Below, piece after piece: positions 1 to 64,000 of a stretch of 64,000 nt of DNA. The notes under the pieces were generated by a model. That model saw only the letters and a list, made by a program, of their open reading frames with translations, had not been told where the DNA came from and searched no databases. Source of the stretch: Actinomycetota bacterium (GTDB lineage Bacteria > Actinomycetota > Acidimicrobiia > Acidimicrobiales > RAAP-2); contig JAJPJV010000050.1 in the NCBI GenBank assembly GCA_021324045.1, positions 1-64,000 of the forward strand, read 5' to 3'. The position numbers and the translations under genes are program-made. Within the stretch, counting starts at the first letter, position 1, and every line of letters begins with the position of its first letter.

Positions 1-105
1 CTACCGGCTGCACACGACCAAGACGCGAGCCCCGAGGAACTAGCTCGAGTCAGCGTCGGGTGGGGCCAGGACTCGTGAGCACGGTGGGGCCAACGGAGGT
101 TGACA
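1..105. mobile_element. Possible terminus of an IS21-type insertion sequence, cut by the window edge
   Basis: Two direct copies of GGTGGGGCCA lie at 59-68 and 83-92, 24 bp apart. Read on the minus strand, this stretch begins TGTCA at position 105, exactly where the adjacent integrase frame stops looking like an integrase. IS21-family elements typically begin TGT and carry several short repeats near each end, and GTGGGGCC-type repeats fit my memory of actinobacterial members. No transposase gene (istA or istB) is visible because the window starts here, so the assignment is inference. It could instead be another kind of recombination junction. Confidence 0.35.
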
Positions 106-701
106 ATTTCAAGGAACACCGTCTTGGTCGGCTCCCCCCTTGGGACCTTGACCGTGCGGCAGGGATTGGACCTCATCGCCCCGCAGTCGACCGCCACCGT
201 CAGGACCGCCGAGAGCAGGTTCTTGATATTTGCGATGGTCTTGGGGCTGAGTCGCTTGAGCTGGAGGCTGGAGATGAACCTGCGCACCGCCATCGCGTCG
301 ATGGCCCCGACGGCCATCTGGCCGAAGGCGGGAATGAGGTGGTTGCGCAGCGCCGACTCGTAGGACTCGATCGTCTTGGGCGCCAGGTGCGCGGTGGTCG
401 AAAGCCAATCGGCTGCCCACTGAGAGAAGCTCCTGCGTCGGCGGGAGGGGTCGATCCAGTCGCCCCGCAGCAGGTCGGCCTCGGCGACCGCCAGGAACTG
501 CTCGGCCTCTCCCTTGGTCAAAAACGTATGGTCGGCCCTCTGGCGCACCCCGCAGTTGTCGGTGTAGATGGCCTGGAAGCGACCCGAGGGCAGTTTGCGG
601 ATGTGCCCAAAACGCCGCCTGCGACGAGACGACCCTGCGTAGGCACGCGTTCCTCCCCTGCTCCGCGAGGCAGACCCGTCTGCCTTCGGACGCCCCGTCA
701 T
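106..701 (-). pseudogene. Tyrosine recombinase (phage-type integrase), N-terminal fragment
   Basis: The ATG at 701 overlaps the stop of the upstream excisionase-like gene (ATGA). The ~198 residues show a basic N-terminus (about 1-30), a short arm-binding-like stretch near 32-60 (GHIRKLPSGRFQAIY) and a SAM-like core-binding domain near 90-185 with the typical pattern APKTIESYESALRNHLIP ... LSPKTIANIKNLLSAVL. The catalytic domain with the R-H-R-Y residues is missing. After residue ~199 the frame stays open to the window edge but no longer resembles a recombinase, and sequence like an insertion-sequence end begins. The gene is therefore probably broken and the element immobile by its own enzyme. 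The core-binding domain is clear; the cause of the break is inferred. Confidence 0.7.
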
Positions 702-952
702 CTGGGCCGCCCCCGCCTTCCCTGGCGCAGGCCAAGTGGCCGGTCGGCCCCCGCCTCGCCAGCACCGGCTTTCATGCCCGCCAGCCACTCGTCGATGGCG
801 ACCAGGTCGTAGAGGACCACCCTCCCCACCCGGATGTGGGGGATCTCGCCTAAGCGGGTCAGGTCGTGGAGGTGGCGGACCGAAAGGCTCGTGTAGGCGG
901 CCGCCTCCTCGATGCGCACGTATCGGCGTGGCACTTCGCGGCTGGCTTGCAT
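698..952 (-). CDS. Excisionase-type helix-turn-helix protein (MerR/HTH_17-like)
   Basis: This 84-residue protein has the layout of small excisionase or DNA-binding proteins: YVRIEEAAAYTSLSVRHL (helix-turn-helix, about residues 9-28) followed by GEIPHIRVGRVVLYDLVAIDEWL, where a wing with a conserved arginine leads into the 'DLDAWL'-type ending. The ATG at 952 is preceded by AAGTAGGTGC; a longer frame from 1159 lacks domain-like sequence. Its TGA overlaps the integrase ATG by 4 bp, so the two were made as a coupled pair. It probably sets integration versus excision of the element beside the tRNA. The repeats at 962-1002 just upstream are candidate binding sites. Confidence 0.72.
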   Translation of the reverse strand: MQASREVPRRYVRIEEAAAYTSLSVRHLHDLTRLGEIPHIRVGRVVLYDLVAIDEWLAGMKAGAGEAGADRPLGLRQGRRGRPR

Positions 953-961
953 GCACCTACT

Positions 962-1002
962 TGTCGGCTGCCCGCTTCTCGGCTGTGTGGCTCTCGGCTG
1001 TG
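962..1002. repeat. Three direct repeats at 15-bp spacing (iteron-like)
   Basis: Copies start at 962 (TGTCGGCTG), 977 (TCTCGGCTGTG) and 992 (TCTCGGCTGTG), each 15 bp after the last. They sit directly upstream of the excisionase-like gene and within 250 bp of the 3' end of the tRNA. That is where arm-type integrase sites or excisionase sites would be expected. The repeats are visible; the role is inferred. Confidence 0.5.
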
Positions 1003-1203
1003 CGGTTCCCATGGCGAGAACCTGGGCGGGTGGGTCAGGTTGCAGGCCGTTGCGGGCGGTTGCGCCGCCTGCCGCCTTATGGGCGCGGCTGGGTGCCGGT
1101 TCGGGCCCGGTCTGTGGAAACTTGTCGCGCGAGGGTCTTCGGGGGGCTTTGCCGGCCATGCCCGCCAGCCCCGAAAACCGCCTCTGAGCTGGGAGTTTAC
1201 TAG

Positions 1204-1277
<74 letters not shown>

Positions 1278-1563
1278 ACGCATAGCGCACTTTACCACCC
1301 AGGTCTGCCATCAGACCACGTCTCGAGACGAGCCTGGCGCGCCGCATTGCGTCACCGACGGCAGAACGTCCCAGCCCCCACCGAGACCAAGCACAGGATG
1401 AACGCTTCTGGCACCCCGGTGGCAGGTCTCACAAGGAGGCGGTGAGTTCGGAACGGGACTCATCGGGAGCGGTCTTCGCTCGGTCGGCCCTCACTTACAC
1501 CGTCTCCTGCGGCACATCATCCGAGTGGACTGAGCGTTCGATCCCAGCTTCAAAGCGCTCCTG
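1278..1563. other. Non-coding stretch upstream of the initiator tRNA
   Basis: I see no gene here. It holds a perfect 12-bp palindrome CGTCTCGAGACG at 1319-1330 and a short hairpin GGTCTG-CCAT-CAGACC at 1302-1317, both upstream of the tRNA, which is read on the minus strand. A TAAAGT hexamer (minus strand) about 11 bp before the tRNA 5' end could be a -10 box, but no convincing -35 accompanies it. Confidence 0.4.
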
Positions 1564-1836
1564 CTAGCTCGCCTGCGTCTGGCTCAGGTCAATGGGTCCG
1601 TGCGCTTCTTCGTGACTCCGGAGCGCGCTGACGAGCCGTTCGATGTCGGCATCCGTCGTCGACGATGCTCGACCAGTGCGCTGGGCATAGGTGGCCGCTC
1701 CGAGGTTCCGAAGCATCGCATCTGCAGCTCGCTTCGCTTGAAGCTCATCCAGCATGGCCTGACCCTTCTGGGCGGCCTCTTTCGCCACGGCGGTACCGCG
1801 AGCTGCCTGTTCCTTGACTTTGTCGAGAATGCCCAT
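1564..1836 (-). CDS. Small actinobacterial protein of unknown function, helical
   Basis: A 90-residue charged, Ala-rich protein beginning MGILDKVKEQAA and predicted mostly helical. Its central block (DELQAKRAADAMLRNLGAATYAQRTGR) followed by an acidic helix (DADIERLVSALRSHEEAHGP) resembles a small conserved protein I know from many actinobacteria without an assigned function. The start is fixed by the strong ribosome binding site AAGGAGGTGA at 1841-1850; the nine codons of open frame before it are untranslated. It has no signal peptide, membrane segment or cysteine. It lies alone between the tRNA and the UPF0182 gene, and I do not assign a function. Confidence 0.8.
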   Translation of the reverse strand: MGILDKVKEQAARGTAVAKEAAQKGQAMLDELQAKRAADAMLRNLGAATYAQRTGRASSTTDADIERLVSALRSHEEAHGPIDLSQTQAS

Positions 1837-1840
1837 CTGG

Positions 1841-1850
1841 TCACCTCCTT
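1841..1850 (-). promoter_or_regulatory. Strong Shine-Dalgarno sequence
   Basis: AAGGAGGTGA on the minus strand, 4 nt before the ATG at 1836. It decides the start of the small downstream protein against a longer upstream frame. Confidence 0.85.
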
Positions 1851-1991
1851 TTCCACCGATCATCGCACGGTGCTCGTACCGATGCGCTCAGCAGCGGCAG
1901 GGCACGCTCGGGGGGACCGTCACGCCCTGAAATCCACGGCTGCACCGGGGGCTGGGACGCATCGGCTCCCAGATCGTGGGCTCTTGCTCGT

Positions 1992-4900
1992 TCATACCTC
2001 GCCCGCGGCATGAGGCGCTGCGGTGGTGCTCGTTGTCGAAGGCTTCCCGCCGGAACTGCCCCCCGCTCCGGGCGCGCTCGGCACGGTCGTCGTCGACGTG
2101 CTGACCGGCGGCGTGGAGGCACCTTTCGAGGCGCTCTTGGAGGCGCCAGAGGACGCTGGCGCGCTCGGCGCCGGAGCACTCTGGCTGGTCGAGCCCCCGC
2201 CGCCAGAGGACCCGAGCAGGGCCTCGGCCGCCTGCACTGCCTGGTTCATGGCGGTGATGTCGTTCTGGAATTGGCCGAGATTCCCCGACTTCAGATCGCT
2301 CAGTGCCTGCTGGTAGTCGGCGCTCGCTGCATTCAAGTCGCTCTGGATCTCGCTCGCGACGTTGCCACCGAGCGCTCCCGAGCTACTGCCGCTCGAGCTC
2401 GGGGCCCCCTTCGAAGACCCGCCGAGCGCGTCGGCCAGAGCACCGCTGAGCGTCGGAGCCATGTACGCCTGCTGACCGTAGACAACGATCACGTACTTGA
2501 GCTCAGGTTGCGGATTGCCTGTTTGCTCTACGTAGAGCGGCCGTACGTAGAGGTTCGACTGCCCGAGCGGCACCAGCAAGATATTGCCAAGGAGCACATC
2601 GGAGCCGTGTTGGTCCAAGAGGCTGATCTGCTGGGAAATCGCCGGGTTCGCCTGGATCTCCGAATCTGCCAGAACGGGCCCGACGACCCCAGCCCCACCC
2701 GCTGGCGTCTGGTAGACGTGCAGTTGCGTGTCCGCGCGGCCTCGATCCAACCGGTAGGTGCCGATGATGAAGGCAGACAGGTTCTGGATCGAATTGCCTG
2801 TGTTCTGGAAGAACGGGACGTACTCGTCGGAGATGGTGAAGCGTTGGGTACTCTGCCCGGGGAGTGCCATCACCTGATACGCGGGTGCCTGGGCCTGGAG
2901 CGTCCCGCCCGTCACCTGGCCAGCGGAGTTGGTCGTGATGGTGACCGCCAGCGCCTGCGAAGGCGGCCCCGCACCGGCGGTCGGAGACAATGCCCAGGCC
3001 CCGCTGTTGGTGAAGAAATGCTCGGGGTTCGTGATGTGATAGCGCCCGAACATGGCAGCTTGGATCGAGAACAGGTCCTCTGGATACCGCAGGTGCTGCA
3101 CGAGAGCGGCGGGCATCATGGTCGCCGGAGTGAACATGTGCGGAAATGCCGCTTCATAGGTCCGAATGATGGGGTCGTTGGGATCCACGACGTAGAAGGT
3201 CATCTTCCCCGTGTACGCGTTGATGACGACCTTCACCGAATTCCTGACGTAGTTATAGCTCGAGGGCAACCCACTGCCCGGCGGTACGACAACCGTGTTG
3301 GCGTTCTCTGAGTACGGGTACTCGCTCGTCGTGGTGTAGGCGTCGATGACCCAATCGATGTGGCCGTCCACCAGCACCGGGTAGGGATCGGAGTCGAAGG
3401 ACAGGAACGGCGCAGCCTTTTCGGCCATCTGTTGAACGTCCCTCACGAACATGATGCGAGATCGAGAGGTGATCTGATTCGAGATCAGCAGGTTGAGATC
3501 TCCCTCTCTGATCGCGAACGCCAGACGGGCAAGAGTGGAACTCAAGCGCACGCCACCAGTGCTCTCGTAATGCGAGGCCTTCGCTGTTTGGCCGGTGGTG
3601 AGCCCGTTGAACTCGGGTTGCTTCGTGTCGACGACGACGTAGCCGGATTGGTCGAGCCCGAAGTAAACGGCCGGCTGCGTGATCACCGGCCATTGCGGCG
3701 CCGAGGTTGGCGGCACCCCGCCGATCGCGAAGACCGGGTCCCCGCTGGGCGTCGCTTGGTTCGCTGGTGCGAGCACCATGCCCTCTCCATGGGTGTACTG
3801 GAGGTGCACGTTCACCCAGGTGGGCGATGGGATGCCACTTGGATTGATCTGTCGAACACCCACGATCACCGGGGTCAGCACCCCATTGATCCGGTAACGG
3901 TCAACCGCAACAGCTTGGAACGCGTAGTAGGCGGCGTGATACTGCAGCTTCTGGACGGTGGGCAGTGAGATCTGTGGGTCCGGATCCCAGAGCCTGATGT
4001 TTGCAAGCGTGGAGTACTCAGCCGGAGTCAGCGTGGGGTTGGGGTCGGTGCTTCCCGCAAAGGCAGTCGTCGAGACGTGGTTGAGGCCGTAGGCAGCCCG
4101 CGTCGCTTGGATGTTGTCGTAGATGTAGGGTCGCTCCTCCGTGCTCTGAGCGGGGTTCACGACCAGCACTTGCAGAACAGCGGGATAGATGACCCCGATC
4201 ACCAGGGCGACGAAGGCCCAAAGGCCAACGCCCAGGACGGGCAAGGTCCAGCCGCGCCGACGAATGTTGATGAGCAGGACCACCGCTGCGGCGAGGGAGA
4301 TCCAAACGAGCAGTTCGAGGGCGGGAAGACGCGCATGGACGTCGGTGTATCCCGCGCCTTGGACGTACCCATTCGTCGAAGTGACGAGTTGGTAACGCTG
4401 CAGGACGTAACCCGCCGCCTTCACGAGCGCGATCGCTGCAAGCAGCACAGAGAGGTGCGCCTTCACGAGCGGGCGAACTCGTGGCGTCATCCGCGCGCTG
4501 ATCCCACCGTTGAAGTAATGGAAGGCTGCGGTCACGATGAGCACGACCACCAGGGAGACCAGGAACCAGTTGACGAGGAACTCCAGGAATGGCAGCCGGA
4601 AGACGTAGAAGCTCACGTCCTTGTGGAAGAGCGGGTCCTTCACGTGGAATGACACCCCGTTGGTGAACAGGATCCAGTTGTTCCACTGCCCAACCGTCGG
4701 GGCGGCAGCGATCAGTGCCATCACGACCCCGAGCGCCGCGTAGATCCTTCCCGCGTACGGGCGCACCACGCGCTGGTAACGACGAACGAGGTCGTCATCG
4801 ATCGCGGAGAGATCCGTCTGGCCGGTGATCCGATCCCCGACCATCAGGTTGACCCAGACGAGCACGAAGAAGACGGCCCCAAAGGAAGCGAACAGACCAA

Positions 4901-5096
4901 CCTTGACGGCGAGGAGGGTCGACCAAACCGAGCGCAGATGCACCGAGGAGAACCAAAGATCGTCGGTGTACAGCGTGGCAATCGACCGCAGTGACACCAG
5001 TGCGACGATCAGGACCGCAACGCCACCGAGGATCCACCAACGGCGGCGGTGGCGGGAGCGTGGAATACGAGCCGCCACGTTCTCGGGGGTTCGCAT
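1992..5096 (-). CDS. UPF0182 family large membrane protein
   Basis: A 1034-residue protein of the COG1615/UPF0182 family, which is widespread in actinobacteria and of unknown function. A basic cytoplasmic N-terminus (IPRSRHRRRWW) is followed by about seven hydrophobic segments in the first ~300 residues (first one WILGGVAVLIVALVSL). A long extracytoplasmic domain follows, with family-typical stretches such as NPAQSTEERPYIYDNI, TRAAYGL and YTHGEGMV. The last ~120 residues are low-complexity Ser/Gly/Ala/Pro/Thr, suggesting a flexible or wall-facing tail. The ATG at 5096 is chosen because the open frame upstream of it is not conserved-looking and overlaps the neighbouring gene's region. Confidence 0.92.
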   Translation of the reverse strand: MRTPENVAARIPRSRHRRRWWILGGVAVLIVALVSLRSIATLYTDDLWFSSVHLRSVWSTLLAVKVGLFASFGAVFFVLVWVNLMVGDRITGQTDLSAIDDDLVRRYQRVVRPYAGRIYAALGVVMALIAAAPTVGQWNNWILFTNGVSFHVKDPLFHKDVSFYVFRLPFLEFLVNWFLVSLVVVLIVTAAFHYFNGGISARMTPRVRPLVKAHLSVLLAAIALVKAAGYVLQRYQLVTSTNGYVQGAGYTDVHARLPALELLVWISLAAAVVLLINIRRRGWTLPVLGVGLWAFVALVIGVIYPAVLQVLVVNPAQSTEERPYIYDNIQATRAAYGLNHVSTTAFAGSTDPNPTLTPAEYSTLANIRLWDPDPQISLPTVQKLQYHAAYYAFQAVAVDRYRINGVLTPVIVGVRQINPSGIPSPTWVNVHLQYTHGEGMVLAPANQATPSGDPVFAIGGVPPTSAPQWPVITQPAVYFGLDQSGYVVVDTKQPEFNGLTTGQTAKASHYESTGGVRLSSTLARLAFAIREGDLNLLISNQITSRSRIMFVRDVQQMAEKAAPFLSFDSDPYPVLVDGHIDWVIDAYTTTSEYPYSENANTVVVPPGSGLPSSYNYVRNSVKVVINAYTGKMTFYVVDPNDPIIRTYEAAFPHMFTPATMMPAALVQHLRYPEDLFSIQAAMFGRYHITNPEHFFTNSGAWALSPTAGAGPPSQALAVTITTNSAGQVTGGTLQAQAPAYQVMALPGQSTQRFTISDEYVPFFQNTGNSIQNLSAFIIGTYRLDRGRADTQLHVYQTPAGGAGVVGPVLADSEIQANPAISQQISLLDQHGSDVLLGNILLVPLGQSNLYVRPLYVEQTGNPQPELKYVIVVYGQQAYMAPTLSGALADALGGSSKGAPSSSGSSSGALGGNVASEIQSDLNAASADYQQALSDLKSGNLGQFQNDITAMNQAVQAAEALLGSSGGGGSTSQSAPAPSAPASSGASKSASKGASTPPVSTSTTTVPSAPGAGGSSGGKPSTTSTTAAPHAAGEV

Positions 5097-5226
5097 CAGC
5101 TCGAGCCTAGGTGGCGAGCGGTCCGCGAAATGAGCGGGGCACGACCGACACCCGGTCCAAGCCATCGCACGGCCACACGCCACGGTGCCTCTCGCCGGGG
5201 TGCGCGCCAGCCCCCCGACCCGCTGC

Positions 5227-7299
5227 TCACACTGGGACGACCATGCACCGACAACCGGGGTGAGCAGGGGGGTGAAGATGGCCTGTCGGGAAACGCTCCC
5301 CCTTGTGCACCTCCTCAGCGAGGGCGTTGTCGCCGCAGTCCGCGCACGAGGTCCCTGGCCCTCCGACGACCCAGCGAATGGTCGCATCCTCCTCGAGCGA
5401 GTCGATGAGGCCACTCGAGAAGCTGCCGAGGGCGTAGTCACCCGCGAGGCGCTCGATCCGTTCTCCCCGCCACTCCCGGTATGCGGCGCTCACGCGCTCG
5501 TCGGCCTGCGGACCACTCTCCAAGTCCGCGCCGTCCTCGCCGAAGAGCCGGCGGCGCAAGAGCGTGACGACGGTACCGGCAAGGGCATGCAGCGCCCCCT
5601 CTACCTCCCTGTCAGGGTCGCTCGTTCGTGCGCGACGCCGTCGGGTGACGCCGTGGTGCGGATCGCTCGCCGGCCCTCCGTCGCCATCTTTGCCTGCGAG
5701 GTGCGCACTCAGGAACTGCGCACCGGCCCGTCGAGCTTCGAGGAGGGAGGCACGGGCAGCTTCCCTCAGCCGATCGCGCTGTTCCTCCTCGACCACCAGC
5801 GTGCTCGGGTCGCGCGCAGTCCCATCTCGCAAACGGTGCAGCAACGCGTTCTGGTCGTCTTGCAACGCTCGCTTCAGCTGCCGCGCAAGCCGTGACACGA
5901 TCGGAGCCAGCAGCTCGTCCCTCGACGCGAGGAGCGCTGCGTCCTCGCTCCTCGGTTGCTCCGACGCTTCATTCCCCAGCTCTTCGTCGGTGCGCGCCAC
6001 CATCGCGAAGTCGGGTGCGTCGGTGGCCGAGGAACGTTCCCACCCCGGTGGAGCACCCTGGCGTTCCGGGACGCCCTCGACGCTGGGGGCCGTTGCGGTG
6101 ATGGTCGTCGGGGGCGCTGCGCCGGCACGCAGCCGGGCGAACAGCTCTTCGACCCGCGCTTGTGCCTCGGCTGGCGGACCGGTTGGCGCTGTCGTGTCCA
6201 CGGGTTGCACGGGCGCTTCCGCCAGGTCGGACTGTTCCGGTGCTCGAGCTGGACCGCCGGGCGAAACGGCTCGGGTCGGACCAGCGGTCGCCTGCTCTCC
6301 GGGCACGGCGCCGGGGTCGCCCCCAGCGACGTTGGCGACGGGATCGACGAGCCCATCGATGCCAGCCTCAGCGACCGTTGCGGCGTCGGACTCCGGCAGC
6401 GGTCCGGCAGCCCTGCGGAGCTCCGTCTCCAGCGCATCGCCGAGCGACGCCTCCGCGACGCCAGGCACCTCATCGCCCTCTGCGACCACGGCCTCGCCAA
6501 GGGCGGACCCGAGGGCCGCCGGCTGACGGGCGCCAACTTGCGCAGCTGCCGCTCGAGCATCGTCATCGGCGCGCGCGAGACCCTCAACGATCGCGTCGAC
6601 TGAACCACGGACGCTCAGCACCGAACGGATGAGCTCGTCACGAGCCGCCCGAACCTGTTCCACCTGTACGAGCAGCAGGCGCCGGCGCTGCGCCATCTCG
6701 GTCAGCAGTTGTTTCCGGGCCTCCTGGGCCTGCTCGATCATCTGGCGTCCACGGTCGCGGGCACGCTCCATGATCGCCTCGCCTTCTTGCCGAGCGGCTT
6801 CGAGGAGGGATGCCGCCTCTTCCTCGGCGTTCTGGCGGAGGACCCCCGCGGTGAGCTCTGCCTCGGCGATTCGCTCCGCGGCTGCGCCTTCTGCCGCCAC
6901 CTGGGCCTCCGCGGCTTGCTGCTGGGCATCGCGCACCACCGCAGTGGCTCGTTCCTCTGCCGCTGCGACCAGGCGCGCCGCCTCCTCGTGCGCATTGCGC
7001 AACACCTGCGCGCTCTGTCGACCGAGGGCCGCCGACAGGCGCGCCTCGTCGATCACAGGGTTCTTCAGGCGGTCCTCGGCGTCGGCGATCGCCTTCTGCG
7101 CTCTGGCCTCAGCTTCCGCCACCTCCCTCTGCAGCTCGGCCGCCCACTGCTCCCAAGATTCGATCTCCTGCGCGACGAGCTCGAGGAACGAGCGGACTTC
7201 GTGAGGGTCGTAGCCGCGCCTCGTAGTCCGGAAGGTTCGTCGAGTGATGTCGTGAACGCTCAACCGGTTCGAGGACACCCGCGGGCGGGACTCGGACAT
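5227..7299 (-). CDS. DivIVA-domain coiled-coil protein with phage Mu F/SPP1 gp7-like C-terminus
   Basis: 690 residues. The N-terminus is a DivIVA domain: LSVHDITRRTFRTTRRGYDP (about 13-32) with the family's GYDP/EV...FL signature, used by polar-localisation proteins to sense curved membrane. Residues ~45-250 are a charged, Ala/Glu/Arg-rich coiled coil. Residues ~260-470 are Pro/Ala/acidic linker. The last ~90 residues resemble the C-terminus of phage Mu F/SPP1 gp7-type head proteins, ending in C652-x2-C655 ... HPPAHPGCRC, with H680, C683 and C685 as likely metal ligands. ATG 7299 is chosen for spacing from a GAGG; 7302 is equally possible. The DivIVA call is firm; the C-terminal relationship rests on motif recognition. 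Confidence 0.8.
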   Translation of the reverse strand: MSESRPRVSSNRLSVHDITRRTFRTTRRGYDPHEVRSFLELVAQEIESWEQWAAELQREVAEAEARAQKAIADAEDRLKNPVIDEARLSAALGRQSAQVLRNAHEEAARLVAAAEERATAVVRDAQQQAAEAQVAAEGAAAERIAEAELTAGVLRQNAEEEAASLLEAARQEGEAIMERARDRGRQMIEQAQEARKQLLTEMAQRRRLLLVQVEQVRAARDELIRSVLSVRGSVDAIVEGLARADDDARAAAAQVGARQPAALGSALGEAVVAEGDEVPGVAEASLGDALETELRRAAGPLPESDAATVAEAGIDGLVDPVANVAGGDPGAVPGEQATAGPTRAVSPGGPARAPEQSDLAEAPVQPVDTTAPTGPPAEAQARVEELFARLRAGAAPPTTITATAPSVEGVPERQGAPPGWERSSATDAPDFAMVARTDEELGNEASEQPRSEDAALLASRDELLAPIVSRLARQLKRALQDDQNALLHRLRDGTARDPSTLVVEEEQRDRLREAARASLLEARRAGAQFLSAHLAGKDGDGGPASDPHHGVTRRRRARTSDPDREVEGALHALAGTVVTLLRRRLFGEDGADLESGPQADERVSAAYREWRGERIERLAGDYALGSFSSGLIDSLEEDATIRWVVGGPGTSCADCGDNALAEEVHKGERFPTGHLHPPAHPGCRCMVVPV

Positions 7300-7404
7300 C
7301 ATCAGACCTCGCTCAACCCGCTGAGCAACCTCGGCGAACCCACGCACGCGAGCCTACGACGCGAGCCGCCGAGGCACATGGGACCGCCTCATCCGCCTGA
7401 ACAC

Positions 7405-8532
7405 TCATCTTCCCGAAGAGGGCTTCTCGAGCTTCCCGCCCAGCCGACGCAATACCTGCAGCGCTTGGCCGAGGCTCGAGACCGCGTAGACATGGAGCGA
7501 CGGGGTCGCCTTCGTCATGGCCGCCCGGTACTCCTGGGGCGGAACCAAGAAGTCCGTTGCGCCAGCTTCCTCCACGGCCACGGTCTTCTGCGGCACGCCC
7601 CCGACATCTCCGACCGCACCAGAGGGATCGATGGTCCCAGTCGCTGCCACGCGGTGACCGCCGGTCAGGTCACCGCCGCCGAGGACATCGAGGATGCCGA
7701 GCGTCAGCGCCAAACCCGCCGAAGGACCGCCGATCCCTGAGGTGTCGATCGAGATCGGAAGGGGGAACCGGAAGTCCTGCTGGGTCTCGACCGCGACGCC
7801 GAGGTATGCCTTCGACGGCCCCCGCACCCCTGGACACTGGCTCTGCCCGCTGATCGCCGATGGACGGCGCGCCAGGGTGATCACCAGCGAGGCGAGTTGG
7901 CCCGGTCGGAGCGCGCCGGTCGGGCTGAGTGTCGTGCGCTCGACCGTGAGCCGCACTCGTTGCCCTGGGACATCGTCGTGGAGGGCACGAATCAACCCGC
8001 AGCTCGTCGTCACTGCCCTCCCGTCGACGGCAGTCACGATCTGACCCACCCGGAGAGCTCCGGCGGCAGGCGAGCCCGGGGCGACCGAGAACACGACCGC
8101 GCCACCATCGTGCTCGGGAACCACATATCCCAACGTCCGCAACGCCGCAGCCTTCGCTGCTGCCTGGGCCTGCGCCATCTCGAGGTACCCCTGCGCGACC
8201 AGCTCGTCGGGAGACGTGCCGGGCCCGAGCAGTTCATCCGAGGGCACGAGCTGGGAGTTCGGCGCCAGCAGGTCGGGGAGGTAGTCGAGCAGGCTGACAC
8301 GGGCGAGCGAGACGTCGGTCAAATAGACGCCCGCTTCGACGCGGTGGGCGTCTTGGTGCGGCACGTGGATGAGCACGTTCACGGGCTGCGCCACCCCGGG
8401 GGTGAGCACGTAGTCATTCAGCTCGATCCGGCTGGCCACGAAGACGACCACGACCACGACCACGATGGCGAGCAGTAGCCACGATCGGCGCCGGCGTGCG
8501 CGGCCGTCAGGAGAAGATCTGGGCAGACTCAT
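7405..8532 (-). CDS. PDZ-domain Lon-like (S16) membrane protease, YlbL type
   Basis: 375 residues. After a basic N-terminus there is one transmembrane segment (SWLLLAIVVVVVVVFVAS), then an extracytoplasmic region, a PDZ domain (GSPAAGALRVGQIVTAVDGRAV) and a C-terminal Lon-type catalytic domain. The catalytic serine lies in GIGGPSAGLALTLG and the catalytic lysine in VPQKTVAVEEAGA, so the Ser-Lys dyad is complete. Family members (COG3480) are anchored proteases in Gram-positive bacteria with roles in envelope or cell-cycle control. The ATG at 8532 is the last methionine before the membrane segment; two upstream Met codons are possible. It faces the divergent HEAT-repeat gene with start codons overlapping at CATG. 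Confidence 0.88.
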   Translation of the reverse strand: MSLPRSSPDGRARRRRSWLLLAIVVVVVVVFVASRIELNDYVLTPGVAQPVNVLIHVPHQDAHRVEAGVYLTDVSLARVSLLDYLPDLLAPNSQLVPSDELLGPGTSPDELVAQGYLEMAQAQAAAKAAALRTLGYVVPEHDGGAVVFSVAPGSPAAGALRVGQIVTAVDGRAVTTSCGLIRALHDDVPGQRVRLTVERTTLSPTGALRPGQLASLVITLARRPSAISGQSQCPGVRGPSKAYLGVAVETQQDFRFPLPISIDTSGIGGPSAGLALTLGILDVLGGGDLTGGHRVAATGTIDPSGAVGDVGGVPQKTVAVEEAGATDFLVPPQEYRAAMTKATPSLHVYAVSSLGQALQVLRRLGGKLEKPSSGR

Positions 8533-9217
8533 GGAGATGACCGATGATCCCATGCGAGTTCGCCGCGCGGTCACCATCGCTGGTCACCGAGGCGACGAGG
8601 CAACCATGCGGGAGGGCCTCGATGCAGCTGATGCGCGCACCCGTCTTCGCGCGCTCGGCGCCCTGGCACGCCAAGGTCGCCTCCGCCTTGACGATCTCCT
8701 GGGGGCATTCGCCGACAGGGCTCCCGAGGTCCGTCGCCGGGCATGCGAGCTCGTTGCCGAGCTGGCGGAGCGCCAGGCGATTGAGGGCCAGGCGGGAACG
8801 ATCGCTTCGCACCACGACGGCGGGGGGGAAGACCTGGTGAACCTCGCGACCGTGGCTCGCCTCCACGGCGCGCTGGAAGATCACGACTCGCTCGTCGTGG
8901 AGGCCGCGTGCTTCGCGCTCGGGGAGCTCGGCACGGCAGTGAGCGACGAGATGATTCGTTCCTTGGGGGCCGTTGCCCTCGCCCACTCCGACACCCGATG
9001 CCGGGAGGCTGCGGTCGCCGCGCTCGGATCGCTCGGTGACCCCAAGGGCTTCGATGCGGTTCTCCAGGCCCTTGGCGACAAGCCCCCGGTGCGACGACGA
9101 GCGGTCGTCGCCCTCGCTGGCTTCGAGGGGGAGCTCGCCGAAGCAGCCCTCGTCAGCTGCCTCGAGGACCGCGACTGGCAAGTGCGCGACGCGGCTCGCC
9201 GCATCTTGGATGCCTGA
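8531..9217 (+). CDS. HEAT-repeat protein
   Basis: 228 residues of tandem helical repeats. Recognisable HEAT/PBS-type units include ARTRLRALGALARQG, EVRRRACELVAELA, LVVEAACFALGELG, RCREAAVAALGSLGDP, VRRRAVVALAGF and WQVRDAARRILDA. Such solenoids bind proteins; there is no catalytic motif. No good ribosome binding site marks the start: ATG 8531, 8537 and 8552 are all possible, and a longer frame from 8465 would run antisense across the membrane segment of the divergent protease gene and is rejected. The stop faces the mreB-like gene tail to tail with about 24 bp between. The cellular partner is unknown. Confidence 0.78.
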   Translation: MEMTDDPMRVRRAVTIAGHRGDEATMREGLDAADARTRLRALGALARQGRLRLDDLLGAFADRAPEVRRRACELVAELAERQAIEGQAGTIASHHDGGGEDLVNLATVARLHGALEDHDSLVVEAACFALGELGTAVSDEMIRSLGAVALAHSDTRCREAAVAALGSLGDPKGFDAVLQALGDKPPVRRRAVVALAGFEGELAEAALVSCLEDRDWQVRDAARRILDA

Positions 9218-9241
9218 CCCAGGTCGCCACCTGCATGCCGC

Positions 9242-10249
9242 TCAGCGATCTGCCTGGGCGAAGACAGGGCGGAGCTGGTCGAGCGACTCGAGACAACGCC
9301 CCGCACCCATCACGACACACTCGAGGGGTAGGTCGACGAGATGGACCGGCACCGCAGTGGCATTGGCCAGTCGCTGGGTCACCCCCCGCAGGAGCGAGCC
9401 ACCGCCGACGAGATGGATGCCGTCGAACATGATGTCCTGCGCGAGTTCCGGGGGGGCCTCGGCGAGGCAGGTGACGGCGGTCGAGAGGATCTGCTGAACG
9501 GCATCTTCGACGGCGGCTCGCACTTCTTCGGGTGTGAGCACGATGGTCCTGGGCAGTCCCGTCGAGACGTCCCGACCTCTGACCGGCGCTTCTCGCTCGC
9601 CGGTGTAGGGATAAGCCGAACCGATGGCGAGCTTCACCCATTCCGCCGTCCGCTCTCCGATGGCCAGCGCGTACCGGCTACGGACGTAGGCCTGGATCGC
9701 CCCGTCGAAGTCGAAGCCCCCGCACCGGATGGCTCGAAGCGCAACCACTCCGCCGAGCGAGAACACCGCCATCTCGGCTGTTCCACCGCCGATGTCGACG
9801 ACCATGGATCCCTGCGGCTCGTGAACCGCCAACCCCGCGCCGATCGCTGCAGCCATGGGCTGCTCCATCAAGTAGACGGCACCAGCGCCGGCCCTCCGAG
9901 CCGCCTCCTTCACCGCACGACGCTCGACCGCGGTCAACGCGGACGGCACGCAAACCAAGACCCGAGGACGGTTGAACTTCGTGACCCCACAACGCTGGAG
10001 GATGTTCCTCAGCATCCGCTCGGCGATGTCGAAGTCCGTGATCGCCCCTTGGCGCATCGGCCGGACCGCCACGATGTACCCCGGCGTCCGGCCGATCATC
10101 TGCCACGCCTCCTGGCCCATGGCGAGCACCTGACGAGTACGCGTGTTGTAGGCAACGACCGTCGGCTCATTGAGCACGATGCCACGGCCCTTCGCGTACA
10201 CCAAGGTGTTCGCGGTGCCGAGGTCGATGGCGAGGTCGCCACGAGCCAC
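9242..10249 (-). CDS. mreB: MreB/MreB-like actin-family protein
   Basis: 335 residues, the usual MreB length. Actin-fold nucleotide motifs are present: phosphate-1 DLGTANTLVYAKG near the N-terminus, phosphate-2 VVDIGGGTAEMAV, and the adenosine motif HLVGGGSLLRGVTQRLA. MreB forms membrane-bound filaments that guide lateral cell-wall synthesis. The start is taken as GTG 10249 (VARGDLAIDLG), because the family begins only a few residues before the phosphate-1 loop; upstream codons read as non-conserved sequence. The adjacent genes are not mreC, mreD or rodA, so this may be a second MreB-like copy or a dispersed gene. It diverges from an HtrA-like gene. Confidence 0.88.
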   Translation of the reverse strand: MARGDLAIDLGTANTLVYAKGRGIVLNEPTVVAYNTRTRQVLAMGQEAWQMIGRTPGYIVAVRPMRQGAITDFDIAERMLRNILQRCGVTKFNRPRVLVCVPSALTAVERRAVKEAARRAGAGAVYLMEQPMAAAIGAGLAVHEPQGSMVVDIGGGTAEMAVFSLGGVVALRAIRCGGFDFDGAIQAYVRSRYALAIGERTAEWVKLAIGSAYPYTGEREAPVRGRDVSTGLPRTIVLTPEEVRAAVEDAVQQILSTAVTCLAEAPPELAQDIMFDGIHLVGGGSLLRGVTQRLANATAVPVHLVDLPLECVVMGAGRCLESLDQLRPVFAQADR

Positions 10250-10392
10250 GGCACATGGTACGAGGAACGCGAAAGCGAAGCAGAATCGGCCCCGGCTCCG
10301 CCTGGCAGCGCCCGTGCCAGACCCCACGGTGCCGGGGTGGGGGCACGAGGGCGACCGCACGAGGCCCGAACGCATCGATAGCCTGGGAATCG

Positions 10393-11718
10393 GTGACTCC
10401 ATCTGGTCCCGACGTGGAGGGGGCTGGACCACAGGACGCAGACCGGTTCAAAGACGGCGACAGCGCTCCGGGCTACCCGCACCCCGGAGGAGACGAGGGG
10501 CGCGACGACCTCGACGCCTCCGACGATCTGCCGATGAGGGGCTGGCTACCCCTCGAACAGCGTCTCTGGCGGCATCCCTCGGAGTTGGCTTCAACCGGCT
10601 GGCCGGGTGCGAGCGAACGGGCCCTCTGGCCTGTCGGACGCTCCTTCGAACAGACCCAGCGTTCTCAGCGACCCCCTGCATGGTCCCACGCCCGTCTTCG
10701 CAGTGCCTGGGGGACGGCAGCCATCGGGGTCGGTGCGGTCGCAACCCTGGCGATCGGCGCGCTCATGCTCAGCGCTGCGCTCCCTTCGGGGAGTCCGCCC
10801 CCCGCCGACAAGGTCCGTACCACGTCGATCCCGCTCGCCACCGCCTCCTACCAGCAGGTCACCCGATCCGTGGTGGGCATCCTCGCAACCGGGTCCCAAG
10901 GCACCAACTTCGCCTCTGGCGTGGCGATCGGCAAGCACGGTCTCGTCGCCACCACTGCCGATCTGGTCAAGGGCGCGACCGCCTTCAGGGCAGTGCTCAC
11001 GAACGGCAAGGAGATCCCGGCCCGCCTGGTGGGGGTCGATCCGACGTCCGATGTCGGCGTGCTCCAGGTCGAGGAGAACCTTCCCGTGGCGCGCTTCGCC
11101 GATGACACCTCGGTGCACACCGGGAACCGAGCGTTCGCGGTGACGCTCGCTCCCCCAGTCCGTCACGGCGCCACCCCCACACCGGTGTGGTCGGCAACCA
11201 CGATCGAGTCGGCAGATGCCGAGGTCGCCGACGGGCCCGCGGAAGGCATGTCGAGCATCGTCGCGCCACTCCCTGCGGGTTCCCCAGATCACGGGGGAAT
11301 TCTGCTCCGATCCGACGGTTCGGTCATCGGGATCCTCGACCCTGCGAGTGCAAGCCCAGCGGGGGGACGGGTGTTCTTGCCCGCTGACCTCGTTCTGGGG
11401 GTCTCCAACGACCTGGCGACCAAAGGAGCCGTCGTGCACGGCTGGCTTGGCATCGAAGGTCAGGACGTCAGCGGATCCGATGCTCCGACGGGGGCACAGA
11501 TCGGTGCAGAGGTCGTCGCCGTCGACCCGGCGGGCCCTGCCGCAAGCCTGCTTGCGCCCGGCGACGTGATCGAGGCGGTCGACGGGATGCGCGTCCACTC
11601 GATGGCCGAGCTCCGGTCTCGGCTCTACACCCTGCCCCCCGACACCGTGGTCCGGTTGTCCGTTTCCCGTCGGGGCGTCCAGATCACCGTCGACGTCGAA
11701 CTCGCCGCAGCCCCCTGA
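10393..11718 (+). CDS. HtrA-like membrane protein with degenerate protease site, PDZ domain
   Basis: About 441 residues. A Pro/Asp-rich N-terminus contains the motif LEQRLWRHPSEL seen in actinobacterial HtrA-like proteins. One membrane segment follows (about 107-130), then a trypsin-like domain (about 150-335) and a C-terminal PDZ domain (about 345-435, AGPAASLLAPGDVIEAVDG). The catalytic triad looks lost: the TNAH position reads TTAD (D190), the Asp region is kept (DPTSDVGVL, D220), and the GNSGG serine position reads PDHGG (H300). It is probably a non-catalytic chaperone or sensor outside the membrane. The start is uncertain: GTG 10393 or 10414, or the ATG of MRGWLPLEQ. It is divergent from mreB. 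Confidence 0.8.
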   Translation: MTPSGPDVEGAGPQDADRFKDGDSAPGYPHPGGDEGRDDLDASDDLPMRGWLPLEQRLWRHPSELASTGWPGASERALWPVGRSFEQTQRSQRPPAWSHARLRSAWGTAAIGVGAVATLAIGALMLSAALPSGSPPPADKVRTTSIPLATASYQQVTRSVVGILATGSQGTNFASGVAIGKHGLVATTADLVKGATAFRAVLTNGKEIPARLVGVDPTSDVGVLQVEENLPVARFADDTSVHTGNRAFAVTLAPPVRHGATPTPVWSATTIESADAEVADGPAEGMSSIVAPLPAGSPDHGGILLRSDGSVIGILDPASASPAGGRVFLPADLVLGVSNDLATKGAVVHGWLGIEGQDVSGSDAPTGAQIGAEVVAVDPAGPAASLLAPGDVIEAVDGMRVHSMAELRSRLYTLPPDTVVRLSVSRRGVQITVDVELAAAP

Positions 11719-11789
11719 CGGAGTTCCCCGCGCCCCCTGGCGGACCCCGCCTGGATCCGTCGTCGACCTCGTAGCATGCAGGAGTGGAG

Positions 11790-13004
11790 ATGAGCGATGA
11801 CCCTTGGCTGCCAGGGGGACCCTTTCAAGGACTGCTGAACGACCTCCTGAAGGTCATCGGCAGCTCGGGTGGTCGACAGGCGTGGCTCGAAACGGCCCGA
11901 GCGCTCGCGGTCGGGGTCGCGACGGATGGGGGCGAAGACCGCAATGTCGACCCGCTCGAGCGGATCGCATTCGAGGAGCTGGCTCGCATCGCCGAGCTGC
12001 ACGTGGCTGACGCCACCGGTCTTCCGATCTCCTCGGTGCCTTTCGTGCTCACGCCCGTCAGCAGAGGTGCCTTCGCCTCTCGGGCACTCGAGGCGTGGCG
12101 CCCACTGCTCGAGCGGATGGTCGACGCCCAACACGGATCGTTCCCGTCGGCCTCCGACGCCATGGCCGACGAAGGTCTCGGGGCAGGACCCGATCTCGCG
12201 CAGATGCTCGGACGCCTCTCGTCGACCATGGGCCCGATCATGCTGGGCATGCAATTCGGCGCATCCATCGGTCATCTTGCGCAACGAGCTCTCGGCCAGT
12301 ACGCCATCGCCGTTCCGTGGCCTCCCGCACGTGAGCTCCTCGTCGTTCCTGAGAACGTTGCCCGATTCGCCGCTGACTGGAGCCTTCCCGAAGATGCCAG
12401 CCGGCTGTGGGCGTGCGTTCGGCAGGTGATGTTCCATGCGGTCTTCTCACGGAGCCACGTCGTCGCTCGGATGGACGAACTGCTCAACGAAGCGGCATCG
12501 GAGGCCGTCGGTGTCCAGCGGGACCTCACGGAGCGGCTCACACGGGAGCTCTCCCGCCCCGAGGAGCTCCAGCAGCTGCTGAGCGACCCCGAAGCGGTGC
12601 TCGCCGACCTCCTCTCCCCTGGTCAACGGACTGCCTCGGCGAGGCTCACGGCCCTTGCGACGGCGCTCGAGGGCTACGTCGATCACTTCACGAGCGCCAT
12701 CACCACCTCGACGACCGGGTCCTCGACGCAGCTCAGGGAGGCTTGGTACCGCTACCGCTCGGAGGACTCCAGCGGTCACCAGTCAGTCGGAGCCATCTTC
12801 GGCCTCGACCTCGGCAGATCGGAGCTCGATCGGGGCGTCGCGTTCGTACGAGGCGTCCTCGAACGCGCCGGCGAGGACGGCCTGCGTCGCCTGTTGGATT
12901 CGCCCTGGACGCTGCCGACGCCGGCCGAGGTCGACGCCCCGGGGCTGTGGCTCGAACGGATCAACCTGCCCGAGGAGCCGTCGGGAACTCCCCCCTCGGG
13001 GTGA
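11790..13004 (+). CDS. DUF2342 family protein (zincin-like, F420-associated group)
   Basis: 404 residues. It matches the actinobacterial DUF2342 family, annotated as zinc-dependent metalloprotease-like or coenzyme-F420-associated. Supporting sequence includes a hydrophobic Gly/Met-rich segment (MGPIMLGMQFGASIGHLAQRALGQYAIAVP), the block LLVVPENVARFA, and the putative metal helix LEGYVDHFTSAIT, where family members have an E...H helix. Whether it still cleaves peptides cannot be judged. ATG 11790 follows AGGAG with good spacing; a GTG six bases upstream is also in frame. Its stop lies in a hairpin shared with the convergent gene. Confidence 0.82.
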   Translation: MSDDPWLPGGPFQGLLNDLLKVIGSSGGRQAWLETARALAVGVATDGGEDRNVDPLERIAFEELARIAELHVADATGLPISSVPFVLTPVSRGAFASRALEAWRPLLERMVDAQHGSFPSASDAMADEGLGAGPDLAQMLGRLSSTMGPIMLGMQFGASIGHLAQRALGQYAIAVPWPPARELLVVPENVARFAADWSLPEDASRLWACVRQVMFHAVFSRSHVVARMDELLNEAASEAVGVQRDLTERLTRELSRPEELQQLLSDPEAVLADLLSPGQRTASARLTALATALEGYVDHFTSAITTSTTGSSTQLREAWYRYRSEDSSGHQSVGAIFGLDLGRSELDRGVAFVRGVLERAGEDGLRRLLDSPWTLPTPAEVDAPGLWLERINLPEEPSGTPPSG

Positions 13005-13032
13005 GTAGGGACGCCCCCGGCAACCCACTCAC
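13001..13032. terminator. Hairpin between convergent genes, possible bidirectional terminator
   Basis: GTGAGT-a-GGG (13001-13010) pairs with CCC-ACTCAC (13024-13032): a 9-bp stem with one bulged A and a 13-nt loop. It spans the stop of the DUF2342 gene and reaches the stop of the convergent 95-residue gene. There is no T-run, so any termination would be of the GC-stem actinobacterial kind. Confidence 0.45.
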
Positions 13033-13316
13033 TCGGACTCTTCGGGAAAGCCCAGATCCCACTCGAGCGCGAGGTTCTCGCGCTCTGCGTCACGGATCAC
13101 CCGTTCGCGGTTCCGCCGGAACTGGGGATCATGGGGGGGGAGCAGGACCAGCCGCGCGAGCACCCGTTCGCGGAAGGCGTCGATGACCTGGGGATCGCCA
13201 TAGTCGGACTGAACCTCCCAATGGGGCGCGACCGGCCCCAGGTAGACGATCCTGACGTGGCCGACCGGCGGTCTGTCGTGCGCCGGGGCAGGATCGGTGG
13301 CAGTGTCCGCTGACAC
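13029..13316 (-). CDS. Conserved small protein of unknown function, divergent from whiB
   Basis: 95 residues. The core GHVRIVYLGPVAPHWEVQS is followed by a helical region (VIDAFRERVLARLVLL) and a C-terminal block PPHDPQFRRNRERVIRDAE. I recall similar short proteins in actinobacterial genomes but no assigned function. GTG 13316 is chosen because it follows CGGGAGGTCGTC, a strong ribosome binding site; the open frame continues upstream but runs antisense through the whiB gene. It is soluble, with no cysteine and no membrane segment. It shares a ~100-bp divergent promoter region with whiB and may be controlled by the same palindrome. Confidence 0.78.
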   Translation of the reverse strand: MSADTATDPAPAHDRPPVGHVRIVYLGPVAPHWEVQSDYGDPQVIDAFRERVLARLVLLPPHDPQFRRNRERVIRDAERENLALEWDLGFPEESE

Positions 13317-13349
13317 GACGACCTCCCGTCGGAACTGGGTAACTACAGA

Positions 13350-13364
13350 GCCAGCGTAGCTGGC
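13350..13364. promoter_or_regulatory. Short palindrome between divergent genes, candidate operator
   Basis: GCCAGC-GTA-GCTGGC forms a perfect 6-bp inverted repeat centred between the 95-residue gene (minus) and whiB (plus). Its position allows control of both. No regulator is identified. Confidence 0.3.
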
Positions 13365-13418
13365 GGGATCGCTCGACAGAGCAGAACGGTAAGCTGTTCG
13401 CAACAAAAGGGAGATGCC

Positions 13419-13664
13419 ATGGACACCGAGTGGATGGCGTTTGGCAAATGCCGTGACATGCCGCCCGCGATCTTCTTCCCCAGCGATGGGCTCGGCGTGC
13501 AGGAAGCACAACGCATCTGTGCTGAGTGCCCAGTATCGGAAGAGTGCCTCGAGTACGCGTTGGTGAACCGCATCGATCACGGGGTCTGGGGTGGGCGCTC
13601 CGAGCGTGAGCGGCGCCGCATCCTGCGCCGTCGTCGGGCAGCTCGCCTCGCTGTCACGCCATAG
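13419..13664 (+). CDS. WhiB-family iron-sulfur transcriptional regulator
   Basis: 81 residues with the complete Wbl signature: four cluster-binding cysteines C11, C34, C37 and C43 (C-x22-C-x2-C-x5-C), the turn GVWGG at 55-59, and a basic C-terminal DNA-binding tail (SERERRRILRRRRAARLA). Wbl proteins bind a [4Fe-4S] cluster, usually associate with the principal sigma factor, and control development, redox response or division in actinobacteria. The start ATG follows AAGGGAGATGCC. Which subclass (WhiB1, WhiB2 or other) it belongs to I cannot settle. A second whiB lies 1.2 kb away on the other strand, beyond the formiminotransferase gene. Confidence 0.95.
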   Translation: MDTEWMAFGKCRDMPPAIFFPSDGLGVQEAQRICAECPVSEECLEYALVNRIDHGVWGGRSERERRRILRRRRAARLAVTP

Positions 13665-13709
13665 TCGCACGCGTCGGAGCGGGGACACCCAGCGGAGCGG
13701 TGCGCATCG

Positions 13710-14603
13710 ATGATCGTCGGCGCGCGGCCCGAAGAGTCCATCTTCGAGTGCGTCGCGAACATCAGCGAGGGTAGGGACCTCGGGATCATCGGCCGCTTGG
13801 AAGCGGCTTGCGCGGGGACGCTGATCGACCGCCACAGCGACCGGCACCACCATCGGTCGGTCTTCACCCTCGCCGGCACGCTCGAGGAGGTTCAAGACTC
13901 GGCGCGCGCGCTCAGCACCGCGGCGGTCGAGCTGCTGGACCTCACTGCCCACCGAGGCGTCCATCCGCGTTTCGGTGTCGTCGATGTGGTCCCCTTCGTC
14001 CCCGTCGCCGATGGCGAGCTCGATCTCACGGCGGTAGTCGCCGCACGTGATCGCTTCGCTCGCTGGCTCGCCGCCGAACACGGCGTCCCCACGTTCCTTT
14101 ACGGACCGCTTCGCGAAGGCCACGAGCGAACCCTTCCCGAAGTCCGCAGGTCAGCTTTTACGGCCCTTCAGCCTGATTTCGGACCGCAGGCCCCCCATCC
14201 CACCGCCGGTGCCTGCGCGGTAGGGGCGAGAGGTCCCCTCATCGCCTACAACCTCTGGCTCGACGATGGTGACCCCGAGATTGCACGGCACATTGCCGCT
14301 GCAATCAGAGGGCCATCAGTACGCGCACTGGGGTTCGACATCGACGGAGTCGGGCAGGTGTCATGCAACTTGATCGATCCGTTCACCGTCGGTCCAGCAG
14401 AGATCTTCGACGAAGTCGCTCGCCGGCTTCGCGTCGAACATCGCTCGATTGCTCGGGCCGAGCTCGTCGGACTCGTTCCTGCACGTGTGATCTCGGCGAT
14501 CCCGCCCCAACGCTGGAGCGAGCTCGGCCTCGATCCCAATGCCTCCATCGAGGCGAGACTCGCTCGAAACGCTTCTGTCAGGACGCAGCGTCTCCGCCCA
14601 TAG
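13710..14603 (+). CDS. Glutamate formimidoyltransferase (FTCD N- and C-subdomain type)
   Basis: 297 residues covering the whole formiminotransferase domain and nothing more, so there is no cyclodeaminase part. Family features: the N-terminal FECVANISEGRD, a His-rich strand (RHSDRHHHRSVFTLAG) holding the catalytic-site histidines, HRGVHPRFGVVDVVPFVP, and FLYGPLRE. The enzyme moves a formimino group from formiminoglutamate to tetrahydrofolate during histidine breakdown. No other histidine-utilisation gene is visible here, so it may serve one-carbon recycling or a related folate reaction. Its end overlaps the convergent second whiB gene by 26 bp. Confidence 0.88.
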   Translation: MIVGARPEESIFECVANISEGRDLGIIGRLEAACAGTLIDRHSDRHHHRSVFTLAGTLEEVQDSARALSTAAVELLDLTAHRGVHPRFGVVDVVPFVPVADGELDLTAVVAARDRFARWLAAEHGVPTFLYGPLREGHERTLPEVRRSAFTALQPDFGPQAPHPTAGACAVGARGPLIAYNLWLDDGDPEIARHIAAAIRGPSVRALGFDIDGVGQVSCNLIDPFTVGPAEIFDEVARRLRVEHRSIARAELVGLVPARVISAIPPQRWSELGLDPNASIEARLARNASVRTQRLRP

Positions 14604-14865
14604 CTCTGCGCTGCATCGCGCGCGCGCGTCGCAGACGACGACGTTCACGTTCGCTCATCCCGCCCCAGATACCGAACTTCTCTCCGTTGGCCAGCGCGTA
14701 CTCGAGGCAGTCTTCACGAACCACGCACCCTCGGCAGACCTCTTTCGCCTCGCGGGTGGATGCACCGCGCTCGGGGAAGAACAGGTCCGGATCGACGCCC
14801 ATGCAGTTGGCCTGAGCCTGCCAGCTGCGATCGAGACGTCCGTAGATCAGTTGCGCGAGTTCCAT
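14578..14865 (-). CDS. Second WhiB-family regulator
   Basis: 95 residues: cysteines C21, C44, C47 and C53, turn GIWGG at 65-69, and a basic tail SERERRRLRRARAMQRR. The sequence before the first cysteine (LDRSWQAQANC) fits the common short Wbl class. ATG 14865 (MELAQLIYGR) is preferred over an ATG eight codons earlier because it sits behind GGGGAGGG. It is transcribed away from the VWA/MoxR genes and overlaps the formiminotransferase gene tail to tail. The upstream region (14866-15071) is comparatively AT-rich, with a CACAAATTGTG palindrome, so it probably has its own regulated promoter. Confidence 0.95.
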   Translation of the reverse strand: MELAQLIYGRLDRSWQAQANCMGVDPDLFFPERGASTREAKEVCRGCVVREDCLEYALANGEKFGIWGGMSERERRRLRRARAMQRRAMGGDAAS

Positions 14866-14965
14866 CGGTTCGCCCTCCCCTCGGAACAAGTGGCACCGAT
14901 GTAGTTACAGTGATGTCATCTTCTCCCAGATCCGTGCAACATGCAAGAGGCCGATCTCTTTTTGT

Positions 14966-14976
14966 CACAAATTGTG
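14966..14976. promoter_or_regulatory. Palindrome upstream of whiB, candidate operator
   Basis: CACAA-A-TTGTG is a perfect inverted repeat about 100 bp upstream of the second whiB start, in an AT-rich island of an otherwise GC-rich region. No regulator is identified. Confidence 0.3.
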
Positions 14977-15014
14977 GCGCTACGCCGTGGAAAATCCGTG
15001 GATACCCCGCGAAA

Positions 15015-15033
15015 TGACCACGGAAAGTGGTCA
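15015..15033 (-). terminator. Probable terminator of the VWA gene
   Basis: On the minus strand TGACCAC-TTTCC-GTGGTCA forms a perfect 7-bp hairpin followed by TTTCG, about 40 bp after the stop of the VWA gene. The short T-run makes it a weak rho-independent candidate. Confidence 0.45.
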
Positions 15034-15071
15034 ACAACGGCAGTCGACGAGTCGGATCCCTCCAGGGAACC

Positions 15072-17078
15072 TCAGACGGCAGGCCGCATCACGCGACGCC
15101 GCCTCAGGTAATCGACCAGGACGTAGCCACCGAGGGCGTCGGGCGTCGTGTAGAAGGTGCGACCCCCGTTGACTCGAGCAATTTGCTCGACGAAGGGGTA
15201 GTGGGTTCGTTCGAGGTCGAGCGCGAACACGTTGATCGTGATCCCTGCCCGGGTCGTCCGGATGACCTCGGCCATGGTGCGTCGCAACGTCTCTGCGGTT
15301 GGCGGATAGTTGAACCACGGCTCGCCGTTGTCGTCGAGGTGTGCCGTCGGTTCGCCATCGGTGACGACGATGATCTGCTTCGTGCCGTACTGATGGGCGA
15401 GCATCCGCCGCGCCAGGGCGAGGGCGTGCTGAAGGTTCGTGCCATAGACGTAGTCCCACATCGCCGTGGGAAGATCCTCCGGCTTGATCTCCCTGGCGAC
15501 TTCGGAGAAGCCGACGATCCCGAGGTAGTCGCGCGGGAAGCGCGTCGAGATCAGGGTCTGCAGCGCCATAGCCATCTTCTTGGCAGGCACGAAGTTGTCG
15601 CGCATGGGCATCGACATCGATAGGTCCACGGCCAGAACCGTCGCGGAGCGGGTCAGCGCTTCGGTCTCTACGACCTCGAAGTCCGAGGGGTCGAGCCTCA
15701 CCGGCACGCCAGCGCCCCCGCGGCGGAGCGCGTTGGTCACGGTGCCGGTGAGGTGCAGGTTCAACGGGTCCCCGAATTCGTAGGGCTTGGTGGACTCCTC
15801 TCGATCGTGACCGATGCCGGACTTGATCGCTTGATGCGTCCCCATCCGCTCCCGCTGGATCTGGGAGAACAGGTCGCCCAGCGCGCGCTGGCCGAGCCGG
15901 CGCACGCCTTTGGGTGTCAGGACCGTGGCACTCCCACGCTGATCGATGAGCCCCTCTTCCTGGAGCTTGCGGGCCAGCTTGGACAAACGGTCGAGGGAAC
16001 GAGCGGCATCCTCACCGAGATGGCGACGCACCTCGTCCAAGTTCACCTCGGAGAGCACAGCCGGAGACGAGGCCGATTGCACGAGTTCCTCCATCCGATC
16101 GAGCTCCGCGACTTGGGACGCAACATCGGTTGCCTCGGAGAGGCTCAACGGATCTGATCCGGTGAAACGGATACGACGCCCTGTGCCCGACGCGGACATG
16201 GCCTGGTGGAGGTTGTGGCTGAGTCGCTGCAGCTGCCAGCGCAGGTCGAGGTCCTCGAGGAGGGACTCGGCGAGCGCCTCGAGCTCGCGGCGCTGTTCGG
16301 GGGACATCGACCTCCACATGGCTTCTGCCGCAGCCATCCGCTGGGCGAGCTGCTCGAGGAGCTCGTCGAGGGACCGGGGATCACCAGGGAACAGGTCTCC
16401 AAAGCGCGCCATGAACTCCTCGAAGCTGGGATCCAGCGCTTCGCCGCGCTCCCGCTGCTCGAGCATGCGATTGAGGGCGTCCAGCGCCTCTCGCATCCGT
16501 TGCAGCTGTTGGGGATCCGGCGAGCGAAGCGCTTGGGACATCCCCTCGAAGTAGGTGTTGGTCACCTCCCGACGCAGCTCGTCGAGCAGGTCCTCGAAAT
16601 GCTGGCGTGCCTCGGACGAAACGAACTCATAGTGCTGGAGACCCTGGATCTTTCCCGCAAGGTTTTCGGGCAGCAGGTCGAGCGCCATCCGGCGTTCGGT
16701 CGCCACGTCCGCGGTGACCTGCTGGCGACGATCGTCGCCCGACGCAACTGCATCCGCCTCGAGTTGGTCGATCGCCGCGCGCTCCTCGGCGACGACCTCG
16801 TCCAGCGCACGGGAGATGCGCGAGAGCTCACCACCGGGATCACCGTGCTCGAGGAGCTCCGAACGGCGCTTGCGCATGCGCTCGATCAATTCCCGAAGAC
16901 CCATCACCCGCTCGCCTTGGGAAGTGCGCATGCCAGCGTTGAGGAGCCGCCGAAGGGCGTCGTCGAGGTCGCCACCAGCCAACAGGTCGTCGGTCAACTC
17001 GGCAAGCAGGTCATCGGGGTCTAGGTCGTCGAACTCCTGGGTTCCGTCCCAGCGACGGTAGTCATAACGCGCGGTCAC
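15072..17078 (-). CDS. VWA-domain protein partnered with a MoxR-type ATPase
   Basis: 668 residues. The first ~440 are helical, acidic and Arg/Glu-rich (several LxELxxxL-type helices, predicted coiled coil). The C-terminal ~190 form a von Willebrand A domain with an intact metal site: DLSMSM (D485, S487, S489) and VTDGEPT (D574). VWA proteins of this class work with AAA+ ATPases of the MoxR/ChlI type, as in metal chelatases or complex maturation. The ATPase gene lies directly upstream, ending 21 bp before this start. Specific metal or client is unknown. It has no membrane segment or signal peptide. Confidence 0.87.
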   Translation of the reverse strand: MTARYDYRRWDGTQEFDDLDPDDLLAELTDDLLAGGDLDDALRRLLNAGMRTSQGERVMGLRELIERMRKRRSELLEHGDPGGELSRISRALDEVVAEERAAIDQLEADAVASGDDRRQQVTADVATERRMALDLLPENLAGKIQGLQHYEFVSSEARQHFEDLLDELRREVTNTYFEGMSQALRSPDPQQLQRMREALDALNRMLEQRERGEALDPSFEEFMARFGDLFPGDPRSLDELLEQLAQRMAAAEAMWRSMSPEQRRELEALAESLLEDLDLRWQLQRLSHNLHQAMSASGTGRRIRFTGSDPLSLSEATDVASQVAELDRMEELVQSASSPAVLSEVNLDEVRRHLGEDAARSLDRLSKLARKLQEEGLIDQRGSATVLTPKGVRRLGQRALGDLFSQIQRERMGTHQAIKSGIGHDREESTKPYEFGDPLNLHLTGTVTNALRRGGAGVPVRLDPSDFEVVETEALTRSATVLAVDLSMSMPMRDNFVPAKKMAMALQTLISTRFPRDYLGIVGFSEVAREIKPEDLPTAMWDYVYGTNLQHALALARRMLAHQYGTKQIIVVTDGEPTAHLDDNGEPWFNYPPTAETLRRTMAEVIRTTRAGITINVFALDLERTHYPFVEQIARVNGGRTFYTTPDALGGYVLVDYLRRRRVMRPAV

Positions 17079-17099
17079 CGGTCGGTCCTCCTCCCGTCC

Positions 17100-18542
17100 T
17101 CATCGGCGTCGTCGGTACAACGCACGAGCGCCAGAGGCGTCTTTGTTCAGTCGTTTCGTCAGGTGCAATCCCTCGAGGAGGAACTCGAGGGCTGCAGCGA
17201 GCTCGGGTCCCGAGCGGGCCCCCTCGGGCCCTGCCGCCGCTCGTGCGGCAGGCTCCAGGGCAGGGAGATCCGCGAGCACCGCCATGTAGTCCGCCGAAGG
17301 CAGGTCGTCACCAGTGTGCACAACCACCTCGCCGTCGAAGCTGGCGAGAACGGCAGCCGGGTCGTCGATCGTGACGCGGCGCCGGAAGACGCTCAGCACG
17401 GCCGCCGAGGCGAGCTGAGCGATCACCTCGGTCTCGCGTCCTTCCTCCATCGCTTCGACCTCCACCTTGCCCTGCGTGGAAGGCACGATGGCCGCGAGGT
17501 CGCTGATGCGCGGAACGACGACCGGCTCCCCGGTGCGCAAGGCCCGACGGGTCGCGTTGGCGACGATCGTCTCGTAGTTGGCGATCGTAAGACGGACCGA
17601 CACCCCGCTGCGCTGATTGAGCTGGGAGCTCCGCCTCGCAAGTTGACTGAGCTCCCCAAGGATCTCTGCCAGGTACTCGGGAACGTTGACCGGGAGCCCG
17701 TGCTGTGGGAGCTCAGCCTCCGCGCGCATGATGGCCACCTCGGTCGAGGTGTCGATGGGATAGTGGGTCCGGATCTGCGCCCCGAAGCGATCCTTGAGCG
17801 GCGTGATGATCCTCCCACGATTTGTGTAGTCCTCGGGGTTCGCCGTTGCGAGCAACACGACATCGAGGGGTAGCCGGATCCGGTGACCGCGAATCTGGAC
17901 GTCACGCTCTTCGAGGATGTTGAGCAGGCCGACCTGGATCCGTTCGGCGAGGTCGGGAAGTTCGTTGATGGCGAAGATGCCACGGTTCACCCGGGGAACC
18001 AGGCCATAGTGCAGGGTCAGCTCGTCGGAGAGGTAGCGCCCCTCGGCAACCTTGATCGGGTCGACCTCGCCGATCAGGTCGGCAATCGAGGTGTCCGGCG
18101 TCGCGAGCTTCTCGCCGTAGCGGTCACTTCGATGGACCCAGGCGATCGGCGTCTCGTCGCCTTCTTCAGCGACGCGCTCGCGTCCGTAACGGGAGACTGG
18201 CGCATAGGGGTCGTCGTTGATCTCTGAGCCCGCCACGATCGGAAGCCACTCGTCCAGCAGCTCGACGAGCGAACGGATCAGGCGCGTCTTCGCCTGGCCG
18301 CGCTCGCCGAGCAAGATGATGTCGTGGCCGGCCAGGATGGCGTTCTCGAGTTGGGGGATCACCGTGGCCTCGAAGCCGAGCACCCCGTCGACCAACGGTT
18401 GGCCGGCCGCGATCCGGGCGGCAGCGTTGCGCCGTAGCTCCTCTGCGACCGGGATCGATTGCCACCCTGAGGCGCGCAGGTCTCCGAGCGTCTTGGGGAG
18501 GTTCTGAGGGGGGCGGGGAGCAAAGGCATGCTGCACGGCCAT
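17100..18542 (-). CDS. MoxR/magnesium-chelatase-type AAA+ ATPase
   Basis: 480 residues. Walker A is GERGQAKT (79-86); the Walker B region reads GIFAINELPDL; the sensor stretch is LLATANPEDYTNRG. This is the MoxR/ChlI branch, which remodels protein complexes or drives metal insertion together with a VWA partner, here encoded just downstream. The open frame extends to 18632, but ATG 18542 (MAVQHAFAPR) is preferred because the extra 30 residues are Pro/Arg/Gly-rich filler. The C-terminal region (from ~400) is helical and variable. Substrate unknown. Confidence 0.87.
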   Translation of the reverse strand: MAVQHAFAPRPPQNLPKTLGDLRASGWQSIPVAEELRRNAAARIAAGQPLVDGVLGFEATVIPQLENAILAGHDIILLGERGQAKTRLIRSLVELLDEWLPIVAGSEINDDPYAPVSRYGRERVAEEGDETPIAWVHRSDRYGEKLATPDTSIADLIGEVDPIKVAEGRYLSDELTLHYGLVPRVNRGIFAINELPDLAERIQVGLLNILEERDVQIRGHRIRLPLDVVLLATANPEDYTNRGRIITPLKDRFGAQIRTHYPIDTSTEVAIMRAEAELPQHGLPVNVPEYLAEILGELSQLARRSSQLNQRSGVSVRLTIANYETIVANATRRALRTGEPVVVPRISDLAAIVPSTQGKVEVEAMEEGRETEVIAQLASAAVLSVFRRRVTIDDPAAVLASFDGEVVVHTGDDLPSADYMAVLADLPALEPAARAAAGPEGARSGPELAAALEFLLEGLHLTKRLNKDASGARALYRRRR

Positions 18543-18781
18543 GGAGCCGAGCCTACGAGCTGCGGCAGTGCCTCGCGGCCCGGGGGTTCGCAGGGCGCGT
18601 CCGTGGCCCTGACCTGGGGCGGCGCCGGGCACCGGGTGCGAGCACCTCGCCCGGTCCAGCGCAGCGGAACCGAGGGGTCGGTCAGCGGAGCGCTCCGGGC
18701 TGGCGCGTCATGCCCGTGACCTGGTAGTCAGATCGCCGTCGAATCGTAGTCGCGTGCGGTGCAGATCGAGAGGGAGTTCGG
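18543..18781. other. Divergent intergenic region between MoxR and sdh genes
   Basis: 239 bp of GC-rich sequence without a supportable gene. It must hold the promoters of the MoxR-VWA pair (minus) and of the sdh operon (plus). I see no clear -35/-10 pair. Confidence 0.4.
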
Positions 18782-19609
18782 GTGACGACGGTGGAGAACG
18801 CGGTTGCGACGCCGGTCCGGATCGGAGGGGTGCGCGGTGGCCCTGATGCACCCACGCTGCGGACGGATCGCTGGTGGGTGGGTCCCGCCATCACGGTCAC
18901 GGTCCTCGTCGCCTTCGTCGCCTACACGACGTGGGCGATCTTCGTCAACCGCGACTATTACGTCGGCGCGGCCGCGCACCGCGACCTCATTTCCCCCTTC
19001 TACTCGCCGTGCATCATGGCCAGCTGTGTCGCTGGTGCCAAAGGCACCTTCTTCGTCATCAATTGGTGGCACATCACCCCAGCGCTCATCGTGCTCGCTG
19101 GCCCGCTGCCGTTCCGGCTCACCTGCTACTACTACCGCCGCGCCTACTACCGGAGCTTCTGGCTCTCGCCACCGGCATGCGCCGTCGCCGACGCGCACCG
19201 TCGCTACAGCGGCGAGACCCGGTTCCCCCTCATCTTGCAGAACGCGCACCGGTACTTCTTCTACCTGGCCGCCATCTTCAACGTCATCCTCACCATCGAC
19301 GCCGTCGTCGCCTTCCGCCTCCCCGGTCAGGGCGGCATCGGGGTCAGCGTCGGCACCATCGTGTTGGTGGTCAACGCGGCGTCGCTGTGGCTCTACAGTC
19401 TCTCGTGCCATGCTGCCCGCCACCTCTGCGGGGGCCAGCTCCGATCCTTCTCCAAGAGCCGAGTACGCTATCGACTCTGGCGCCTGCTCAGCCCTCTCAA
19501 CGCCCGGCACATGCAGATCGCATGGTTCAGCCTCATCGTTGTCGCACTCGCCGACCTCTACGTCCGGCTGGTGGCTTCCGGAGCCTTCCACGACCCGAAG
19601 CTGTTTTGA
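18782..19609 (+). CDS. sdhC: Succinate dehydrogenase membrane anchor (Sdh1 type)
   Basis: 275 residues with about five hydrophobic segments (first: AITVTVLVAFVAYTTWAIFV). Several histidines near membrane edges (NWWHITPALIV, QNAHRYFFYLA, SCHAARHLCGG) are candidate haem or quinone ligands. It resembles the single large anchor of the mycobacterial Sdh1 complex rather than the two small SdhC/SdhD proteins. It anchors SdhA-SdhB to the membrane and passes electrons to quinone. GTG 18782 follows GAGAGGGAGTTCGG. It is first in a plus-strand operon with sdhA 42 bp downstream. Family assignment leans on context plus topology. Confidence 0.85.
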   Translation: MTTVENAVATPVRIGGVRGGPDAPTLRTDRWWVGPAITVTVLVAFVAYTTWAIFVNRDYYVGAAAHRDLISPFYSPCIMASCVAGAKGTFFVINWWHITPALIVLAGPLPFRLTCYYYRRAYYRSFWLSPPACAVADAHRRYSGETRFPLILQNAHRYFFYLAAIFNVILTIDAVVAFRLPGQGGIGVSVGTIVLVVNAASLWLYSLSCHAARHLCGGQLRSFSKSRVRYRLWRLLSPLNARHMQIAWFSLIVVALADLYVRLVASGAFHDPKLF

Positions 19610-19651
19610 GCAGGCGTCTGTCGCGGTACGACCAGAGTGCAGGGAGTGAAC

Positions 19652-21463
19652 GTGGAGATCGAGACGCAGCGCTACGACGTCGTGGTCATCGGTGCGGGGG
19701 GCGCAGGCCTGCGGGCAGCGATCGAGGCCCGGAGCCGCGGCCTCAAGACGGCCCTGGTCTGCAAGTCCCTTCTCGGCAAGGCGCACACGGTCATGGCGGA
19801 GGGCGGGATCGCCGCAGCCATGCGCCACGTCTACGAGGAGGACAGCTGGCAGGTCCACTTCCGTGACACCATGCGCGGCGGCAAGATGCTGAACAACTGG
19901 CGCATGGCCCAGCTGCATGCACAGGAAGCGCCGGACCGGGTCTACGAGCTCGAAGCGTGGGGCGCCCTCTTCGATCGCACCGCCGATGGCCGGATCCTCC
20001 AGCGGGACTTCGGTGGCCACCGCTATGCCCGGCTGGCCCACGTCGGGGACCGCACGGGCCTCGAGATGATCCGCACGCTGCAGCAGAAGGCTGTCGCCAG
20101 CGACATCGACGTCTTCATGGAGTGCAAGATCCTTCGCCTCCTCACCGACGGCGATGGCCAGATTGCGGGGGCCGTGGGGTATTGGCGTCCCACCGGCGAA
20201 CCCGTGCTCTTCGTCGCCAAGGCGATCGTCCTCGCCACCGGCGGTGCCGGGAAGTCCTGGAAGTACACCTCCAACAGTTGGGAGTGCACGGGAGACGGGC
20301 ACGCCATGGCCCTTTGGGCCGGTGCCAACTTGATCGACATGGAGTTCGTGCAGTTCCACCCGACCGGCATGGTCTGGCCGCTGTCCGTACGCGGGTTGCT
20401 GGTCACCGAGGGGGTCCGCGGCGACGGTGGCGTCCTGCGCAACGCCGAGGGGAAGCGCTTCATGTTCGACTACGTCGCCGAGATGTTCCGCGCGGAGACC
20501 GCGGACTCCGAGGAAGAAGCGGACCGCTGGTACACCGATCATGCCGGCGCTCGTCGGCCGCCCGACCTCCTCCCTCGAGACGAGGTGGCCCGTGCCATCA
20601 ATGCCGAGGTCAAGGCCGGAAGGGGAAGCCCCCACGGCGGGGTGTTCCTCGACATCGCCAGCCGTCGGAGCCCGGAGTACATCCGGCGGCGCCTGCCCTC
20701 GATGTACCACCAGTTCATGGAGCTCGCCGGGGTCGACATCACCAAGGAACCGATGGAGGTTGGCCCGACGTGCCATTACTTCATGGGCGGCGTTCGGGTG
20801 GACCCCGACACCGCGGCGACAGCGGTCCCAGGGCTCTTCGCCGCCGGTGAGGTTGCCGGCGGAATGCATGGGTCGAACCGATTGGGCGGGAACTCGCTGT
20901 CGGACCTACTGGTCTTCGGCCGCCGAGCCGGTGCCGGCGCCTCCGACTATGCGGAGGGGCGCAGCCAGGTTGGCACCGTCGACCGTGCGGAGGTCGACGC
21001 CATCGTCGAAGAGGCGATGGCGCCTTTCGCTCGGAGCTCCGGTGAGAACCCCTACGCGCTCCACAGCGACCTCCAGGAGACGATGCAATCCCTCGTCGGC
21101 ATCATCCGGACCGGTAGCGAGCTCGACACTGCGATCGAACAGCTCGACGTCCTGCGGGATCGGGCCTCGAGGGTCGCGGTCGACGGGCCCCGGCGCTACA
21201 ACCCCGCCTGGAACCTCGCCACCGACCTTCCCGCCATGCTGACGGTCTCGCGCTGCGTTGCCTTGGCGGCTCGTGAGCGCAAGGAGAGCCGCGGCGGCCA
21301 CACGCGAGACGACTACCCGACCGCGGACCCCCAGCTCGGCAAGGTCAACTTCGTGCTCAGCCAACCCGGGGGCGACGGCTGGTCCGCTGAGATCAAGGTC
21401 GCACCCGAACCGATCCCCGAGATGCCCGCGGACCTGCGGGCCCTGCTAGAGGAGAGCCACTGA
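19652..21463 (+). CDS. sdhA: Succinate dehydrogenase/fumarate reductase flavoprotein subunit
   Basis: 603 residues. The FAD dinucleotide motif is VVVIGAGGAGLRAAIEA near the N-terminus; the flavin-attachment His is in GKAHTVMAEGGIA. Substrate-site motifs are FVQFHPTGM and RGDGGVLRN, and the C-terminal FAD block is GLFAAGEVAGGMHGSNRLGGNSL. It oxidises succinate to fumarate in the TCA cycle on the cytoplasmic face. The start is GTG 19652 because AGGGAG lies just upstream; a GTG 15 bp earlier would place that site inside the gene. Its TGA overlaps the sdhB ATG. Sequence style matches the Sdh1 group of mycobacteria. Confidence 0.95.
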   Translation: MEIETQRYDVVVIGAGGAGLRAAIEARSRGLKTALVCKSLLGKAHTVMAEGGIAAAMRHVYEEDSWQVHFRDTMRGGKMLNNWRMAQLHAQEAPDRVYELEAWGALFDRTADGRILQRDFGGHRYARLAHVGDRTGLEMIRTLQQKAVASDIDVFMECKILRLLTDGDGQIAGAVGYWRPTGEPVLFVAKAIVLATGGAGKSWKYTSNSWECTGDGHAMALWAGANLIDMEFVQFHPTGMVWPLSVRGLLVTEGVRGDGGVLRNAEGKRFMFDYVAEMFRAETADSEEEADRWYTDHAGARRPPDLLPRDEVARAINAEVKAGRGSPHGGVFLDIASRRSPEYIRRRLPSMYHQFMELAGVDITKEPMEVGPTCHYFMGGVRVDPDTAATAVPGLFAAGEVAGGMHGSNRLGGNSLSDLLVFGRRAGAGASDYAEGRSQVGTVDRAEVDAIVEEAMAPFARSSGENPYALHSDLQETMQSLVGIIRTGSELDTAIEQLDVLRDRASRVAVDGPRRYNPAWNLATDLPAMLTVSRCVALAARERKESRGGHTRDDYPTADPQLGKVNFVLSQPGGDGWSAEIKVAPEPIPEMPADLRALLEESH

Positions 21464-22236
21464 TGGACGTCACGATGCGAGTCTGGCGGGGCGACGAGAC
21501 CGGTGGGGAGTTCCGGGACTACACCTTGCCCGCTCACGAGGGAGAGGTGGTGCTCGACGTCATCCACAGGCTGCAGGCCACCCAGGCGCCCGATTTGGCC
21601 TGCCGCTGGAACTGCAAGGCCGGGAAGTGCGGATCGTGCTCCGCGGAGATCAACGGCAAGCCTCGCCTGATGTGCATGACGCGGATGGACCACCTTCCGG
21701 AGGGTCCGGTCACCGTGGCCCCCATGCGGACCTTTCCCATCATTCGGGACCTCGTCACCGACGTGAGCTTCAACTTCGAGATGGCGAAGCTGGTTCCGCC
21801 GTTCGCCCCCCCACCACCCGGACCTGGCGGTTACCGAATGCAGCAGATCGACATCCAGCGCGGACAGGAGTTCCGCAAGTGCATCGAGTGCTTCATGTGC
21901 CAGGACGTGTGTCACGTCATCCGCGACCACGAAGAGAACAAGCAGTACTACGCCGGCCCGCGCCTGTTCATCCGCTACGCGGAGCTCGAGATGCATCCGC
22001 TGGACACCAACGATCGACGCGAGCTGGTTCGCCAGAAAATGGGTCTGGGCATGTGCAACATCACCAAATGCTGCACGGAGGTCTGCCCAGAGCAGATCAA
22101 GATCACCGACAATGCGATCATCCCGCTCAAAGAGCGCGCCGTCGACGCCGCCTACGACCCGATCGCCTGGCTCGGGCGCAAGATCCTTCGGCGCCACAAA
22201 CGCTCTCCCGCGGAAGCCCAAGCCGTCGGGCGGTAG
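21463..22236 (+). CDS. sdhB: Succinate dehydrogenase iron-sulfur subunit
   Basis: 257 residues with the three cluster motifs of SdhB. The [2Fe-2S] site is CRWNCKAGKCGSC plus a later Cys (LMCMT). The other two motifs, CIECFMCQDVC and CNITKCCTEVCP, supply the [4Fe-4S] and [3Fe-4S] sites. It passes electrons from FAD to quinone. The start ATG overlaps the sdhA TGA (TGATG), so the two are translationally coupled. The cluster-ligand spacing is intact. It is followed 14 bp later by an SCP2-like gene in the same direction. Confidence 0.95.
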   Translation: MDVTMRVWRGDETGGEFRDYTLPAHEGEVVLDVIHRLQATQAPDLACRWNCKAGKCGSCSAEINGKPRLMCMTRMDHLPEGPVTVAPMRTFPIIRDLVTDVSFNFEMAKLVPPFAPPPPGPGGYRMQQIDIQRGQEFRKCIECFMCQDVCHVIRDHEENKQYYAGPRLFIRYAELEMHPLDTNDRRELVRQKMGLGMCNITKCCTEVCPEQIKITDNAIIPLKERAVDAAYDPIAWLGRKILRRHKRSPAEAQAVGR

Positions 22237-22250
22237 TACGCAGACCACGG

Positions 22251-22682
22251 ATGCCTCACTTCTTGTCAGAGGAATGGGTCGAGGCCTTCAACGCCGCCAT
22301 CGCAGACGTCGAGGTCTCCGCCTTCCTTCCCCCTGATGCACTCGCCACGGCGAACAGCCGCTACCGGGTCGAGCAGCTCATTCACGGCGTCCCGCCCGGT
22401 GACTCGGTGGTGCGGACGATCCTGATCGTCGAAGGGGACTCGGTCCGACTCACGCTGGGGGAGCCATCCGACGAGGTGGAGGCCTCCGAGGCATCGGTCG
22501 TCATCTCGCTCGACTACGCCGATGCGGTCGCGATGTCGAAGGGCGAGCTCACCCCGCCCCAGGCGCTCGCCACGGGCCGCGTCCGCGTCCGCGGAGACCT
22601 ATCGCTGCTCATCACCGGGCAGGGTCTCCTCACGGCGATGAGCGAGCGTCTGGGGGCTCTCCAGCAGGCCACCACCTACTGA
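22251..22682 (+). CDS. SCP2-like sterol/lipid-carrier domain protein
   Basis: 143 residues with an SCP2 fold pattern: an N-terminal helix (SEEWVEAFNAAIADV), alternating strands (VRTILIVEGDSVRLTLGEP, ASVVISLDYADAVAMSKG) and the characteristic ending ALATGRVRVRGDLSLLITG. SCP2 domains bind lipids or acyl-CoA in a hydrophobic tunnel. The start ATG follows sdhB closely, so it is probably the last gene of the sdh operon. Its link to succinate dehydrogenase is unknown. Downstream (22706-22734) there is a direct repeat CGGGGTTCTCC, twice at 18-bp spacing. Confidence 0.82.
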   Translation: MPHFLSEEWVEAFNAAIADVEVSAFLPPDALATANSRYRVEQLIHGVPPGDSVVRTILIVEGDSVRLTLGEPSDEVEASEASVVISLDYADAVAMSKGELTPPQALATGRVRVRGDLSLLITGQGLLTAMSERLGALQQATTY

Positions 22683-22782
22683 ACACCACCGACCGAGCAG
22701 ATCCCCGGGGTTCTCCCGGTCCTCGGGGTTCTCCTTGGAGGCCGGGGCTAAGTTTGGGTGATCGAGGCGAGAAAGGGGAGCT

Positions 22783-23001
22783 GTGGTGATCCAACCCATG
22801 AACGACCAATTCCTGTTGAAGTACCGCCAGCTGCTCGATGCCGAGGACGAGGCATTCGACGAGCTCGAGCACGCATGTGAAGAGGGGGATCGCTCCCACT
22901 TCGACGAGAAGATGGCCGTCTGGCAGGAGACGCTCGCCCGCAAGCTGACGTTCTTGCAACAGGCTGGGATCGACCTTCCCCAACCGGTCTCACCCCGTTG
23001 A
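22783..23001 (+). CDS. Small acidic helical protein of unknown function
   Basis: 72 residues, Glu/Asp/Leu-rich, predicted as two or three helices (FLLKYRQLLDAEDEAFDELEHACEEG ... FDEKMAVWQETLARKLTFLQQAG). The GTG start at 22783 sits behind AAGGGGAGCTGT. No domain is recognised. It lies alone between the sdh operon and the convergent mdh gene and ends just before a strong hairpin. Confidence 0.7.
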   Translation: MVIQPMNDQFLLKYRQLLDAEDEAFDELEHACEEGDRSHFDEKMAVWQETLARKLTFLQQAGIDLPQPVSPR

Positions 23002-23011
23002 AGGGATCACC

Positions 23012-23050
23012 CCGATGCGCCGTTGGCTGAGCCAGATCCGGCGTCATCGG
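23012..23050. terminator. Nested hairpin, probable bidirectional terminator
   Basis: CCGATGCGCCG (23012-23022) pairs with CGGCG-t-CATCGG (23039-23050), giving an 11-bp stem with one bulge. The loop itself holds a TGGC-TGA-GCCA hairpin (23024-23034). It sits exactly between the convergent small acidic gene and mdh, as expected for a shared terminator. Confidence 0.6.
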
Positions 23051-23054
23051 AGCC

Positions 23055-24062
23055 CTAGCCCAAGAGCCCGAGCGCTTTGACCTCGGCACGCTCGGACTCG
23101 AGCTCCTCGGTCGTGCGCTTGATGCGCTCCTCGGCGAACGCATCGTGCTCGAGGCCCTCGACGACAGACCATCCGCCCGCGCCATCGGCTCGAACGGGAT
23201 AGCTGAACTGCAGACCCGCAGGAGTGCCGTACTCCCCCGAACTCGCCACGGCCACAGAGAACCAATCGCCAGCAGGGGTCGCGTTGCGCAGGCTGTTGAC
23301 GGTGTCGATGACCGCGTTGGCCGCAGACGCCGCCGATGAGGCACCCCGGGCTTCGATCACCGCTGCGCCACGGCGCTGCACCGTGCTCAGGAACTCCCCG
23401 CGAAGCCACTCGGGGTCGGCGATGACCTCGGGCACCAGACGTCCGTCGATGCGCGCATGAGCGAAGTCGGGGAACTGCGTCGCCGAGTGGTTGCCCCAGA
23501 TGGCCATGTTCGTCACGGAGGACACCGAAACGCCAGCCCGACGTGCGAGCTGGCTCTTGGCACGGTTCTCGTCGAGGCGCGTCATCGCGAACCATCGCTC
23601 CGCTGGAACCTCGGGGGCGTTCGAACGTGCGATGAGACAGTTGGTGTTGCAGGGGTTTCCGACGACGAGCACCCGAACGTCGCTGGCCGCGTGATCTGCG
23701 ATCGCCCGCCCCTGTGGCTTGAAGATCCCGCCGTTCACGCCGAGGAGGTCCCGGCGCTCCATGCCGGCCTTGCGTGGCACCGAACCGACGAGGAGGGCCC
23801 AGGACGCGCCGTCGAAGGCGACGCCGAGATCCGCGGTGGCAACGACGTCTGCCAACAGCGGAAACGCACAATCTTCCAGCTCCATCACCACCCCCTCGAG
23901 CGCGGGGAGCGCCGGCTCGATCTCGAGGAGCCGCAGGACCACGGGTTGGTCGGGGCCGAGAAGCTGCCCAGATGCGATGCGGAAGACCAATGCATAGCCG
24001 ATCTGGCCCGCTGCACCGGTCACGGTCACGTGGACGGGGGCTCGGGAAGCGCTCATCGTCAT
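23055..24062 (-). CDS. mdh: Malate dehydrogenase
   Basis: 335 residues of the MDH type 2 class. The NAD motif is [18 protein letters not shown], the substrate-binding stretch includes [16 protein letters not shown], and the catalytic-site region is [12 protein letters not shown]. It converts malate to oxaloacetate with NAD, closing the TCA cycle. It follows icd on the minus strand with only 1 bp between stop and start; ATG 24062 and ATG 24056 are both possible (MTMSASRAP). Together with icd and the suc genes further upstream it makes a TCA cluster. Confidence 0.95.
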
Positions 24063-24063
24063 C

Positions 24064-25260
24064 TCAGAGCCGATCCACGATTGCCGCAGCGAACTCCGAG
24101 CACTTCACCTCGGTCGCCCCATCCATCAAGCGGGCAAAGTCGTAGGTGACGATCTTCGACGCGATCGTCGCCTCAAGCGCCTTGACGATGTCGGCGGCGG
24201 CATCGCGCCAGCCGATGTGCTCGAACATCATCACCCCCGAGAGCAGTACGGAGCCTGGGTTCACCTTGTCCTGTCCGGCGTACTTGGGAGCGGTACCGTG
24301 CGTGGCCTCGAAGATGCCGTGCCCGGTGAGGTAGTTGATGTTCCCACCAGGAGCGATGCCGATCCCGCCGACCTGCGCTGCCAGCGCGTCCGAAAGGTAG
24401 TCGCCGTTGAGGTTCGTCGTGGCGATCACGTCGAACTCCGCCGGGCGTGTGAGGACCTGCTGCAGCGTGATGTCCGCGATGGTGTCCTTCACGAGGATCC
24501 GGTCGCCGGGCTCACCTCCGCAGTCGTCCCAGGCCACCGCGACATCGGCGAACTCCTCACGAACGAGCTCATACCCCCATGAGCGGAAGGCGCCCTCGGT
24601 GTACTTCTGGATGTTGCCCTTGTGCACCAGCGTCACCGAACGGCGACCGTGATCGAGCGCGTAGCGGATCGCGGCGCGGATCAACCGCTTGGAGCCTTCT
24701 TCTGAGATCGGCTTGATCCCAATGCCTGAGTGCTCGCGAATGGGCCACCCCATTTCGTTGCGCAGGAACTCGCTCAACTTGTCCGCCTCGGGAGTCCCTG
24801 CCTGCACCTCGTAGCCTGCATAGACGTCCTCGGTGTTCTCGCGGAAGATCACCATGTCGACGAGCTCGGGGTGGAGCACGGGCGATGGAACTCCCTTGAA
24901 CCAGCGGACGGGGCGCAGGCAGACGTAGAGATCGAGCACTTGGCGCAACGCGACGTTCAGCGAGCGGATCCCTCCTCCCACAGGCGTGGTGAGCGGTCCT
25001 TTGATCCCGATGAGGTGTTCCCGAAAGGCTTCGATGGTCTCCTCGGGCAACCAGGTGCCAAGCTCCCGGAAGGCCTTTTCCCCTGCGAGCACCTCCTTCC
25101 ACGCCACCCGGCGACCGTGCTTGGCGGCTGCAGCATCGAGCACCCGCTTTGCTGCGGGCCAGATGTCCACGCCGGTCCCGTCCCCTTCGATGAAGGGGAT
25201 CACGGGCTCATCGGGCACTCGAAGGATCCCGTCAGGTCCCATCGTGATCTTGTCTGCCAT
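24064..25260 (-). CDS. icd: Isocitrate dehydrogenase (NADP type)
   Basis: 398 residues, the length of the short homodimeric bacterial enzyme. Family motifs: [15 protein letters not shown] at the N-terminus, phosphate/isocitrate-binding [28 protein letters not shown], and the metal/coenzyme region [17 protein letters not shown] with [17 protein letters not shown]. It makes 2-oxoglutarate and NADPH. ATG 25260 (MADKITMGP) is the conserved start; an upstream frame to 25299 reads as non-family sequence. It lies 11 bp after folD and 1 bp before mdh, so it is probably in one transcript with the purine/folate genes upstream. Confidence 0.95.
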
Positions 25261-25271
25261 GACAATCGAGC

Positions 25272-26189
25272 CTACTGGGGGGTGATCCGCCGACCCCAAC
25301 TGCCAGGCTGCGCAGCGTGCGCAGACCCGCGGACCCCGGCGGCAGCTTCCGCTGCGGCGACTGCGTTGCGCAAGAGCATGGCGCGCGTCATCGGCCCGAC
25401 ACCGCCGATCCGAGGGGTGATGAACCCCGCGACCTCCGCGACGGCATCATCGACGTCGGAGAGCAGGCGCCGGCCCTGCCAACTCGTGCCCGCACCGACA
25501 ACCGCCGCGCCAGGCTTGACCATGTCGGCCGTCACGATCCCGGGCTGGCCCGCGGCGGCAACCACCACGTCCCCCTCCCGTACGAGGGGGCCGAGCTCCT
25601 TCACACCGGTGTGTACGACGGTGACCGCCGCGTTGCAACCTGGCCGCTTCATGGCGAGCAGCAGCGCGAGGGGCCGGCCGATCGTGAGTCCCCGCCCGAT
25701 GACCACCACGTGACGCCCTTCGACGGGCACGTCGAAGGCCGCCAGCAGCTCGACGATGCCCGCAGGCGTACATGCGATCGGCCCTGGGGCCCCCATCACC
25801 AACCGCCCGAGATTCACCGGGTGCAGCCCGTCAACGTCCTTCGCCGGGTCCACCGCCAGCAGCACCCGTTCGGTGTCGATCCCCTCGGGAAGCGGGAGCT
25901 GGACAAGGTACGCGTGGACGCGGTCGTCGGCGTTGAATCTCGCGACGACGGCCTCGATCTCCTCCTGGGTCGCCGTCGCCGGAAGGTGCTCGTGGATGGA
26001 CGCGATCCCCACCGCCGCACAATCCGCATGCTTCATCGCGACGTACCGAGCGCTGGGCGCGTGGTCGCCGACGAGGATCGTCCCGAGACCGGCGGTCACG
26101 CCCATGCGACGGAGCCGTGCCGTGCGCTCCGCCACCTCGGCCCGCACCCGGGCGGCGACCGCCTCGCCGTCAAGCAGGACCGCGCTCAA
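25272..26189 (-). CDS. folD: Methylenetetrahydrofolate dehydrogenase/cyclohydrolase
   Basis: 305 residues. FolD motifs: the catalytic Tyr-Lys region [41 protein letters not shown], and the NADP-binding [16 protein letters not shown]. It interconverts 5,10-methylene-, methenyl- and 10-formyl-THF, supplying formyl groups to PurN and PurH encoded directly upstream. There is no ATG or GTG near the conserved N-terminus; the start is TTG 26189, which overlaps the purH TGA (TTGA), so it is translationally coupled. The C-terminus carries a ~20-residue extension beyond the usual end. Confidence 0.93.
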
Positions 26190-27730
26190 TGGCGGAAGTG
26201 TCGTTCGCCGGTGAAGACCATGGCGATCCCGGCCTCGTCCGCCGCGGCCACGACCGCATCGTCGCCAACCGACCCACCGGGCTGGACGACGGCGGCGACC
26301 CCGGCCCGAGCGAGCACCTCGACCCCGTCGGGGAACGGGAAGAAGGCGTCGCTTGCGGCGGCACCTCCCACGGCACGTTCCTTCGCCTTCGCCACCGCGA
26401 TCTCCGCCGCTCCCACCCGCGACTGCTGCCCGGCACCGACGCCGACGGCCTGCCGGCGAGCAACCACCACGACGGCGTTCGAGCTCGTCCACGCACAGAC
26501 CTTCCAAGCGACCAGCAGGTCCGCCCACTGCTCATCAGTCGGGGCCGCCCGGGTCACCACCCGCCAGTCCTCGGGCTTCGCGATGAAGCGGTCCGGCTCC
26601 TGGACGAGGAACGAATCACCCAGGCTCCGCACGACTCTTCCGAGGGGCTCGGGAGCCGGAGCAGACAGTAGCCGCGTGGACTTGCGACGCCGAGCGAGCC
26701 GCTCGAGGGCCTCAGGGGCGTAGGAAGGAGCCACGATCACGTCCATCTGGGGGCCGTCGGCAACCGCCTCGGCGACCGCCGCGGTCACCGGAGCGCTGAG
26801 CGCGACCACCCCGCCGAACGCAGAGACCGGGTCGCATTCCAGCGCGCGGCGGTACGCGCTCGCGAGGTCGGCGGCGACCGCCGCCCCGCAGGGGTTGGCG
26901 TGCTTGACGATCACCGCGGCCGGCTCGGACCCCGCGGCACCCCCTCGGCCGGCAGGGGTGAGCGACAGCTCGAAAGCGAGGCGCCAGGCAGCGTCGGCGT
27001 CGAAGAGGTTGAGGTACGACAGGTCCCTGCCACCGTGCTGGACGACACCGTCCCACCACGAGGAGCCGTCGAGCAGCCGATAACGCGCGCCCGCTTGGTG
27101 GGGGTTCTCGCCGTAATGCAGCTGCTGGGACCGCTGGAGACAGAGGTGCAGCGTTGGGGGGAGCACGGTGGCATCGCTCTCGCCGAGCTGATCGAACCAC
27201 GCGGCGATCGCCGCATCGTAGGCAGCCGTATGGGCGAAGGCTGCTGCCGCCAGGGCCTGGCGCGTCGCCCCGGACAGTGCTCCGGTGGAGCGGAGCTCCT
27301 CGAGCACCCGCCCGTAATCGTCGGGGGAGACCACCACTGCGACATGTGCGAAGTTCTTTGCGGCTGCGCGCACCATGGCGGGCCCACCGATGTCGATCAG
27401 CTCGATCGACGGATCGGAGCCGAACGGGTAGAGGTTGACCGCGACGAGGTCGATCGGCTCGATGCCGTGCTCCCGGAGATCGGCCAGGTGATCAGGGTTC
27501 GAACGGTCGGCCAGGATCGCCCCGTGGATCCGCGGATGCAGCGTCTTGACTCGACCTCCGAGGATCTCGGGTGAACCGGTCACCTCTGCGACGCGACGAT
27601 GCGGGATATGAGCGGCTTCCAGGGCGGCAGCGGTGTTGCCGCTCGCCACGAGCTCCCAACCAAGCTCGTGGAGGCCGCGTGCGAACGGTTCCAGGCCTCG
27701 CTTGTCCGAGACCGAGAGCAGCGCCCTCAT
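26186..27730 (-). CDS. purH: Bifunctional AICAR formyltransferase/IMP cyclohydrolase
   Basis: 514 residues, both domains complete. The N-terminal IMP cyclohydrolase (MGS-like) domain begins RALLSVSDKRGLEPFA and includes LGGRVKTLHPRIHGAIL. The C-terminal transformylase includes LHYGENPHQAGARY, YLNLFDADAAW, VKHANPCGAA and the end motif SDAFFPFPDGVEVLA. It does the last two steps of purine synthesis, to IMP. Its ATG overlaps the purN TGA (ATGA) and its TGA overlaps the folD start, giving a tightly coupled purN-purH-folD unit. Confidence 0.97.
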   Translation of the reverse strand: MRALLSVSDKRGLEPFARGLHELGWELVASGNTAAALEAAHIPHRRVAEVTGSPEILGGRVKTLHPRIHGAILADRSNPDHLADLREHGIEPIDLVAVNLYPFGSDPSIELIDIGGPAMVRAAAKNFAHVAVVVSPDDYGRVLEELRSTGALSGATRQALAAAAFAHTAAYDAAIAAWFDQLGESDATVLPPTLHLCLQRSQQLHYGENPHQAGARYRLLDGSSWWDGVVQHGGRDLSYLNLFDADAAWRLAFELSLTPAGRGGAAGSEPAAVIVKHANPCGAAVAADLASAYRRALECDPVSAFGGVVALSAPVTAAVAEAVADGPQMDVIVAPSYAPEALERLARRRKSTRLLSAPAPEPLGRVVRSLGDSFLVQEPDRFIAKPEDWRVVTRAAPTDEQWADLLVAWKVCAWTSSNAVVVVARRQAVGVGAGQQSRVGAAEIAVAKAKERAVGGAAASDAFFPFPDGVEVLARAGVAAVVQPGGSVGDDAVVAAADEAGIAMVFTGERHFRH

Positions 27731-28371
27731 CGATGAGCCGGCGTCACGGACGCCGCGGCGACCGAGGGTTCTCCGGGCGCCTCGGCGCCCGACGTCGAGG
27801 TGCAGTGCGCGATGAAGCGACGAATCGTCGCAGGGAAGAGCCGCCGCTCGACCTCCTTGATGCGCTCGTGCAGCGATTCGACGGTGTCATCGGGGAGGAC
27901 AGGGACGCGCTCCTGTGCCAGGATGGGACCGGCGTCGAGCTCGAGCGTGGCGACATGGACGGTGCAGCCCGTCTCGCGCACCCCTGCCGCCAATGCGTCC
28001 CTCACCGCATGCCACCCCGGAAACGCAGGAAGCAGCGACGGGTGGGTGTTGAGCACTCGGCCCGCGAACGCCTCTTGGATCGCCCGGCCGAGCACGGTCC
28101 CGAACCCCGCCAGCGCGACCAGATCGATGCGGTGTCGCTGCAGCACCGATGTCACCGCGGCCGTATAGGCCTCGCGGTCGAAGCGATCCCCGAACCCGCC
28201 CCAGTCGCGGCGGTCGACGAGCTCGGTGGGCACCGCTGCTGCCGAAGCGACGTCGATCGCCCGGCAGGGCCGATCGGCGAGGACCAGACGAACCGGGAGC
28301 TCCGCTGCGAGCATGGCCTCGAGGATCGTCCCACTGCCAGAGACCAGCACCGCCACCCGCACCGAACCCAC
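27727..28371 (-). CDS. purN: Phosphoribosylglycinamide formyltransferase
   Basis: 214 residues with GART motifs: VLVSGSGTILEAML at the N-terminus (where most members read SGxGSN), the formyl-folate site with VLNTHPSLLPAFPG (catalytic His), and TGCTVHVATLELDAGPIL (catalytic Asp). It formylates GAR at purine step 3 with 10-formyl-THF. The GTG at 28371 is used; a GTG three codons later is equally possible. A ~20-residue Ala/Pro/Glu-rich tail follows the catalytic fold. It starts the purN-purH-folD group, 24 bp after sucD. Confidence 0.92.
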   Translation of the reverse strand: MGSVRVAVLVSGSGTILEAMLAAELPVRLVLADRPCRAIDVASAAAVPTELVDRRDWGGFGDRFDREAYTAAVTSVLQRHRIDLVALAGFGTVLGRAIQEAFAGRVLNTHPSLLPAFPGWHAVRDALAAGVRETGCTVHVATLELDAGPILAQERVPVLPDDTVESLHERIKEVERRLFPATIRRFIAHCTSTSGAEAPGEPSVAAASVTPAHR

Positions 28372-28395
28372 GCTACCAATCGGTTCTCGATCAGC

Positions 28396-29286
28396 TCAGC
28401 GAAGACCGCGAACGATCTGCACCATCTTTTCGCCCGCTTCGGTCGGGTTCATCGCCACGGTCGCACCGGCAGCCTCGAGCGCGGCCATCTTGGCCTGCGC
28501 CGTTCCATGGGACCCCGAGATGATCGCCCCCGCGTGGCCCATGCGCCGCCCTGGCGGCGCGGTGACCCCTGCGATGTAGGCCACCACGGGCTTGCTCAGC
28601 TGGGCACCGATGAACTCGGCTGCGCGCTCTTCCTCGGATCCGCCGATCTCCCCGATCAAAAGCACCGCCTTGGTCTCCGGATCGGCTTCGAAGGCTTGAA
28701 GGCAGTCGATGAAGCTCGTGCCCGGTACGGGGTCGCCGCCGATCCCCACGCCCGTCGTCTGCCCGACCCCTTGTTGGGTGAGCTCGTAGAGCGCCTGGTA
28801 GAAGACGGTCCCCGATCGGCTCACGAGCCCGACCGGGCCACCGGGGAGGGCGATGTCGCCGGAGGTGATGCCGATGTTGCACTTTCCCGGACTGATGATC
28901 CCGGGGCAGTTGGGTCCGAGGAGCCGAACCGAGGGGAAGTTCCGCCGCAGGATGCTGTAGACGCGGGCCTCGTCCTGGGCGGGGATGAACTCGGTGATGC
29001 ACACGATGAAGGGCACACCGGCTTCCGCAGCCTCCAGGATGGCATTCGGGGCGCCCGCCGGCGGGACGGCGATGAACGACGCGTTGGCCCCGGTGGCCTG
29101 CACCGCCTCGGCGACCGTGGCGAACACCGGGATGCCTTCGATGATCTCGCCACCGCGGCGCGGGTTGGTCCCTGCGACGACCTGGGTCCCATAGGCGCGA
29201 TTGCGCAAGCCGTGATACAGCCCCTGACCGGTGGGGCTCAGCCCCTGGATCACCACTTTGGTGTGCTCGTCGACGAAGATGCTCAT
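28396..29286 (-). CDS. sucD: Succinyl-CoA synthetase alpha subunit
   Basis: 296 residues. CoA-binding Rossmann start: [15 protein letters not shown]. Further motifs: [42 protein letters not shown], and the phospho-histidine loop [12 protein letters not shown]. With SucC it makes ATP or GTP from succinyl-CoA. The ATG overlaps the sucC TGA (ATGA). The order sucC-sucD-purN-purH-folD-icd-mdh places TCA and one-carbon/purine genes in one apparent transcript. Confidence 0.97.
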
Positions 29287-30434
29287 CTCGGGGTTCCTCC
29301 TGCCATTGCGGTCGCCTTCCGAGCCGCCTCGAGCATGGTCGGCACCGACACGAGGCGATCCGACTCGTGCGCTGCCAGGATTCGCCGGCCTTCCTCGGCG
29401 TTGGTCCCGTCGAGGCGGATCACGATCGGTGCCTTGAGGTCCACCCGGCTCAGCGCTTGAACGATGCCGTTGGCCACTTCTTCGCCCCGAGTGATCCCTC
29501 CGAAGATGTTGATGAAGATCGCCTTGACCTTCTCGTCGGTATTGATGACCTCCAAGGCATTGGCCATCTGGTCCGCGTTGGCACCGCCACCGATGTCGAG
29601 GAAGTTGGCGGGAGACCCGCCGACCTGCTGGACCACGTCGCAGGTGCTCATCGCCAGCCCGGCACCGTTGGCGATGATGCCGACGGTGCCATCCAGGCCG
29701 ACGTACTGCAGACCCTTCTCCCGTGCCAACCGCTCCCGTGCATCCAGCTCCTCGAGGCCCCGGAACTCCTCCCACTCCGGATGGCGGAACGCGGCGCTGT
29801 CGTCGAGGACGACCTTGGCGTCGAGCGCGTGCACCCGTCCATCAGGGGTGAGGATGAGGGGATTGATCTCGACGAGATCGGCGTCTCCTTCCACGAAGCA
29901 CCGATAGAGCTTGACCAAGACCTCCGTCGCCCCCTCCCGGGCTTGGGGGTCGAGGCCTGCCTCGGTGACCAGCCTGGCAGCAGCGGCTTCGTCGAACCCG
30001 TCGATGGGGTCGATGTGGAGGCGAGCGATCGCGCCGGGGTCCTCCTCGGCCACCTGCTCGATGTCCACTCCCCCTCTGGCCGAGACCATCCCCAGGTGCA
30101 TCTTGGCCGCGCGGTCCAGCGTGAAGCTTGCGTAGTACTCGGCGGCGATATCCGAGGCGTGCTCGATCCACAATCGCCGGACGAGGTGGCCCCGGATGTC
30201 CATCCCCAGGATCGCCGACGCGTGGCGACGAACCTCCTCGGCATCGGCGGCGATCTTGATCCCGCCCGCCTTCCCACGCCCACCAACCTGCACCTGGGCC
30301 TTCACCACGACCGGATAGCCCACCTGGTCGGCTCGATCGACCGCCTCGTCCGCGTTGTCGGCGATTCCGCCGGGTGATGTCGGGATCCCAAAACGCGCGA
30401 AGTACTGCTTGCCCTGATACTCGAAAAGGTCCAC
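29283..30434 (-). CDS. sucC: Succinyl-CoA synthetase beta subunit
   Basis: 383 residues. ATP-grasp N-terminal domain: FEYQGKQYFARFGIP and VVKAQVQVGGRGKAGGIK. The metal/nucleotide region includes VEINPLILTPDGRVHALDAK, and the C-terminal CoA-ligase-type domain includes FLDIGGGANADQMANAL and FINIFGGITRGEEVANG. GTG 30434 starts the gene with a GGGAAG nearby. It is coupled to sucD by ATGA and lies 72 bp after the B12-binding gene. Confidence 0.97.
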   Translation of the reverse strand: MDLFEYQGKQYFARFGIPTSPGGIADNADEAVDRADQVGYPVVVKAQVQVGGRGKAGGIKIAADAEEVRRHASAILGMDIRGHLVRRLWIEHASDIAAEYYASFTLDRAAKMHLGMVSARGGVDIEQVAEEDPGAIARLHIDPIDGFDEAAAARLVTEAGLDPQAREGATEVLVKLYRCFVEGDADLVEINPLILTPDGRVHALDAKVVLDDSAAFRHPEWEEFRGLEELDARERLAREKGLQYVGLDGTVGIIANGAGLAMSTCDVVQQVGGSPANFLDIGGGANADQMANALEVINTDEKVKAIFINIFGGITRGEEVANGIVQALSRVDLKAPIVIRLDGTNAEEGRRILAAHESDRLVSVPTMLEAARKATAMAGGTPR

Positions 30435-30506
30435 TCGCTTCCCTCTCTTGGCTCCCCTCGATCGTCCCTTGTGGGGAGGCCTCTTGTCGAACCAGCGCCG
30501 CGACGC

Positions 30507-30923
30507 CTACACGCCGAGCGACTCCTCCCGCCGGTCCAGTGCCTCGGCAAACCACTTGCCGATCGCCGCCAGAGAGGAACCAGGCGGGAAGACCTCGGAG
30601 ACGCCGAGGTCCTTTAGGACCGGAACATCAGCTTCGGGGACGATCCCGCCGACCACGACCAGCACATCGGAGCGCCCGTGGGCGGCAAGCTCTTCGATGA
30701 CCCGAGGCACCAGCGTCATGTGCGCGCCCGACAGCATGGAGAGGCCCACCGCGTCGGCGTCCTCCTGCACCACTGTCTGAGCGATCTGCTCGGGTGTCTG
30801 ATGCAGCCCGGTGTAGATCACCTCGAAGCCGGCGTCCCGGAGCGCGCGTGCGAGGACCTTGGCGCCACGGTCGTGTCCGTCGAGCCCGGGCTTTGCCACC
30901 ACCACCCGATAGGGCCGATGCAT
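30507..30923 (-). CDS. Stand-alone cobalamin-binding domain (methylmalonyl-CoA mutase C-terminal type)
   Basis: 138 residues, the B12-binding module only: VAKPGLDGHDRGAKV carries the DxHxxG motif whose His coordinates cobalt, LSMLSGAHM gives the SxL motif, and VVGGIVPEADVPVL gives the GG motif. In split acyl-CoA mutases this subunit partners a separate catalytic chain. No catalytic subunit is encoded in this window. Its place beside sucC fits the methylmalonyl-CoA-to-succinyl-CoA route, but it could serve another mutase. Start ATG 30923. Confidence 0.9.
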   Translation of the reverse strand: MHRPYRVVVAKPGLDGHDRGAKVLARALRDAGFEVIYTGLHQTPEQIAQTVVQEDADAVGLSMLSGAHMTLVPRVIEELAAHGRSDVLVVVGGIVPEADVPVLKDLGVSEVFPPGSSLAAIGKWFAEALDRREESLGV

Positions 30924-30956
30924 CGCCCGCAGATGATAAAGCCTCGCGAGAAGCGG

Positions 30957-33251
30957 TCATGCCCGCCTCAGCGGCGCTGCCGACAGCAGCAGCGTCTTGG
31001 AGCCGACAGAGTGGAAGCGAACCGTTGCCTGCGCGCGGTCTCCCTCGCCCTGAGCTGCCAAGACCATCCCCTCGCCCCATCGTTCGTGGACGACTCGGTC
31101 CCCCTCGCGCAAGCCGAGCAGCTCGGCCCCCGTCGTCGCGGGCCTGCGCCGAGCGACAGCCAACGACGAAGCGTCCCCGAGCGCGCCTGACCCGGCGGAA
31201 CCGCGACCGATCGTCCCACGCCCTGCGAAGCTCCCCCAGCGCCGACCAACGTGCTCGGCGCTGTCGTCGCCTACCCCGATGACACCGACCTCCCGCAACA
31301 GCGTGCCGGGGATCTCCGCCAGGAAGCGGCTGGGAATGCTCGGTACCGTGCGCCCCCACAGCGTGCGCTGCCAGGCATGCGAGAGGTAGAGGCGGCGCTG
31401 CGCCCTCGTGATCCCGACGTAGCAGAGCCGGCGCTCCTCCTCGAGCTCGACCGGTTCGTCGAGGGCACGGGCATGAGGGAAGACCCCGTCTTCGAGCCCG
31501 ACCACGAAGACCACCGGGAACTCGAGGCCCTTCGCGCTGTGCAACGTCATGAGCGCCACCCGGCTCTCGTCTTCGTCAAGCTCGTCGGTGTCCGACACGA
31601 GCGCCACGCTCTCGAGGAACTCCCCGAGGTCGGCGTACTCGGCGGCCATGTCGACGAGCTCGCCGATGTTCTCGATCCTCCCGTCGGCCTCGTGGGTGCG
31701 CTGGGCCGCCAGCTCGTCCAGGTACCCGCTGCGCTGCGCGACGGCCTCCACCAGTGGACCTGGACCCAGGGTCGCGCGCAGTGCCCGGAGCTCCTCCAGC
31801 AAGGAGGCAAGCTCATGGGCGCCGCGGAGCGCCTTCCCGGACAGCCCTGCCTCCTCGGCGAAGCACAAGGCGCGCCCCAGGCTGGTACCCCTGTCACGTG
31901 CCCAGGTCCCGAGCCGAGCCATGGACACCTCGCCCAGCCCGCGTTTGGGCACGTTGGCGATGCGGCGAGCCGAGACCTCGTCGTCGGGGTTCTCGAGCAA
32001 GCGGAGGTACGCGAGCAGGTCCTTGACCTCGCGCCGATCGTAGAAGCGTGTGCCGCCGATGACCCGGTACGGGATGTCGTGGCGCACGAACGCCTCTTCG
32101 AGCACCCGGCTCTGGGCGTTGGTGCGGTAGAAGACGGCGACATCCCCGAATCGCAAGCGCTCTGAGCGGCGCAGGCGGCGAATCTCGCCGACCACCCAAC
32201 CGGCTTCGTCGCGCTCGTCCTCCGCTGCGTAACAAACGATGGGGTCCCCGACCGGCCCGTCGGTGAACAGGTTCTTGGGACGCCGCGACGAGTTATAGCC
32301 GATGAGGGCGTTCGCTGCGTCGAGGATCGTCTGGGTCGACCGATAGTTCTGCTCGAGGACGATCGTGGTCGCGTTCGTGAAGGCGTCCTCGAACTCGGTG
32401 ATGTTGCGAATGTCGGCTCCACGCCAGCGATAGACCGACTGGTCGGCATCGCCGACCACGCAGACGTTCCCGTGCGCTCGCCCCAGGATCACAACGAGCT
32501 GGGCTTGTGCCCGATTCGTGTCCTGGTACTCGTCCACCAGGATGTGGCGGAATTGCTCCTGATAGCTTGACCGGACGTCATCGTGCGCGCGGAGGAGCTC
32601 GACCGTCCGAACCAACAGGTCATCGAAGTCCATCGCGTTCGACGCGAGGAGCCGACGCTGGTACTCGGCACTGACCGCGTCGAGGAGCTCGGGGTCTGGG
32701 CCTGCGCTCCTCGCACCGGAAGCAACAGCGACGACTGGGGCGAGCTCAGCCTTGGCCTGGGAGATCATCGCGGCGACCGCACGCACGGGCACGCGCCTTG
32801 TGTCGATCCCCCGTTCGTCCATGATCATCTCGATCAGCCGGCGCGAGTCGAGCTCGTCGTAGACAGTGAACGACGACTGGTACCCGAGCTTGGCGGCATG
32901 CGAACGAAGGATCCGAAGGCATGCCGAATGGAAGGTCGAGATCCACATTCGTTGCGCGCGCTGACCGACCAGGTCGACCACGCGCCGACGCATCTCGTCG
33001 GCAGCCTTGTTGGTGAACGTGATCGCCAGCACCTCCCACGGGGCAACCTCGTTCGTCGCCAGCAGGTGCGCGATCCGCCGGGTCAGCACCCGGGTCTTTC
33101 CTGACCCGGCACCAGCGACGACCACCAAGGGCCCACCGCGGTGCTCGACCGCAGCACGCTGTGCGGCATTGAGATCTTCTATGAGCGCGGCTGCCGACGG
33201 TGTGCGATGAGCAGGTTGTTGGTGAGGAAGGTGCGCGTCGGGCTGGATCAA
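30957..33251 (-). CDS. pcrA: UvrD/PcrA-type superfamily 1 DNA helicase
   Basis: 764 residues with all SF1A helicase motifs: Q-motif region LNAAQRAAVEH, Walker A AGAGSGKT (46-53), Ia TFTNKAADEM, II DEYQDTNRAQ, III VVGDADQSVYRWRGAD, IV QNYRST, V TLHSAKGLEFPVVFVVGLEDG, and VI YVGITRAQRRLYL. The C-terminal ~45 residues form a Tudor-like tail (RVVHERWGEGMVLAAQGEG) typical of PcrA, which contacts RNA polymerase. It acts in repair and removal of replication blocks. The start is TTG 33251, overlapping the guaB3 TGA (TTGA); no ATG or GTG precedes the Q-motif. Confidence 0.94.
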   Translation of the reverse strand: MIQPDAHLPHQQPAHRTPSAAALIEDLNAAQRAAVEHRGGPLVVVAGAGSGKTRVLTRRIAHLLATNEVAPWEVLAITFTNKAADEMRRRVVDLVGQRAQRMWISTFHSACLRILRSHAAKLGYQSSFTVYDELDSRRLIEMIMDERGIDTRRVPVRAVAAMISQAKAELAPVVAVASGARSAGPDPELLDAVSAEYQRRLLASNAMDFDDLLVRTVELLRAHDDVRSSYQEQFRHILVDEYQDTNRAQAQLVVILGRAHGNVCVVGDADQSVYRWRGADIRNITEFEDAFTNATTIVLEQNYRSTQTILDAANALIGYNSSRRPKNLFTDGPVGDPIVCYAAEDERDEAGWVVGEIRRLRRSERLRFGDVAVFYRTNAQSRVLEEAFVRHDIPYRVIGGTRFYDRREVKDLLAYLRLLENPDDEVSARRIANVPKRGLGEVSMARLGTWARDRGTSLGRALCFAEEAGLSGKALRGAHELASLLEELRALRATLGPGPLVEAVAQRSGYLDELAAQRTHEADGRIENIGELVDMAAEYADLGEFLESVALVSDTDELDEDESRVALMTLHSAKGLEFPVVFVVGLEDGVFPHARALDEPVELEEERRLCYVGITRAQRRLYLSHAWQRTLWGRTVPSIPSRFLAEIPGTLLREVGVIGVGDDSAEHVGRRWGSFAGRGTIGRGSAGSGALGDASSLAVARRRPATTGAELLGLREGDRVVHERWGEGMVLAAQGEGDRAQATVRFHSVGSKTLLLSAAPLRRA

Positions 33252-34411
33252 TGACCCATGCCCACGCCCTGCGACCGCTGGAGCGCCTTGCCCTCGGTCT
33301 GCAGCGCGGGTGCAACCATCACCTCCGCCTTCTGGAATTCCTTCAACGTCTCGTAGCCGCACGTCGCCATCGCGGTTCGAAGGGCCCCGAACAGGTTGAG
33401 CCTGCCGTCGTTCTCGTGAGCCGGCCCCAAAAGGATCTCCTTCAACGTCCCTCTCACCCCCGTGCGCACCCGAGCGCCCCTCGGCAAGGTCGGATGAAAG
33501 GTCGCCATTCCCCAGTGGAAGCCCTTGGCCGGGGCTTCGACCGCCGAAGACAGCGGCGAGCCCAGCATCACCGCGTCAGCTCCGCAGGCGATCGCCTTGG
33601 CGATGTCACCCCCCTTGCTCATGCCCCCATCCGCGATGACGTGCACATAGACCCCGGTCTCGTCGAGGTGGCGCATCCTGGCCCCCGCGACATCCGCGAT
33701 CGCCGTTGCCTGGGGCACCCCGATCCCGAGGACCCCCCGGGTCGTGCAGGCATTCCCGGGACCCACGCCGACGAGCACGCCCACCGCGCCGGTCCGCATC
33801 AAGTGCAGGCCTTGCTGGTACGAGGCGCAGCCGCCCACGATCACCGGGATATCGAACTCCCGAACGAACCGCTTGAGATTGAGCGGTTCGGTGGTCTTCG
33901 ACACGTGCTCCGCCGAGACGACCGTTCCCTGGATCACCAAGAGGTCGAGCTCGGCAGCGAGGATGGCGGGGGCCAGCGCCAGGGTGCGCTGCGGGGTGAC
34001 CGAGGCTGCGGCCACGACGCCGGCGCTTTTGATCTGACGGATGCGCTCGGTGACGAGCTCTTCGACGATGGGCTCTGCATACATCTGCTGCATCCGTAGC
34101 GTTGCTTTGTCGTCGTCGAGCTCTGCGATCTCCTCGAACAGTGGCGTCGGGTCTTCGTAGCGCGTCCAGAGGCCTTCGAGGTTGAGGACGCCCACCCCAC
34201 CGAGGCGACCAAGCTCGATCGCAGTCGCCGGGCTCGTCACACCGTCCATCGCCGCTCCCAGCAACGGCAGCTCGAAATGGAAGGCGTCGATGTCCCACGA
34301 GATGTCGACGTCCTCGGGGTCCCTGGTCCGTCGACTTGGCACGATTGCGATGTCGTCGAAGCCGTACGCGCGACGACCTGATTTGAAAATACCGATCTCG
34401 ATCTCAGCCAC
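33248..34411 (-). CDS. guaB3: GuaB3-type IMP dehydrogenase family protein
   Basis: 387 residues, an IMPDH/GMPR barrel without CBS domains, as in the actinobacterial GuaB3 group. Motifs: the N-terminal RRAYGFDDIAIVPSRRT, the loop GPGNACTTRGVLGIG with the catalytic-type Cys followed by TTR, and VIADGGMSKGGDIAKAIACGADAVMLGSPL. The exact reaction of GuaB3 enzymes is less settled than that of GuaB. GTG 34411 (VAEIEIGIFKSG) fits the family and follows GGAGGG; the open frame extends further upstream. It is coupled to pcrA by TTGA. Confidence 0.92.
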   Translation of the reverse strand: MAEIEIGIFKSGRRAYGFDDIAIVPSRRTRDPEDVDISWDIDAFHFELPLLGAAMDGVTSPATAIELGRLGGVGVLNLEGLWTRYEDPTPLFEEIAELDDDKATLRMQQMYAEPIVEELVTERIRQIKSAGVVAAASVTPQRTLALAPAILAAELDLLVIQGTVVSAEHVSKTTEPLNLKRFVREFDIPVIVGGCASYQQGLHLMRTGAVGVLVGVGPGNACTTRGVLGIGVPQATAIADVAGARMRHLDETGVYVHVIADGGMSKGGDIAKAIACGADAVMLGSPLSSAVEAPAKGFHWGMATFHPTLPRGARVRTGVRGTLKEILLGPAHENDGRLNLFGALRTAMATCGYETLKEFQKAEVMVAPALQTEGKALQRSQGVGMGH

Positions 34412-34563
34412 TCCTGTACCCTCCGGCGCTCGAACGCTGCCCGTCTGCGAGGTCGAAGGCAACCGTCCCTAGCCATCCGCCCAGCCTGAACAGGCCCCAC
34501 CCTATCGTCTCGGTTCCGCCCACCTCCGCACAGGGGCGTGCCGTCACCGCGGGTAGGGGCCGC

Positions 34564-35274
34564 TCAGTTCGGCAGCGGGAGTCGCAGGCTCAGGATCGCC
34601 AGCTCGGTCAGGATCCGTGCGGTCGCGCCCCACACCACTTCGCCTGCGACCGCAAAGAGCCACACCGGGACCCCGGCTCCGGGCGGCGCCGCTTCCGACG
34701 GCGCGTCGGCACGCCGCGCCGACCACTGCCCCTGCCGGAAGGCACCGTCGGCGACGAGCTCGGCCAAGGAGACGTCGAAGACCCGCGCCACCTCGGAGGG
34801 ATTGGCTTCGAGGCTGGGCCGCCGAGCGAGCGCACCGACCACCGGCAGGATGAGCGATCGATTGGTGAGGGTCCGCACGGGGCGGAGCCAACTCGAAGGC
34901 CGGACCTCACGTGGATCGAGCGCCACCTCCTCTGAGGCCTCCCGCAGCGCCGCGTCGACGGCACGCTCACCCGGCTCGATCCTCCCACCCGGGAAGCTGA
35001 CTTGGCCTGTATGGGTGCGCAGCTGTGACGACCGCCGGGTCAGGATGACCCTGGTCTCCCCCGCCTCCTCGAACAGCGCGACGAGGACCGCTGAACGGTT
35101 CTGGTCCAGGCGCCCACCGTCTCGGGGGTGGCGAGCACCTGGCCAGCTCCACTCGGCCTCCAGTGGCGGATCAGCGCCGCGGCGACCGGCATCAAAGAGT
35201 GCGGCCAAGACCCGATCGAGGGACAGGCCTCTTCGGTCCGCCGTCGAAAGGCTGGCCCACGGGGGAGCGACCAC
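34564..35274 (-). CDS. Nudix hydrolase, CoA pyrophosphatase-like
   Basis: 236 residues. The Nudix box is complete: GGRIEPGERAVDAALREASEEVAL, with the REASEE core as metal site. Just before it, LRTHTGQVSFPGG matches the extra motif of the CoA pyrophosphatase group (NUDT7/YeaB-like). The N-terminal ~50 residues and the C-terminal VWGATARILTELA fit the same group. It probably splits CoA or a related dinucleotide. GTG 35274 lies 10 bp after the groEL stop, so it may be read from the heat-shock transcript. Confidence 0.85.
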   Translation of the reverse strand: MVAPPWASLSTADRRGLSLDRVLAALFDAGRRGADPPLEAEWSWPGARHPRDGGRLDQNRSAVLVALFEEAGETRVILTRRSSQLRTHTGQVSFPGGRIEPGERAVDAALREASEEVALDPREVRPSSWLRPVRTLTNRSLILPVVGALARRPSLEANPSEVARVFDVSLAELVADGAFRQGQWSARRADAPSEAAPPGAGVPVWLFAVAGEVVWGATARILTELAILSLRLPLPN

Positions 35275-35284
35275 GACGGCCGTG

Positions 35285-37224
<1,940 letters not shown>

Positions 37225-37273
37225 GCGAACAGGCCTCCTTGCTCTGCGATGGCGTCAGTCGCCATACGCCGTG

Positions 37274-37300
37274 TTAGCACTCGAACCTTACGAGTGCTAA
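37274..37300 (-). promoter_or_regulatory. CIRCE operator (HrcA-binding)
   Basis: TTAGCACTC (37274-37282), a 9-bp spacer and GAGTGCTAA (37292-37300) match the CIRCE consensus perfectly. It lies 50 bp upstream of groES. HrcA binds CIRCE and represses chaperonin genes until heat shock. No hrcA gene is in this window. Confidence 0.97.
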
Positions 37301-37334
37301 CGATAGCGGTCCGCAAGGGTGGTGGCAACAGGCA

Positions 37335-37976
37335 TCAGAGCTTGATCACGACGGTGGCGGTCGCCTTGTCGTGCAGCGTCTGGTTGTTCGGGTCCCAGAG
37401 CGGGAACAGCATGTCGATGACCCACGGCACGAAGAGCACCGCAGCGAGGACGTACTCGATCACGGCCCGCCCGATCCCTCGACTGATGCCGATCGGGCCT
37501 CCGGCGCGTGCGTCGACCGCTCGGACGCCGACGGCCATCATCCCGAGGGTCTGGCCTCTCGATGAACCGCACAGCACCCCGTAGAAGAGGGCGATCGCCA
37601 CCTCGACGAAGAAGCCGGCGGGGCTGTCGAGTCGGAGGCCCTTCCCGGCCACCTGGGTCCGGAAGGGCAGCGAGACCACGAACCCCGCGGCGGCGAGCAG
37701 GACCCAGTCGAGGAGCCATCCTCCAAGACGCGCTCCGTAACTGGCAAGAGGGCGCCCGGTCGGGGGATGGAACCCCGCCCCGTCGAGCCCGGAGCCGAAC
37801 TGGCGCTCGCTCCCCCCGCCCCAGGCATCCCCCGGCCACGGCGGCGCCGCAGCATCCCGGCCCGACGACTCAGGCGGAGGTGGGGGCGGAGGGGGCGGCG
37901 GTGGCGGTGGCGGAAACGCCGGAGGCCGTGGCGTGCCTGCCGGCGGATCGCACGGTGGTTGCCCCGGATCACTCAC
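37335..37976 (-). CDS. RDD-domain membrane protein with proline-rich N-terminus
   Basis: 213 residues. The N-terminal ~75 are cytoplasmic and Pro-rich, including an uninterrupted run of about 14 prolines. Then comes an RDD domain: RLGGWLLDWVLLAAAGFVVSLPF (first membrane helix with the R and D), a second helix FFVEVAIALFYGVLCG with GQTLGMMAVGVRAVD, and a third helix near YVLAAVLFVPWVIDMLF. The RDD function is unknown; transport is suggested for some. GTG 37976 (VSDPGQPP) is the likely start. It is transcribed toward groES's promoter region and may be monocistronic. Confidence 0.85.
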   Translation of the reverse strand: MSDPGQPPCDPPAGTPRPPAFPPPPPPPPPPPPPPESSGRDAAAPPWPGDAWGGGSERQFGSGLDGAGFHPPTGRPLASYGARLGGWLLDWVLLAAAGFVVSLPFRTQVAGKGLRLDSPAGFFVEVAIALFYGVLCGSSRGQTLGMMAVGVRAVDARAGGPIGISRGIGRAVIEYVLAAVLFVPWVIDMLFPLWDPNNQTLHDKATATVVIKL

Positions 37977-38108
37977 GTGACCAACTGTAGACAGCGGCGA
38001 GCGCGCACGGAGGTCCCACCGGCCAAGGCCTCCCACCGCGCACGGCGCTTCGCCCGTGACCCATCACCTGAGCGACCCACGAACCTCAGGTCGCCAAGGC
38101 CATGAGGG

Positions 38109-39113
38109 TCACTCCGTGAAGGCCAGGCGGAGATTCGGATCGGCTCCGAGCGAGAGGGGGCTCGGGCCGTCGTGTCGAAGGCGGAAGCACCCTGCGGCAG
38201 CGACCATCGCCGCATTGTCCGTGCAGAACGCAAGGCTCGGAACCGACAGTGCCACCCCCTCTTCGTCGGCGAGGCTGGCGAACGAGGCGCGCAGTGCCGA
38301 GTTGGCTGCCACACCACCGGCGAGGCACAGCGAACGGGCCGAAGTCGCATGGAGTGCCGCACGAGCCTTGGCGACCAGGACATCGACGACCGCCTGCTGG
38401 AATGAGGCCGCCACGTCCTCGGTCCGCGCACGCGGATCGCGGGTGACCGCGCGCACCACCGCGGTCTTGAGCCCCGAAAACGAGAAATCGAACCCACGAC
38501 CGAGCAGCGCACGCGGGAACGCGAACGCCCCTGGATCACCGCAGGCCGCAAGGCGATCGATGACCGGGCCACCCGGGTACCCGAGGCCCAGGAATCGGGC
38601 CACCTTGTCGTAGGCCTCACCCGCGGCATCGTCGATGGTCTCACCCAGGAGCCGGTAGCGACCCGGCGCTCGCATCTCCACGAGCATGGTGTGGCCCCCC
38701 GAGACGAGCAGCACCACCGCCGGGAACGGCACCTCCGGATGCTCGAGGGTGACCGCGAACAGATGCGCCTCAAGGTGGTTCACGCCGACGAAGGGGACGT
38801 TCCAACCCATCGCGAGCCCCTTGGCCTCGCTCAACCCGACGAGCAACGACCCCACGAGGCCGGGCCCCTCCGTCACCGCAACGGCATCCAGGGGCGGTCG
38901 CTCCACCGGCATCGCGGCCTCCTCCAGCGCCTGCAACACCACGGCAGTCAACACCTCGACGTGGGCGCGCCCGGCGAGCTCGGGCACGACCCCCCCGAAG
39001 GGTGCATGCAAGGCGAGCTGGCTCGAGATCACCGACGAGCGAACCGTTCGCCCGTCCTCCACCACCGCTGCTGCCGTCTCGTCGCAGGAGGTCTCGATCC
39101 CCAGGACGATCAA
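38109..39113 (-). CDS. tsaD: tRNA N6-adenosine threonylcarbamoyltransferase TsaD
   Basis: 334 residues, the expected length. Metal-binding HxxxH is in GVNHLEAHLFA. Other ASKHA-fold motifs: LGIETSCDETAAAVV, VTEGPGLVGSLLVG, VLLVSGGHTML, GEAYDKVARFLGLGYPGG, FSFSGLKTAVVR and AGGVAANSALR. With TsaB and TsaE, both encoded upstream, it makes t6A at position 37 of ANN-reading tRNAs. The start is TTG 39113, overlapping the rimI TGA (TTGA). Its stop lies about 130 bp before the RDD gene. Confidence 0.96.
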   Translation of the reverse strand: MIVLGIETSCDETAAAVVEDGRTVRSSVISSQLALHAPFGGVVPELAGRAHVEVLTAVVLQALEEAAMPVERPPLDAVAVTEGPGLVGSLLVGLSEAKGLAMGWNVPFVGVNHLEAHLFAVTLEHPEVPFPAVVLLVSGGHTMLVEMRAPGRYRLLGETIDDAAGEAYDKVARFLGLGYPGGPVIDRLAACGDPGAFAFPRALLGRGFDFSFSGLKTAVVRAVTRDPRARTEDVAASFQQAVVDVLVAKARAALHATSARSLCLAGGVAANSALRASFASLADEEGVALSVPSLAFCTDNAAMVAAAGCFRLRHDGPSPLSLGADPNLRLAFTE

Positions 39114-39643
39114 CAGCTCACCTCACGGTCCTGTTCGCGCCGGCGCAGTGCTGCGGCAATCGAAGCCATCCGCTCGGCGTATGCAGGTGATCCGATGTCA
39201 TAGGCCCACATGACGTACGCGTCCTCCCCGGTCGCAGGGTAGTACCCCTTTCGGACGCCGACGGGCACGAAGCCGAACTTGCGGTAGAGGGCCTGGGCGG
39301 CCAGGTTACCGGTTGCGACTTCCAACGACAGATCCTTGGCGCCTTCTTGAAGGGCGACCTCGACGGCGTCGAGCAGCAAGCGGCTGGCAATCCCTTGCCG
39401 ATGGAACTGGGGATCCACCGCGATGGTCGTCACGTGGGCTTCGTCACCCACGAACATCACACCCCGGTAACCCACCACCCGCCGCCCGATCTTGGCCACG
39501 CGATAGGAACGTCCCTTCCGCAGAGCGAGCTCCGAGGTGAAGATGGTCAAGCTCCACGGCTCGGGAAAGACCCTCCGCTCGATCCCCAGGACCGCCTTGA
39601 GGTCTCGACGGCGCATGTCGGCCAATCGGAGGTCGACAGGCAT
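39110..39643 (-). CDS. rimI: Ribosomal-protein-alanine-type GNAT acetyltransferase RimI
   Basis: 177 residues of the GNAT fold. Acetyl-CoA loop: VDPQFHRQGIASRLLLDAVEVA (the Q/RxxGxG/A-type motif); N-terminal IERRVFPEPWSLTIFTSEL and C-terminal NLAAQALYRKFGFVPVGVRKGYYP match RimI closely. It acetylates the N-terminal alanine of ribosomal protein S18 in characterised bacteria. The ATG overlaps the tsaB TGA (ATGA); its TGA overlaps tsaD. The ~20-residue C-terminus past the fold is Arg/Glu-rich. The tsaE-tsaB-rimI-tsaD order is common in actinobacteria. Confidence 0.93.
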   Translation of the reverse strand: MPVDLRLADMRRRDLKAVLGIERRVFPEPWSLTIFTSELALRKGRSYRVAKIGRRVVGYRGVMFVGDEAHVTTIAVDPQFHRQGIASRLLLDAVEVALQEGAKDLSLEVATGNLAAQALYRKFGFVPVGVRKGYYPATGEDAYVMWAYDIGSPAYAERMASIAAALRRREQDREVSC

Positions 39644-40404
39644 CACGTCTGGGTGCCCACCGGCGACGCAGCAGCCGGCATCGGGTCGCGTGTGACCCAG
39701 CCGATGCGCACATCGGCATCCCGGAGATAGGTCGGCCGCAGGTGAACAGGGCGTTCCGGTACCACGCCCTCGGCCAGCCTGCGCTGGGCCAGTGCCACGA
39801 GGACCTCCGGACGAGGGCCGCACACGGCGGATTCCGCCACGGTGGTCGAAGGCGCCGAATCGAGGATCCATCGGTAGCGAAGTGCTCCATCACCGATCGC
39901 CAGAACCGGAGGCCCGGAGGCGTTCCCCACGAGCTCCATCAGCGCCTCGGGCCGGCAGAGCCTGGGCGCCGCCACGCTGACGGGATCACCCCGAGCTCCC
40001 CGCCGGTAGCGCCCAGCGAACACCTCGCCCCGGCGAGCATCGACGACGGCCAGCACCTCCCCGTTCCAGCCTGCGCCCAGCGCCTCCGCCGCCAGGATCT
40101 CGAGGCTCCCGAGGCCGAGCACGCCCGCACCCAACCCCTGAGCCAATCCAGCGGCCATCGCGACGCCGACGCGAAGGCCAGTGAAGAGGCCCGGCCCCAC
40201 GTCGACGGCAACGACGTCCACGTCTGCGAGCGACCGTCCCGCCCGTTCGAGGACGCCTTGGACAGCAGGACCGAGCGTCTCCGCGTGACGCCGGTGCCCC
40301 GTGACCCACAGGCCTGCGAGCACGCGCGTCCCGTCCCCGAGTGCCGTGCCGACGAGCTCGGTGGCGGTCTCGATCCCCAAAACGGTCGTGGCCGCGGTGC
40401 TCAC
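39643..40404 (-). CDS. tsaB: tRNA threonylcarbamoyladenosine protein TsaB
   Basis: 253 residues. It starts VLGIETATELVGTAL and carries VDVGPGLFTGLRVGVAMAAGLA, the TsaB version of the ASKHA nucleotide fold; the HRRHAETLGPAVQ motif is also typical. It is the non-catalytic partner that dimerises with TsaD. GTG 40404 overlaps the tsaE TGA (GTGA). The C-terminus is about 20 residues longer than in E. coli, ending in a Pro/Ala-rich stretch. Confidence 0.93.
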   Translation of the reverse strand: MSTAATTVLGIETATELVGTALGDGTRVLAGLWVTGHRRHAETLGPAVQGVLERAGRSLADVDVVAVDVGPGLFTGLRVGVAMAAGLAQGLGAGVLGLGSLEILAAEALGAGWNGEVLAVVDARRGEVFAGRYRRGARGDPVSVAAPRLCRPEALMELVGNASGPPVLAIGDGALRYRWILDSAPSTTVAESAVCGPRPEVLVALAQRRLAEGVVPERPVHLRPTYLRDADVRIGWVTRDPMPAAASPVGTQT

Positions 40405-41036
40405 GCCGACCGCCGAAACGGATCGAGTGCCCGCTGCAGCTCGTCCGCTCGATCCTCCCATGAACGACCGAGGCCGGCGACGACGATGTCGCGGCGCTGC
40501 TCCTCGTCGCTTGTCTCGGGCTCCTCGCCGGTCCCAGGAGCTGAGATCTGCACCGACAGCGCCTCCCCGCCCAAGACCGGCATCGCGACATCGCCCCACT
40601 CGACCAGGGCCACTGCCCCGTCGTCGAGGAGCTCTGCGAGTCCGAGCTCGGCGATCTCCAGCGTACGGTCGAGGCGGTAGACGTCGGCATGCACGAGCGT
40701 CGCCACACCGTAGGCGCTCCGAGTACAGCGGTACTCCCTGGCGAGCACAAACGCCGGCGAGGTGATCGGTTGCTCCACGCCGAGGCCCTTGGCAAAACCT
40801 TGGGCAAAAACCGTCTTCCCGGCTCCGAGCCCACCGACGAGGAGGTACAGGTCACCAGGGCATGCGTGCTCGGCGATCGCAGCCGCCAACGCCCGGGTCT
40901 CTGCAGCGCTCTTGGTCCTCAGCGCGACCGACCAGCCCGGAGGCATCGTTGCCCCGGCCGGCTCCGACGCCGCGGGCGTCCGCATCGGCCCCTCCGAGGG
41001 CGATCGGCGTGGTCGGGACGGCGCCGGCAGGTTCAC
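40401..41036 (-). CDS. tsaE: tRNA threonylcarbamoyladenosine ATPase TsaE
   Basis: 211 residues. P-loop VGGLGAGKT (67-75) followed by VFAQGFAKGLG, then ITSPAFVLAREY and LVHADVYRLD, all TsaE signatures, and VALVEWGDV as Walker-B-like strand. It hydrolyses ATP to drive t6A synthesis by TsaB-TsaD. GTG 41036 overlaps the UDG TGA (GTGA); an internal Met at residue 18 or 31 could be the true start, since the first ~30 residues are Pro/Arg-rich. A ~45-residue C-terminal extension is present. Confidence 0.92.
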   Translation of the reverse strand: MNLPAPSRPRRSPSEGPMRTPAASEPAGATMPPGWSVALRTKSAAETRALAAAIAEHACPGDLYLLVGGLGAGKTVFAQGFAKGLGVEQPITSPAFVLAREYRCTRSAYGVATLVHADVYRLDRTLEIAELGLAELLDDGAVALVEWGDVAMPVLGGEALSVQISAPGTGEEPETSDEEQRRDIVVAGLGRSWEDRADELQRALDPFRRSA

Positions 41037-41677
41037 GGCACCGACGCCAGGAGGCGCTTGGCCCGGACCAGATCAGCCCGCATTTCCGCGACCACCTGCG
41101 CACCGCCGCGCAGAGCAGCGGCCGGATGGTAGGTGGGGACGAGGGAGCCTCGACGGAAGGGATAACTCTTCCCGCGCAGACGCTGGATCCCCTCACTCGT
41201 GCCGAGCAACAGGCGGGTCGCGAAGTTCCCGAGGGTGACCACCACGGAGGGATCGATGATCTCGAGTTGCGCTTCCAGGTACGGCCGGCAGGCTTCGATC
41301 TCGTCGGGCAACGGATCCCGGTTGCCCGGTGGCCGGCACTTCGTCACGTTGGCGATGTAGCAGCGATCACGACCGATCCCCATCTCCTCGAAGATGAGCC
41401 GGTCGAGCAGCTGGCCAGAACGGCCGACGAAGGGAAGCCCCTGGCGGTCCTCCTCTGCCCCCGGCCCTTCACCGACGAACATCAACTCGGCCCCCGGATC
41501 CCCCATCCCGAAGACCACATGGGTCCGCCCAGCAGCAAGACGGCACCGGGTGCATGCCGCCGCTTGCGCCTCGACCTCGGCCAGGGTGGGCACGACGGCG
41601 ATCGTATCGCTGAGGCTGGTCGCTGAACGCTGGGTGGTGTGCCGACGGGGCCGAACGCCAGCGCCTGTGCCCTTCAT
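41033..41677 (-). CDS. Family 4/5 uracil-DNA glycosylase (iron-sulfur)
   Basis: 214 residues from ATG 41677. Motif 1 is [20 protein letters not shown], motif 3 HPAAALRGG. Four cluster cysteines are present: CTRCRL near the N-terminus, the Cys of [13 protein letters not shown], and the Cys of IEACRPYL, matching the [4Fe-4S] family 4 enzymes. It removes uracil from DNA. The frame is open upstream to 41725, overlapping alr, and other starts (41725, 41710) are possible. It is followed by tsaE with a GTGA overlap. Confidence 0.9.
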
Positions 41678-41696
41678 GCGCGCCGTGGCCGTCCGT

Positions 41697-42878
41697 TCAC
41701 CGAGCCGCACTCGAAGCTCGAACAAACCGTGGGACGCGCGGGCCGATGCCGCAGAGGACCTCGTAGCTGATGGTTCCGAGCTTGCTCGCCCACTCCGCGG
41801 CAGTCACCTCCTCGCTTCCCTGGCGGCCAAGCAAGACCACCTCGTCGCCTGGGGCGACATCGCCCTCCGGGCCGCAGTCAACGATCAGTTGGTCCATCGT
41901 GACCGATCCAGCGAGCGGGCGGCGGCGGCCACGGATGAGCACCTCCCCACCGGCGTCGAAGAGCCTCCACGGCACACCGTCTGCATACCCGATCGGGACC
42001 GTGGCGACGAACGACCGTTGGGGAAGGGGCCTGCGCCGTCCATACGAGGGCCGCGCTCCGGCTTCGAGGACGCGAACGAGCGTCACCCGAGCACGCAGCG
42101 TGAGCACCGGACGCAAACGCGCGGGGCCGAGGGCTCGTGCGAGATCAGCTTCGACGCTCCGACTGGGAAGCTCCCCGTAAGCGGCGAGGCCGCAGCGCAC
42201 GAGGTCATAGCGTGCTCGTGGCCAGCTGATCGCGGCTGCTGAGTTCGCCGCGTGCCGCAGACGCGGGGCCAAGCCCATCTCCTCGAGTTGTGCGCTCAAC
42301 CCATCGAAGAGCTCGAGCTGGGACGCGGTGAACGCGCGTTCATCCGGCGAGCAGCCTTCGGCAACCGACAGATGAGTCCAGAGGCCCTCGAAACGCAGGC
42401 CCTCGGAGGACGCGACGGCAGCCACGAGGGATGGGACGCGCGCTGGCTCCGCCCCGACCCGGTGCATGCCGGTGTCCACCTTGACGTGAACGCCGTGTGA
42501 CCGCCCGCAGGCCGTCGCCGCCCGGGAGAGCGCTGCCCGGCCCTCGTCGGTGTAGACCGTCGAGATCAGGTCGCCGAGCACCGCTGCCCGTGCCGCCTCG
42601 GGCGGGGGCTCCGACAACACCAGGATGGGCGCGCTAATCCCCGCTCGTCGGAGTTGCAGGCCCTCCTCGACGATCGCCACCGCGAGCCCGCCCGCACCGG
42701 CCGAGAGGGCCGCTCGGGCGATCGGGACCGCGCCGTGACCGTACGCATCGGCCTTGACGACCACCCACGGTGTCGCCGGTGCAACGAGACGCCGAAGGAG
42801 CGACACGTTGTGACCCAGTGCCTCCAGATCGATCTCTGCCCAAGCAGGGCGGGTAAAGCCCTCCGCGACCTCAGCCAC
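41697..42878 (-). CDS. alr: Alanine racemase
   Basis: 393 residues. The PLP lysine is K42 in [11 protein letters not shown]; the catalytic tyrosine lies in [24 protein letters not shown] and RCGLAAYG are further fold-III signatures. It makes D-alanine for peptidoglycan. GTG 42878 overlaps the end of the nnr gene by 8 bp. It lies between nnr and the UDG gene in the glmS-to-tsaD minus-strand block. Confidence 0.95.
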
Positions 42879-44292
42879 GGCGGCGCTGCAGGGATCGTCG
42901 GGAGCGCCAGGTGGCGATCAGTCCGGGAAGATCGGGCGCGACCAGTCCCTCGGCATGGCCCAGCGCCGCGGCAGCGCCGTGGACGTGTGCCGCCAGTGCT
43001 GCCGCGGCCGCCGCCTCGACCCCGCGAGCCACGAACGCGCCGATGAGGCCCGAGAGGACGTCGCCTGTGCCCGCGGTCGCGAGCGCCGATGTCCCGGTCG
43101 CCGAGAGCAACACGCTCGGCTCCTCGCCGCCCGACACCGGCCGTGCCACCGCGGTGACCGGACCCTTGAGCAGCACGATCGCGCCGGTGCGCTGGGCGAG
43201 ACGCCGCGACGCCCCGATCCGATCGCCACCGGGGCTCGCTCCGGCAAGACCGCGGTACTCGCCGTCGTGGGGGGTGAGGATGACCGGCGGGCGGTCGGGA
43301 CGGCCGGCGATGAGGAGTTCCCGGGCGCGTTCTGCGGAACCGAGCGCGACGAGGGCGTCGGCGTCGGCGACGACCGGCACCGGCGCATGTCGGAGAACCC
43401 GACGGATCTCGTCCTGGGTTCGATCGTCGCGGCCGAGCCCCGGGCCGATCACGAGTGCTCGGCAGCGCTCGAGCTCGCCAAGGACGCGGTCGGCCCAGCC
43501 CCGTGCAGCCGCGGGCACTCGCACGCACTCCAGTGGCCACTGGACACCGGCACCGGAGGTCTCGGCAGTTCCCGGCACCACCAGGCGGACCATCCCCGCA
43601 CCCCCACGCGAGGCACCCTGGGCGCTGAGCGCCGCAGCGCCCTCCATGCCGGGCGAGCCTGCGACGACGGCGACCGAGGTCGCCCACTTGTGCGTGGCAT
43701 ACGGTCGATCAGGGACGATCGAATCGACATCGGCATCCTCGACCAACGCCGCCTGCGCACGCTCGATCGGCACCCCGATGTCGGCGACCTCGACGGTGCC
43801 GGCGAACAGCGGGCCTGCGCCCTGGAGCAGCCCGGCTTTGTAGGCGGCCATGGTCACCGTCCGCTGTGCCACCATCGGCCGACCGGCTGCTGCTCCGGTG
43901 TCGCCATCGACTCCCGAAGGGATGTCGACCGCGAGGACCGCACTCCCGGGCGCCACGGCCGGGGCCTCGTAGGAGCCACGGAACCCCGTGCCAAACGCCG
44001 CGTCGATGACCAGGTCGACGGGGGGCAGCGCCGCCCTCTGCTCGGCGACCTCGACGACCTCCACGCGCGCCCCACGACGACGAAGCAGCGACGCAGCGAC
44101 GCGCCCGTCGTTGCCATTGTTGCCCTTCCCGGCCACGACCACCACCTTGCGGCCGTAAGCGGATCCCAGCATCGCGACGCCAGCACGTGCCACCGCAGCA
44201 CCGGCACGACGGACGAGCACGGACTCCTCGACAGCGCGCAGCGCTGCCGCATCTGCCGCGCGCATCTCCTCGACCGTGACGACCGGCTTCAT
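42871..44292 (-). CDS. nnr: Bifunctional NAD(P)H-hydrate epimerase/ADP-dependent dehydratase
   Basis: 473 residues, a fusion of both repair enzymes. The N-terminal YjeF_N epimerase (about 1-205) has MRAADAAALRAV, VVVAGKGNNGNDGRVAASLL and AVDIPSGVDGDTG. The C-terminal dehydratase (about 220-470) has VVAGSPGMEGAAALSAQGASRGGAGMV, LVIGPGLGRDD, VILTPHDGEY, VLLKGPVTAV and the nucleotide motif TGTSALATAGTGDVLSGLIGA. It repairs hydrated NADH and NADPH. ATG 44292 lies 7 bp after the acpS stop. Confidence 0.95.
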   Translation of the reverse strand: MKPVVTVEEMRAADAAALRAVEESVLVRRAGAAVARAGVAMLGSAYGRKVVVVAGKGNNGNDGRVAASLLRRRGARVEVVEVAEQRAALPPVDLVIDAAFGTGFRGSYEAPAVAPGSAVLAVDIPSGVDGDTGAAAGRPMVAQRTVTMAAYKAGLLQGAGPLFAGTVEVADIGVPIERAQAALVEDADVDSIVPDRPYATHKWATSVAVVAGSPGMEGAAALSAQGASRGGAGMVRLVVPGTAETSGAGVQWPLECVRVPAAARGWADRVLGELERCRALVIGPGLGRDDRTQDEIRRVLRHAPVPVVADADALVALGSAERARELLIAGRPDRPPVILTPHDGEYRGLAGASPGGDRIGASRRLAQRTGAIVLLKGPVTAVARPVSGGEEPSVLLSATGTSALATAGTGDVLSGLIGAFVARGVEAAAAAALAAHVHGAAAALGHAEGLVAPDLPGLIATWRSRRSLQRRRG

Positions 44293-44299
44293 CGCGGCT

Positions 44300-44710
44300 T
44301 CACCCGGTGGCTTCGGCGACCACGAGGGCCATGGCCAGACCTCCCGAATGGGTGAGCGACAGGTGCCATCGCCCGACGGCGCGCCGGCCGGCCAGTTCGG
44401 CTGCGCCGGCGGACAGCACGAGCTTGGGGGCTCTGGCCTCGGCACCCCTGCCGGCAGCCGAGACGACCTCGACATCTCGGAATGCGAACGCACCGATCCC
44501 GGTCCCCAGGGCCTTCATGGTCGCCTCCTTGGCGGCAAAGCGTGCGGCGAGCCGTTCGGCGGGGTCGGCGCTGCGCTCGGCATCGGCGCGCTCGGCATCG
44601 GTGAACACGCGATGCACGATCGCCGGCCGACGTGCCAGCAGCTGTCGGAACCGAGCGACGTCGACCGCGTCGATGCCCACGCCGACGACCGTGGCGGGCC
44701 TCGGTGGCAC
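44300..44710 (-). CDS. acpS: Holo-[acyl-carrier-protein] synthase
   Basis: 136 residues. The AcpS motifs are VGVGIDAVDVARFRQLL (with the metal-binding Asp) and FAAKEATMKALGTGI (the Lys/Glu active-site helix), then WHLSLTHSGGLAMALVVAE. It transfers phosphopantetheine from CoA to acyl carrier protein. The start is uncertain: GTG 44710 gives the usual family length and is used here, while GTG 44776 would overlap the glmS TGA (GTGA), like most neighbours, and add 22 Gly/Ala/Pro-rich residues. Confidence 0.93.
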   Translation of the reverse strand: MPPRPATVVGVGIDAVDVARFRQLLARRPAIVHRVFTDAERADAERSADPAERLAARFAAKEATMKALGTGIGAFAFRDVEVVSAAGRGAEARAPKLVLSAGAAELAGRRAVGRWHLSLTHSGGLAMALVVAEATG

Positions 44711-44772
44711 GTTTCCGCCGGGTCCACCCCGAGCCCCCGAACCAGCAGGACGCCCAGGCTCGCCGCTGGCAA

Positions 44773-46614
44773 TCACTCGACCGTCACCACCTTGGCAAGG
44801 TTGCGAGGCCTGTCGGGGTCGTGTCCGTGGAGGCGAGCGAGACGGTAGGCGAGGAGCTGCAGGGGAACCACGTCGACGAGCGGCGAGATGAGCGGATCTG
44901 CATGCGGCACCCAGAGGACGTGGTCGGCGAGCGCCGCAGTCTCGTGGTCCCCGTCGTCGGCGATCACCACCACCGTCGCTCCACGGCTCGCGACCTCTTG
45001 CACATTGGAACAGAGCTTCTCCCACAAACGGTTCCTGGTGGCAACCGCCACGACGACCGCACCCGGCTCGATCAACGCGATCGGCCCGTGCTTGAGCTCG
45101 CCGGCGGGGTACCCCTCCGCGCGCAGGTAGGCGAGCTCCTTGAGCTTGAGGGCACCCTCCAGCGCCACGGGGAAGCCGACGTGGCGGCCGAGATAGAAGA
45201 AGTCACGGGCATCCGCGAGCGCCTTGGCCACCGCGTCGACGTCCTCGGAGCGCCTGATCGCTTCGCGGACCAGTCCGGGCACTTCGTGGAGCTTGGAGAG
45301 CCACCCCGAAACCTCGGCGTGCGAGAGCGTACCGCGAACCTCCGCCAGCATGAGGGCGAGCAATTCGAGGGCGACCAGTTGGGCGAGAAAGGTCTTCGTC
45401 GCCGCCACGCCCACCTCGGGGCCTGCATGGGTGTACAGGGCAGCCTGCGCCTCCCTCGCCATTGACGAGTCGACGACGTTGGAGACTGCGATCAGACGCG
45501 CACCGCTGTTGCGGGCCTCCCGCATCGCGACAAGCGTGTCGAGGGTCTCACCGGACTGACTGACGCCAACAGCGAGCGTGCGGGCGTCGAGCACGGGATC
45601 GCGGTAGCGGAACTCGCTGGCGATGTCCACTTCCACCGGAAGGCGCGCCCAGTGCTCCACCGCGTACTTGGCCACCATCGCTGCGTGGTGGCTGCTGCCA
45701 CAGGCGATGATGCAGACCTTGTCCACGCTGCGGAGCTCCTCTGCAGACAGCTCTGCGTCGTCGAAGGCAAGCGAACCGTCCGGACCGAGGCGATCGAGCA
45801 ACGTGTTGGCAACGGCGTCGGGCTGCTCCCTGATCTCCTTGCTCATGAAGTCGTCGAACCCGCCCTTCTGCGCGGACTCCAGGCTCCAGGCGACCTCCAG
45901 GGCTCGTGGCTCGACTTCCGCTCCGGCAAGCGTGAGCACTCGGAGCGCACCGGGCCGGAGCTCGGCCACCTCGTCGTCGTCGAGGACGTACAGCTGGCGG
46001 GTCTGCCCGAGGAGCGCGGGGATGTCGGAAGCGAGGAACGCTGCGTGATCCCGGAGACCGACGATCAACGGGGTGGCGCGCCGAGCCGCGACGATGGTCT
46101 CGGGGTCGTCCGCCGAGATGACCGCGATCGCCAGTGAGCCCCGGACGGTCGCGAGCACCGAGCGAACTGCCTCGACCAATGCCAATCCTCGTGCCACTTC
46201 TTCTTCGATGAGGTGCACGAGGACCTCGGTGTCGGTGGCCGATTGCAGCACATGACCTCTGTCGGTCAACGCTTCCGCCAAGGAGAGGTGGTTCTCGACG
46301 ATCCCGTTGTGAACGAGCGCGATCCGACCCGTGCAGTCGAGGTGAGGGTGGGCGTTCTCCACAGAGGGCCGGCCGTGCGTCGCCCATCTGGTATGGGCGA
46401 TCCCCGCTCGGGATCCCTTCGAGGGTGGCCTCGCAACGCCGGCAAGCTCGGCAACCGAGTTGGTGCCGTTCGCCACGCGGACCCGCCAGATGGACCCCCC
46501 GTCGGCGAGCGCGACACCAGCGGAGTCGTAACCGCGGTACTCAAGGCGGCGGAGCCCTTCGACTAGGACGGGCAGCACCTCGTCGAGGCCGGTGCCCCCG
46601 ATGATGCCGCACAT
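44773..46614 (-). CDS. glmS: Glucosamine-6-phosphate synthase (isomerising, glutamine)
   Basis: 613 residues, full length. The N-terminal glutaminase begins with the catalytic Cys2 (MCGIIGGTG) and has RRLEYRGYDSAGVA and AHTRWATHGRPS. Two SIS domains follow (IIACGSSHHAAMVAKYAVE; VGVSQSGETLDTLVA; TKTFLAQLVALELLAL), ending NLAKVVTVE. It makes glucosamine-6-phosphate, first step to UDP-GlcNAc. It is 11 bp downstream of glmM, so the pathway's first two enzymes are co-transcribed. I see no glmS ribozyme in the short gap. Confidence 0.97.
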   Translation of the reverse strand: MCGIIGGTGLDEVLPVLVEGLRRLEYRGYDSAGVALADGGSIWRVRVANGTNSVAELAGVARPPSKGSRAGIAHTRWATHGRPSVENAHPHLDCTGRIALVHNGIVENHLSLAEALTDRGHVLQSATDTEVLVHLIEEEVARGLALVEAVRSVLATVRGSLAIAVISADDPETIVAARRATPLIVGLRDHAAFLASDIPALLGQTRQLYVLDDDEVAELRPGALRVLTLAGAEVEPRALEVAWSLESAQKGGFDDFMSKEIREQPDAVANTLLDRLGPDGSLAFDDAELSAEELRSVDKVCIIACGSSHHAAMVAKYAVEHWARLPVEVDIASEFRYRDPVLDARTLAVGVSQSGETLDTLVAMREARNSGARLIAVSNVVDSSMAREAQAALYTHAGPEVGVAATKTFLAQLVALELLALMLAEVRGTLSHAEVSGWLSKLHEVPGLVREAIRRSEDVDAVAKALADARDFFYLGRHVGFPVALEGALKLKELAYLRAEGYPAGELKHGPIALIEPGAVVVAVATRNRLWEKLCSNVQEVASRGATVVVIADDGDHETAALADHVLWVPHADPLISPLVDVVPLQLLAYRLARLHGHDPDRPRNLAKVVTVE

Positions 46615-46625
46615 GGGGGACGAGG

Positions 46626-47993
46626 CTACCTGAGCGAACCCGCCGCTTTGCCCAAGGTCTCCTCCACGACCGAGCAGAGCCGTCCAGCCGCGCGACGGGC
46701 AACAGCTTCGTCGGTGGCCTCGACCATGACCCGGATCACGGGCTCGGTTCCGCTGGGCCGCAGCACCACCCGGCCGGTCCCGCCCAACTGCGCCTCGATC
46801 TCTGCAACCGTGTCCCAGACCTCCTGTGCCTCGTCGAGCCGGCCAGGATCGCCGACGGCGACGTTGACGAGCACCTGCGGCACGCGTTCGATCAGGCCGT
46901 CGCAGAGCTCGGCAAGAGGCTGCCCGGCGCGCACGACGAGGTCGGCCACGGCCAGGCCGGTCAAGATGCCGTCCCCCGTCGTCGCCAGATCACGGAAGAC
47001 GATGTGGCCGGATTGCTCGCCCCCGAGGACGAGACCCTCGCTCTCGAGGGTCTCGAGCACGGCTCGGTCACCGACCGGTACCTCGCGAACGGTGATCCCA
47101 CGTTTCGTCATTGCCGTGCGGAATCCGAGATTGCTCATGACCGTGACGACGACCGCGTTGCCGGCAAGCCGCCCCTGGGCGGCGAGGTCGCCAGCGAAGA
47201 GCGCCAACAGCACGTCCCCGTCCGCGACCGCTCCGGTGTGGTCGACGGCGACGAGCCGATCGGCATCTCCGTCGAAGGCGAGCCCCAGATCGGCACCGAG
47301 CTCCCGCACCACCCTCGTGAGCTGTCCTGGGTGGCTCGATCCGCACCGATCGTTGACGTTGCAGCCGTCGGGACGGCAGGACAGCGCGGTCACCTCAGCT
47401 CCCAACGACTCGAAGGTGTCGGGCGCGATCTCGCTCGCCGCCCCATTGGCACAGTCGATCACCACCTTGAGGCCCTCAAGGCGACGCCCCTCGAGGGAGC
47501 GACGGAGGTGCTCTCTGTAGTGCGTCACGGCCGAGGGGTCAGGCGAGATCATCCCCACGCGCGCCCCGGTGGGCCGGACGGGAGCGCGCTGCGGGTCGCA
47601 GATGATGGCCTCGAGCTCGCGCTCCACAGCGGCTTCGACCTCGGTCGCGAGCTTGGCCCCGCCAGCAGCGAACAGCTTGATTCCGTTGTCCTCGAAGGGG
47701 TTGTGCGAGGCCGACAGGACCCCCGCAGGTACGCCGCGAACCTCTGACACGAACGCAACGCCAGGCGTCGTCAGCACACCGACATCGACGACGTCGACAC
47801 CCTCGGACGCGATCCCTGCGCAGAACGCGGCCTGCAGCAACGGACCCGAGCGGCGGGTGTCACGACCAACGATGAAGGTGTGGCCGTCGAGCACACGCGC
47901 CGCGGCCCTACCGACCGCCAGGGCCAGTTCGGGCGTCAACTCCGCGTTGGCGATCCCACGGATGCCGTCAGTGCCGAAACGTGGCTGTCCCAC
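46626..47993 (-). CDS. glmM: Phosphoglucosamine mutase
   Basis: 455 residues. It opens with RFGTDGIRGIAN; the phospho-serine loop is SASHNPFEDNG (S96), the metal-binding loop is AFDGDADRLVAVD, the sugar-specificity loop is GGEQSGHIVF, and the phosphate loop is VVLRPSGTEPVIRVM. It turns GlcN-6-P into GlcN-1-P. The start is GTG 47993 (VGQPRFGTDG). It is separated by 72 bp from rpsI upstream. Confidence 0.97.
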   Translation of the reverse strand: MGQPRFGTDGIRGIANAELTPELALAVGRAAARVLDGHTFIVGRDTRRSGPLLQAAFCAGIASEGVDVVDVGVLTTPGVAFVSEVRGVPAGVLSASHNPFEDNGIKLFAAGGAKLATEVEAAVERELEAIICDPQRAPVRPTGARVGMISPDPSAVTHYREHLRRSLEGRRLEGLKVVIDCANGAASEIAPDTFESLGAEVTALSCRPDGCNVNDRCGSSHPGQLTRVVRELGADLGLAFDGDADRLVAVDHTGAVADGDVLLALFAGDLAAQGRLAGNAVVVTVMSNLGFRTAMTKRGITVREVPVGDRAVLETLESEGLVLGGEQSGHIVFRDLATTGDGILTGLAVADLVVRAGQPLAELCDGLIERVPQVLVNVAVGDPGRLDEAQEVWDTVAEIEAQLGGTGRVVLRPSGTEPVIRVMVEATDEAVARRAAGRLCSVVEETLGKAAGSLR

Positions 47994-48065
47994 GTGGCCG
48001 CCCCAAAAGATCCGATGCCTTAGATGATGCCGGGTCCGACGTGCACGAGATGGCCGTCCGGCCTC

Positions 48066-48461
48066 TCAACGCTTGGAGTACTGGGGTGCCTTGCGCGCCT
48101 TCTTCAGGCCGTACTTCTTGCTCTCCTTCTCGCGGGCATTCCGAGTGAGCAGGCCGGACCGCTTCAGGATCGGCCGCAGCTCAGGATCGATTTCGACCAA
48201 CCCTCGTGCAATCCCGAGCCGGAGCGCCCGCGCCTGCCCGGAGATCCCGCCGCCGGTGATCGTGGCATCGATGTCGTAGCGTTCGGCGGTGTTGGTGACC
48301 CGCAGCGGATCGGTCGCAGCCATCCGGTACGACGCAGAGGTGAAGTACTCCTCGAACGCCCGCTGGTTCACCCGGATCACGCCTCCGCCCGGGCGAATCC
48401 GAACCCTTGCAACGGCTTCCTTGCGCCGCCCGGTCGATTGGCAAAGAGGAGCAGGCATCAT
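48066..48461 (-). CDS. rpsI: Small-subunit ribosomal protein S9
   Basis: 131 residues with the S9 signature GGGISGQARALRLGIARGLV and the basic C-terminus ending KAPQYSKR, which reaches the P-site tRNA. GTGRRKEAVARV is represented by STGRRKEAVARVRI at the N-terminus. ATG 48461 or the next Met codon is the start, behind CGAGGTGGA. It follows rplM by 16 bp, the universal rplM-rpsI pair. Confidence 0.97.
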   Translation of the reverse strand: MMPAPLCQSTGRRKEAVARVRIRPGGGVIRVNQRAFEEYFTSASYRMAATDPLRVTNTAERYDIDATITGGGISGQARALRLGIARGLVEIDPELRPILKRSGLLTRNAREKESKKYGLKKARKAPQYSKR

Positions 48462-48477
48462 TCCACCTCGAGACAGC

Positions 48478-48927
48478 TCAGGATCGGGCTGCAGCGCCCG
48501 GTACGCTCATCGGCAGCGGTCGTTGCGCAGCATGCGGATGAAGGGGCCCTGCATACACCTTCAGCTTGCGCAACTGGCGACGGCCGAGCCTGGTCTTCGG
48601 CAACATGCCTCGCACGGCTCGCCGGATCACCTCCTCGGGACGTGCCTCGAGCAGTTCGGCATAGGACCGAGACTTCAGTCCACCAGGATAGCCGCTGTGA
48701 CGGTATGCGAGCTTGGACGACGCCTTCCCGCCGGTCATCACGACCTTGGCGGCATTCACCACGATCACGTAGTCACCTGCGTCGAGATGCGGAGCGAAGA
48801 ACGGCCGGTGCTTGCCTCGCAGGAGCCGAGCGATCTCGGTGGCGAGGCGGCCGAGCACCATCCCCTCGGCGTCGACGACGTACCAGGCTCGATCGATCTT
48901 CTCGGCTTTCGGAGCGTAGGTCTGCAC
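48478..48927 (-). CDS. rplM: Large-subunit ribosomal protein L13
   Basis: 149 residues. L13 features: RAWYVVDAEGMVLGRLATEIARLLRGKHRPFFAPHLDAGDYVIVVNAAKV-type core (key blocks VLGRLATEIA and GDYVIVVNA), YRHSGYPGGLKSRS, and AVRGMLPKTRLGRRQLRKLKVY. The extra C-terminus is short and Pro/Ala-rich. It lies 12 bp after truA and 16 bp before rpsI. Confidence 0.97.
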   Translation of the reverse strand: MQTYAPKAEKIDRAWYVVDAEGMVLGRLATEIARLLRGKHRPFFAPHLDAGDYVIVVNAAKVVMTGGKASSKLAYRHSGYPGGLKSRSYAELLEARPEEVIRRAVRGMLPKTRLGRRQLRKLKVYAGPLHPHAAQRPLPMSVPGAAARS

Positions 48928-48939
48928 GGCGCCGACACT

Positions 48940-49821
48940 CTAATACCGAACGCGGGCCAAGGGGCCCAGCAGGTCACCATAGGAGACCGAGACCAGGCAC
49001 AGTCCACACGCAGGAGCGGGCTTCGGCAACCCCTGGCGCGTACCGGAGCGCAACCACGACAGGACCACCGCGGCGTTCGCCCGCCCCCGGCCGGCCTCGA
49101 CGACGGCCGCGACCAGCGACCGAACCATCTGGTGGCAGAACGAATCTGCCTCGATCTCGAAGGCCAGCAGCTCACCGAGGGTCTCGGTCCCGGCGCGGGC
49201 ATCCCAGCAGCGCTCCCATTGTGCCCGGTGCACGCGACGAACCAGCGGCTGGTCGGGCGTGGCCCCGGGAGGCCGGCGGCAGAAGGCTCGGAAATCGTGG
49301 ATCCCGATGATCGCGTCGCTCGCCGAGCGCATCGCTCGGAGATCGAGCGGGTCCGGTACGTGCCAGGACACCGCGGTGAGCAGCGGATTGGGCAGCGGAG
49401 CGTTCCAGACCAGGTAGCGGTAGGTGCGCGAGATGGCGGAACGGCGGGCGTCGAACCCGGGTGCGACGGCTTCTGCGGCGCGGACCACGATCTCAGGCGC
49501 CAACTGGCGGTTCAACGCGACTTGCAAGTCCGGTCCCTCCATGGGCCGCTCGAGGCCACCACGGCGCGAGAGGCGCAACGCCGCAGGCAAGTCGACATGG
49601 ACAACCTGCCCCTCGGCGTGCACTCCGGTGTCGGTTCTTCCGGCACAGGTGAGCGGGGGTGGCCCCTGGAGGCGAGCAGTGCGGGCCAGTGCCTCGCCCA
49701 GGGTACCCGCAACCGTCCGAACGCCGGGTTGTGCGGCGAAGCCATGGAAGTCGCTGCCGTCGTAGGCGATCACGAGCCGCCAACGACGGGTGGGCTGATC
49801 CGAAGTCGCCGGCCGGACCAT
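48940..49821 (-). CDS. truA: tRNA pseudouridine(38-40) synthase
   Basis: 293 residues. The catalytic Asp is in CAGRTDTGVHAEGQVVH. Other TruA blocks: YDGSDFHGFAAQPGVRTV, FDARRSAISRTYRYLVWN, GIHDFRAFC and ADSFCHQMVRSLVAAVVEAGRG. It modifies the anticodon arm. ATG 49821 (MVRPATSDQ) gives a normal family length; the frame is open further but antisense to and overlapping rplQ. The order rpoA-rplQ-truA-rplM-rpsI is common. Confidence 0.95.
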   Translation of the reverse strand: MVRPATSDQPTRRWRLVIAYDGSDFHGFAAQPGVRTVAGTLGEALARTARLQGPPPLTCAGRTDTGVHAEGQVVHVDLPAALRLSRRGGLERPMEGPDLQVALNRQLAPEIVVRAAEAVAPGFDARRSAISRTYRYLVWNAPLPNPLLTAVSWHVPDPLDLRAMRSASDAIIGIHDFRAFCRRPPGATPDQPLVRRVHRAQWERCWDARAGTETLGELLAFEIEADSFCHQMVRSLVAAVVEAGRGRANAAVVLSWLRSGTRQGLPKPAPACGLCLVSVSYGDLLGPLARVRY

Positions 49822-49853
49822 CGCGCGAGGGCAGGTCGGCGGGTTCAGACCTC

Positions 49854-50207
49854 TTACACCAACTCGATCCGAGCCATCGGCGCGTTGTCGCCAGGACGAG
49901 GACCCAGCTTGAGGATCCGCACGTAACCACCTGGACGGTCGGCGTAGCGCGGTCCGAGCTCCTCGAAGAGCTTGTGCGCCATGTCCTTGTCGCGGATCAA
50001 CGCAACGACCTGACGATGGCGGTGCACCCCTCCACGCCGAGCGGCCGTGATGCACTTCTCGGCCACCGGCCGCATTGCCTTTGCCTTGGCTTCGGTCGTC
50101 ACCAGCGACTCCGCGGCGATGAGCGAGGCGACGAGGTTGCCAAGCATCGCCTTCTGGTGCGCGGCACTCCCCCCCAGGCGACGTCCACGTTTCGGGGTTC
50201 CCTGCAT
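49854..50207 (-). CDS. rplQ: Large-subunit ribosomal protein L17
   Basis: 117 residues with the L17 block GRRLGGSAAHQKAMLGNLVASLIAAESLVTTEAKA (first part GRRLGGSAAHQKAM) and the C-terminal GGYVRILKLGPRPGDNAPMARIELV. It is 41 bp downstream of rpoA, the standard end of the alpha operon. Confidence 0.97.
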   Translation of the reverse strand: MQGTPKRGRRLGGSAAHQKAMLGNLVASLIAAESLVTTEAKAKAMRPVAEKCITAARRGGVHRHRQVVALIRDKDMAHKLFEELGPRYADRPGGYVRILKLGPRPGDNAPMARIELV

Positions 50208-50248
50208 GATGCCTGCGTCTCCTTGATCCTTGCTTTCCTGCGCCGGGA

Positions 50249-51187
50249 TCAGTCCCTTGTCCGCAGCGACAGGCCACGCTCGTCCAGGCGCTGGATGACC
50301 TCGTCGAGTGACTTCTGGCCGAAGTTGGTGATCCCGAGCAGATCGTCGAGCGACCGGCTCACCAGCTCACCGATGGTGTTGATCTGCGCCCGTTTCAAGC
50401 AGTTGCGCGGTCGCTCCGACAGCTCGAGCTCTTCGATGGGGAGATCGAGGTCGGGAGAACCCCCGCTCACCGATCCGGTCTCACCGAGCTCAAGACCCTG
50501 TGGCGATTCTTCGAGGTCAGCCACCAACCCGACGAGCGTCCGGAGCGTATCGCCTGCTGACGCCAGGGCCTCTCTCGGGCTAACCGTGCCATCGGTCTCG
50601 ATGTCAAGGACCAGCCGGTCGAAGTCCGTGGACTGCTCGACGCGAACCGGCTCGACCGAATAGGTCACTCGACGAACCGGGGAGAAGATGGAATCGACCG
50701 GGATTACGCCGATCGTCGACGATCGCTTGTTCCGGTCAGCCGACACGTACCCCCGCCCGCGCTCGACCGTCACATCGACCGCAAGCCGCCCCTTGGCATT
50801 GAGCGTCGCGATGTGCAGATCTGGATTGAGGATCTCCACGTCAGCGGTCGTATGGAGATCTCCGGCAACCGCTTCGCCGGGTCCTCGCTTGTCGAAGCGA
50901 AGCGTCACCGGCTCGTCCGACTCCATCCTGATCAGAAGGTCTTTGAAGTTGAGGACGATATCGGTGACGTCTTCCTTCACGCCAGGAAGGGTCGTGAACT
51001 CGTGCAGCGCCTCGTCGAACCGGAGCTGGGTCACCGCAGCACCGGGGATCGAGGACAGAAGGGTCCGGCGAAGCGAGTTGCCCAGCGTGTGGCCGAAGCC
51101 CGGGTCGAGCGGGCCGATGGCGAACCGCTGGCGGTTCCCCTGCTCTTCGTCGATTGCTTCCACAGTGGGTCGTTGGATGATCAGCAT
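50249..51187 (-). CDS. rpoA: RNA polymerase alpha subunit
   Basis: 312 residues. The N-terminal dimerisation domain has GFGHTLGNSLRRTLLSSIPG; the C-terminal domain has IEELELSERPRNCLKRAQINTIGELV and GQKSLDEVIQRL, the helix-hairpin-helix region that binds UP elements and activators. ATG 51187 (MLIIQRPT) follows GAAGGAGCC; an upstream GTG/ATG at 51220 is less likely. The order rpsM-rpsK-rpsD-rpoA-rplQ forms the alpha operon. Confidence 0.98.
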   Translation of the reverse strand: MLIIQRPTVEAIDEEQGNRQRFAIGPLDPGFGHTLGNSLRRTLLSSIPGAAVTQLRFDEALHEFTTLPGVKEDVTDIVLNFKDLLIRMESDEPVTLRFDKRGPGEAVAGDLHTTADVEILNPDLHIATLNAKGRLAVDVTVERGRGYVSADRNKRSSTIGVIPVDSIFSPVRRVTYSVEPVRVEQSTDFDRLVLDIETDGTVSPREALASAGDTLRTLVGLVADLEESPQGLELGETGSVSGGSPDLDLPIEELELSERPRNCLKRAQINTIGELVSRSLDDLLGITNFGQKSLDEVIQRLDERGLSLRTRD

Positions 51188-51241
51188 TTCGTGGCTGGCT
51201 CCTTCACGGGTGCCCACCATCCCAGGAGGCGGGCACGATGG

Positions 51242-51889
51242 CTACTTCGAATACAGCTCCACGATGAGCTGCTCTTGGATGGGCTCGTCGATGTGCTCCC
51301 GCAACGGCGGATCGAGCACGGTCACGACAAAGCCGTTCTCCGACGCCTCGAGCCACGCCGGACGTTGGCGGTCAAGGGTATCCATGTTGCGCCGGACGGC
51401 GAACATCGTGCGTGAGGTGGACTTCAGGCTGACCGCGTCGCCCTTGCGGACCCGGAAGCTCGGGATCGTCACGCGCTTGCCGTTCACCAAGACGTGGCCA
51501 TGGCGAACGAACTGACGAGCCTGGCGCCGGCTCGCACCCCAGCCCGCGCGGAAGACGACGTTGTCAAGGCGCATTTCGAGCATGCGCAGGAGGTTCTCGC
51601 CGGTGATCCCCGGCTGGCGGTTGGCCTCGAGGTACAGGTTCCGGAACTGCTGTTCGAGAACGCCGTAGATGCGGCGCGCCTTCTGCTTCTCGCGCAGCTG
51701 GGCCAAGTACTCCGAACCCTGGCGCAACCGGTCACGGCCGTGCTCCCCGGGCGGGTACGCGCGGCTGTGCCGATCGGTCACCGCCTCTGAGACGGGACAC
51801 TTGAGGGAATAGCAGCGCTCGCCCTTCAAGAAGAGCTTCGTGCGCTCCCGCCGACACTGCCGGCACACTGGTCCAAGGTACCGAGCCAT
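51242..51889 (-). CDS. rpsD: Small-subunit ribosomal protein S4, zinc-type
   Basis: 215 residues. The N-terminus carries a four-cysteine knuckle (C9, C12, C26, C31), so this is the zinc-binding (C+) form. S4 domain: MLEMRLDNVVFRAGWGASRRQARQFV region with RQARQFVRHGHVLVNGKRV. It starts 30S assembly. ATG 51889 lies 8 bp after the rpsK stop. Confidence 0.97.
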   Translation of the reverse strand: MARYLGPVCRQCRRERTKLFLKGERCYSLKCPVSEAVTDRHSRAYPPGEHGRDRLRQGSEYLAQLREKQKARRIYGVLEQQFRNLYLEANRQPGITGENLLRMLEMRLDNVVFRAGWGASRRQARQFVRHGHVLVNGKRVTIPSFRVRKGDAVSLKSTSRTMFAVRRNMDTLDRQRPAWLEASENGFVVTVLDPPLREHIDEPIQEQLIVELYSK

Positions 51890-51897
51890 CCCGACCC

Positions 51898-52302
51898 TCA
51901 GACCCGGCGCCGCTTCTTGGGGCGGCAGCCATTGTGCGGGATGGGTGTGACGTCTTTGATGCCGGCAACCTCGAGGCCGGTGGCCGCCAAGGAGCGGATT
52001 GCGGTCTCGCGACCCGAACCGGGGCCCCGCACCAGGACGTCGACCTTGCGGACCCCGTGTTCCATCGCCCGCCGGGCGCACGCCTCCGCGGCGAGCTGCG
52101 CCGCGAACGGCGTCGACTTGCGCGATCCCTTGAAGCCGACGTTGCCCGCCGACGCCCAGGAGATGACGTTGCCCTGGGGGTCGGCGATCGTCACCACGGT
52201 GTTGTTGAACGAGCTCTTGATGTGGGCCACGGCATAGGGGATGTTCTTGCGGTCGCGCCGCCGCGGCCGGCGCGCTTGCTGCTTGGTCGTCCTCGGTGGC
52301 AT
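51898..52302 (-). CDS. rpsK: Small-subunit ribosomal protein S11
   Basis: 134 residues. S11 blocks: [38 protein letters not shown], and [15 protein letters not shown], ending with [18 protein letters not shown]. The Arg/Lys-rich N-terminus is normal for actinobacteria. It is adjacent to the rpsM stop, with no intergenic gap. Confidence 0.97.
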
Positions 52303-52680
52303 TTACCTGCGAACCTTCTTCTTCCCTGCAACCGTCTTCTTCGGTCCCTTGCGAGTCCTGGCATTGGTGTGCGTCCGCTGCCCGTGGACCGGCAGGCCAC
52401 GACGATGGCGAATCCCTTGGTAACAGTTGATGTCGATCTTGCGGTTGATGTTCTGGGAGACATCCCGACGAAGATCACCTTCGACACGGAGATTGGCGTC
52501 GATGTAGCTGCGGAGTCGCACGACCTCCTCATCGGTGAGGTCTCGGACCCGGGTGTTCGGATCGACCCCGGTATTGGCGCAGACCTGCTTGGCGATAGTG
52601 GGTCCGATGCCGTAGATGTAGGTCAGCGACACCTCGAGCCGCTTCTCACGTGGGATGTCCACTCCGGCAATGCGAGCCAA
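52303..52680 (-). CDS. rpsM: Small-subunit ribosomal protein S13
   Basis: 125 residues: [24 protein letters not shown] at the start, then the helix-turn region and the basic tail [26 protein letters not shown]. The start codon is TTG 52680 ([10 protein letters not shown]), since no ATG or GTG is near the conserved N-terminus and GGAGG lies 7 nt before. It sits between rpmJ and rpsK. Confidence 0.97.
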
Positions 52681-52687
52681 TCTGGGG

Positions 52688-52692
52688 CCTCC
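52688..52692 (-). promoter_or_regulatory. Shine-Dalgarno sequence of rpsM
   Basis: GGAGG on the minus strand, 7 nt before TTG 52680. It supports the TTG start of rpsM. Confidence 0.8.
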
Positions 52693-52703
52693 GTCGACCG
52701 GGC

Positions 52704-52817
52704 TCAGCCCTGCCGCTGCTTGTGCCGCGGGTTCGCGCAGATCACGACAACGCGGCCGTGACGCCGAATGACCTTGCACTTCTCGCAGATCGGCTTCACG
52801 CTGGGCCGAACCTTCAT
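52704..52817 (-). CDS. rpmJ: Large-subunit ribosomal protein L36
   Basis: 37 residues, [19 protein letters not shown] then [18 protein letters not shown]. It has the zinc ligands C11, C14, C27 and H32, so it is the zinc-containing form. ATG 52817 follows GAGGAG directly. It lies between infA and rpsM, as usual. Confidence 0.96.
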
Positions 52818-52858
52818 CTCCTCAAAACACCTCCTGTACCGGTCCGCTGACCACGGAG

Positions 52859-53083
52859 TCACTTGTACCGGTACGTGATCCGCCCGCGAGTCAGGTCGTA
52901 GGGCGTGATCTCCACCTGCACCCGATCACCGGGCAGGATGCGAATCCGGTGCATTCGCATCTTCCCCGAGCTGTGGGCCAGCACCTTGTGTCCGTTCTCG
53001 AGCTCGACTCGGAACATGGCATTCGGCAACGGCTCCACCACCGTCCCCTCGAGCACGATGGCATCTTCCTTGGGCTTGGGCAG
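52859..53083 (-). CDS. infA: Translation initiation factor IF-1
   Basis: 74 residues, an OB-fold that blocks the ribosomal A site during initiation. Family blocks: [31 protein letters not shown]-type core ([17 protein letters not shown]), [13 protein letters not shown] and [13 protein letters not shown]. The start appears to be CTG 53083 ([10 protein letters not shown]). It has GAGGAGG five nt upstream, and in-frame codons further upstream give no ATG, GTG or TTG for about 34 codons. A CTG start is rare. Its gene is 41 bp upstream of rpmJ. Confidence 0.93.
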
Positions 53084-53087
53084 GTAG

Positions 53088-53094
53088 CCTCCTC
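53088..53094 (-). promoter_or_regulatory. Shine-Dalgarno sequence of infA (CTG start)
   Basis: GAGGAGG on the minus strand, 4 nt before CTG 53083. This strong site makes CTG the best available start of infA. Confidence 0.75.
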
Positions 53095-53236
53095 GATCCT
53101 CTTCCGCTACTCGGTGCCCGACAACCGCACCCCGAAGACCCCAAGAGGTCCGCGCTGCCGAGTACGCCCGAGGCGCTCGACAGCCTTTCACCGGTCGCAA
53201 CCGGCGCCTGCCGAGATGCAGGGCACGAGCTCAGTC

Positions 53237-53242
53237 ATTTTA
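53237..53242 (-). promoter_or_regulatory. Possible -10 element upstream of infA
   Basis: TAAAAT on the minus strand (in GATAAAATGACT) stands out as an AT-rich patch in the 226-bp gap between map and infA. No good -35 is visible, so this is only a candidate promoter of the infA-rpmJ-rpsM-rpsK-rpsD-rpoA group. Confidence 0.25.
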
Positions 53243-53309
53243 TCGCAGTCCGCGACCCCTGATGCCCTCCATCCCCGGACCCTCGACGCCGGGATCCGAG
53301 GGACCGGCT

Positions 53310-54050
53310 TCATGGGACGGTGAGCACCTCCGGACCGTCATCGGTCACGGCGATGGTGTGCTCGAGGTGGGCGGAGAGTCGGCCATCAGCGGTCACCACG
53401 CTCCAGTTGTCCTCGAGGACCTTGGTCTCAGGACCGCCCGCATTGACCATCGGTTCGACTGCGAACACCATTCCAGACCGCAGGGTCGGCCCGGGATTTC
53501 CCGGCCAGTAATTCGGTACCTGGGGTTGCTCGTGCATCGCCGTGCCGATGGCGTGTCCCACGTACTCCCGCACCACGGAGAACCCCGCCGCTTCGGCCAC
53601 CTGCTGGACCGCTCGCCCGATTTCATGGAGCCGGTTGCCGTCCCGCATCTGGGCGATCCCGGCCCACAGGCTCCGCTCCGTCACCTCGATGAGCCGCAGC
53701 GCCTCGTCGGACACCTCTCCGATCGGCATCGTGAATGCGGCGTCGGCGTGGTATCCCTCGACGATCGCTCCACAATCGATGGAGAGGATGTCCCCCTCCT
53801 CGAGCCGGTACTCGCCCGGGATCCCGTGGACGATGACCTCGTTGGGCGAGGTGCAGATGACCGCGGGGAACCCGTGGTAACCGAGGAAGTTGGACCTGGC
53901 GCCTCTGCGTCGGAGCACCTCCCGGGCGGTGGCATCGAGTTGGGCAGTCGTGACCCCGGGACGAGCTGCCGCCCGCGTTGCCTCGTGCATCTCTGCCACC
54001 ACGATGCCAGCGCGGCGCATTTTGGCGATCTCGTCAGGCCGGCGTCTCAC
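53310..54050 (-). CDS. map: Methionine aminopeptidase, type I
   Basis: 246 residues. Metal ligands are in the expected blocks: LSIDCGAIVEGYHADAAFT (two Asp), VGHAIGTAMHEQPQVPN (His), FAVEPMVNAGG (Glu), and LSAHLEHTIAVTDDG (Glu). It removes the initiator methionine from new proteins. GTG 54050 follows GAGGAGGGGACT. The adk-map-infA order is the usual spc/alpha junction. Confidence 0.96.
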   Translation of the reverse strand: MRRRPDEIAKMRRAGIVVAEMHEATRAAARPGVTTAQLDATAREVLRRRGARSNFLGYHGFPAVICTSPNEVIVHGIPGEYRLEEGDILSIDCGAIVEGYHADAAFTMPIGEVSDEALRLIEVTERSLWAGIAQMRDGNRLHEIGRAVQQVAEAAGFSVVREYVGHAIGTAMHEQPQVPNYWPGNPGPTLRSGMVFAVEPMVNAGGPETKVLEDNWSVVTADGRLSAHLEHTIAVTDDGPEVLTVP

Positions 54051-54104
54051 AGTCCCCTCCTCACGAGGAGCATCCTCTACGCCCGTTGTCGAGTCCTCGC
54101 ATGG

Positions 54105-54779
54105 TCACGAACCTTCCTGGCGACGCTTGCGATGGTCGACGGCTCGGATGATCCGCTGGGTCACGACATCTGGGGAACCGGTCCCGTTGATCGGCACCAG
54201 GATGCCGGCCTCGCGATACCAGTCGAGCAACGGGGCGGTCTGACGCTCGTAGAGCTCGAGGCGACGGCTGATCGCAGCCTCGGTGTCATCCTCGCGCTGG
54301 ACCACTTCGCCCCCACAGATGTCGCAGGTCCAGTTGACCAGCGGAGGCGCGAAGACCGAGTAGTTCGTGCCGCAGTCCACGCAGACCCGCCGTGCGGCGA
54401 GCCGCCGCAGGACTTGCGATGTCGGAACCTCCAAGTCGATGACGAGATCGAGTCTCGCCGGCGAGAGCAGCTCGTCGAGCATCTTTGCCTGATTGACGGT
54501 GCGGGGAACCCCGTCGAGGACCAGCCCACGGGTCTGGACGTCTCGTTCGGCCATCCGTTCTCCGACCATCTCCATGATCAGCTCGTCAGGAAGCAGCTCG
54601 CCGCGGTCCATGAGGGCCTTCGCTCGGCGGCCCAGCGGCGTCTGCGCCTTGACCGCCGCCCGCAGCATGTCGCCGGTGGAGACGTGCGGGACCACGTAAT
54701 GGTGGGAGAGACGCACTGCTTGCGTCCCCTTGCCCGCCCCCTGCTTCCCGAGGACCACGAGCCTGACACCGGGTACCAC
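54105..54779 (-). CDS. adk: Adenylate kinase, zinc-LID type
   Basis: 224 residues. P-loop GKQGAGKGT (11-19; most members read GPPGAGKGT), AMP-binding VSTGDMLRAA and LVLDGVPRTVNQA. The LID holds CxxC pairs C133-x2-C136 and C152-x2-C155, typical of long zinc-binding adenylate kinases. GTG 54779 lies close after secY (6 bp). It catalyses ATP + AMP to 2 ADP. Confidence 0.95.
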   Translation of the reverse strand: MVPGVRLVVLGKQGAGKGTQAVRLSHHYVVPHVSTGDMLRAAVKAQTPLGRRAKALMDRGELLPDELIMEMVGERMAERDVQTRGLVLDGVPRTVNQAKMLDELLSPARLDLVIDLEVPTSQVLRRLAARRVCVDCGTNYSVFAPPLVNWTCDICGGEVVQREDDTEAAISRRLELYERQTAPLLDWYREAGILVPINGTGSPDVVTQRIIRAVDHRKRRQEGS

Positions 54780-54785
54780 AGCCTC

Positions 54786-56072
54786 CTACTTGAGAAATCC
54801 CTCGTAGTTCCGCATCATGAGCTGGCTGTCGATCTGGCGCATCGTCTCCAGGGCAACGCCTACCGCGATCAGAAGGGTCGTGCCGTAGAAGGGGAAGCCA
54901 GTGAGGTGCCACAGGGACATGAGCACCGAGGGAACGACAGCCACCACTGCGAGGAAGATGGCACCGACCACGGTGATCCGGCTCAGGATCCTCCCCAGAT
55001 AGCGCTCGGTCGGGAGGCCGGGGCGGATCCCTGGGATGAACCCACCCTGCTTGCGGATGATGTCTGCTTGCTGATGCGGATCGAAGGCGACGTAGACGTA
55101 GAAGAACGTGAACGCCAGGATCAAGACGAAGTAGATGCTGATGTAGACCAAGCTCGTCGGCTGAATGTTCGTACGGACGAAGCTCTGGAACGAGTGCCAA
55201 GGGATGACGTTGGAGAACAGTACGGGGATGTACAGGACAGAGCTCGCGAAGATGATCGGGATCACCCCCGACTGGTTCACCTTCAAAGGGATATAGGTGC
55301 TCGATCCCCCGTACATCCGACGACCGACCACGCGTTTGGCGAAGGTCACCGGTATTCGGCGCTGACCTTGCTCCATGAAGACGATGATCCCCAGCAGCAC
55401 CAGCGAGATCACCACGATCGTCCCAAACTTGGTTGCTCCGCCTTCAGAGAGGATGGTCCGGCCTCCTGAGGGGATGGATGCGACGACGTTGGCGAAGATC
55501 AAGATGGACATCCCCTGGCCCACCCCTCGCTGGGTGATGAGCTCGGCCAACCACATGACGAACGCCGTCCCTGCCGTCAGGCACAGGACCATGAACGCCG
55601 CCAAGGCGACGCTGAACTTCGGGATGAGGTCGATGTTCACCCCGAGGAGCGCCGAGTCGTGCCCGTGGAAGGCATAGACCAGCCCGGTCGACTGCATCAG
55701 GGCGAGCGCGACGGTCAGGTAGCGCGTTGCCTGGGTGATCTTGCGCTGACCGACGGCCCCCTGGTCACGCCATTCCTCGAGCTTCGGGATGACGGTCGTG
55801 AGGAGCTGAATGATGATGGAGCTCGTGATGTAGGGCATCACGCCGAGGCCGAAAATCGCCAGCCGGATCAGCGCGCCGCCGGAGAAGAGGTTGAGGAAGC
55901 CGAGCACGCCGGACGTGCTTGCCTGATGCTCGAGCGTCTGGACCTTTGCCCAACTGACCCCCGGCACCGGGACATTGGCGCCGAGCTGGTACAGCGCAAT
56001 GATCGTGACCGTGAAGAGGACCTTGTTCCTTAGGTCCGCGACTCGGAAGATGTTCGCCAGTCGGGACAGCAT
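54786..56072 (-). CDS. secY: Protein translocase subunit SecY
   Basis: 428 residues with ten predicted membrane helices. SecY hallmarks: LGVMPYITSSIIIQLLTTVIPKLEEW (plug/TM2 region), GVIPIIFASSVLYIP, and the cytoplasmic loop RKQGGFIPGIRPGLPTERYL. It forms the protein-conducting channel. It lies in the spc operon between rplO and adk, its normal place. Confidence 0.97.
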   Translation of the reverse strand: MLSRLANIFRVADLRNKVLFTVTIIALYQLGANVPVPGVSWAKVQTLEHQASTSGVLGFLNLFSGGALIRLAIFGLGVMPYITSSIIIQLLTTVIPKLEEWRDQGAVGQRKITQATRYLTVALALMQSTGLVYAFHGHDSALLGVNIDLIPKFSVALAAFMVLCLTAGTAFVMWLAELITQRGVGQGMSILIFANVVASIPSGGRTILSEGGATKFGTIVVISLVLLGIIVFMEQGQRRIPVTFAKRVVGRRMYGGSSTYIPLKVNQSGVIPIIFASSVLYIPVLFSNVIPWHSFQSFVRTNIQPTSLVYISIYFVLILAFTFFYVYVAFDPHQQADIIRKQGGFIPGIRPGLPTERYLGRILSRITVVGAIFLAVVAVVPSVLMSLWHLTGFPFYGTTLLIAVGVALETMRQIDSQLMMRNYEGFLK

Positions 56073-56108
56073 TCCGTTCCTCGCCTCCCTGGACCTCGGA
56101 CCGTCGCC

Positions 56109-56597
56109 CTAGCGGTTCATGAGGGCATTGCCCCGCGCCGGGGGGCGGCCATGACCGAAGGGCAGCGGGACTCGCTCCACGGTACCGCCGGCTGCGGTGA
56201 TCCTTGCCTCGGCGGACGCAGAGAAGGCATGAGCCGACACGTGAAGCGCCCGATGGATCTCTCCTTGGCCGAGTACCTTGACCAGCGCACCCTTGCGGAG
56301 GAGGCCCGCTGCCACCATCGACTCGATCGTGATCGTGTCGGTGCCCAACGCGTCGAGCGCGTCCAGGTTGACAGGGGTGTAGGCAACACGGAAAGGGTTC
56401 TTGAACCCACGAAGCTTGGGGATTCTCTGCATCAGCGGGAGCTGACCGCCTTCGAACCCGACGGGCACCTGGTCCCGCGCGCGCTGACCTTTCGTTCCAC
56501 GTCCGGCGGTCTTCCCCCCATGCCCGCCGATGCCGCGTCCGAGCCGGCGCCTGGGGCGCCGCGCTCCGGGGGGTGGGGAGAGCTCGTGGAGCTTCAC
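56109..56597 (-). CDS. rplO: Large-subunit ribosomal protein L15
   Basis: 162 residues. N-terminal Gly/Arg loop RRPRRRLGRGIGGHGGKTAGRGTKGQRARD-type (key part GRGTKGQRAR) and FEGGQLPLMQRIPKLRGF, both L15 signatures. The ATG overlaps the rpmD TGA (ATGA). Spacing to secY is 36 bp. Confidence 0.97.
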   Translation of the reverse strand: MKLHELSPPPGARRPRRRLGRGIGGHGGKTAGRGTKGQRARDQVPVGFEGGQLPLMQRIPKLRGFKNPFRVAYTPVNLDALDALGTDTITIESMVAAGLLRKGALVKVLGQGEIHRALHVSAHAFSASAEARITAAGGTVERVPLPFGHGRPPARGNALMNR

Positions 56598-56890
56598 CGG
56601 GTCACCTCCTCGACGGCTTCGACGGCAACGAGATGCTGCACCCGCGCCAGCATCCCTCGAATCTCGGGGCGGTCAGGCAGGTCGTGGACTTCACCGATCC
56701 CGCGCAGGCCGAGCGCTCGCAGCGTGCCGCGGTGCTTGGGCTTGGAGCCGATCGCCGATCGGACCTGGGTCACGCGCAGCATCGGCGCACCCTCGTTGGA
56801 CTCCGAGGGACCGCCGCCAGCGCGCGCTCCCCGGGTGGTCGGCTGCTCCCGACGGGGTGCCGGTGGCCGGTTCGTGGTCGCTTCGATCAT
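56594..56890 (-). CDS. rpmD: Large-subunit ribosomal protein L30, possibly N-terminally extended
   Basis: 98 residues from ATG 56890, or 62 from ATG 56782 (MLRVTQVRSAIG). The L30 core is RVTQVRSAIGSKPKHRGTLRALGLRGIGEV (first part RVTQVRSAIGSK) and ends with VQHLVAVEAVEEV. The extra 36 residues are Pro/Arg/Gly-rich and disordered. The longer form is favoured because it starts 3 bp after rpsE, as operon neighbours do; the internal ATG has a GAGGGTG site, so both are possible. Confidence 0.9.
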   Translation of the reverse strand: MIEATTNRPPAPRREQPTTRGARAGGGPSESNEGAPMLRVTQVRSAIGSKPKHRGTLRALGLRGIGEVHDLPDRPEIRGMLARVQHLVAVEAVEEVTR

Positions 56891-56893
56891 CGA

Positions 56894-57442
56894 TCAGGCA
56901 CCTGCGGCATAGAGCTCCGTCTCCCGCTTGCGCTCCCGAAAGGCTCGGAGCACGCCAGCAGGAATCACCTCATCGGGGTACTTCCCCCGCAACGACGCGA
57001 TCTCATCGGGTCGGCGCAGGAGCTTGAGGCCTGCGATGGTGGCGTGGGCGACATTGATGCCGTTCGACGACCCGAGTGACTTTGCCAGGATGTCGCGGAT
57101 GCCTGCCATCTCGAGGATGGCCCGGGCGGCTCCGCCGGCAATGACCCCGGTTCCGGGAGCCGCCGGCTTGAGCAAGACCCTGCCCGCCCCGCTCTCCCCG
57201 ATGACCGGGTGCACGATGGTCGAACCGGCCAGAGGGACCTCGAAGAGGTTCTTGCGTGCCTCTTCGATCCCTTTCTGCACAGCCAGGCCAGCCTCCTTCG
57301 CCTTGCCGTACCCAAGCCCGACACGACCATTTCCGTCACCAACCACCATGAGCGCGGCGAAGGAGAACCGTCGCCCACCCTTGACGACCTTGGCGACACG
57401 GTTGACCATGATCGTTCGCTCTTCGAACTGCGTATCCGCCAC
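56894..57442 (-). CDS. rpsE: Small-subunit ribosomal protein S5
   Basis: 182 residues. S5 blocks: [30 protein letters not shown] (part [16 protein letters not shown]), [31 protein letters not shown] and [13 protein letters not shown] 57442 ([11 protein letters not shown]) follows GGAGGT with 8-nt spacing. It starts 4 bp after rplR. Confidence 0.97.
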
Positions 57443-57446
57443 GCCC

Positions 57447-57830
57447 TTAGACCTCCAGCCCGTTCCGTCGCACCGCATCCGCCAAGGCAGCCACCCGCCC
57501 GTGATAGGCGAACCCACCGCGGTCGAACACCGCGCGAACGATCCCGATCTGGACTGCCCGCCTGGCGAGGAGCTCACCGACAGCGACTGCACCAGCCATG
57601 TTGCCGCCCCCGGCGGAGCCGAGGCGGCGGCGCAGCTCGGGCTCCACGGTCGACGCGCACGCAAGTGTTCTCCCGGCGACGTCGTCGATCAGTTGTGCCG
57701 AGATGTGGCGGTTCGATCGGCTGACCGCCAGGCGCGGTCGCTCCGGCGTGCCGGAGACCTTCGCTCGAATCCGGGCATGCCTCCGGAGCCGCTGGGCGCG
57801 AACCTTGCGATGATGATCGAAAGTCTTCAC
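57447..57830 (-). CDS. rplR: Large-subunit ribosomal protein L18
   Basis: 127 residues: [43 protein letters not shown] and the end blocks [26 protein letters not shown] ([13 protein letters not shown]) are L18 hallmarks. ATG 57830 overlaps the rplF stop (ATGA). Confidence 0.97.
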
Positions 57831-58366
57831 TTCGCGGCCTTCCCGGCTTTGCGGATCACTCGCTCGCCCGCATATCGCACCCCTTTGCCTTTGTAGGGCT
57901 CAGGCGGACGAATCTTGCGGATGTTGGCGGCGACCTGACCGACCTTCTCCTTGTCGATACCCCGAACGACCACCCGGGTTGGGGCCGGGACCTCGAAGGT
58001 GATGCCATCGGGCGCATCCACCACGACGGGGTGGGAGAAGCCCAGCGCGAGCTCCAAGGATGAGGGACCCCGGGCGGTGGCACGGTAGCCGACCCCCACG
58101 ATCTCGAGTTCCTTGCTGAACCCCTGGGTCACCCCGGCCACCATATTCGCGATCAGTGATCGGGTGAGCCCGTGGAGCGCCCGGTTCGATCGCTGGTCGT
58201 CAGGGCGTTGAACGAGCAGCCGATCGCCGTCGTGAACCACGGTGATGGGGGGCGGCAAGGACCGAGCCAGGCTTCCCTGGGGACCAGAGACGGTCAACGA
58301 CCGGTCATCGACGTCCACCGAGACGCCTGCAGGCAAGGGGATCGGAGCTCGCCCGATACGTGACAT
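57827..58366 (-). CDS. rplF: Large-subunit ribosomal protein L6
   Basis: 179 residues: [20 protein letters not shown], RTLLxNMV-like [27 protein letters not shown], and the C-terminal [22 protein letters not shown], all typical of L6. It lies 78 bp after rpsH. Confidence 0.97.
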
Positions 58367-58444
58367 CAGTACCCTCCGAATGCGCCGGGCACGGGGGCCG
58401 AGCGGGTCTTCAAGGATGCCGGCCAGCCACGGCGGGTTCGCGGC

Positions 58445-58849
58445 TCACCAGACATAGCAGAGCACCTCGCCACCCACGTGCCGTTTACGAGCCTCACGGT
58501 CGGTCATCAGCCCCTGACTCGTCGACATCACCGCGACGCCTACCCCCCCGAGCACGCGCGGTAAACGATCTGCCCGAGCGTAGATCCGGAGCCCGGGCTT
58601 GGAGACCCGGCGAATGCCGGCGATCGTTCGCGTTCGATCGCTCGCGTACTTCATCGTGATCTCCAGGGTAGACCCCGGTTTCCCTTTCGTCTGATTCACC
58701 GAGTACCCAGCGATGTACCCCTCCCGTTGCAGGATCGCCGCCAGCTGCTCCTTGAGCTTGGAGCTCGGCATCCTTACCGTTTCGGACTGGGCGGAGTTGG
58801 CATTGCGAATCCGAGTGAGCATGTCCGCGATCGGGTCGGTCATCGTCAT
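58445..58849 (-). CDS. rpsH: Small-subunit ribosomal protein S8
   Basis: 134 residues: [37 protein letters not shown] and the end block [30 protein letters not shown] ([13 protein letters not shown]). ATG 58849 follows GGAGG at 8 nt. S8 represses spc operons in E. coli; whether that holds here is unknown. Confidence 0.97.
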
Positions 58850-58861
58850 CGCTCGACCCTC

Positions 58862-59047
58862 CTACCAGCTCGCCTTGGTGACACCAGGAATCTCCCCAGC
58901 ATGAACCATGGTTCGGAGGCAGATACGACAGAGGCCGAACTTACGAAAGACGGCCTTCGGCCGCCCGCAGCGCTGGCAGCGGGTATAGGCGCGAACCTTG
59001 TACTTGGGAATCCGTCGTTGCTTCTCGATCAGCGCCTTCTTGGCCAT
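58862..59047 (-). CDS. rpsN: Small-subunit ribosomal protein S14, zinc type
   Basis: 61 residues, short zinc-binding S14: [25 protein letters not shown] gives C-x2-C ... C-x2-C (key ends CQRC and CRIC). ATG 59047 (MAKKALIEK) sets the normal length. It lies 12 bp before rpsH. Confidence 0.97.
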
Positions 59048-59069
59048 ACTCCCAGCCTTCCTGTACTTC

Positions 59070-59639
59070 TCAGCTTTCCTGTCGGAACGGAAAACCGAAT
59101 GCCCGCAGGAACGCGCGGCCTTCGTCATCCGTCCGTGCCGTCGTCACGATCGTGATGTCCATTCCTCGAACCGTGTCGATGCGGTCGTAATCGACTTCGG
59201 GGAAAATGAGCTGCTCGTTCACCCCGAAGGTGTAGTTCCCATGACCGTCGAAAGAACGCGGGGACAGTCCCCGAAAGTCGCGGATCCGGGGGATGGCCAG
59301 ACTGAGCAGACGGTCGAAGAACTCCCAGGCACGATCCCCACGAAGCGTTGCCTTCACACCGATCGCCATTCCCTGGCGGAGCTTGAAACCCGCGATCGAG
59401 CGGCGCGCCCTGGTCACGACCGGTTTCTGTCCGGTGATGACCTCCAGGTCTCGCTGCGCGCCTTCGATGAGGGACGGCTGCTGGGTCGCCTTCCCAACGC
59501 CCATGTTCACGACGATCTTCTCGAGCGTGGGGACCTCCATGACGTTGCGCAGCCCGAGCTCGCGCTGGAGCCTCGAACGCAGCTCGTCGACATAGCGTTG
59601 TTTGAGACGCGGACGCATGGGCTTGGTGACCGTGGTCAC
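59070..59639 (-). CDS. rplE: Large-subunit ribosomal protein L5
   Basis: 189 residues: [45 protein letters not shown] ([17 protein letters not shown]) and [22 protein letters not shown] 59639 overlaps the rplX TGA (GTGA). L5 contacts 5S rRNA. Confidence 0.97.
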
Positions 59640-59944
59640 AGCCGCGCTCCGCATTTCCGGCACACCCGCACCTTCTCGCCCGCTTCGGTCACGTCCATTC
59701 CTACGCGAGCCGGCCCGTTGTGAGAGCCGCACCACAGCGACACCGCGGCCACGTGAATGGGAAGGAACTTGTCGATGATCCCGCCCTGCATCGTGGCCCG
59801 ACGCGGCTTGGTATGCCGCTTCGCCACGTTCACACCTTCAAGGACCACCCGGTCCTCGGCAGGGAGCACACGGACGACCTCGGCCCGTCGCCCTCGATAC
59901 TTCCCAGAGCGCACGACCACGCGATCTCCCTTGCGGATTTTCAT
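59636..59944 (-). CDS. rplX: Large-subunit ribosomal protein L24
   Basis: 102 residues: [25 protein letters not shown] (KOW motif) and [21 protein letters not shown]; the C-terminus [11 protein letters not shown] carries a zinc-like CxxC. ATG 59944 follows GGAGGTCCTTTG; the in-frame TTG one codon earlier would make a TTGA overlap with rplN. Confidence 0.97.
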
Positions 59945-60312
59945 CAAAGGACCTCCGGCGCCAAGGACACGATCCGCATGAAGCGCTTGTCACGCAGCTC
60001 ACGTCCAACCGGTCCGAAGATGCGGGTGCCCCGGGGCTGCTGCTGGTCGTTGATCAGGACTGCAGCGTTCTCGTCGAAACGGATGTAGCTGCCGTCGGGA
60101 CGGCGCGCCTCTTTCTTCGTTCGCACGACGACGCAGCGAACGACGTCGCCCTTCTTGACTGCAGCCCCCGGCAAGGCGTCCTTCACGGTAGCGACGAACT
60201 GGTCCCCGATACCCGCGTAGCGGCGGCGCGAACCACCGAGGACGCGAATGCACAAGACTTCGCGCGCTCCGGAGTTGTCGGCCACCCGCAGCCGGGATTC
60301 CTGTTGGATCAT
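59944..60312 (-). CDS. rplN: Large-subunit ribosomal protein L14
   Basis: 122 residues: [42 protein letters not shown] and the end [24 protein letters not shown]14 is highly conserved and complete here. The ATG overlaps the rpsQ stop (ATGA). Confidence 0.98.
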
Positions 60313-60689
60313 CGGGCACGCTCCATCACCTGGGTAACCCGCCAGCGCTTCAACTTCGAGAGTGGCCGGGTCTCTGCGACGCGAACGCGGTCCCCGACCC
60401 TGGCGGTACCTGCTGCGTCATGGGCATAGAGGCGCTTGGTGCGCTTCACCGTCTTGCCGTAGCGAGGGTGGCGAACCCGCTCCACGACGCTCACCACGAC
60501 AGTGGAACGCATCTTGTCGGAAACGACGACTCCCTCGCGGACTTTGCGGCGGTTGGGGCGCCCGGTGCCCTCGGCAGGGAGCGACCCTTGCGCCGAGGGC
60601 TCGGAACGCTCCCTCGCTGGTCCGTCCGCCGGGGCCACGGCTCCTTCCGGGGCACTCCCGGCGCGAGCCTCATCGGGGTGCACAGGCAT
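60309..60689 (-). CDS. rpsQ: Small-subunit ribosomal protein S17 with N-terminal extension
   Basis: 126 residues against the usual ~85. The S17 core runs from [35 protein letters not shown] (part [19 protein letters not shown]) to [24 protein letters not shown]. The first ~45 residues are an Ala/Pro/Glu-rich disordered extension. ATG 60689 has GAGGA upstream and its neighbour GTG 60692 overlaps rpmC's stop. Confidence 0.93.
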
Positions 60690-60973
60690 CACGATTCCTC
60701 GGCCTCCTCGGTTCTGTCGGCTTCCCTTGCCCGGTGCCGTGCAACCTCCCGGCTAGCGCGACCCTTGTTGCGTACGACACCGAGCTCGCGTTCGCGGATC
60801 ACCGTCATCAGGCGGGCGACCTCCCGCCGCACCTGCTGGATCCGGGCGGTGTTGTCGAGTTGGCCGGTTGCCAGTTGGAACCGCAGGTTGAGCAACTCAC
60901 GCCGAGACTCGTGCAAGCGGCCCTCGAGCTCTGGGGTGCTCACGTCGAGAAACTCTGATGCCTTGGACATCAG
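60689..60973 (-). CDS. rpmC: Large-subunit ribosomal protein L29 with C-terminal extension
   Basis: 94 residues against the usual ~65. L29 core: [35 protein letters not shown]-type (core part [16 protein letters not shown]) and [12 protein letters not shown]. The last ~30 residues are Arg/Glu/Ala-rich. ATG 60973 overlaps the rplP TGA (ATGA). Confidence 0.94.
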
Positions 60974-61407
60974 ACCTCCAGCTCCGGTGCCCCGTGCGTT
61001 CCCGGCCGGACGACGAAACGGGCTTTCATCGGCAGTTTCTGGATCGCCCTGCGCATGGCAGCCTCTGCCAGCGTCCGATCGACGCCGGCCAACTCGAAAA
61101 GCACCCGGCCCGGGCGTACCACCGCTACCCAATGCTCAGGATTGCCCTTCCCCGAGCCCATCCGGGTCTCTGCCGGCTTCTGGGTCACCGGCTTGTCCGG
61201 GAAGACGCGAATCCAGACCTTTCCCCCACGGCGAACATGACGGGTCATCGCGATACGAGCGGCCTCGATCTGGCGTGCAGTCAGCCACCCGGGCTCGGTC
61301 GCCTGAATGCCGTAGTCGCCGAAGTTGACCGTCGTTCCGCCCTTGGACACGCCGCTCAGCCGTCCGCGCTGTTGCTTCCGATGCCTGACTTTCCTGGGCA
61401 TCAACAT
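60970..61407 (-). CDS. rplP: Large-subunit ribosomal protein L16
   Basis: 145 residues: [62 protein letters not shown]. All L16 hallmarks for the peptidyl-transferase-centre protein are present. ATG 61407 lies 2 bp after the rpsC stop. Confidence 0.97.
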
Positions 61408-61409
61408 GG

Positions 61410-62330
61410 CTAATCGACCTCTCGACGGAAGTGCGGTGCCTCGTGGTGCTGGCGAGTCCGACGCTCGATCTGCTCGTCCTCGGCAAGCTGGCGCTCGAGC
61501 TCGTCGGGCTCTGGCGGAGGCGCCAGGAGGTCCGCCACCGGTGGCTCGACCACGTCCGTGGCGCTCCCGGGCTCGCCCTGGTCCACACGGCGCCGGCCAC
61601 CCCCGGCCGTGATGAGCCGGCGCGGGCGTGCCTGCCCGGAGGTCTCGCCGACCGCCATCGCAGCCTCACGGGTGATCTTGTCCTCGATCGACACTTTGTA
61701 GGGCAGGATGTCGCCCTTGTAGATCCACACCTTCACACCAACCCGACCCGAGGTGGTGCGTGCCTCGCGGAAGCCGTAGTCGATGTCCGCCCGCAAGGTG
61801 TGCAGCGGGACCCGGCCTTCTCGGTAGGACTCCTTGCGCGCCATCTCAGAGCCTCCGAGTCGGCCTGAGCACTGCACGCGGACGCCTTGCGCCCCAGCCT
61901 TTTGGACGGTTTGCAACGCGCGTTTCATGGCGCGCCGGAACGCGACCCGGCGAGAGAGCTGATCGCAGATCCCCTGGGCGATCAATGCCGCGTCGAGTTC
62001 GGGCCGCTTGATCTCTTGAATGTTGAGCTGGATCCGGTTCGGGAGGCCGGTGATCTCTTCAAGCTTCTTTTTCAGCCGATCGGCCTCCGACCCCCGGCGG
62101 CCGATCACGATGCCTGGCCGCGCTGTGTGAATGTCGACTCGTACTCGGTCTCGCGTCCGCTCGACCTCGATCCGGCTGACTGCAGCCGCCTCGAGCTCTG
62201 ACATGAGGTAATCGCGAATCTTCCAATCCTCGACGACGAAGTCGCGATATCTCCGATCGTCGAACCATCGCGACTTCCAATCGGTGGTCACACCGAGACG
62301 GAACCCATACGGATTGACTTTCTGACCCAT
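61410..62330 (-). CDS. rpsC: Small-subunit ribosomal protein S3 with C-terminal extension
   Basis: 306 residues against ~210-240. [22 protein letters not shown]-domain block [22 protein letters not shown] and [31 protein letters not shown] ([20 protein letters not shown]) are standard. The last ~85 residues are Arg/Gly then Pro/Asp/Glu-rich and disordered. It starts directly after the rplV stop. Confidence 0.96.
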
Positions 62331-63098
62331 CTAATCCCCTCGACTCTCCGGCTCCCCGAGATCCTCGTCGTTCGAGGTGGCTTCCTCGTCGACTCGTTCG
62401 CTGACCTCGCCGCCCTCGGACTCCCGGTCACGGTGCTCTCCGCCAGCGTGCACCCCGCCATCGAACGCCTCGGCCTCGGGGCCTGCACCGTGAGTATCGC
62501 CCCCGTCAGCATCGGGGGCTTCCGACGCATCGGGTCCTTCACCTCGAGAACCGGCACCCTGGCTTTGCTCCGCCTCTGCTTCTGCAGCAGCGAGTGCCTC
62601 CGCTCTTTGCGCACGCCGCCTCGAGAGGCGGCCGGAGAGGTCTGCTCGCCGACGGGATGCGGCGACCCTGCGGGCACGCTGACCGGCGGCGGCATCGCGC
62701 GTGGCGCGGCGCCGGGCGAGCCGATCGTCGGGCAGCCGGCTCACGACGATGGTGATGTGACACGAGCGTTTCCGGATCCGCGTTGCCCGACCACGGGCAC
62801 GCGGCCGCCAGCGCTTGAGCGTCGGCCCCTCGTCTGCGAAGCAAGCCGAGACATAGAGGTCGTCGGGATCGAGGTGGTCGTTATGGACGGCATTCGCAAC
62901 TGCCGAGGCGAGTACCTTGCCCACGACCTCGGCGGCGTGACGTGGTGTCGCAGCGAGGATCTCGCCTGCCCGGTCCACATCCTGGCCCCGAATGAGCTCG
63001 AGGACTTGACGAGCCTTGGTGGCCGACATCCGATAGTGCCGCAGGACGGCTTTCGTCCCGGGGCGCTCGTTGGTCTTGCGCTCCGCCGTGACCGCCAT
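62331..63098 (-). CDS. rplV: Large-subunit ribosomal protein L22 with long charged C-terminus
   Basis: 255 residues against the usual ~110-125. The L22 core (about 15-118) has YRMSATKARQVLELIRG, VGKVLASAVANAVHN and GPTLKRWRPRARGRATRIRKRSCHITIVV. Residues ~120-165 are Arg/Ala-rich and basic; ~170-255 are Asp/Glu/Gly-rich and acidic. ATG 63098 follows GGGAGA; a TTG two codons earlier would overlap the rpsS stop. The extension is probably disordered and surface-exposed. Confidence 0.95.
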   Translation of the reverse strand: MAVTAERKTNERPGTKAVLRHYRMSATKARQVLELIRGQDVDRAGEILAATPRHAAEVVGKVLASAVANAVHNDHLDPDDLYVSACFADEGPTLKRWRPRARGRATRIRKRSCHITIVVSRLPDDRLARRRATRDAAAGQRARRVAASRRRADLSGRLSRRRAQRAEALAAAEAEAEQSQGAGSRGEGPDASEAPDADGGDTHGAGPEAEAFDGGVHAGGEHRDRESEGGEVSERVDEEATSNDEDLGEPESRGD

Positions 63099-63100
63099 GG

Positions 63101-63379
63101 TCAACGTCTCCCTGCCCGTTCCTGGCCGGCATGGAACCGGAAGGTTCGCGTGGGCGCGAACTCCCCGAGCTTGTGGCCCACCATGGACTCGGTGATGTAC
63201 ACCGGCACGTGACGACGACCATCGTGGACGGCGATGGTGTGGCCGACCATGTCTGGGATGATGGTCGAGCGTCGGGACCAGGTCTTGATCACGCGCTTGG
63301 CCCCGCTGGCGTTCATCGCGTCCACCTTCTTCAGAAGGTGGTCATCCACGAACGGACCCTTCTTCAAGCTTCGTGGCAT
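63101..63379 (-). CDS. rpsS: Small-subunit ribosomal protein S19
   Basis: 92 residues: [62 protein letters not shown] (parts [17 protein letters not shown] and [13 protein letters not shown]). S19 is complete. It is 11 bp after rplB. Confidence 0.97.
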
Positions 63380-63390
63380 CGACGGACCTC

Positions 63391-64000
63391 TTAGCGCCTC
63401 GCCCCGCGAGTACGGCGCCTACGAACGATCATTTTGTCGGACTCTTTGTGCCGGGCGCGGGTACGCCCCTCGGGCTTGCCCCACGGCGACGTGGGGTGAC
63501 GGCCACCGGAAGACTTCCCTTCCCCGCCCCCGAGCGGATGATCCACGGGGTTCATCGCAACGCCCCGCGTCTGCGGTCTGATCCCCTTCCACCGGTTACG
63601 ACCAGCCTTCCCCGCCTTTACGAGCTCGGCTTCGGGGTTCCCGACCACCCCGATCGTTGCACGGCAATCGATCGGCACCCGACGCATCTCCGTCGACGGA
63701 AGTCGAAGGGTGGCGAAGGTGCCCTCCTTCGCCACGAGTTGGACGCTCGTGCCGGCCCCCCGAGCAAGCTTGCCACCGCCCCCCGGCCGCAGTTCCACGT
63801 TGTGCACCGTGGACCCCACCGGGATCGATCGGAGGGGCAAAGCGTTCCCCGCCCGAATCTCTGCACCATGGCCGCTCTGGAGCACGTCGCCGACCTTGAC
63901 GTGCGACGGTGCCAAGATGTAGCGCTTCTCCCCATCGAGATAGTGCAACAACGCAATCCGCGCGTTGCGGTTCGGGTCGTACTCGATCGCAGCGACCTTT
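63391..64000 (-). CDS. rplB: Large-subunit ribosomal protein L2, C-terminal part (runs off the window)
   Basis: The last ~202 residues are inside the window and the gene continues beyond 64000. L2 blocks: [53 protein letters not shown] and the catalytic-region histidine block [20 protein letters not shown], followed by the basic tail. It is part of the S10 operon, ahead of rpsS. Confidence 0.97.

Follow-up and report, generated by a model that had tools for sequence, protein, structure and literature searches.

The window, i.e., the whole stretch of 64,000 nucleotides analysed here, comes from a host genome of 2.75 Mb in 52 contigs and carries an HtrA-like gene, which lies divergent from a gene for a second MreB paralogue (MreB2) and within a block of genes that in many lineages runs in the common order YlbL(-), HEAT(+), MreB2(-), HtrA(+) and Zincin_2(+) (Table 1). 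The divergent neighbour had been called mreB-like from the sequence alone, and this is borne out by matches above cut-off to both PF06723 (427.4 bits, cut-off 27) and TIGR00904 (399.4, cut-off 365.75). The named relatives closest to MreB2 share 79-80% identity with it and belong to bins of uncultured Acidimicrobiaceae and other actinobacteria, and on this basis the genome is placed in the class Acidimicrobiia, order Acidimicrobiales. Another MreB of the same genome, on G000:C2, shows 54% identity to MreB2, and a third, divergent MreB-like protein with 32% identity to MreB2 is encoded at G000:C9:8943-9905 (-) (L048). The window also encodes a DivIVA-domain protein at 5227-7347 (-) (PF05103, 66 bits). 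Its extended C-terminal part has no Pfam match, and the Cys/His-rich end of that part (C-x-x-C ... H-P-x-C-R-C) looks, on visual inspection, like phage Mu-F type head proteins. A short protein encoded at 13029-13346 (-), in the frame of the longer listed ORF, is a conserved member of the synteny block, its stronger matches showing 50-86% identity, and has no Pfam match.

Table 1. Features of the HtrA-MreB2 locus in the window
Feature	Position	Strand	Basis
Pseudo-HtrA gene, putatively membrane-anchored, 441 aa	10393..11718	+	ORF with GTG start; Pfam; fold match
Motif R57-L-W59-R-H61-P62-S-E64, predicted cytoplasmic	10561..10584	+	conservation among locus members
Single predicted TM helix, about residues 108-132	10714..10788	+	hydropathy, K/R counts
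Trypsin-like domain, probably dead, residues 150-345	10840..11427	+	Pfam, AlphaFold model, DegP alignment, DegQ superposition
D190 at catalytic His place	10960..10962	+	DegP alignment, family alignment
D220 at catalytic Asp place	11050..11052	+	DegP alignment, family alignment
H300 at catalytic Ser place	11290..11292	+	DegP alignment, family alignment
PDZ domain, residues 349-438	11437..11706	+	Pfam, AlphaFold model, fold match
MreB2, second MreB paralogue, divergent from HtrA gene	9242..10249	-	PF06723; start chosen at GTG 10249
Zincin_2 metallopeptidase-like gene, downstream neighbour	11784..13004	+	PF10103, 181 bits
HEAT-repeat protein, conserved neighbour, candidate alternative partner	8465..9217	+	PF13646; synteny
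YlbL/SepM-like PDZ + Lon_C membrane protease, conserved neighbour	7405..8577	-	PF05362, PDZ_2; synteny

In a Pfam scan, the HtrA protein of the window matched Trypsin_2 (PF13365; 50.5 bits over residues 174-314) and PDZ_2 (47.1 bits over residues 352-437), both above cut-off, with no transporter, RodZ_C or helix-turn-helix match, and its score against the Do family (NCBIfam TIGR02037) was 111.7 bits, below the curated cut-off of 416.2. The AlphaFold model, computed from 35 aligned sequences of the HtrA locus (the window protein and 34 of the 38 named relatives found), has a pLDDT of 83-97 per ten-residue block over residues 151-441, save one block at 73, and 247 residues at 90 or above. Its N-terminus is of low pLDDT, except for residues 51-60 around the motif, which stand at 70. 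The best fold match of the model was DegQ (3stj; Z 33.3, 283 residues, 28% identity; VIA-align), DegP was also among the best structural matches, and phmmer against the PDB found DegP of E. coli with an E-value of 5.6e-24. Pfam, the model and the DegQ superposition all agree with the trypsin fold and the PDZ domain that had been recognised by the sequence-only reading.

The phmmer alignment places D190, D220 and H300 on the catalytic His, Asp and Ser of DegP, which we take, as established knowledge, to be its triad. In the window protein these residues lie in the stretches ATTADLVKG, TSDVGVL and SPDHGGI, and the G-x-S-G-G oxyanion loop was not found, S-P-D-H-G-G standing in its place. The two substitutions and the kept Asp had been proposed with this very numbering, which a sequence check and the DegP alignment both reproduce exactly, and the structure-based comparison to DegP/HtrA that had been suggested as a check likewise finds D, D and H at the triad places. 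A triad elsewhere in the protein was rejected, as neither the DegP nor the family alignment puts a His or Ser in register, and a sequencing error or frameshift was ruled out by the open reading frame, by relatives that are in most cases equally dead, and by dN/dS values below 1. The proposal of a non-proteolytic HtrA is well supported by the missing triad, and the protein probably no longer cuts other proteins, a conclusion well supported at the level of sequence.

Of 41 genomes, 36 gave a match to the window HtrA, the window's own genome being one of them. HtrA genes were pooled from these 41 genomes, from 55 named loci found via MreB2 and from genomes across the class Acidimicrobiia, giving 148 locus members and, once near-copies were removed, 134 distinct ones, which were chosen by W.HP[SATN]E, so that W, H, P and E are invariant among them by construction. 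Only 10 of the 134 keep H/D/S, at least one triad residue is missing in 123, and one (L066) is unreadable. A G-x-S loop accompanies H/D/S in six members (L021, L023, L024, L068, L069 and L182) and is missing in the other four (L028, L204, L224 and L228). The residues found at the three places are diverse: S23, A21, D17, R17, H14 and others in the His column, D64, G54 and others in the Asp column, and A28, P17, S17, gap14, V10 and others in the Ser column. A conserved alternative active site was rejected, because the replacing residues differ by lineage, and for the same reason the idea that orthologues might share the substitutions at 190 and 300 does not hold in the family alignment.

Paralogues away from the locus behave differently. 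The three other Trypsin_2 genes of the window's genome all have H/D/S, and among motif-less HtrA-like paralogues of nine related genomes the triad is intact in 25 of 26, the exception (L291) being a short stretch cut by a contig end. This control took in 30 of 51 matches, mostly the higher-scoring ones, and the 30 trypsin-like genes read include four motif-bearing ones, two intact and two dead. Since the paralogues are intact, the loss in the window HtrA is not a matter of chance, and, judging from aligned residues, triad inactivation is a property of the HtrA locus adjacent to MreB2.

Mapped on the MreB2 tree, a quick tree with long branches that held 8 intact rows (8 of the 10 intact members) and 113 lost rows, the triad state must have changed 7 times or more, well-supported branches forcing 3 of these changes, and the label is unclustered. 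As regain of a triad is unlikely, several independent losses would be the natural reading. Whole domains have been lost as well. Among ten shortened locus members scanned with Pfam, a PDZ but no trypsin match was found in G010 and G018 (family f1), G416 (f3) and G488 (f106), while no PDZ match was found in G030, G289, G547, G152 and G195, all of family f7, of which only G289 shows a trypsin match, weak and below threshold. The motif is present in all nine of these members, and those without any recognisable ectodomain domain still have motif and TM helix. In G543 (f7), the last of the ten, a short ORF encodes the motif but no TM helix and may be a relic. The N-terminal R-x-W-x-H-P-[SAT]-E peptide thus outlasts both the protease and the PDZ domain.

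This near-invariant motif is the main feature that was absent from the sequence-only reading, and it likely moves the business end of the protein to the cytoplasm. Outside the selecting pattern, R stands at position -2 of the motif in 133 of the 134 distinct members, and 114 of them have P at -5. In the 35-row alignment the mean column identity is 0.82 for the motif block, 0.40 for the trypsin domain and 0.485 for the PDZ domain, and the invariant columns are W59, H61, P62, E64, D216 and G309. With an ectodomain model that excludes the N-terminus, yet was built from motif-bearing rows, the motif was found in 135 of 137 ectodomain matches beside MreB2, near-copies being kept in this count. One of the two exceptions (L066) has a masked stretch and carries the motif in another frame; the other (L194) is a true exception. 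The latter, in genome G433 (L194:3678-5087 +, family f94), is a fully intact HtrA at an MreB2 locus without the motif; it is possibly an ancestral form or a replacement, and family f94 may help to date the origin of the motif. Motif-matching DNA differs at synonymous places, and therefore selection acts on the peptide.

Between the motif end and the most hydrophobic segment lie 25 residues in the median case and 43 in the window HtrA, and exactly one hydrophobic segment is found in 104 of 133 members. Lys and Arg are more numerous before than after this segment in 102 of the 133, equal in 19 and fewer in 12, which by the charge rule would place the motif in the cytoplasm. In the window HtrA itself, hydropathy and charges show one hydrophobic segment and positive-inside charges that favour a bitopic protein with its N-terminus inside.

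Searching WRHP[ST]E in the 41 genomes gave 33 matches. The HtrA locus accounts for 28 of them, the other 5 equal in number those of the reversed-pattern control, and at none of these 5 off-locus matches was an HtrA ectodomain frame present. A general actinobacterial signal was ruled out by these counts. Outside the class, within the same phylum, 4 matches were found in a stricter and 10 in a wider search, none with an HtrA ectodomain frame, and at two further motif matches in the window's genome the ORF lists contain no HtrA.

The ectodomain has not been released from constraint. For the part after codon 110, dN/dS was 0.14-0.76 in all 49 listed pairs, most below 0.5; these pairs, of 55-98% identity, are nearly all between dead members and are mutually non-independent. 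The sole intact pair (L068/L069) gave 0.19. Ectodomains are still under purifying selection, for a non-catalytic purpose in the dead members.

Across the class Acidimicrobiia the HtrA gene stays near the second MreB. Proximity to MreB2 is built into the named loci and many of the class loci, which were found via MreB2, and opposite strand to MreB2 was used as a filter, so that the statement that all are divergent is partly built in too. The unbiased figure comes from a test blind to MreB2, in which the DNA pattern of the motif was run over 198 class genomes and gave 68 places in 67 genomes: 54 have a listed MreB2 no more than 4 kb away, 8 adjoin a divergent or partial MreB2 (G009, G010, G013, G424, G522, G563, G467 and G488), 3 fall near the end of a contig (G455, G544 and G586), and 3 are chance-like (G441, G445 and the second match of G497). 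MreB2 at 60% identity or above occurs in 79 of the 198 genomes, the motif in 67 and both in 55 (Fisher p 1.8e-18), a value of little weight, since kinship is uncorrected and both genes share one locus. The 12 motif-only genomes comprise 6 with a divergent MreB2 next door, one with MreB2 at 56%, 2 in which MreB2 is partial and sits at the end of a contig, 2 in which the motif is near such an end and MreB2 is missing, and G445, where the match is not on HtrA. Of the 24 MreB2-only genomes, 8 carry a motif variant missed by the pattern (G000, G035, G056, G330, G358, G543, G567 and G580), 10 have no HtrA at the locus, G433 lacks the motif, and G437, G440, G482, G491 and G568 lie outside the fetched set; G441 was scored motif-positive through its match away from the locus.

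An HtrA was found in 38 of the 55 named loci; of the remaining 17, 12 have MreB2 but no HtrA, two have less than 750 bp and two have no upstream sequence, and one holds a different MreB from another phylum, so that MreB2 is kept without HtrA at 12 of 50 assessable named loci. Among 40 further class loci, read at the locus only, HtrA is missing from 11 (G300, G432, G435, G237, G108, G184, G349, G577, G559, G571 and G441). As MreB2 persists at such loci, HtrA is dispensable next to it. The motif lies less than 600 bp from the MreB2 start in 44 of 132 loci and 600 bp or more away in the other 88 (median 832). In G037 an ORF read from its translation as MoaE-like stands between MreB2 and HtrA, and another, read in the same way as epimerase-like, between HtrA and Zincin_2. 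Zincin_2 and HtrA are on the same strand in all 122 loci having both.

Which neighbour evolves with HtrA was compared by mirror-tree partial correlation over sets of 107, 78 and 46 loci, HEAT being represented in the last two and YlbL in the last, with rho values only. Partial rho with HtrA was 0.29-0.45 for MreB2, 0.28-0.34 for HEAT, 0.12-0.26 for Zincin_2 and 0.02 for YlbL. Covariation is highest with MreB2, and HEAT is nearly as strong and equal in the smallest set; the result leans towards a cytoplasmic neighbour, MreB2 or HEAT, over YlbL, without deciding between the two. MreB2 residues that track the presence of HtrA were set aside, since 5 of 166 conserved columns changing in HtrA-less lineages, with 12 fast-evolving rows left out by name, are too few and confounded by kinship.

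DegS and mycobacterial HtrA have a single TM helix and a cytoplasmic N-terminus. The window HtrA shares the trypsin and PDZ fold with the S1C proteases DegP, DegQ, DegS and mycobacterial HtrA/PepD, and its single predicted TM helix with DegS and mycobacterial HtrA; it differs from them in the missing triad and G-x-S-G-G loop, in the Do-family score below cut-off and in the motif. To judge by its triad, we think that it works like a pseudo-HtrA scaffold, not like an HtrA protease. RodZ, which is defined by cytoplasmic helix-turn-helix and RodZ_C domains, is bitopic, as is predicted for the window HtrA, which would similarly link an MreB inside to the wall if MreB2 is its partner; unlike RodZ, the window HtrA has neither a RodZ_C nor a helix-turn-helix match, and a separate RodZ_C match lies elsewhere in its genome. 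The notion that an adaptor is needed because RodZ is missing was rejected, as RodZ_C was matched in the window's genome and in 25 of 40 relatives (26 of the 41 genomes searched). At an E-value of 0.001 or below, the matches fall in 24 of 25 family-f1 genomes but, in the rest of the order, in only 2 of 16.

In magnetotactic bacteria, the HtrA-type pseudoprotease MamO has a triad that does not function and plays a part other than catalysis; it reportedly carries a transporter domain at its C-terminus and binds metals, and it belongs to a group of pseudoproteases that arose independently in three taxa (PMC4794232). MamO and the window HtrA are alike in HtrA fold, dead triad and repeated loss within their groups, and unlike in that the latter has a PDZ domain, no transporter match and a conserved N-terminal motif on the predicted cytoplasmic side. 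MamO is the nearest precedent and RodZ the nearest functional model. The Mbl/MreB paralogues of Streptomyces are also a case of a second MreB in an actinobacterium, and are likened to MreB2 on that account alone; unlike the MreB2 locus, they come with no mention of an HtrA partner in the portion of the source drawn on (PMC4255298). Searches of the literature on HtrA pseudoproteases, MamO, MreB paralogues, RodZ and Acidimicrobiia gave no description of this family among the matches listed, and the motif sequence WRHPSE had no literature match. HtrA pseudoproteases are known; one reduced around a conserved, predicted cytoplasmic motif beside an MreB was not found in these searches.

The explanation we prefer, although we judge its merits and its doubts evenly balanced, is that of a bitopic scaffold or sensor derived from HtrA, non-proteolytic, with a cytoplasmic peptide that docks a partner, MreB2 being the likeliest. 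About 107 N-terminal residues would lie in the cytoplasm, where the fixed R-x-W-x-H-P-[SAT]-E peptide would dock the partner, and a single helix would span the membrane. Outside, the folded, probably dead trypsin-PDZ unit may bind a ligand in the envelope, probably a peptide whose C-terminus sits in the PDZ groove, and couple this ligand to the inner partner. A filament of MreB2, placed above HEAT, would make this a RodZ-like link from a bacterial actin to the wall side. With the function moved to the peptide, the active site would be free to decay. This would account for triads that died in so many ways and for protease and PDZ domains lost separately; in the intact members some substrate would still be cleaved, and these members may represent an ancestral, regulated state. 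This reading builds on what was computed, namely an HtrA fold without its triad, triads and protease domains lost more than once, a motif that hardly varies, ectodomains under purifying selection and a neighbourhood found across the class, from which it would extend to topology, to ligand binding by PDZ and, above all, to the identity of the partner. The scaffold or sensor in the envelope suggested by the sequence-only reading gains ground as the most likely class, given one TM helix, an HtrA-PDZ ectodomain and purifying selection. Its link to cell shape fares less well and is weaker than adjacency made it seem, as genes that have no evident part in shape lie nearby and MreB2 persists at many loci without HtrA.

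Several observations stand against this explanation. In G433 the HtrA at the locus is intact and the motif is missing from it. MreB2 occurs without HtrA at 12 of 50 and 11 of 40 loci and does not need it, the MoaE-like ORF intervenes in G037, the motif lies at least 600 bp from the MreB2 start in 88 of 132 loci, the covariation of HEAT is close, the MreB2 columns are few (5 of 166), and RodZ_C is already in the genome. The fullest form of the proposal, namely that these proteins are class-wide actin-membrane adaptors, in which an ex-HtrA anchors the second MreB of Acidimicrobiia via R-x-W-x-H-P-S-E, the PDZ ectodomain reports the state of the wall, and catalysis was lost repeatedly because the cytoplasmic hook carries the function, is held tentatively and is on balance doubtful.

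Alternatively, the motif might bind the HEAT-repeat protein, or some other protein of the cytoplasm, with MreB2 no more than a long-standing neighbour, which we consider unlikely. HEAT solenoids commonly bind short linear peptides, seemingly unrelated genes share the neighbourhood and, over the same sets, partial rho is 0.28-0.34 for HEAT and 0.29-0.36 for MreB2; but HEAT was not found in the fetched f7 stretches, of which many keep the motif, a weak argument given stretches of a few kb. Distinctly unlikely is a role in the service of proteolysis, in which the pseudo-HtrA, without catalysis of its own, would act as adaptor or inhibitor for the YlbL protease or for other HtrAs, and the motif would merely recruit a regulator. 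Such a role would suit the YlbL and Zincin_2 genes in the same conserved block, the folded ectodomain retained under selection and MamO, which promotes MamE-dependent proteolysis without a triad of its own (PMC4794232). Yet YlbL showed no rate covariation with HtrA (partial rho 0.02, 46 loci), members without a recognisable ectodomain domain keep motif and TM helix, and YlbL was not found in many fetched stretches, partly because these are short.

Very improbable is a decaying protease gene without present function: catalytic residues do vary without pattern, HtrA has been lost completely at some loci and G543 keeps only a short motif-bearing ORF, but most members have long open frames, dN/dS is below 1 in 49 of 49 listed pairs, the unselected R at -2 is kept in 133 of 134, the fold is predicted with high confidence, and the gene occurs in many families of the class. 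Least probable is re-use of the triad pocket as a metal or small-ligand site by a putative two-Asp, one-His cluster of D190, D220 and H300, for which speak D at both the His and the Asp place in several f1 members and the binding of metal by histidines in MamO (PMC4794232), whereas H stands at the Ser place in one other of the 134 members only and just some of the family have the D-D pair, so that such a site is not the family's function.

One syntenic locus here shows the stages of a pseudoenzyme, from intact HtrA through dead triad and deleted protease domain to eroded ectodomain, with the peptide kept at every stage. If the preferred scaffold reading is right, the HtrA locus would be a natural experiment on the change from protease to scaffold. 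It would also offer a testable candidate for the membrane tie of a second MreB in a whole bacterial class, and the annotation 'serine protease' is probably wrong on activity for most members. Finally, MreB2 is strongly diverged, with 37-48% identity, in G010, G013, G009, G522 and G563 (L035, L036, L046, L232 and L179, respectively), and the HtrA ectodomain is likewise eroded or divergent in these five genomes.
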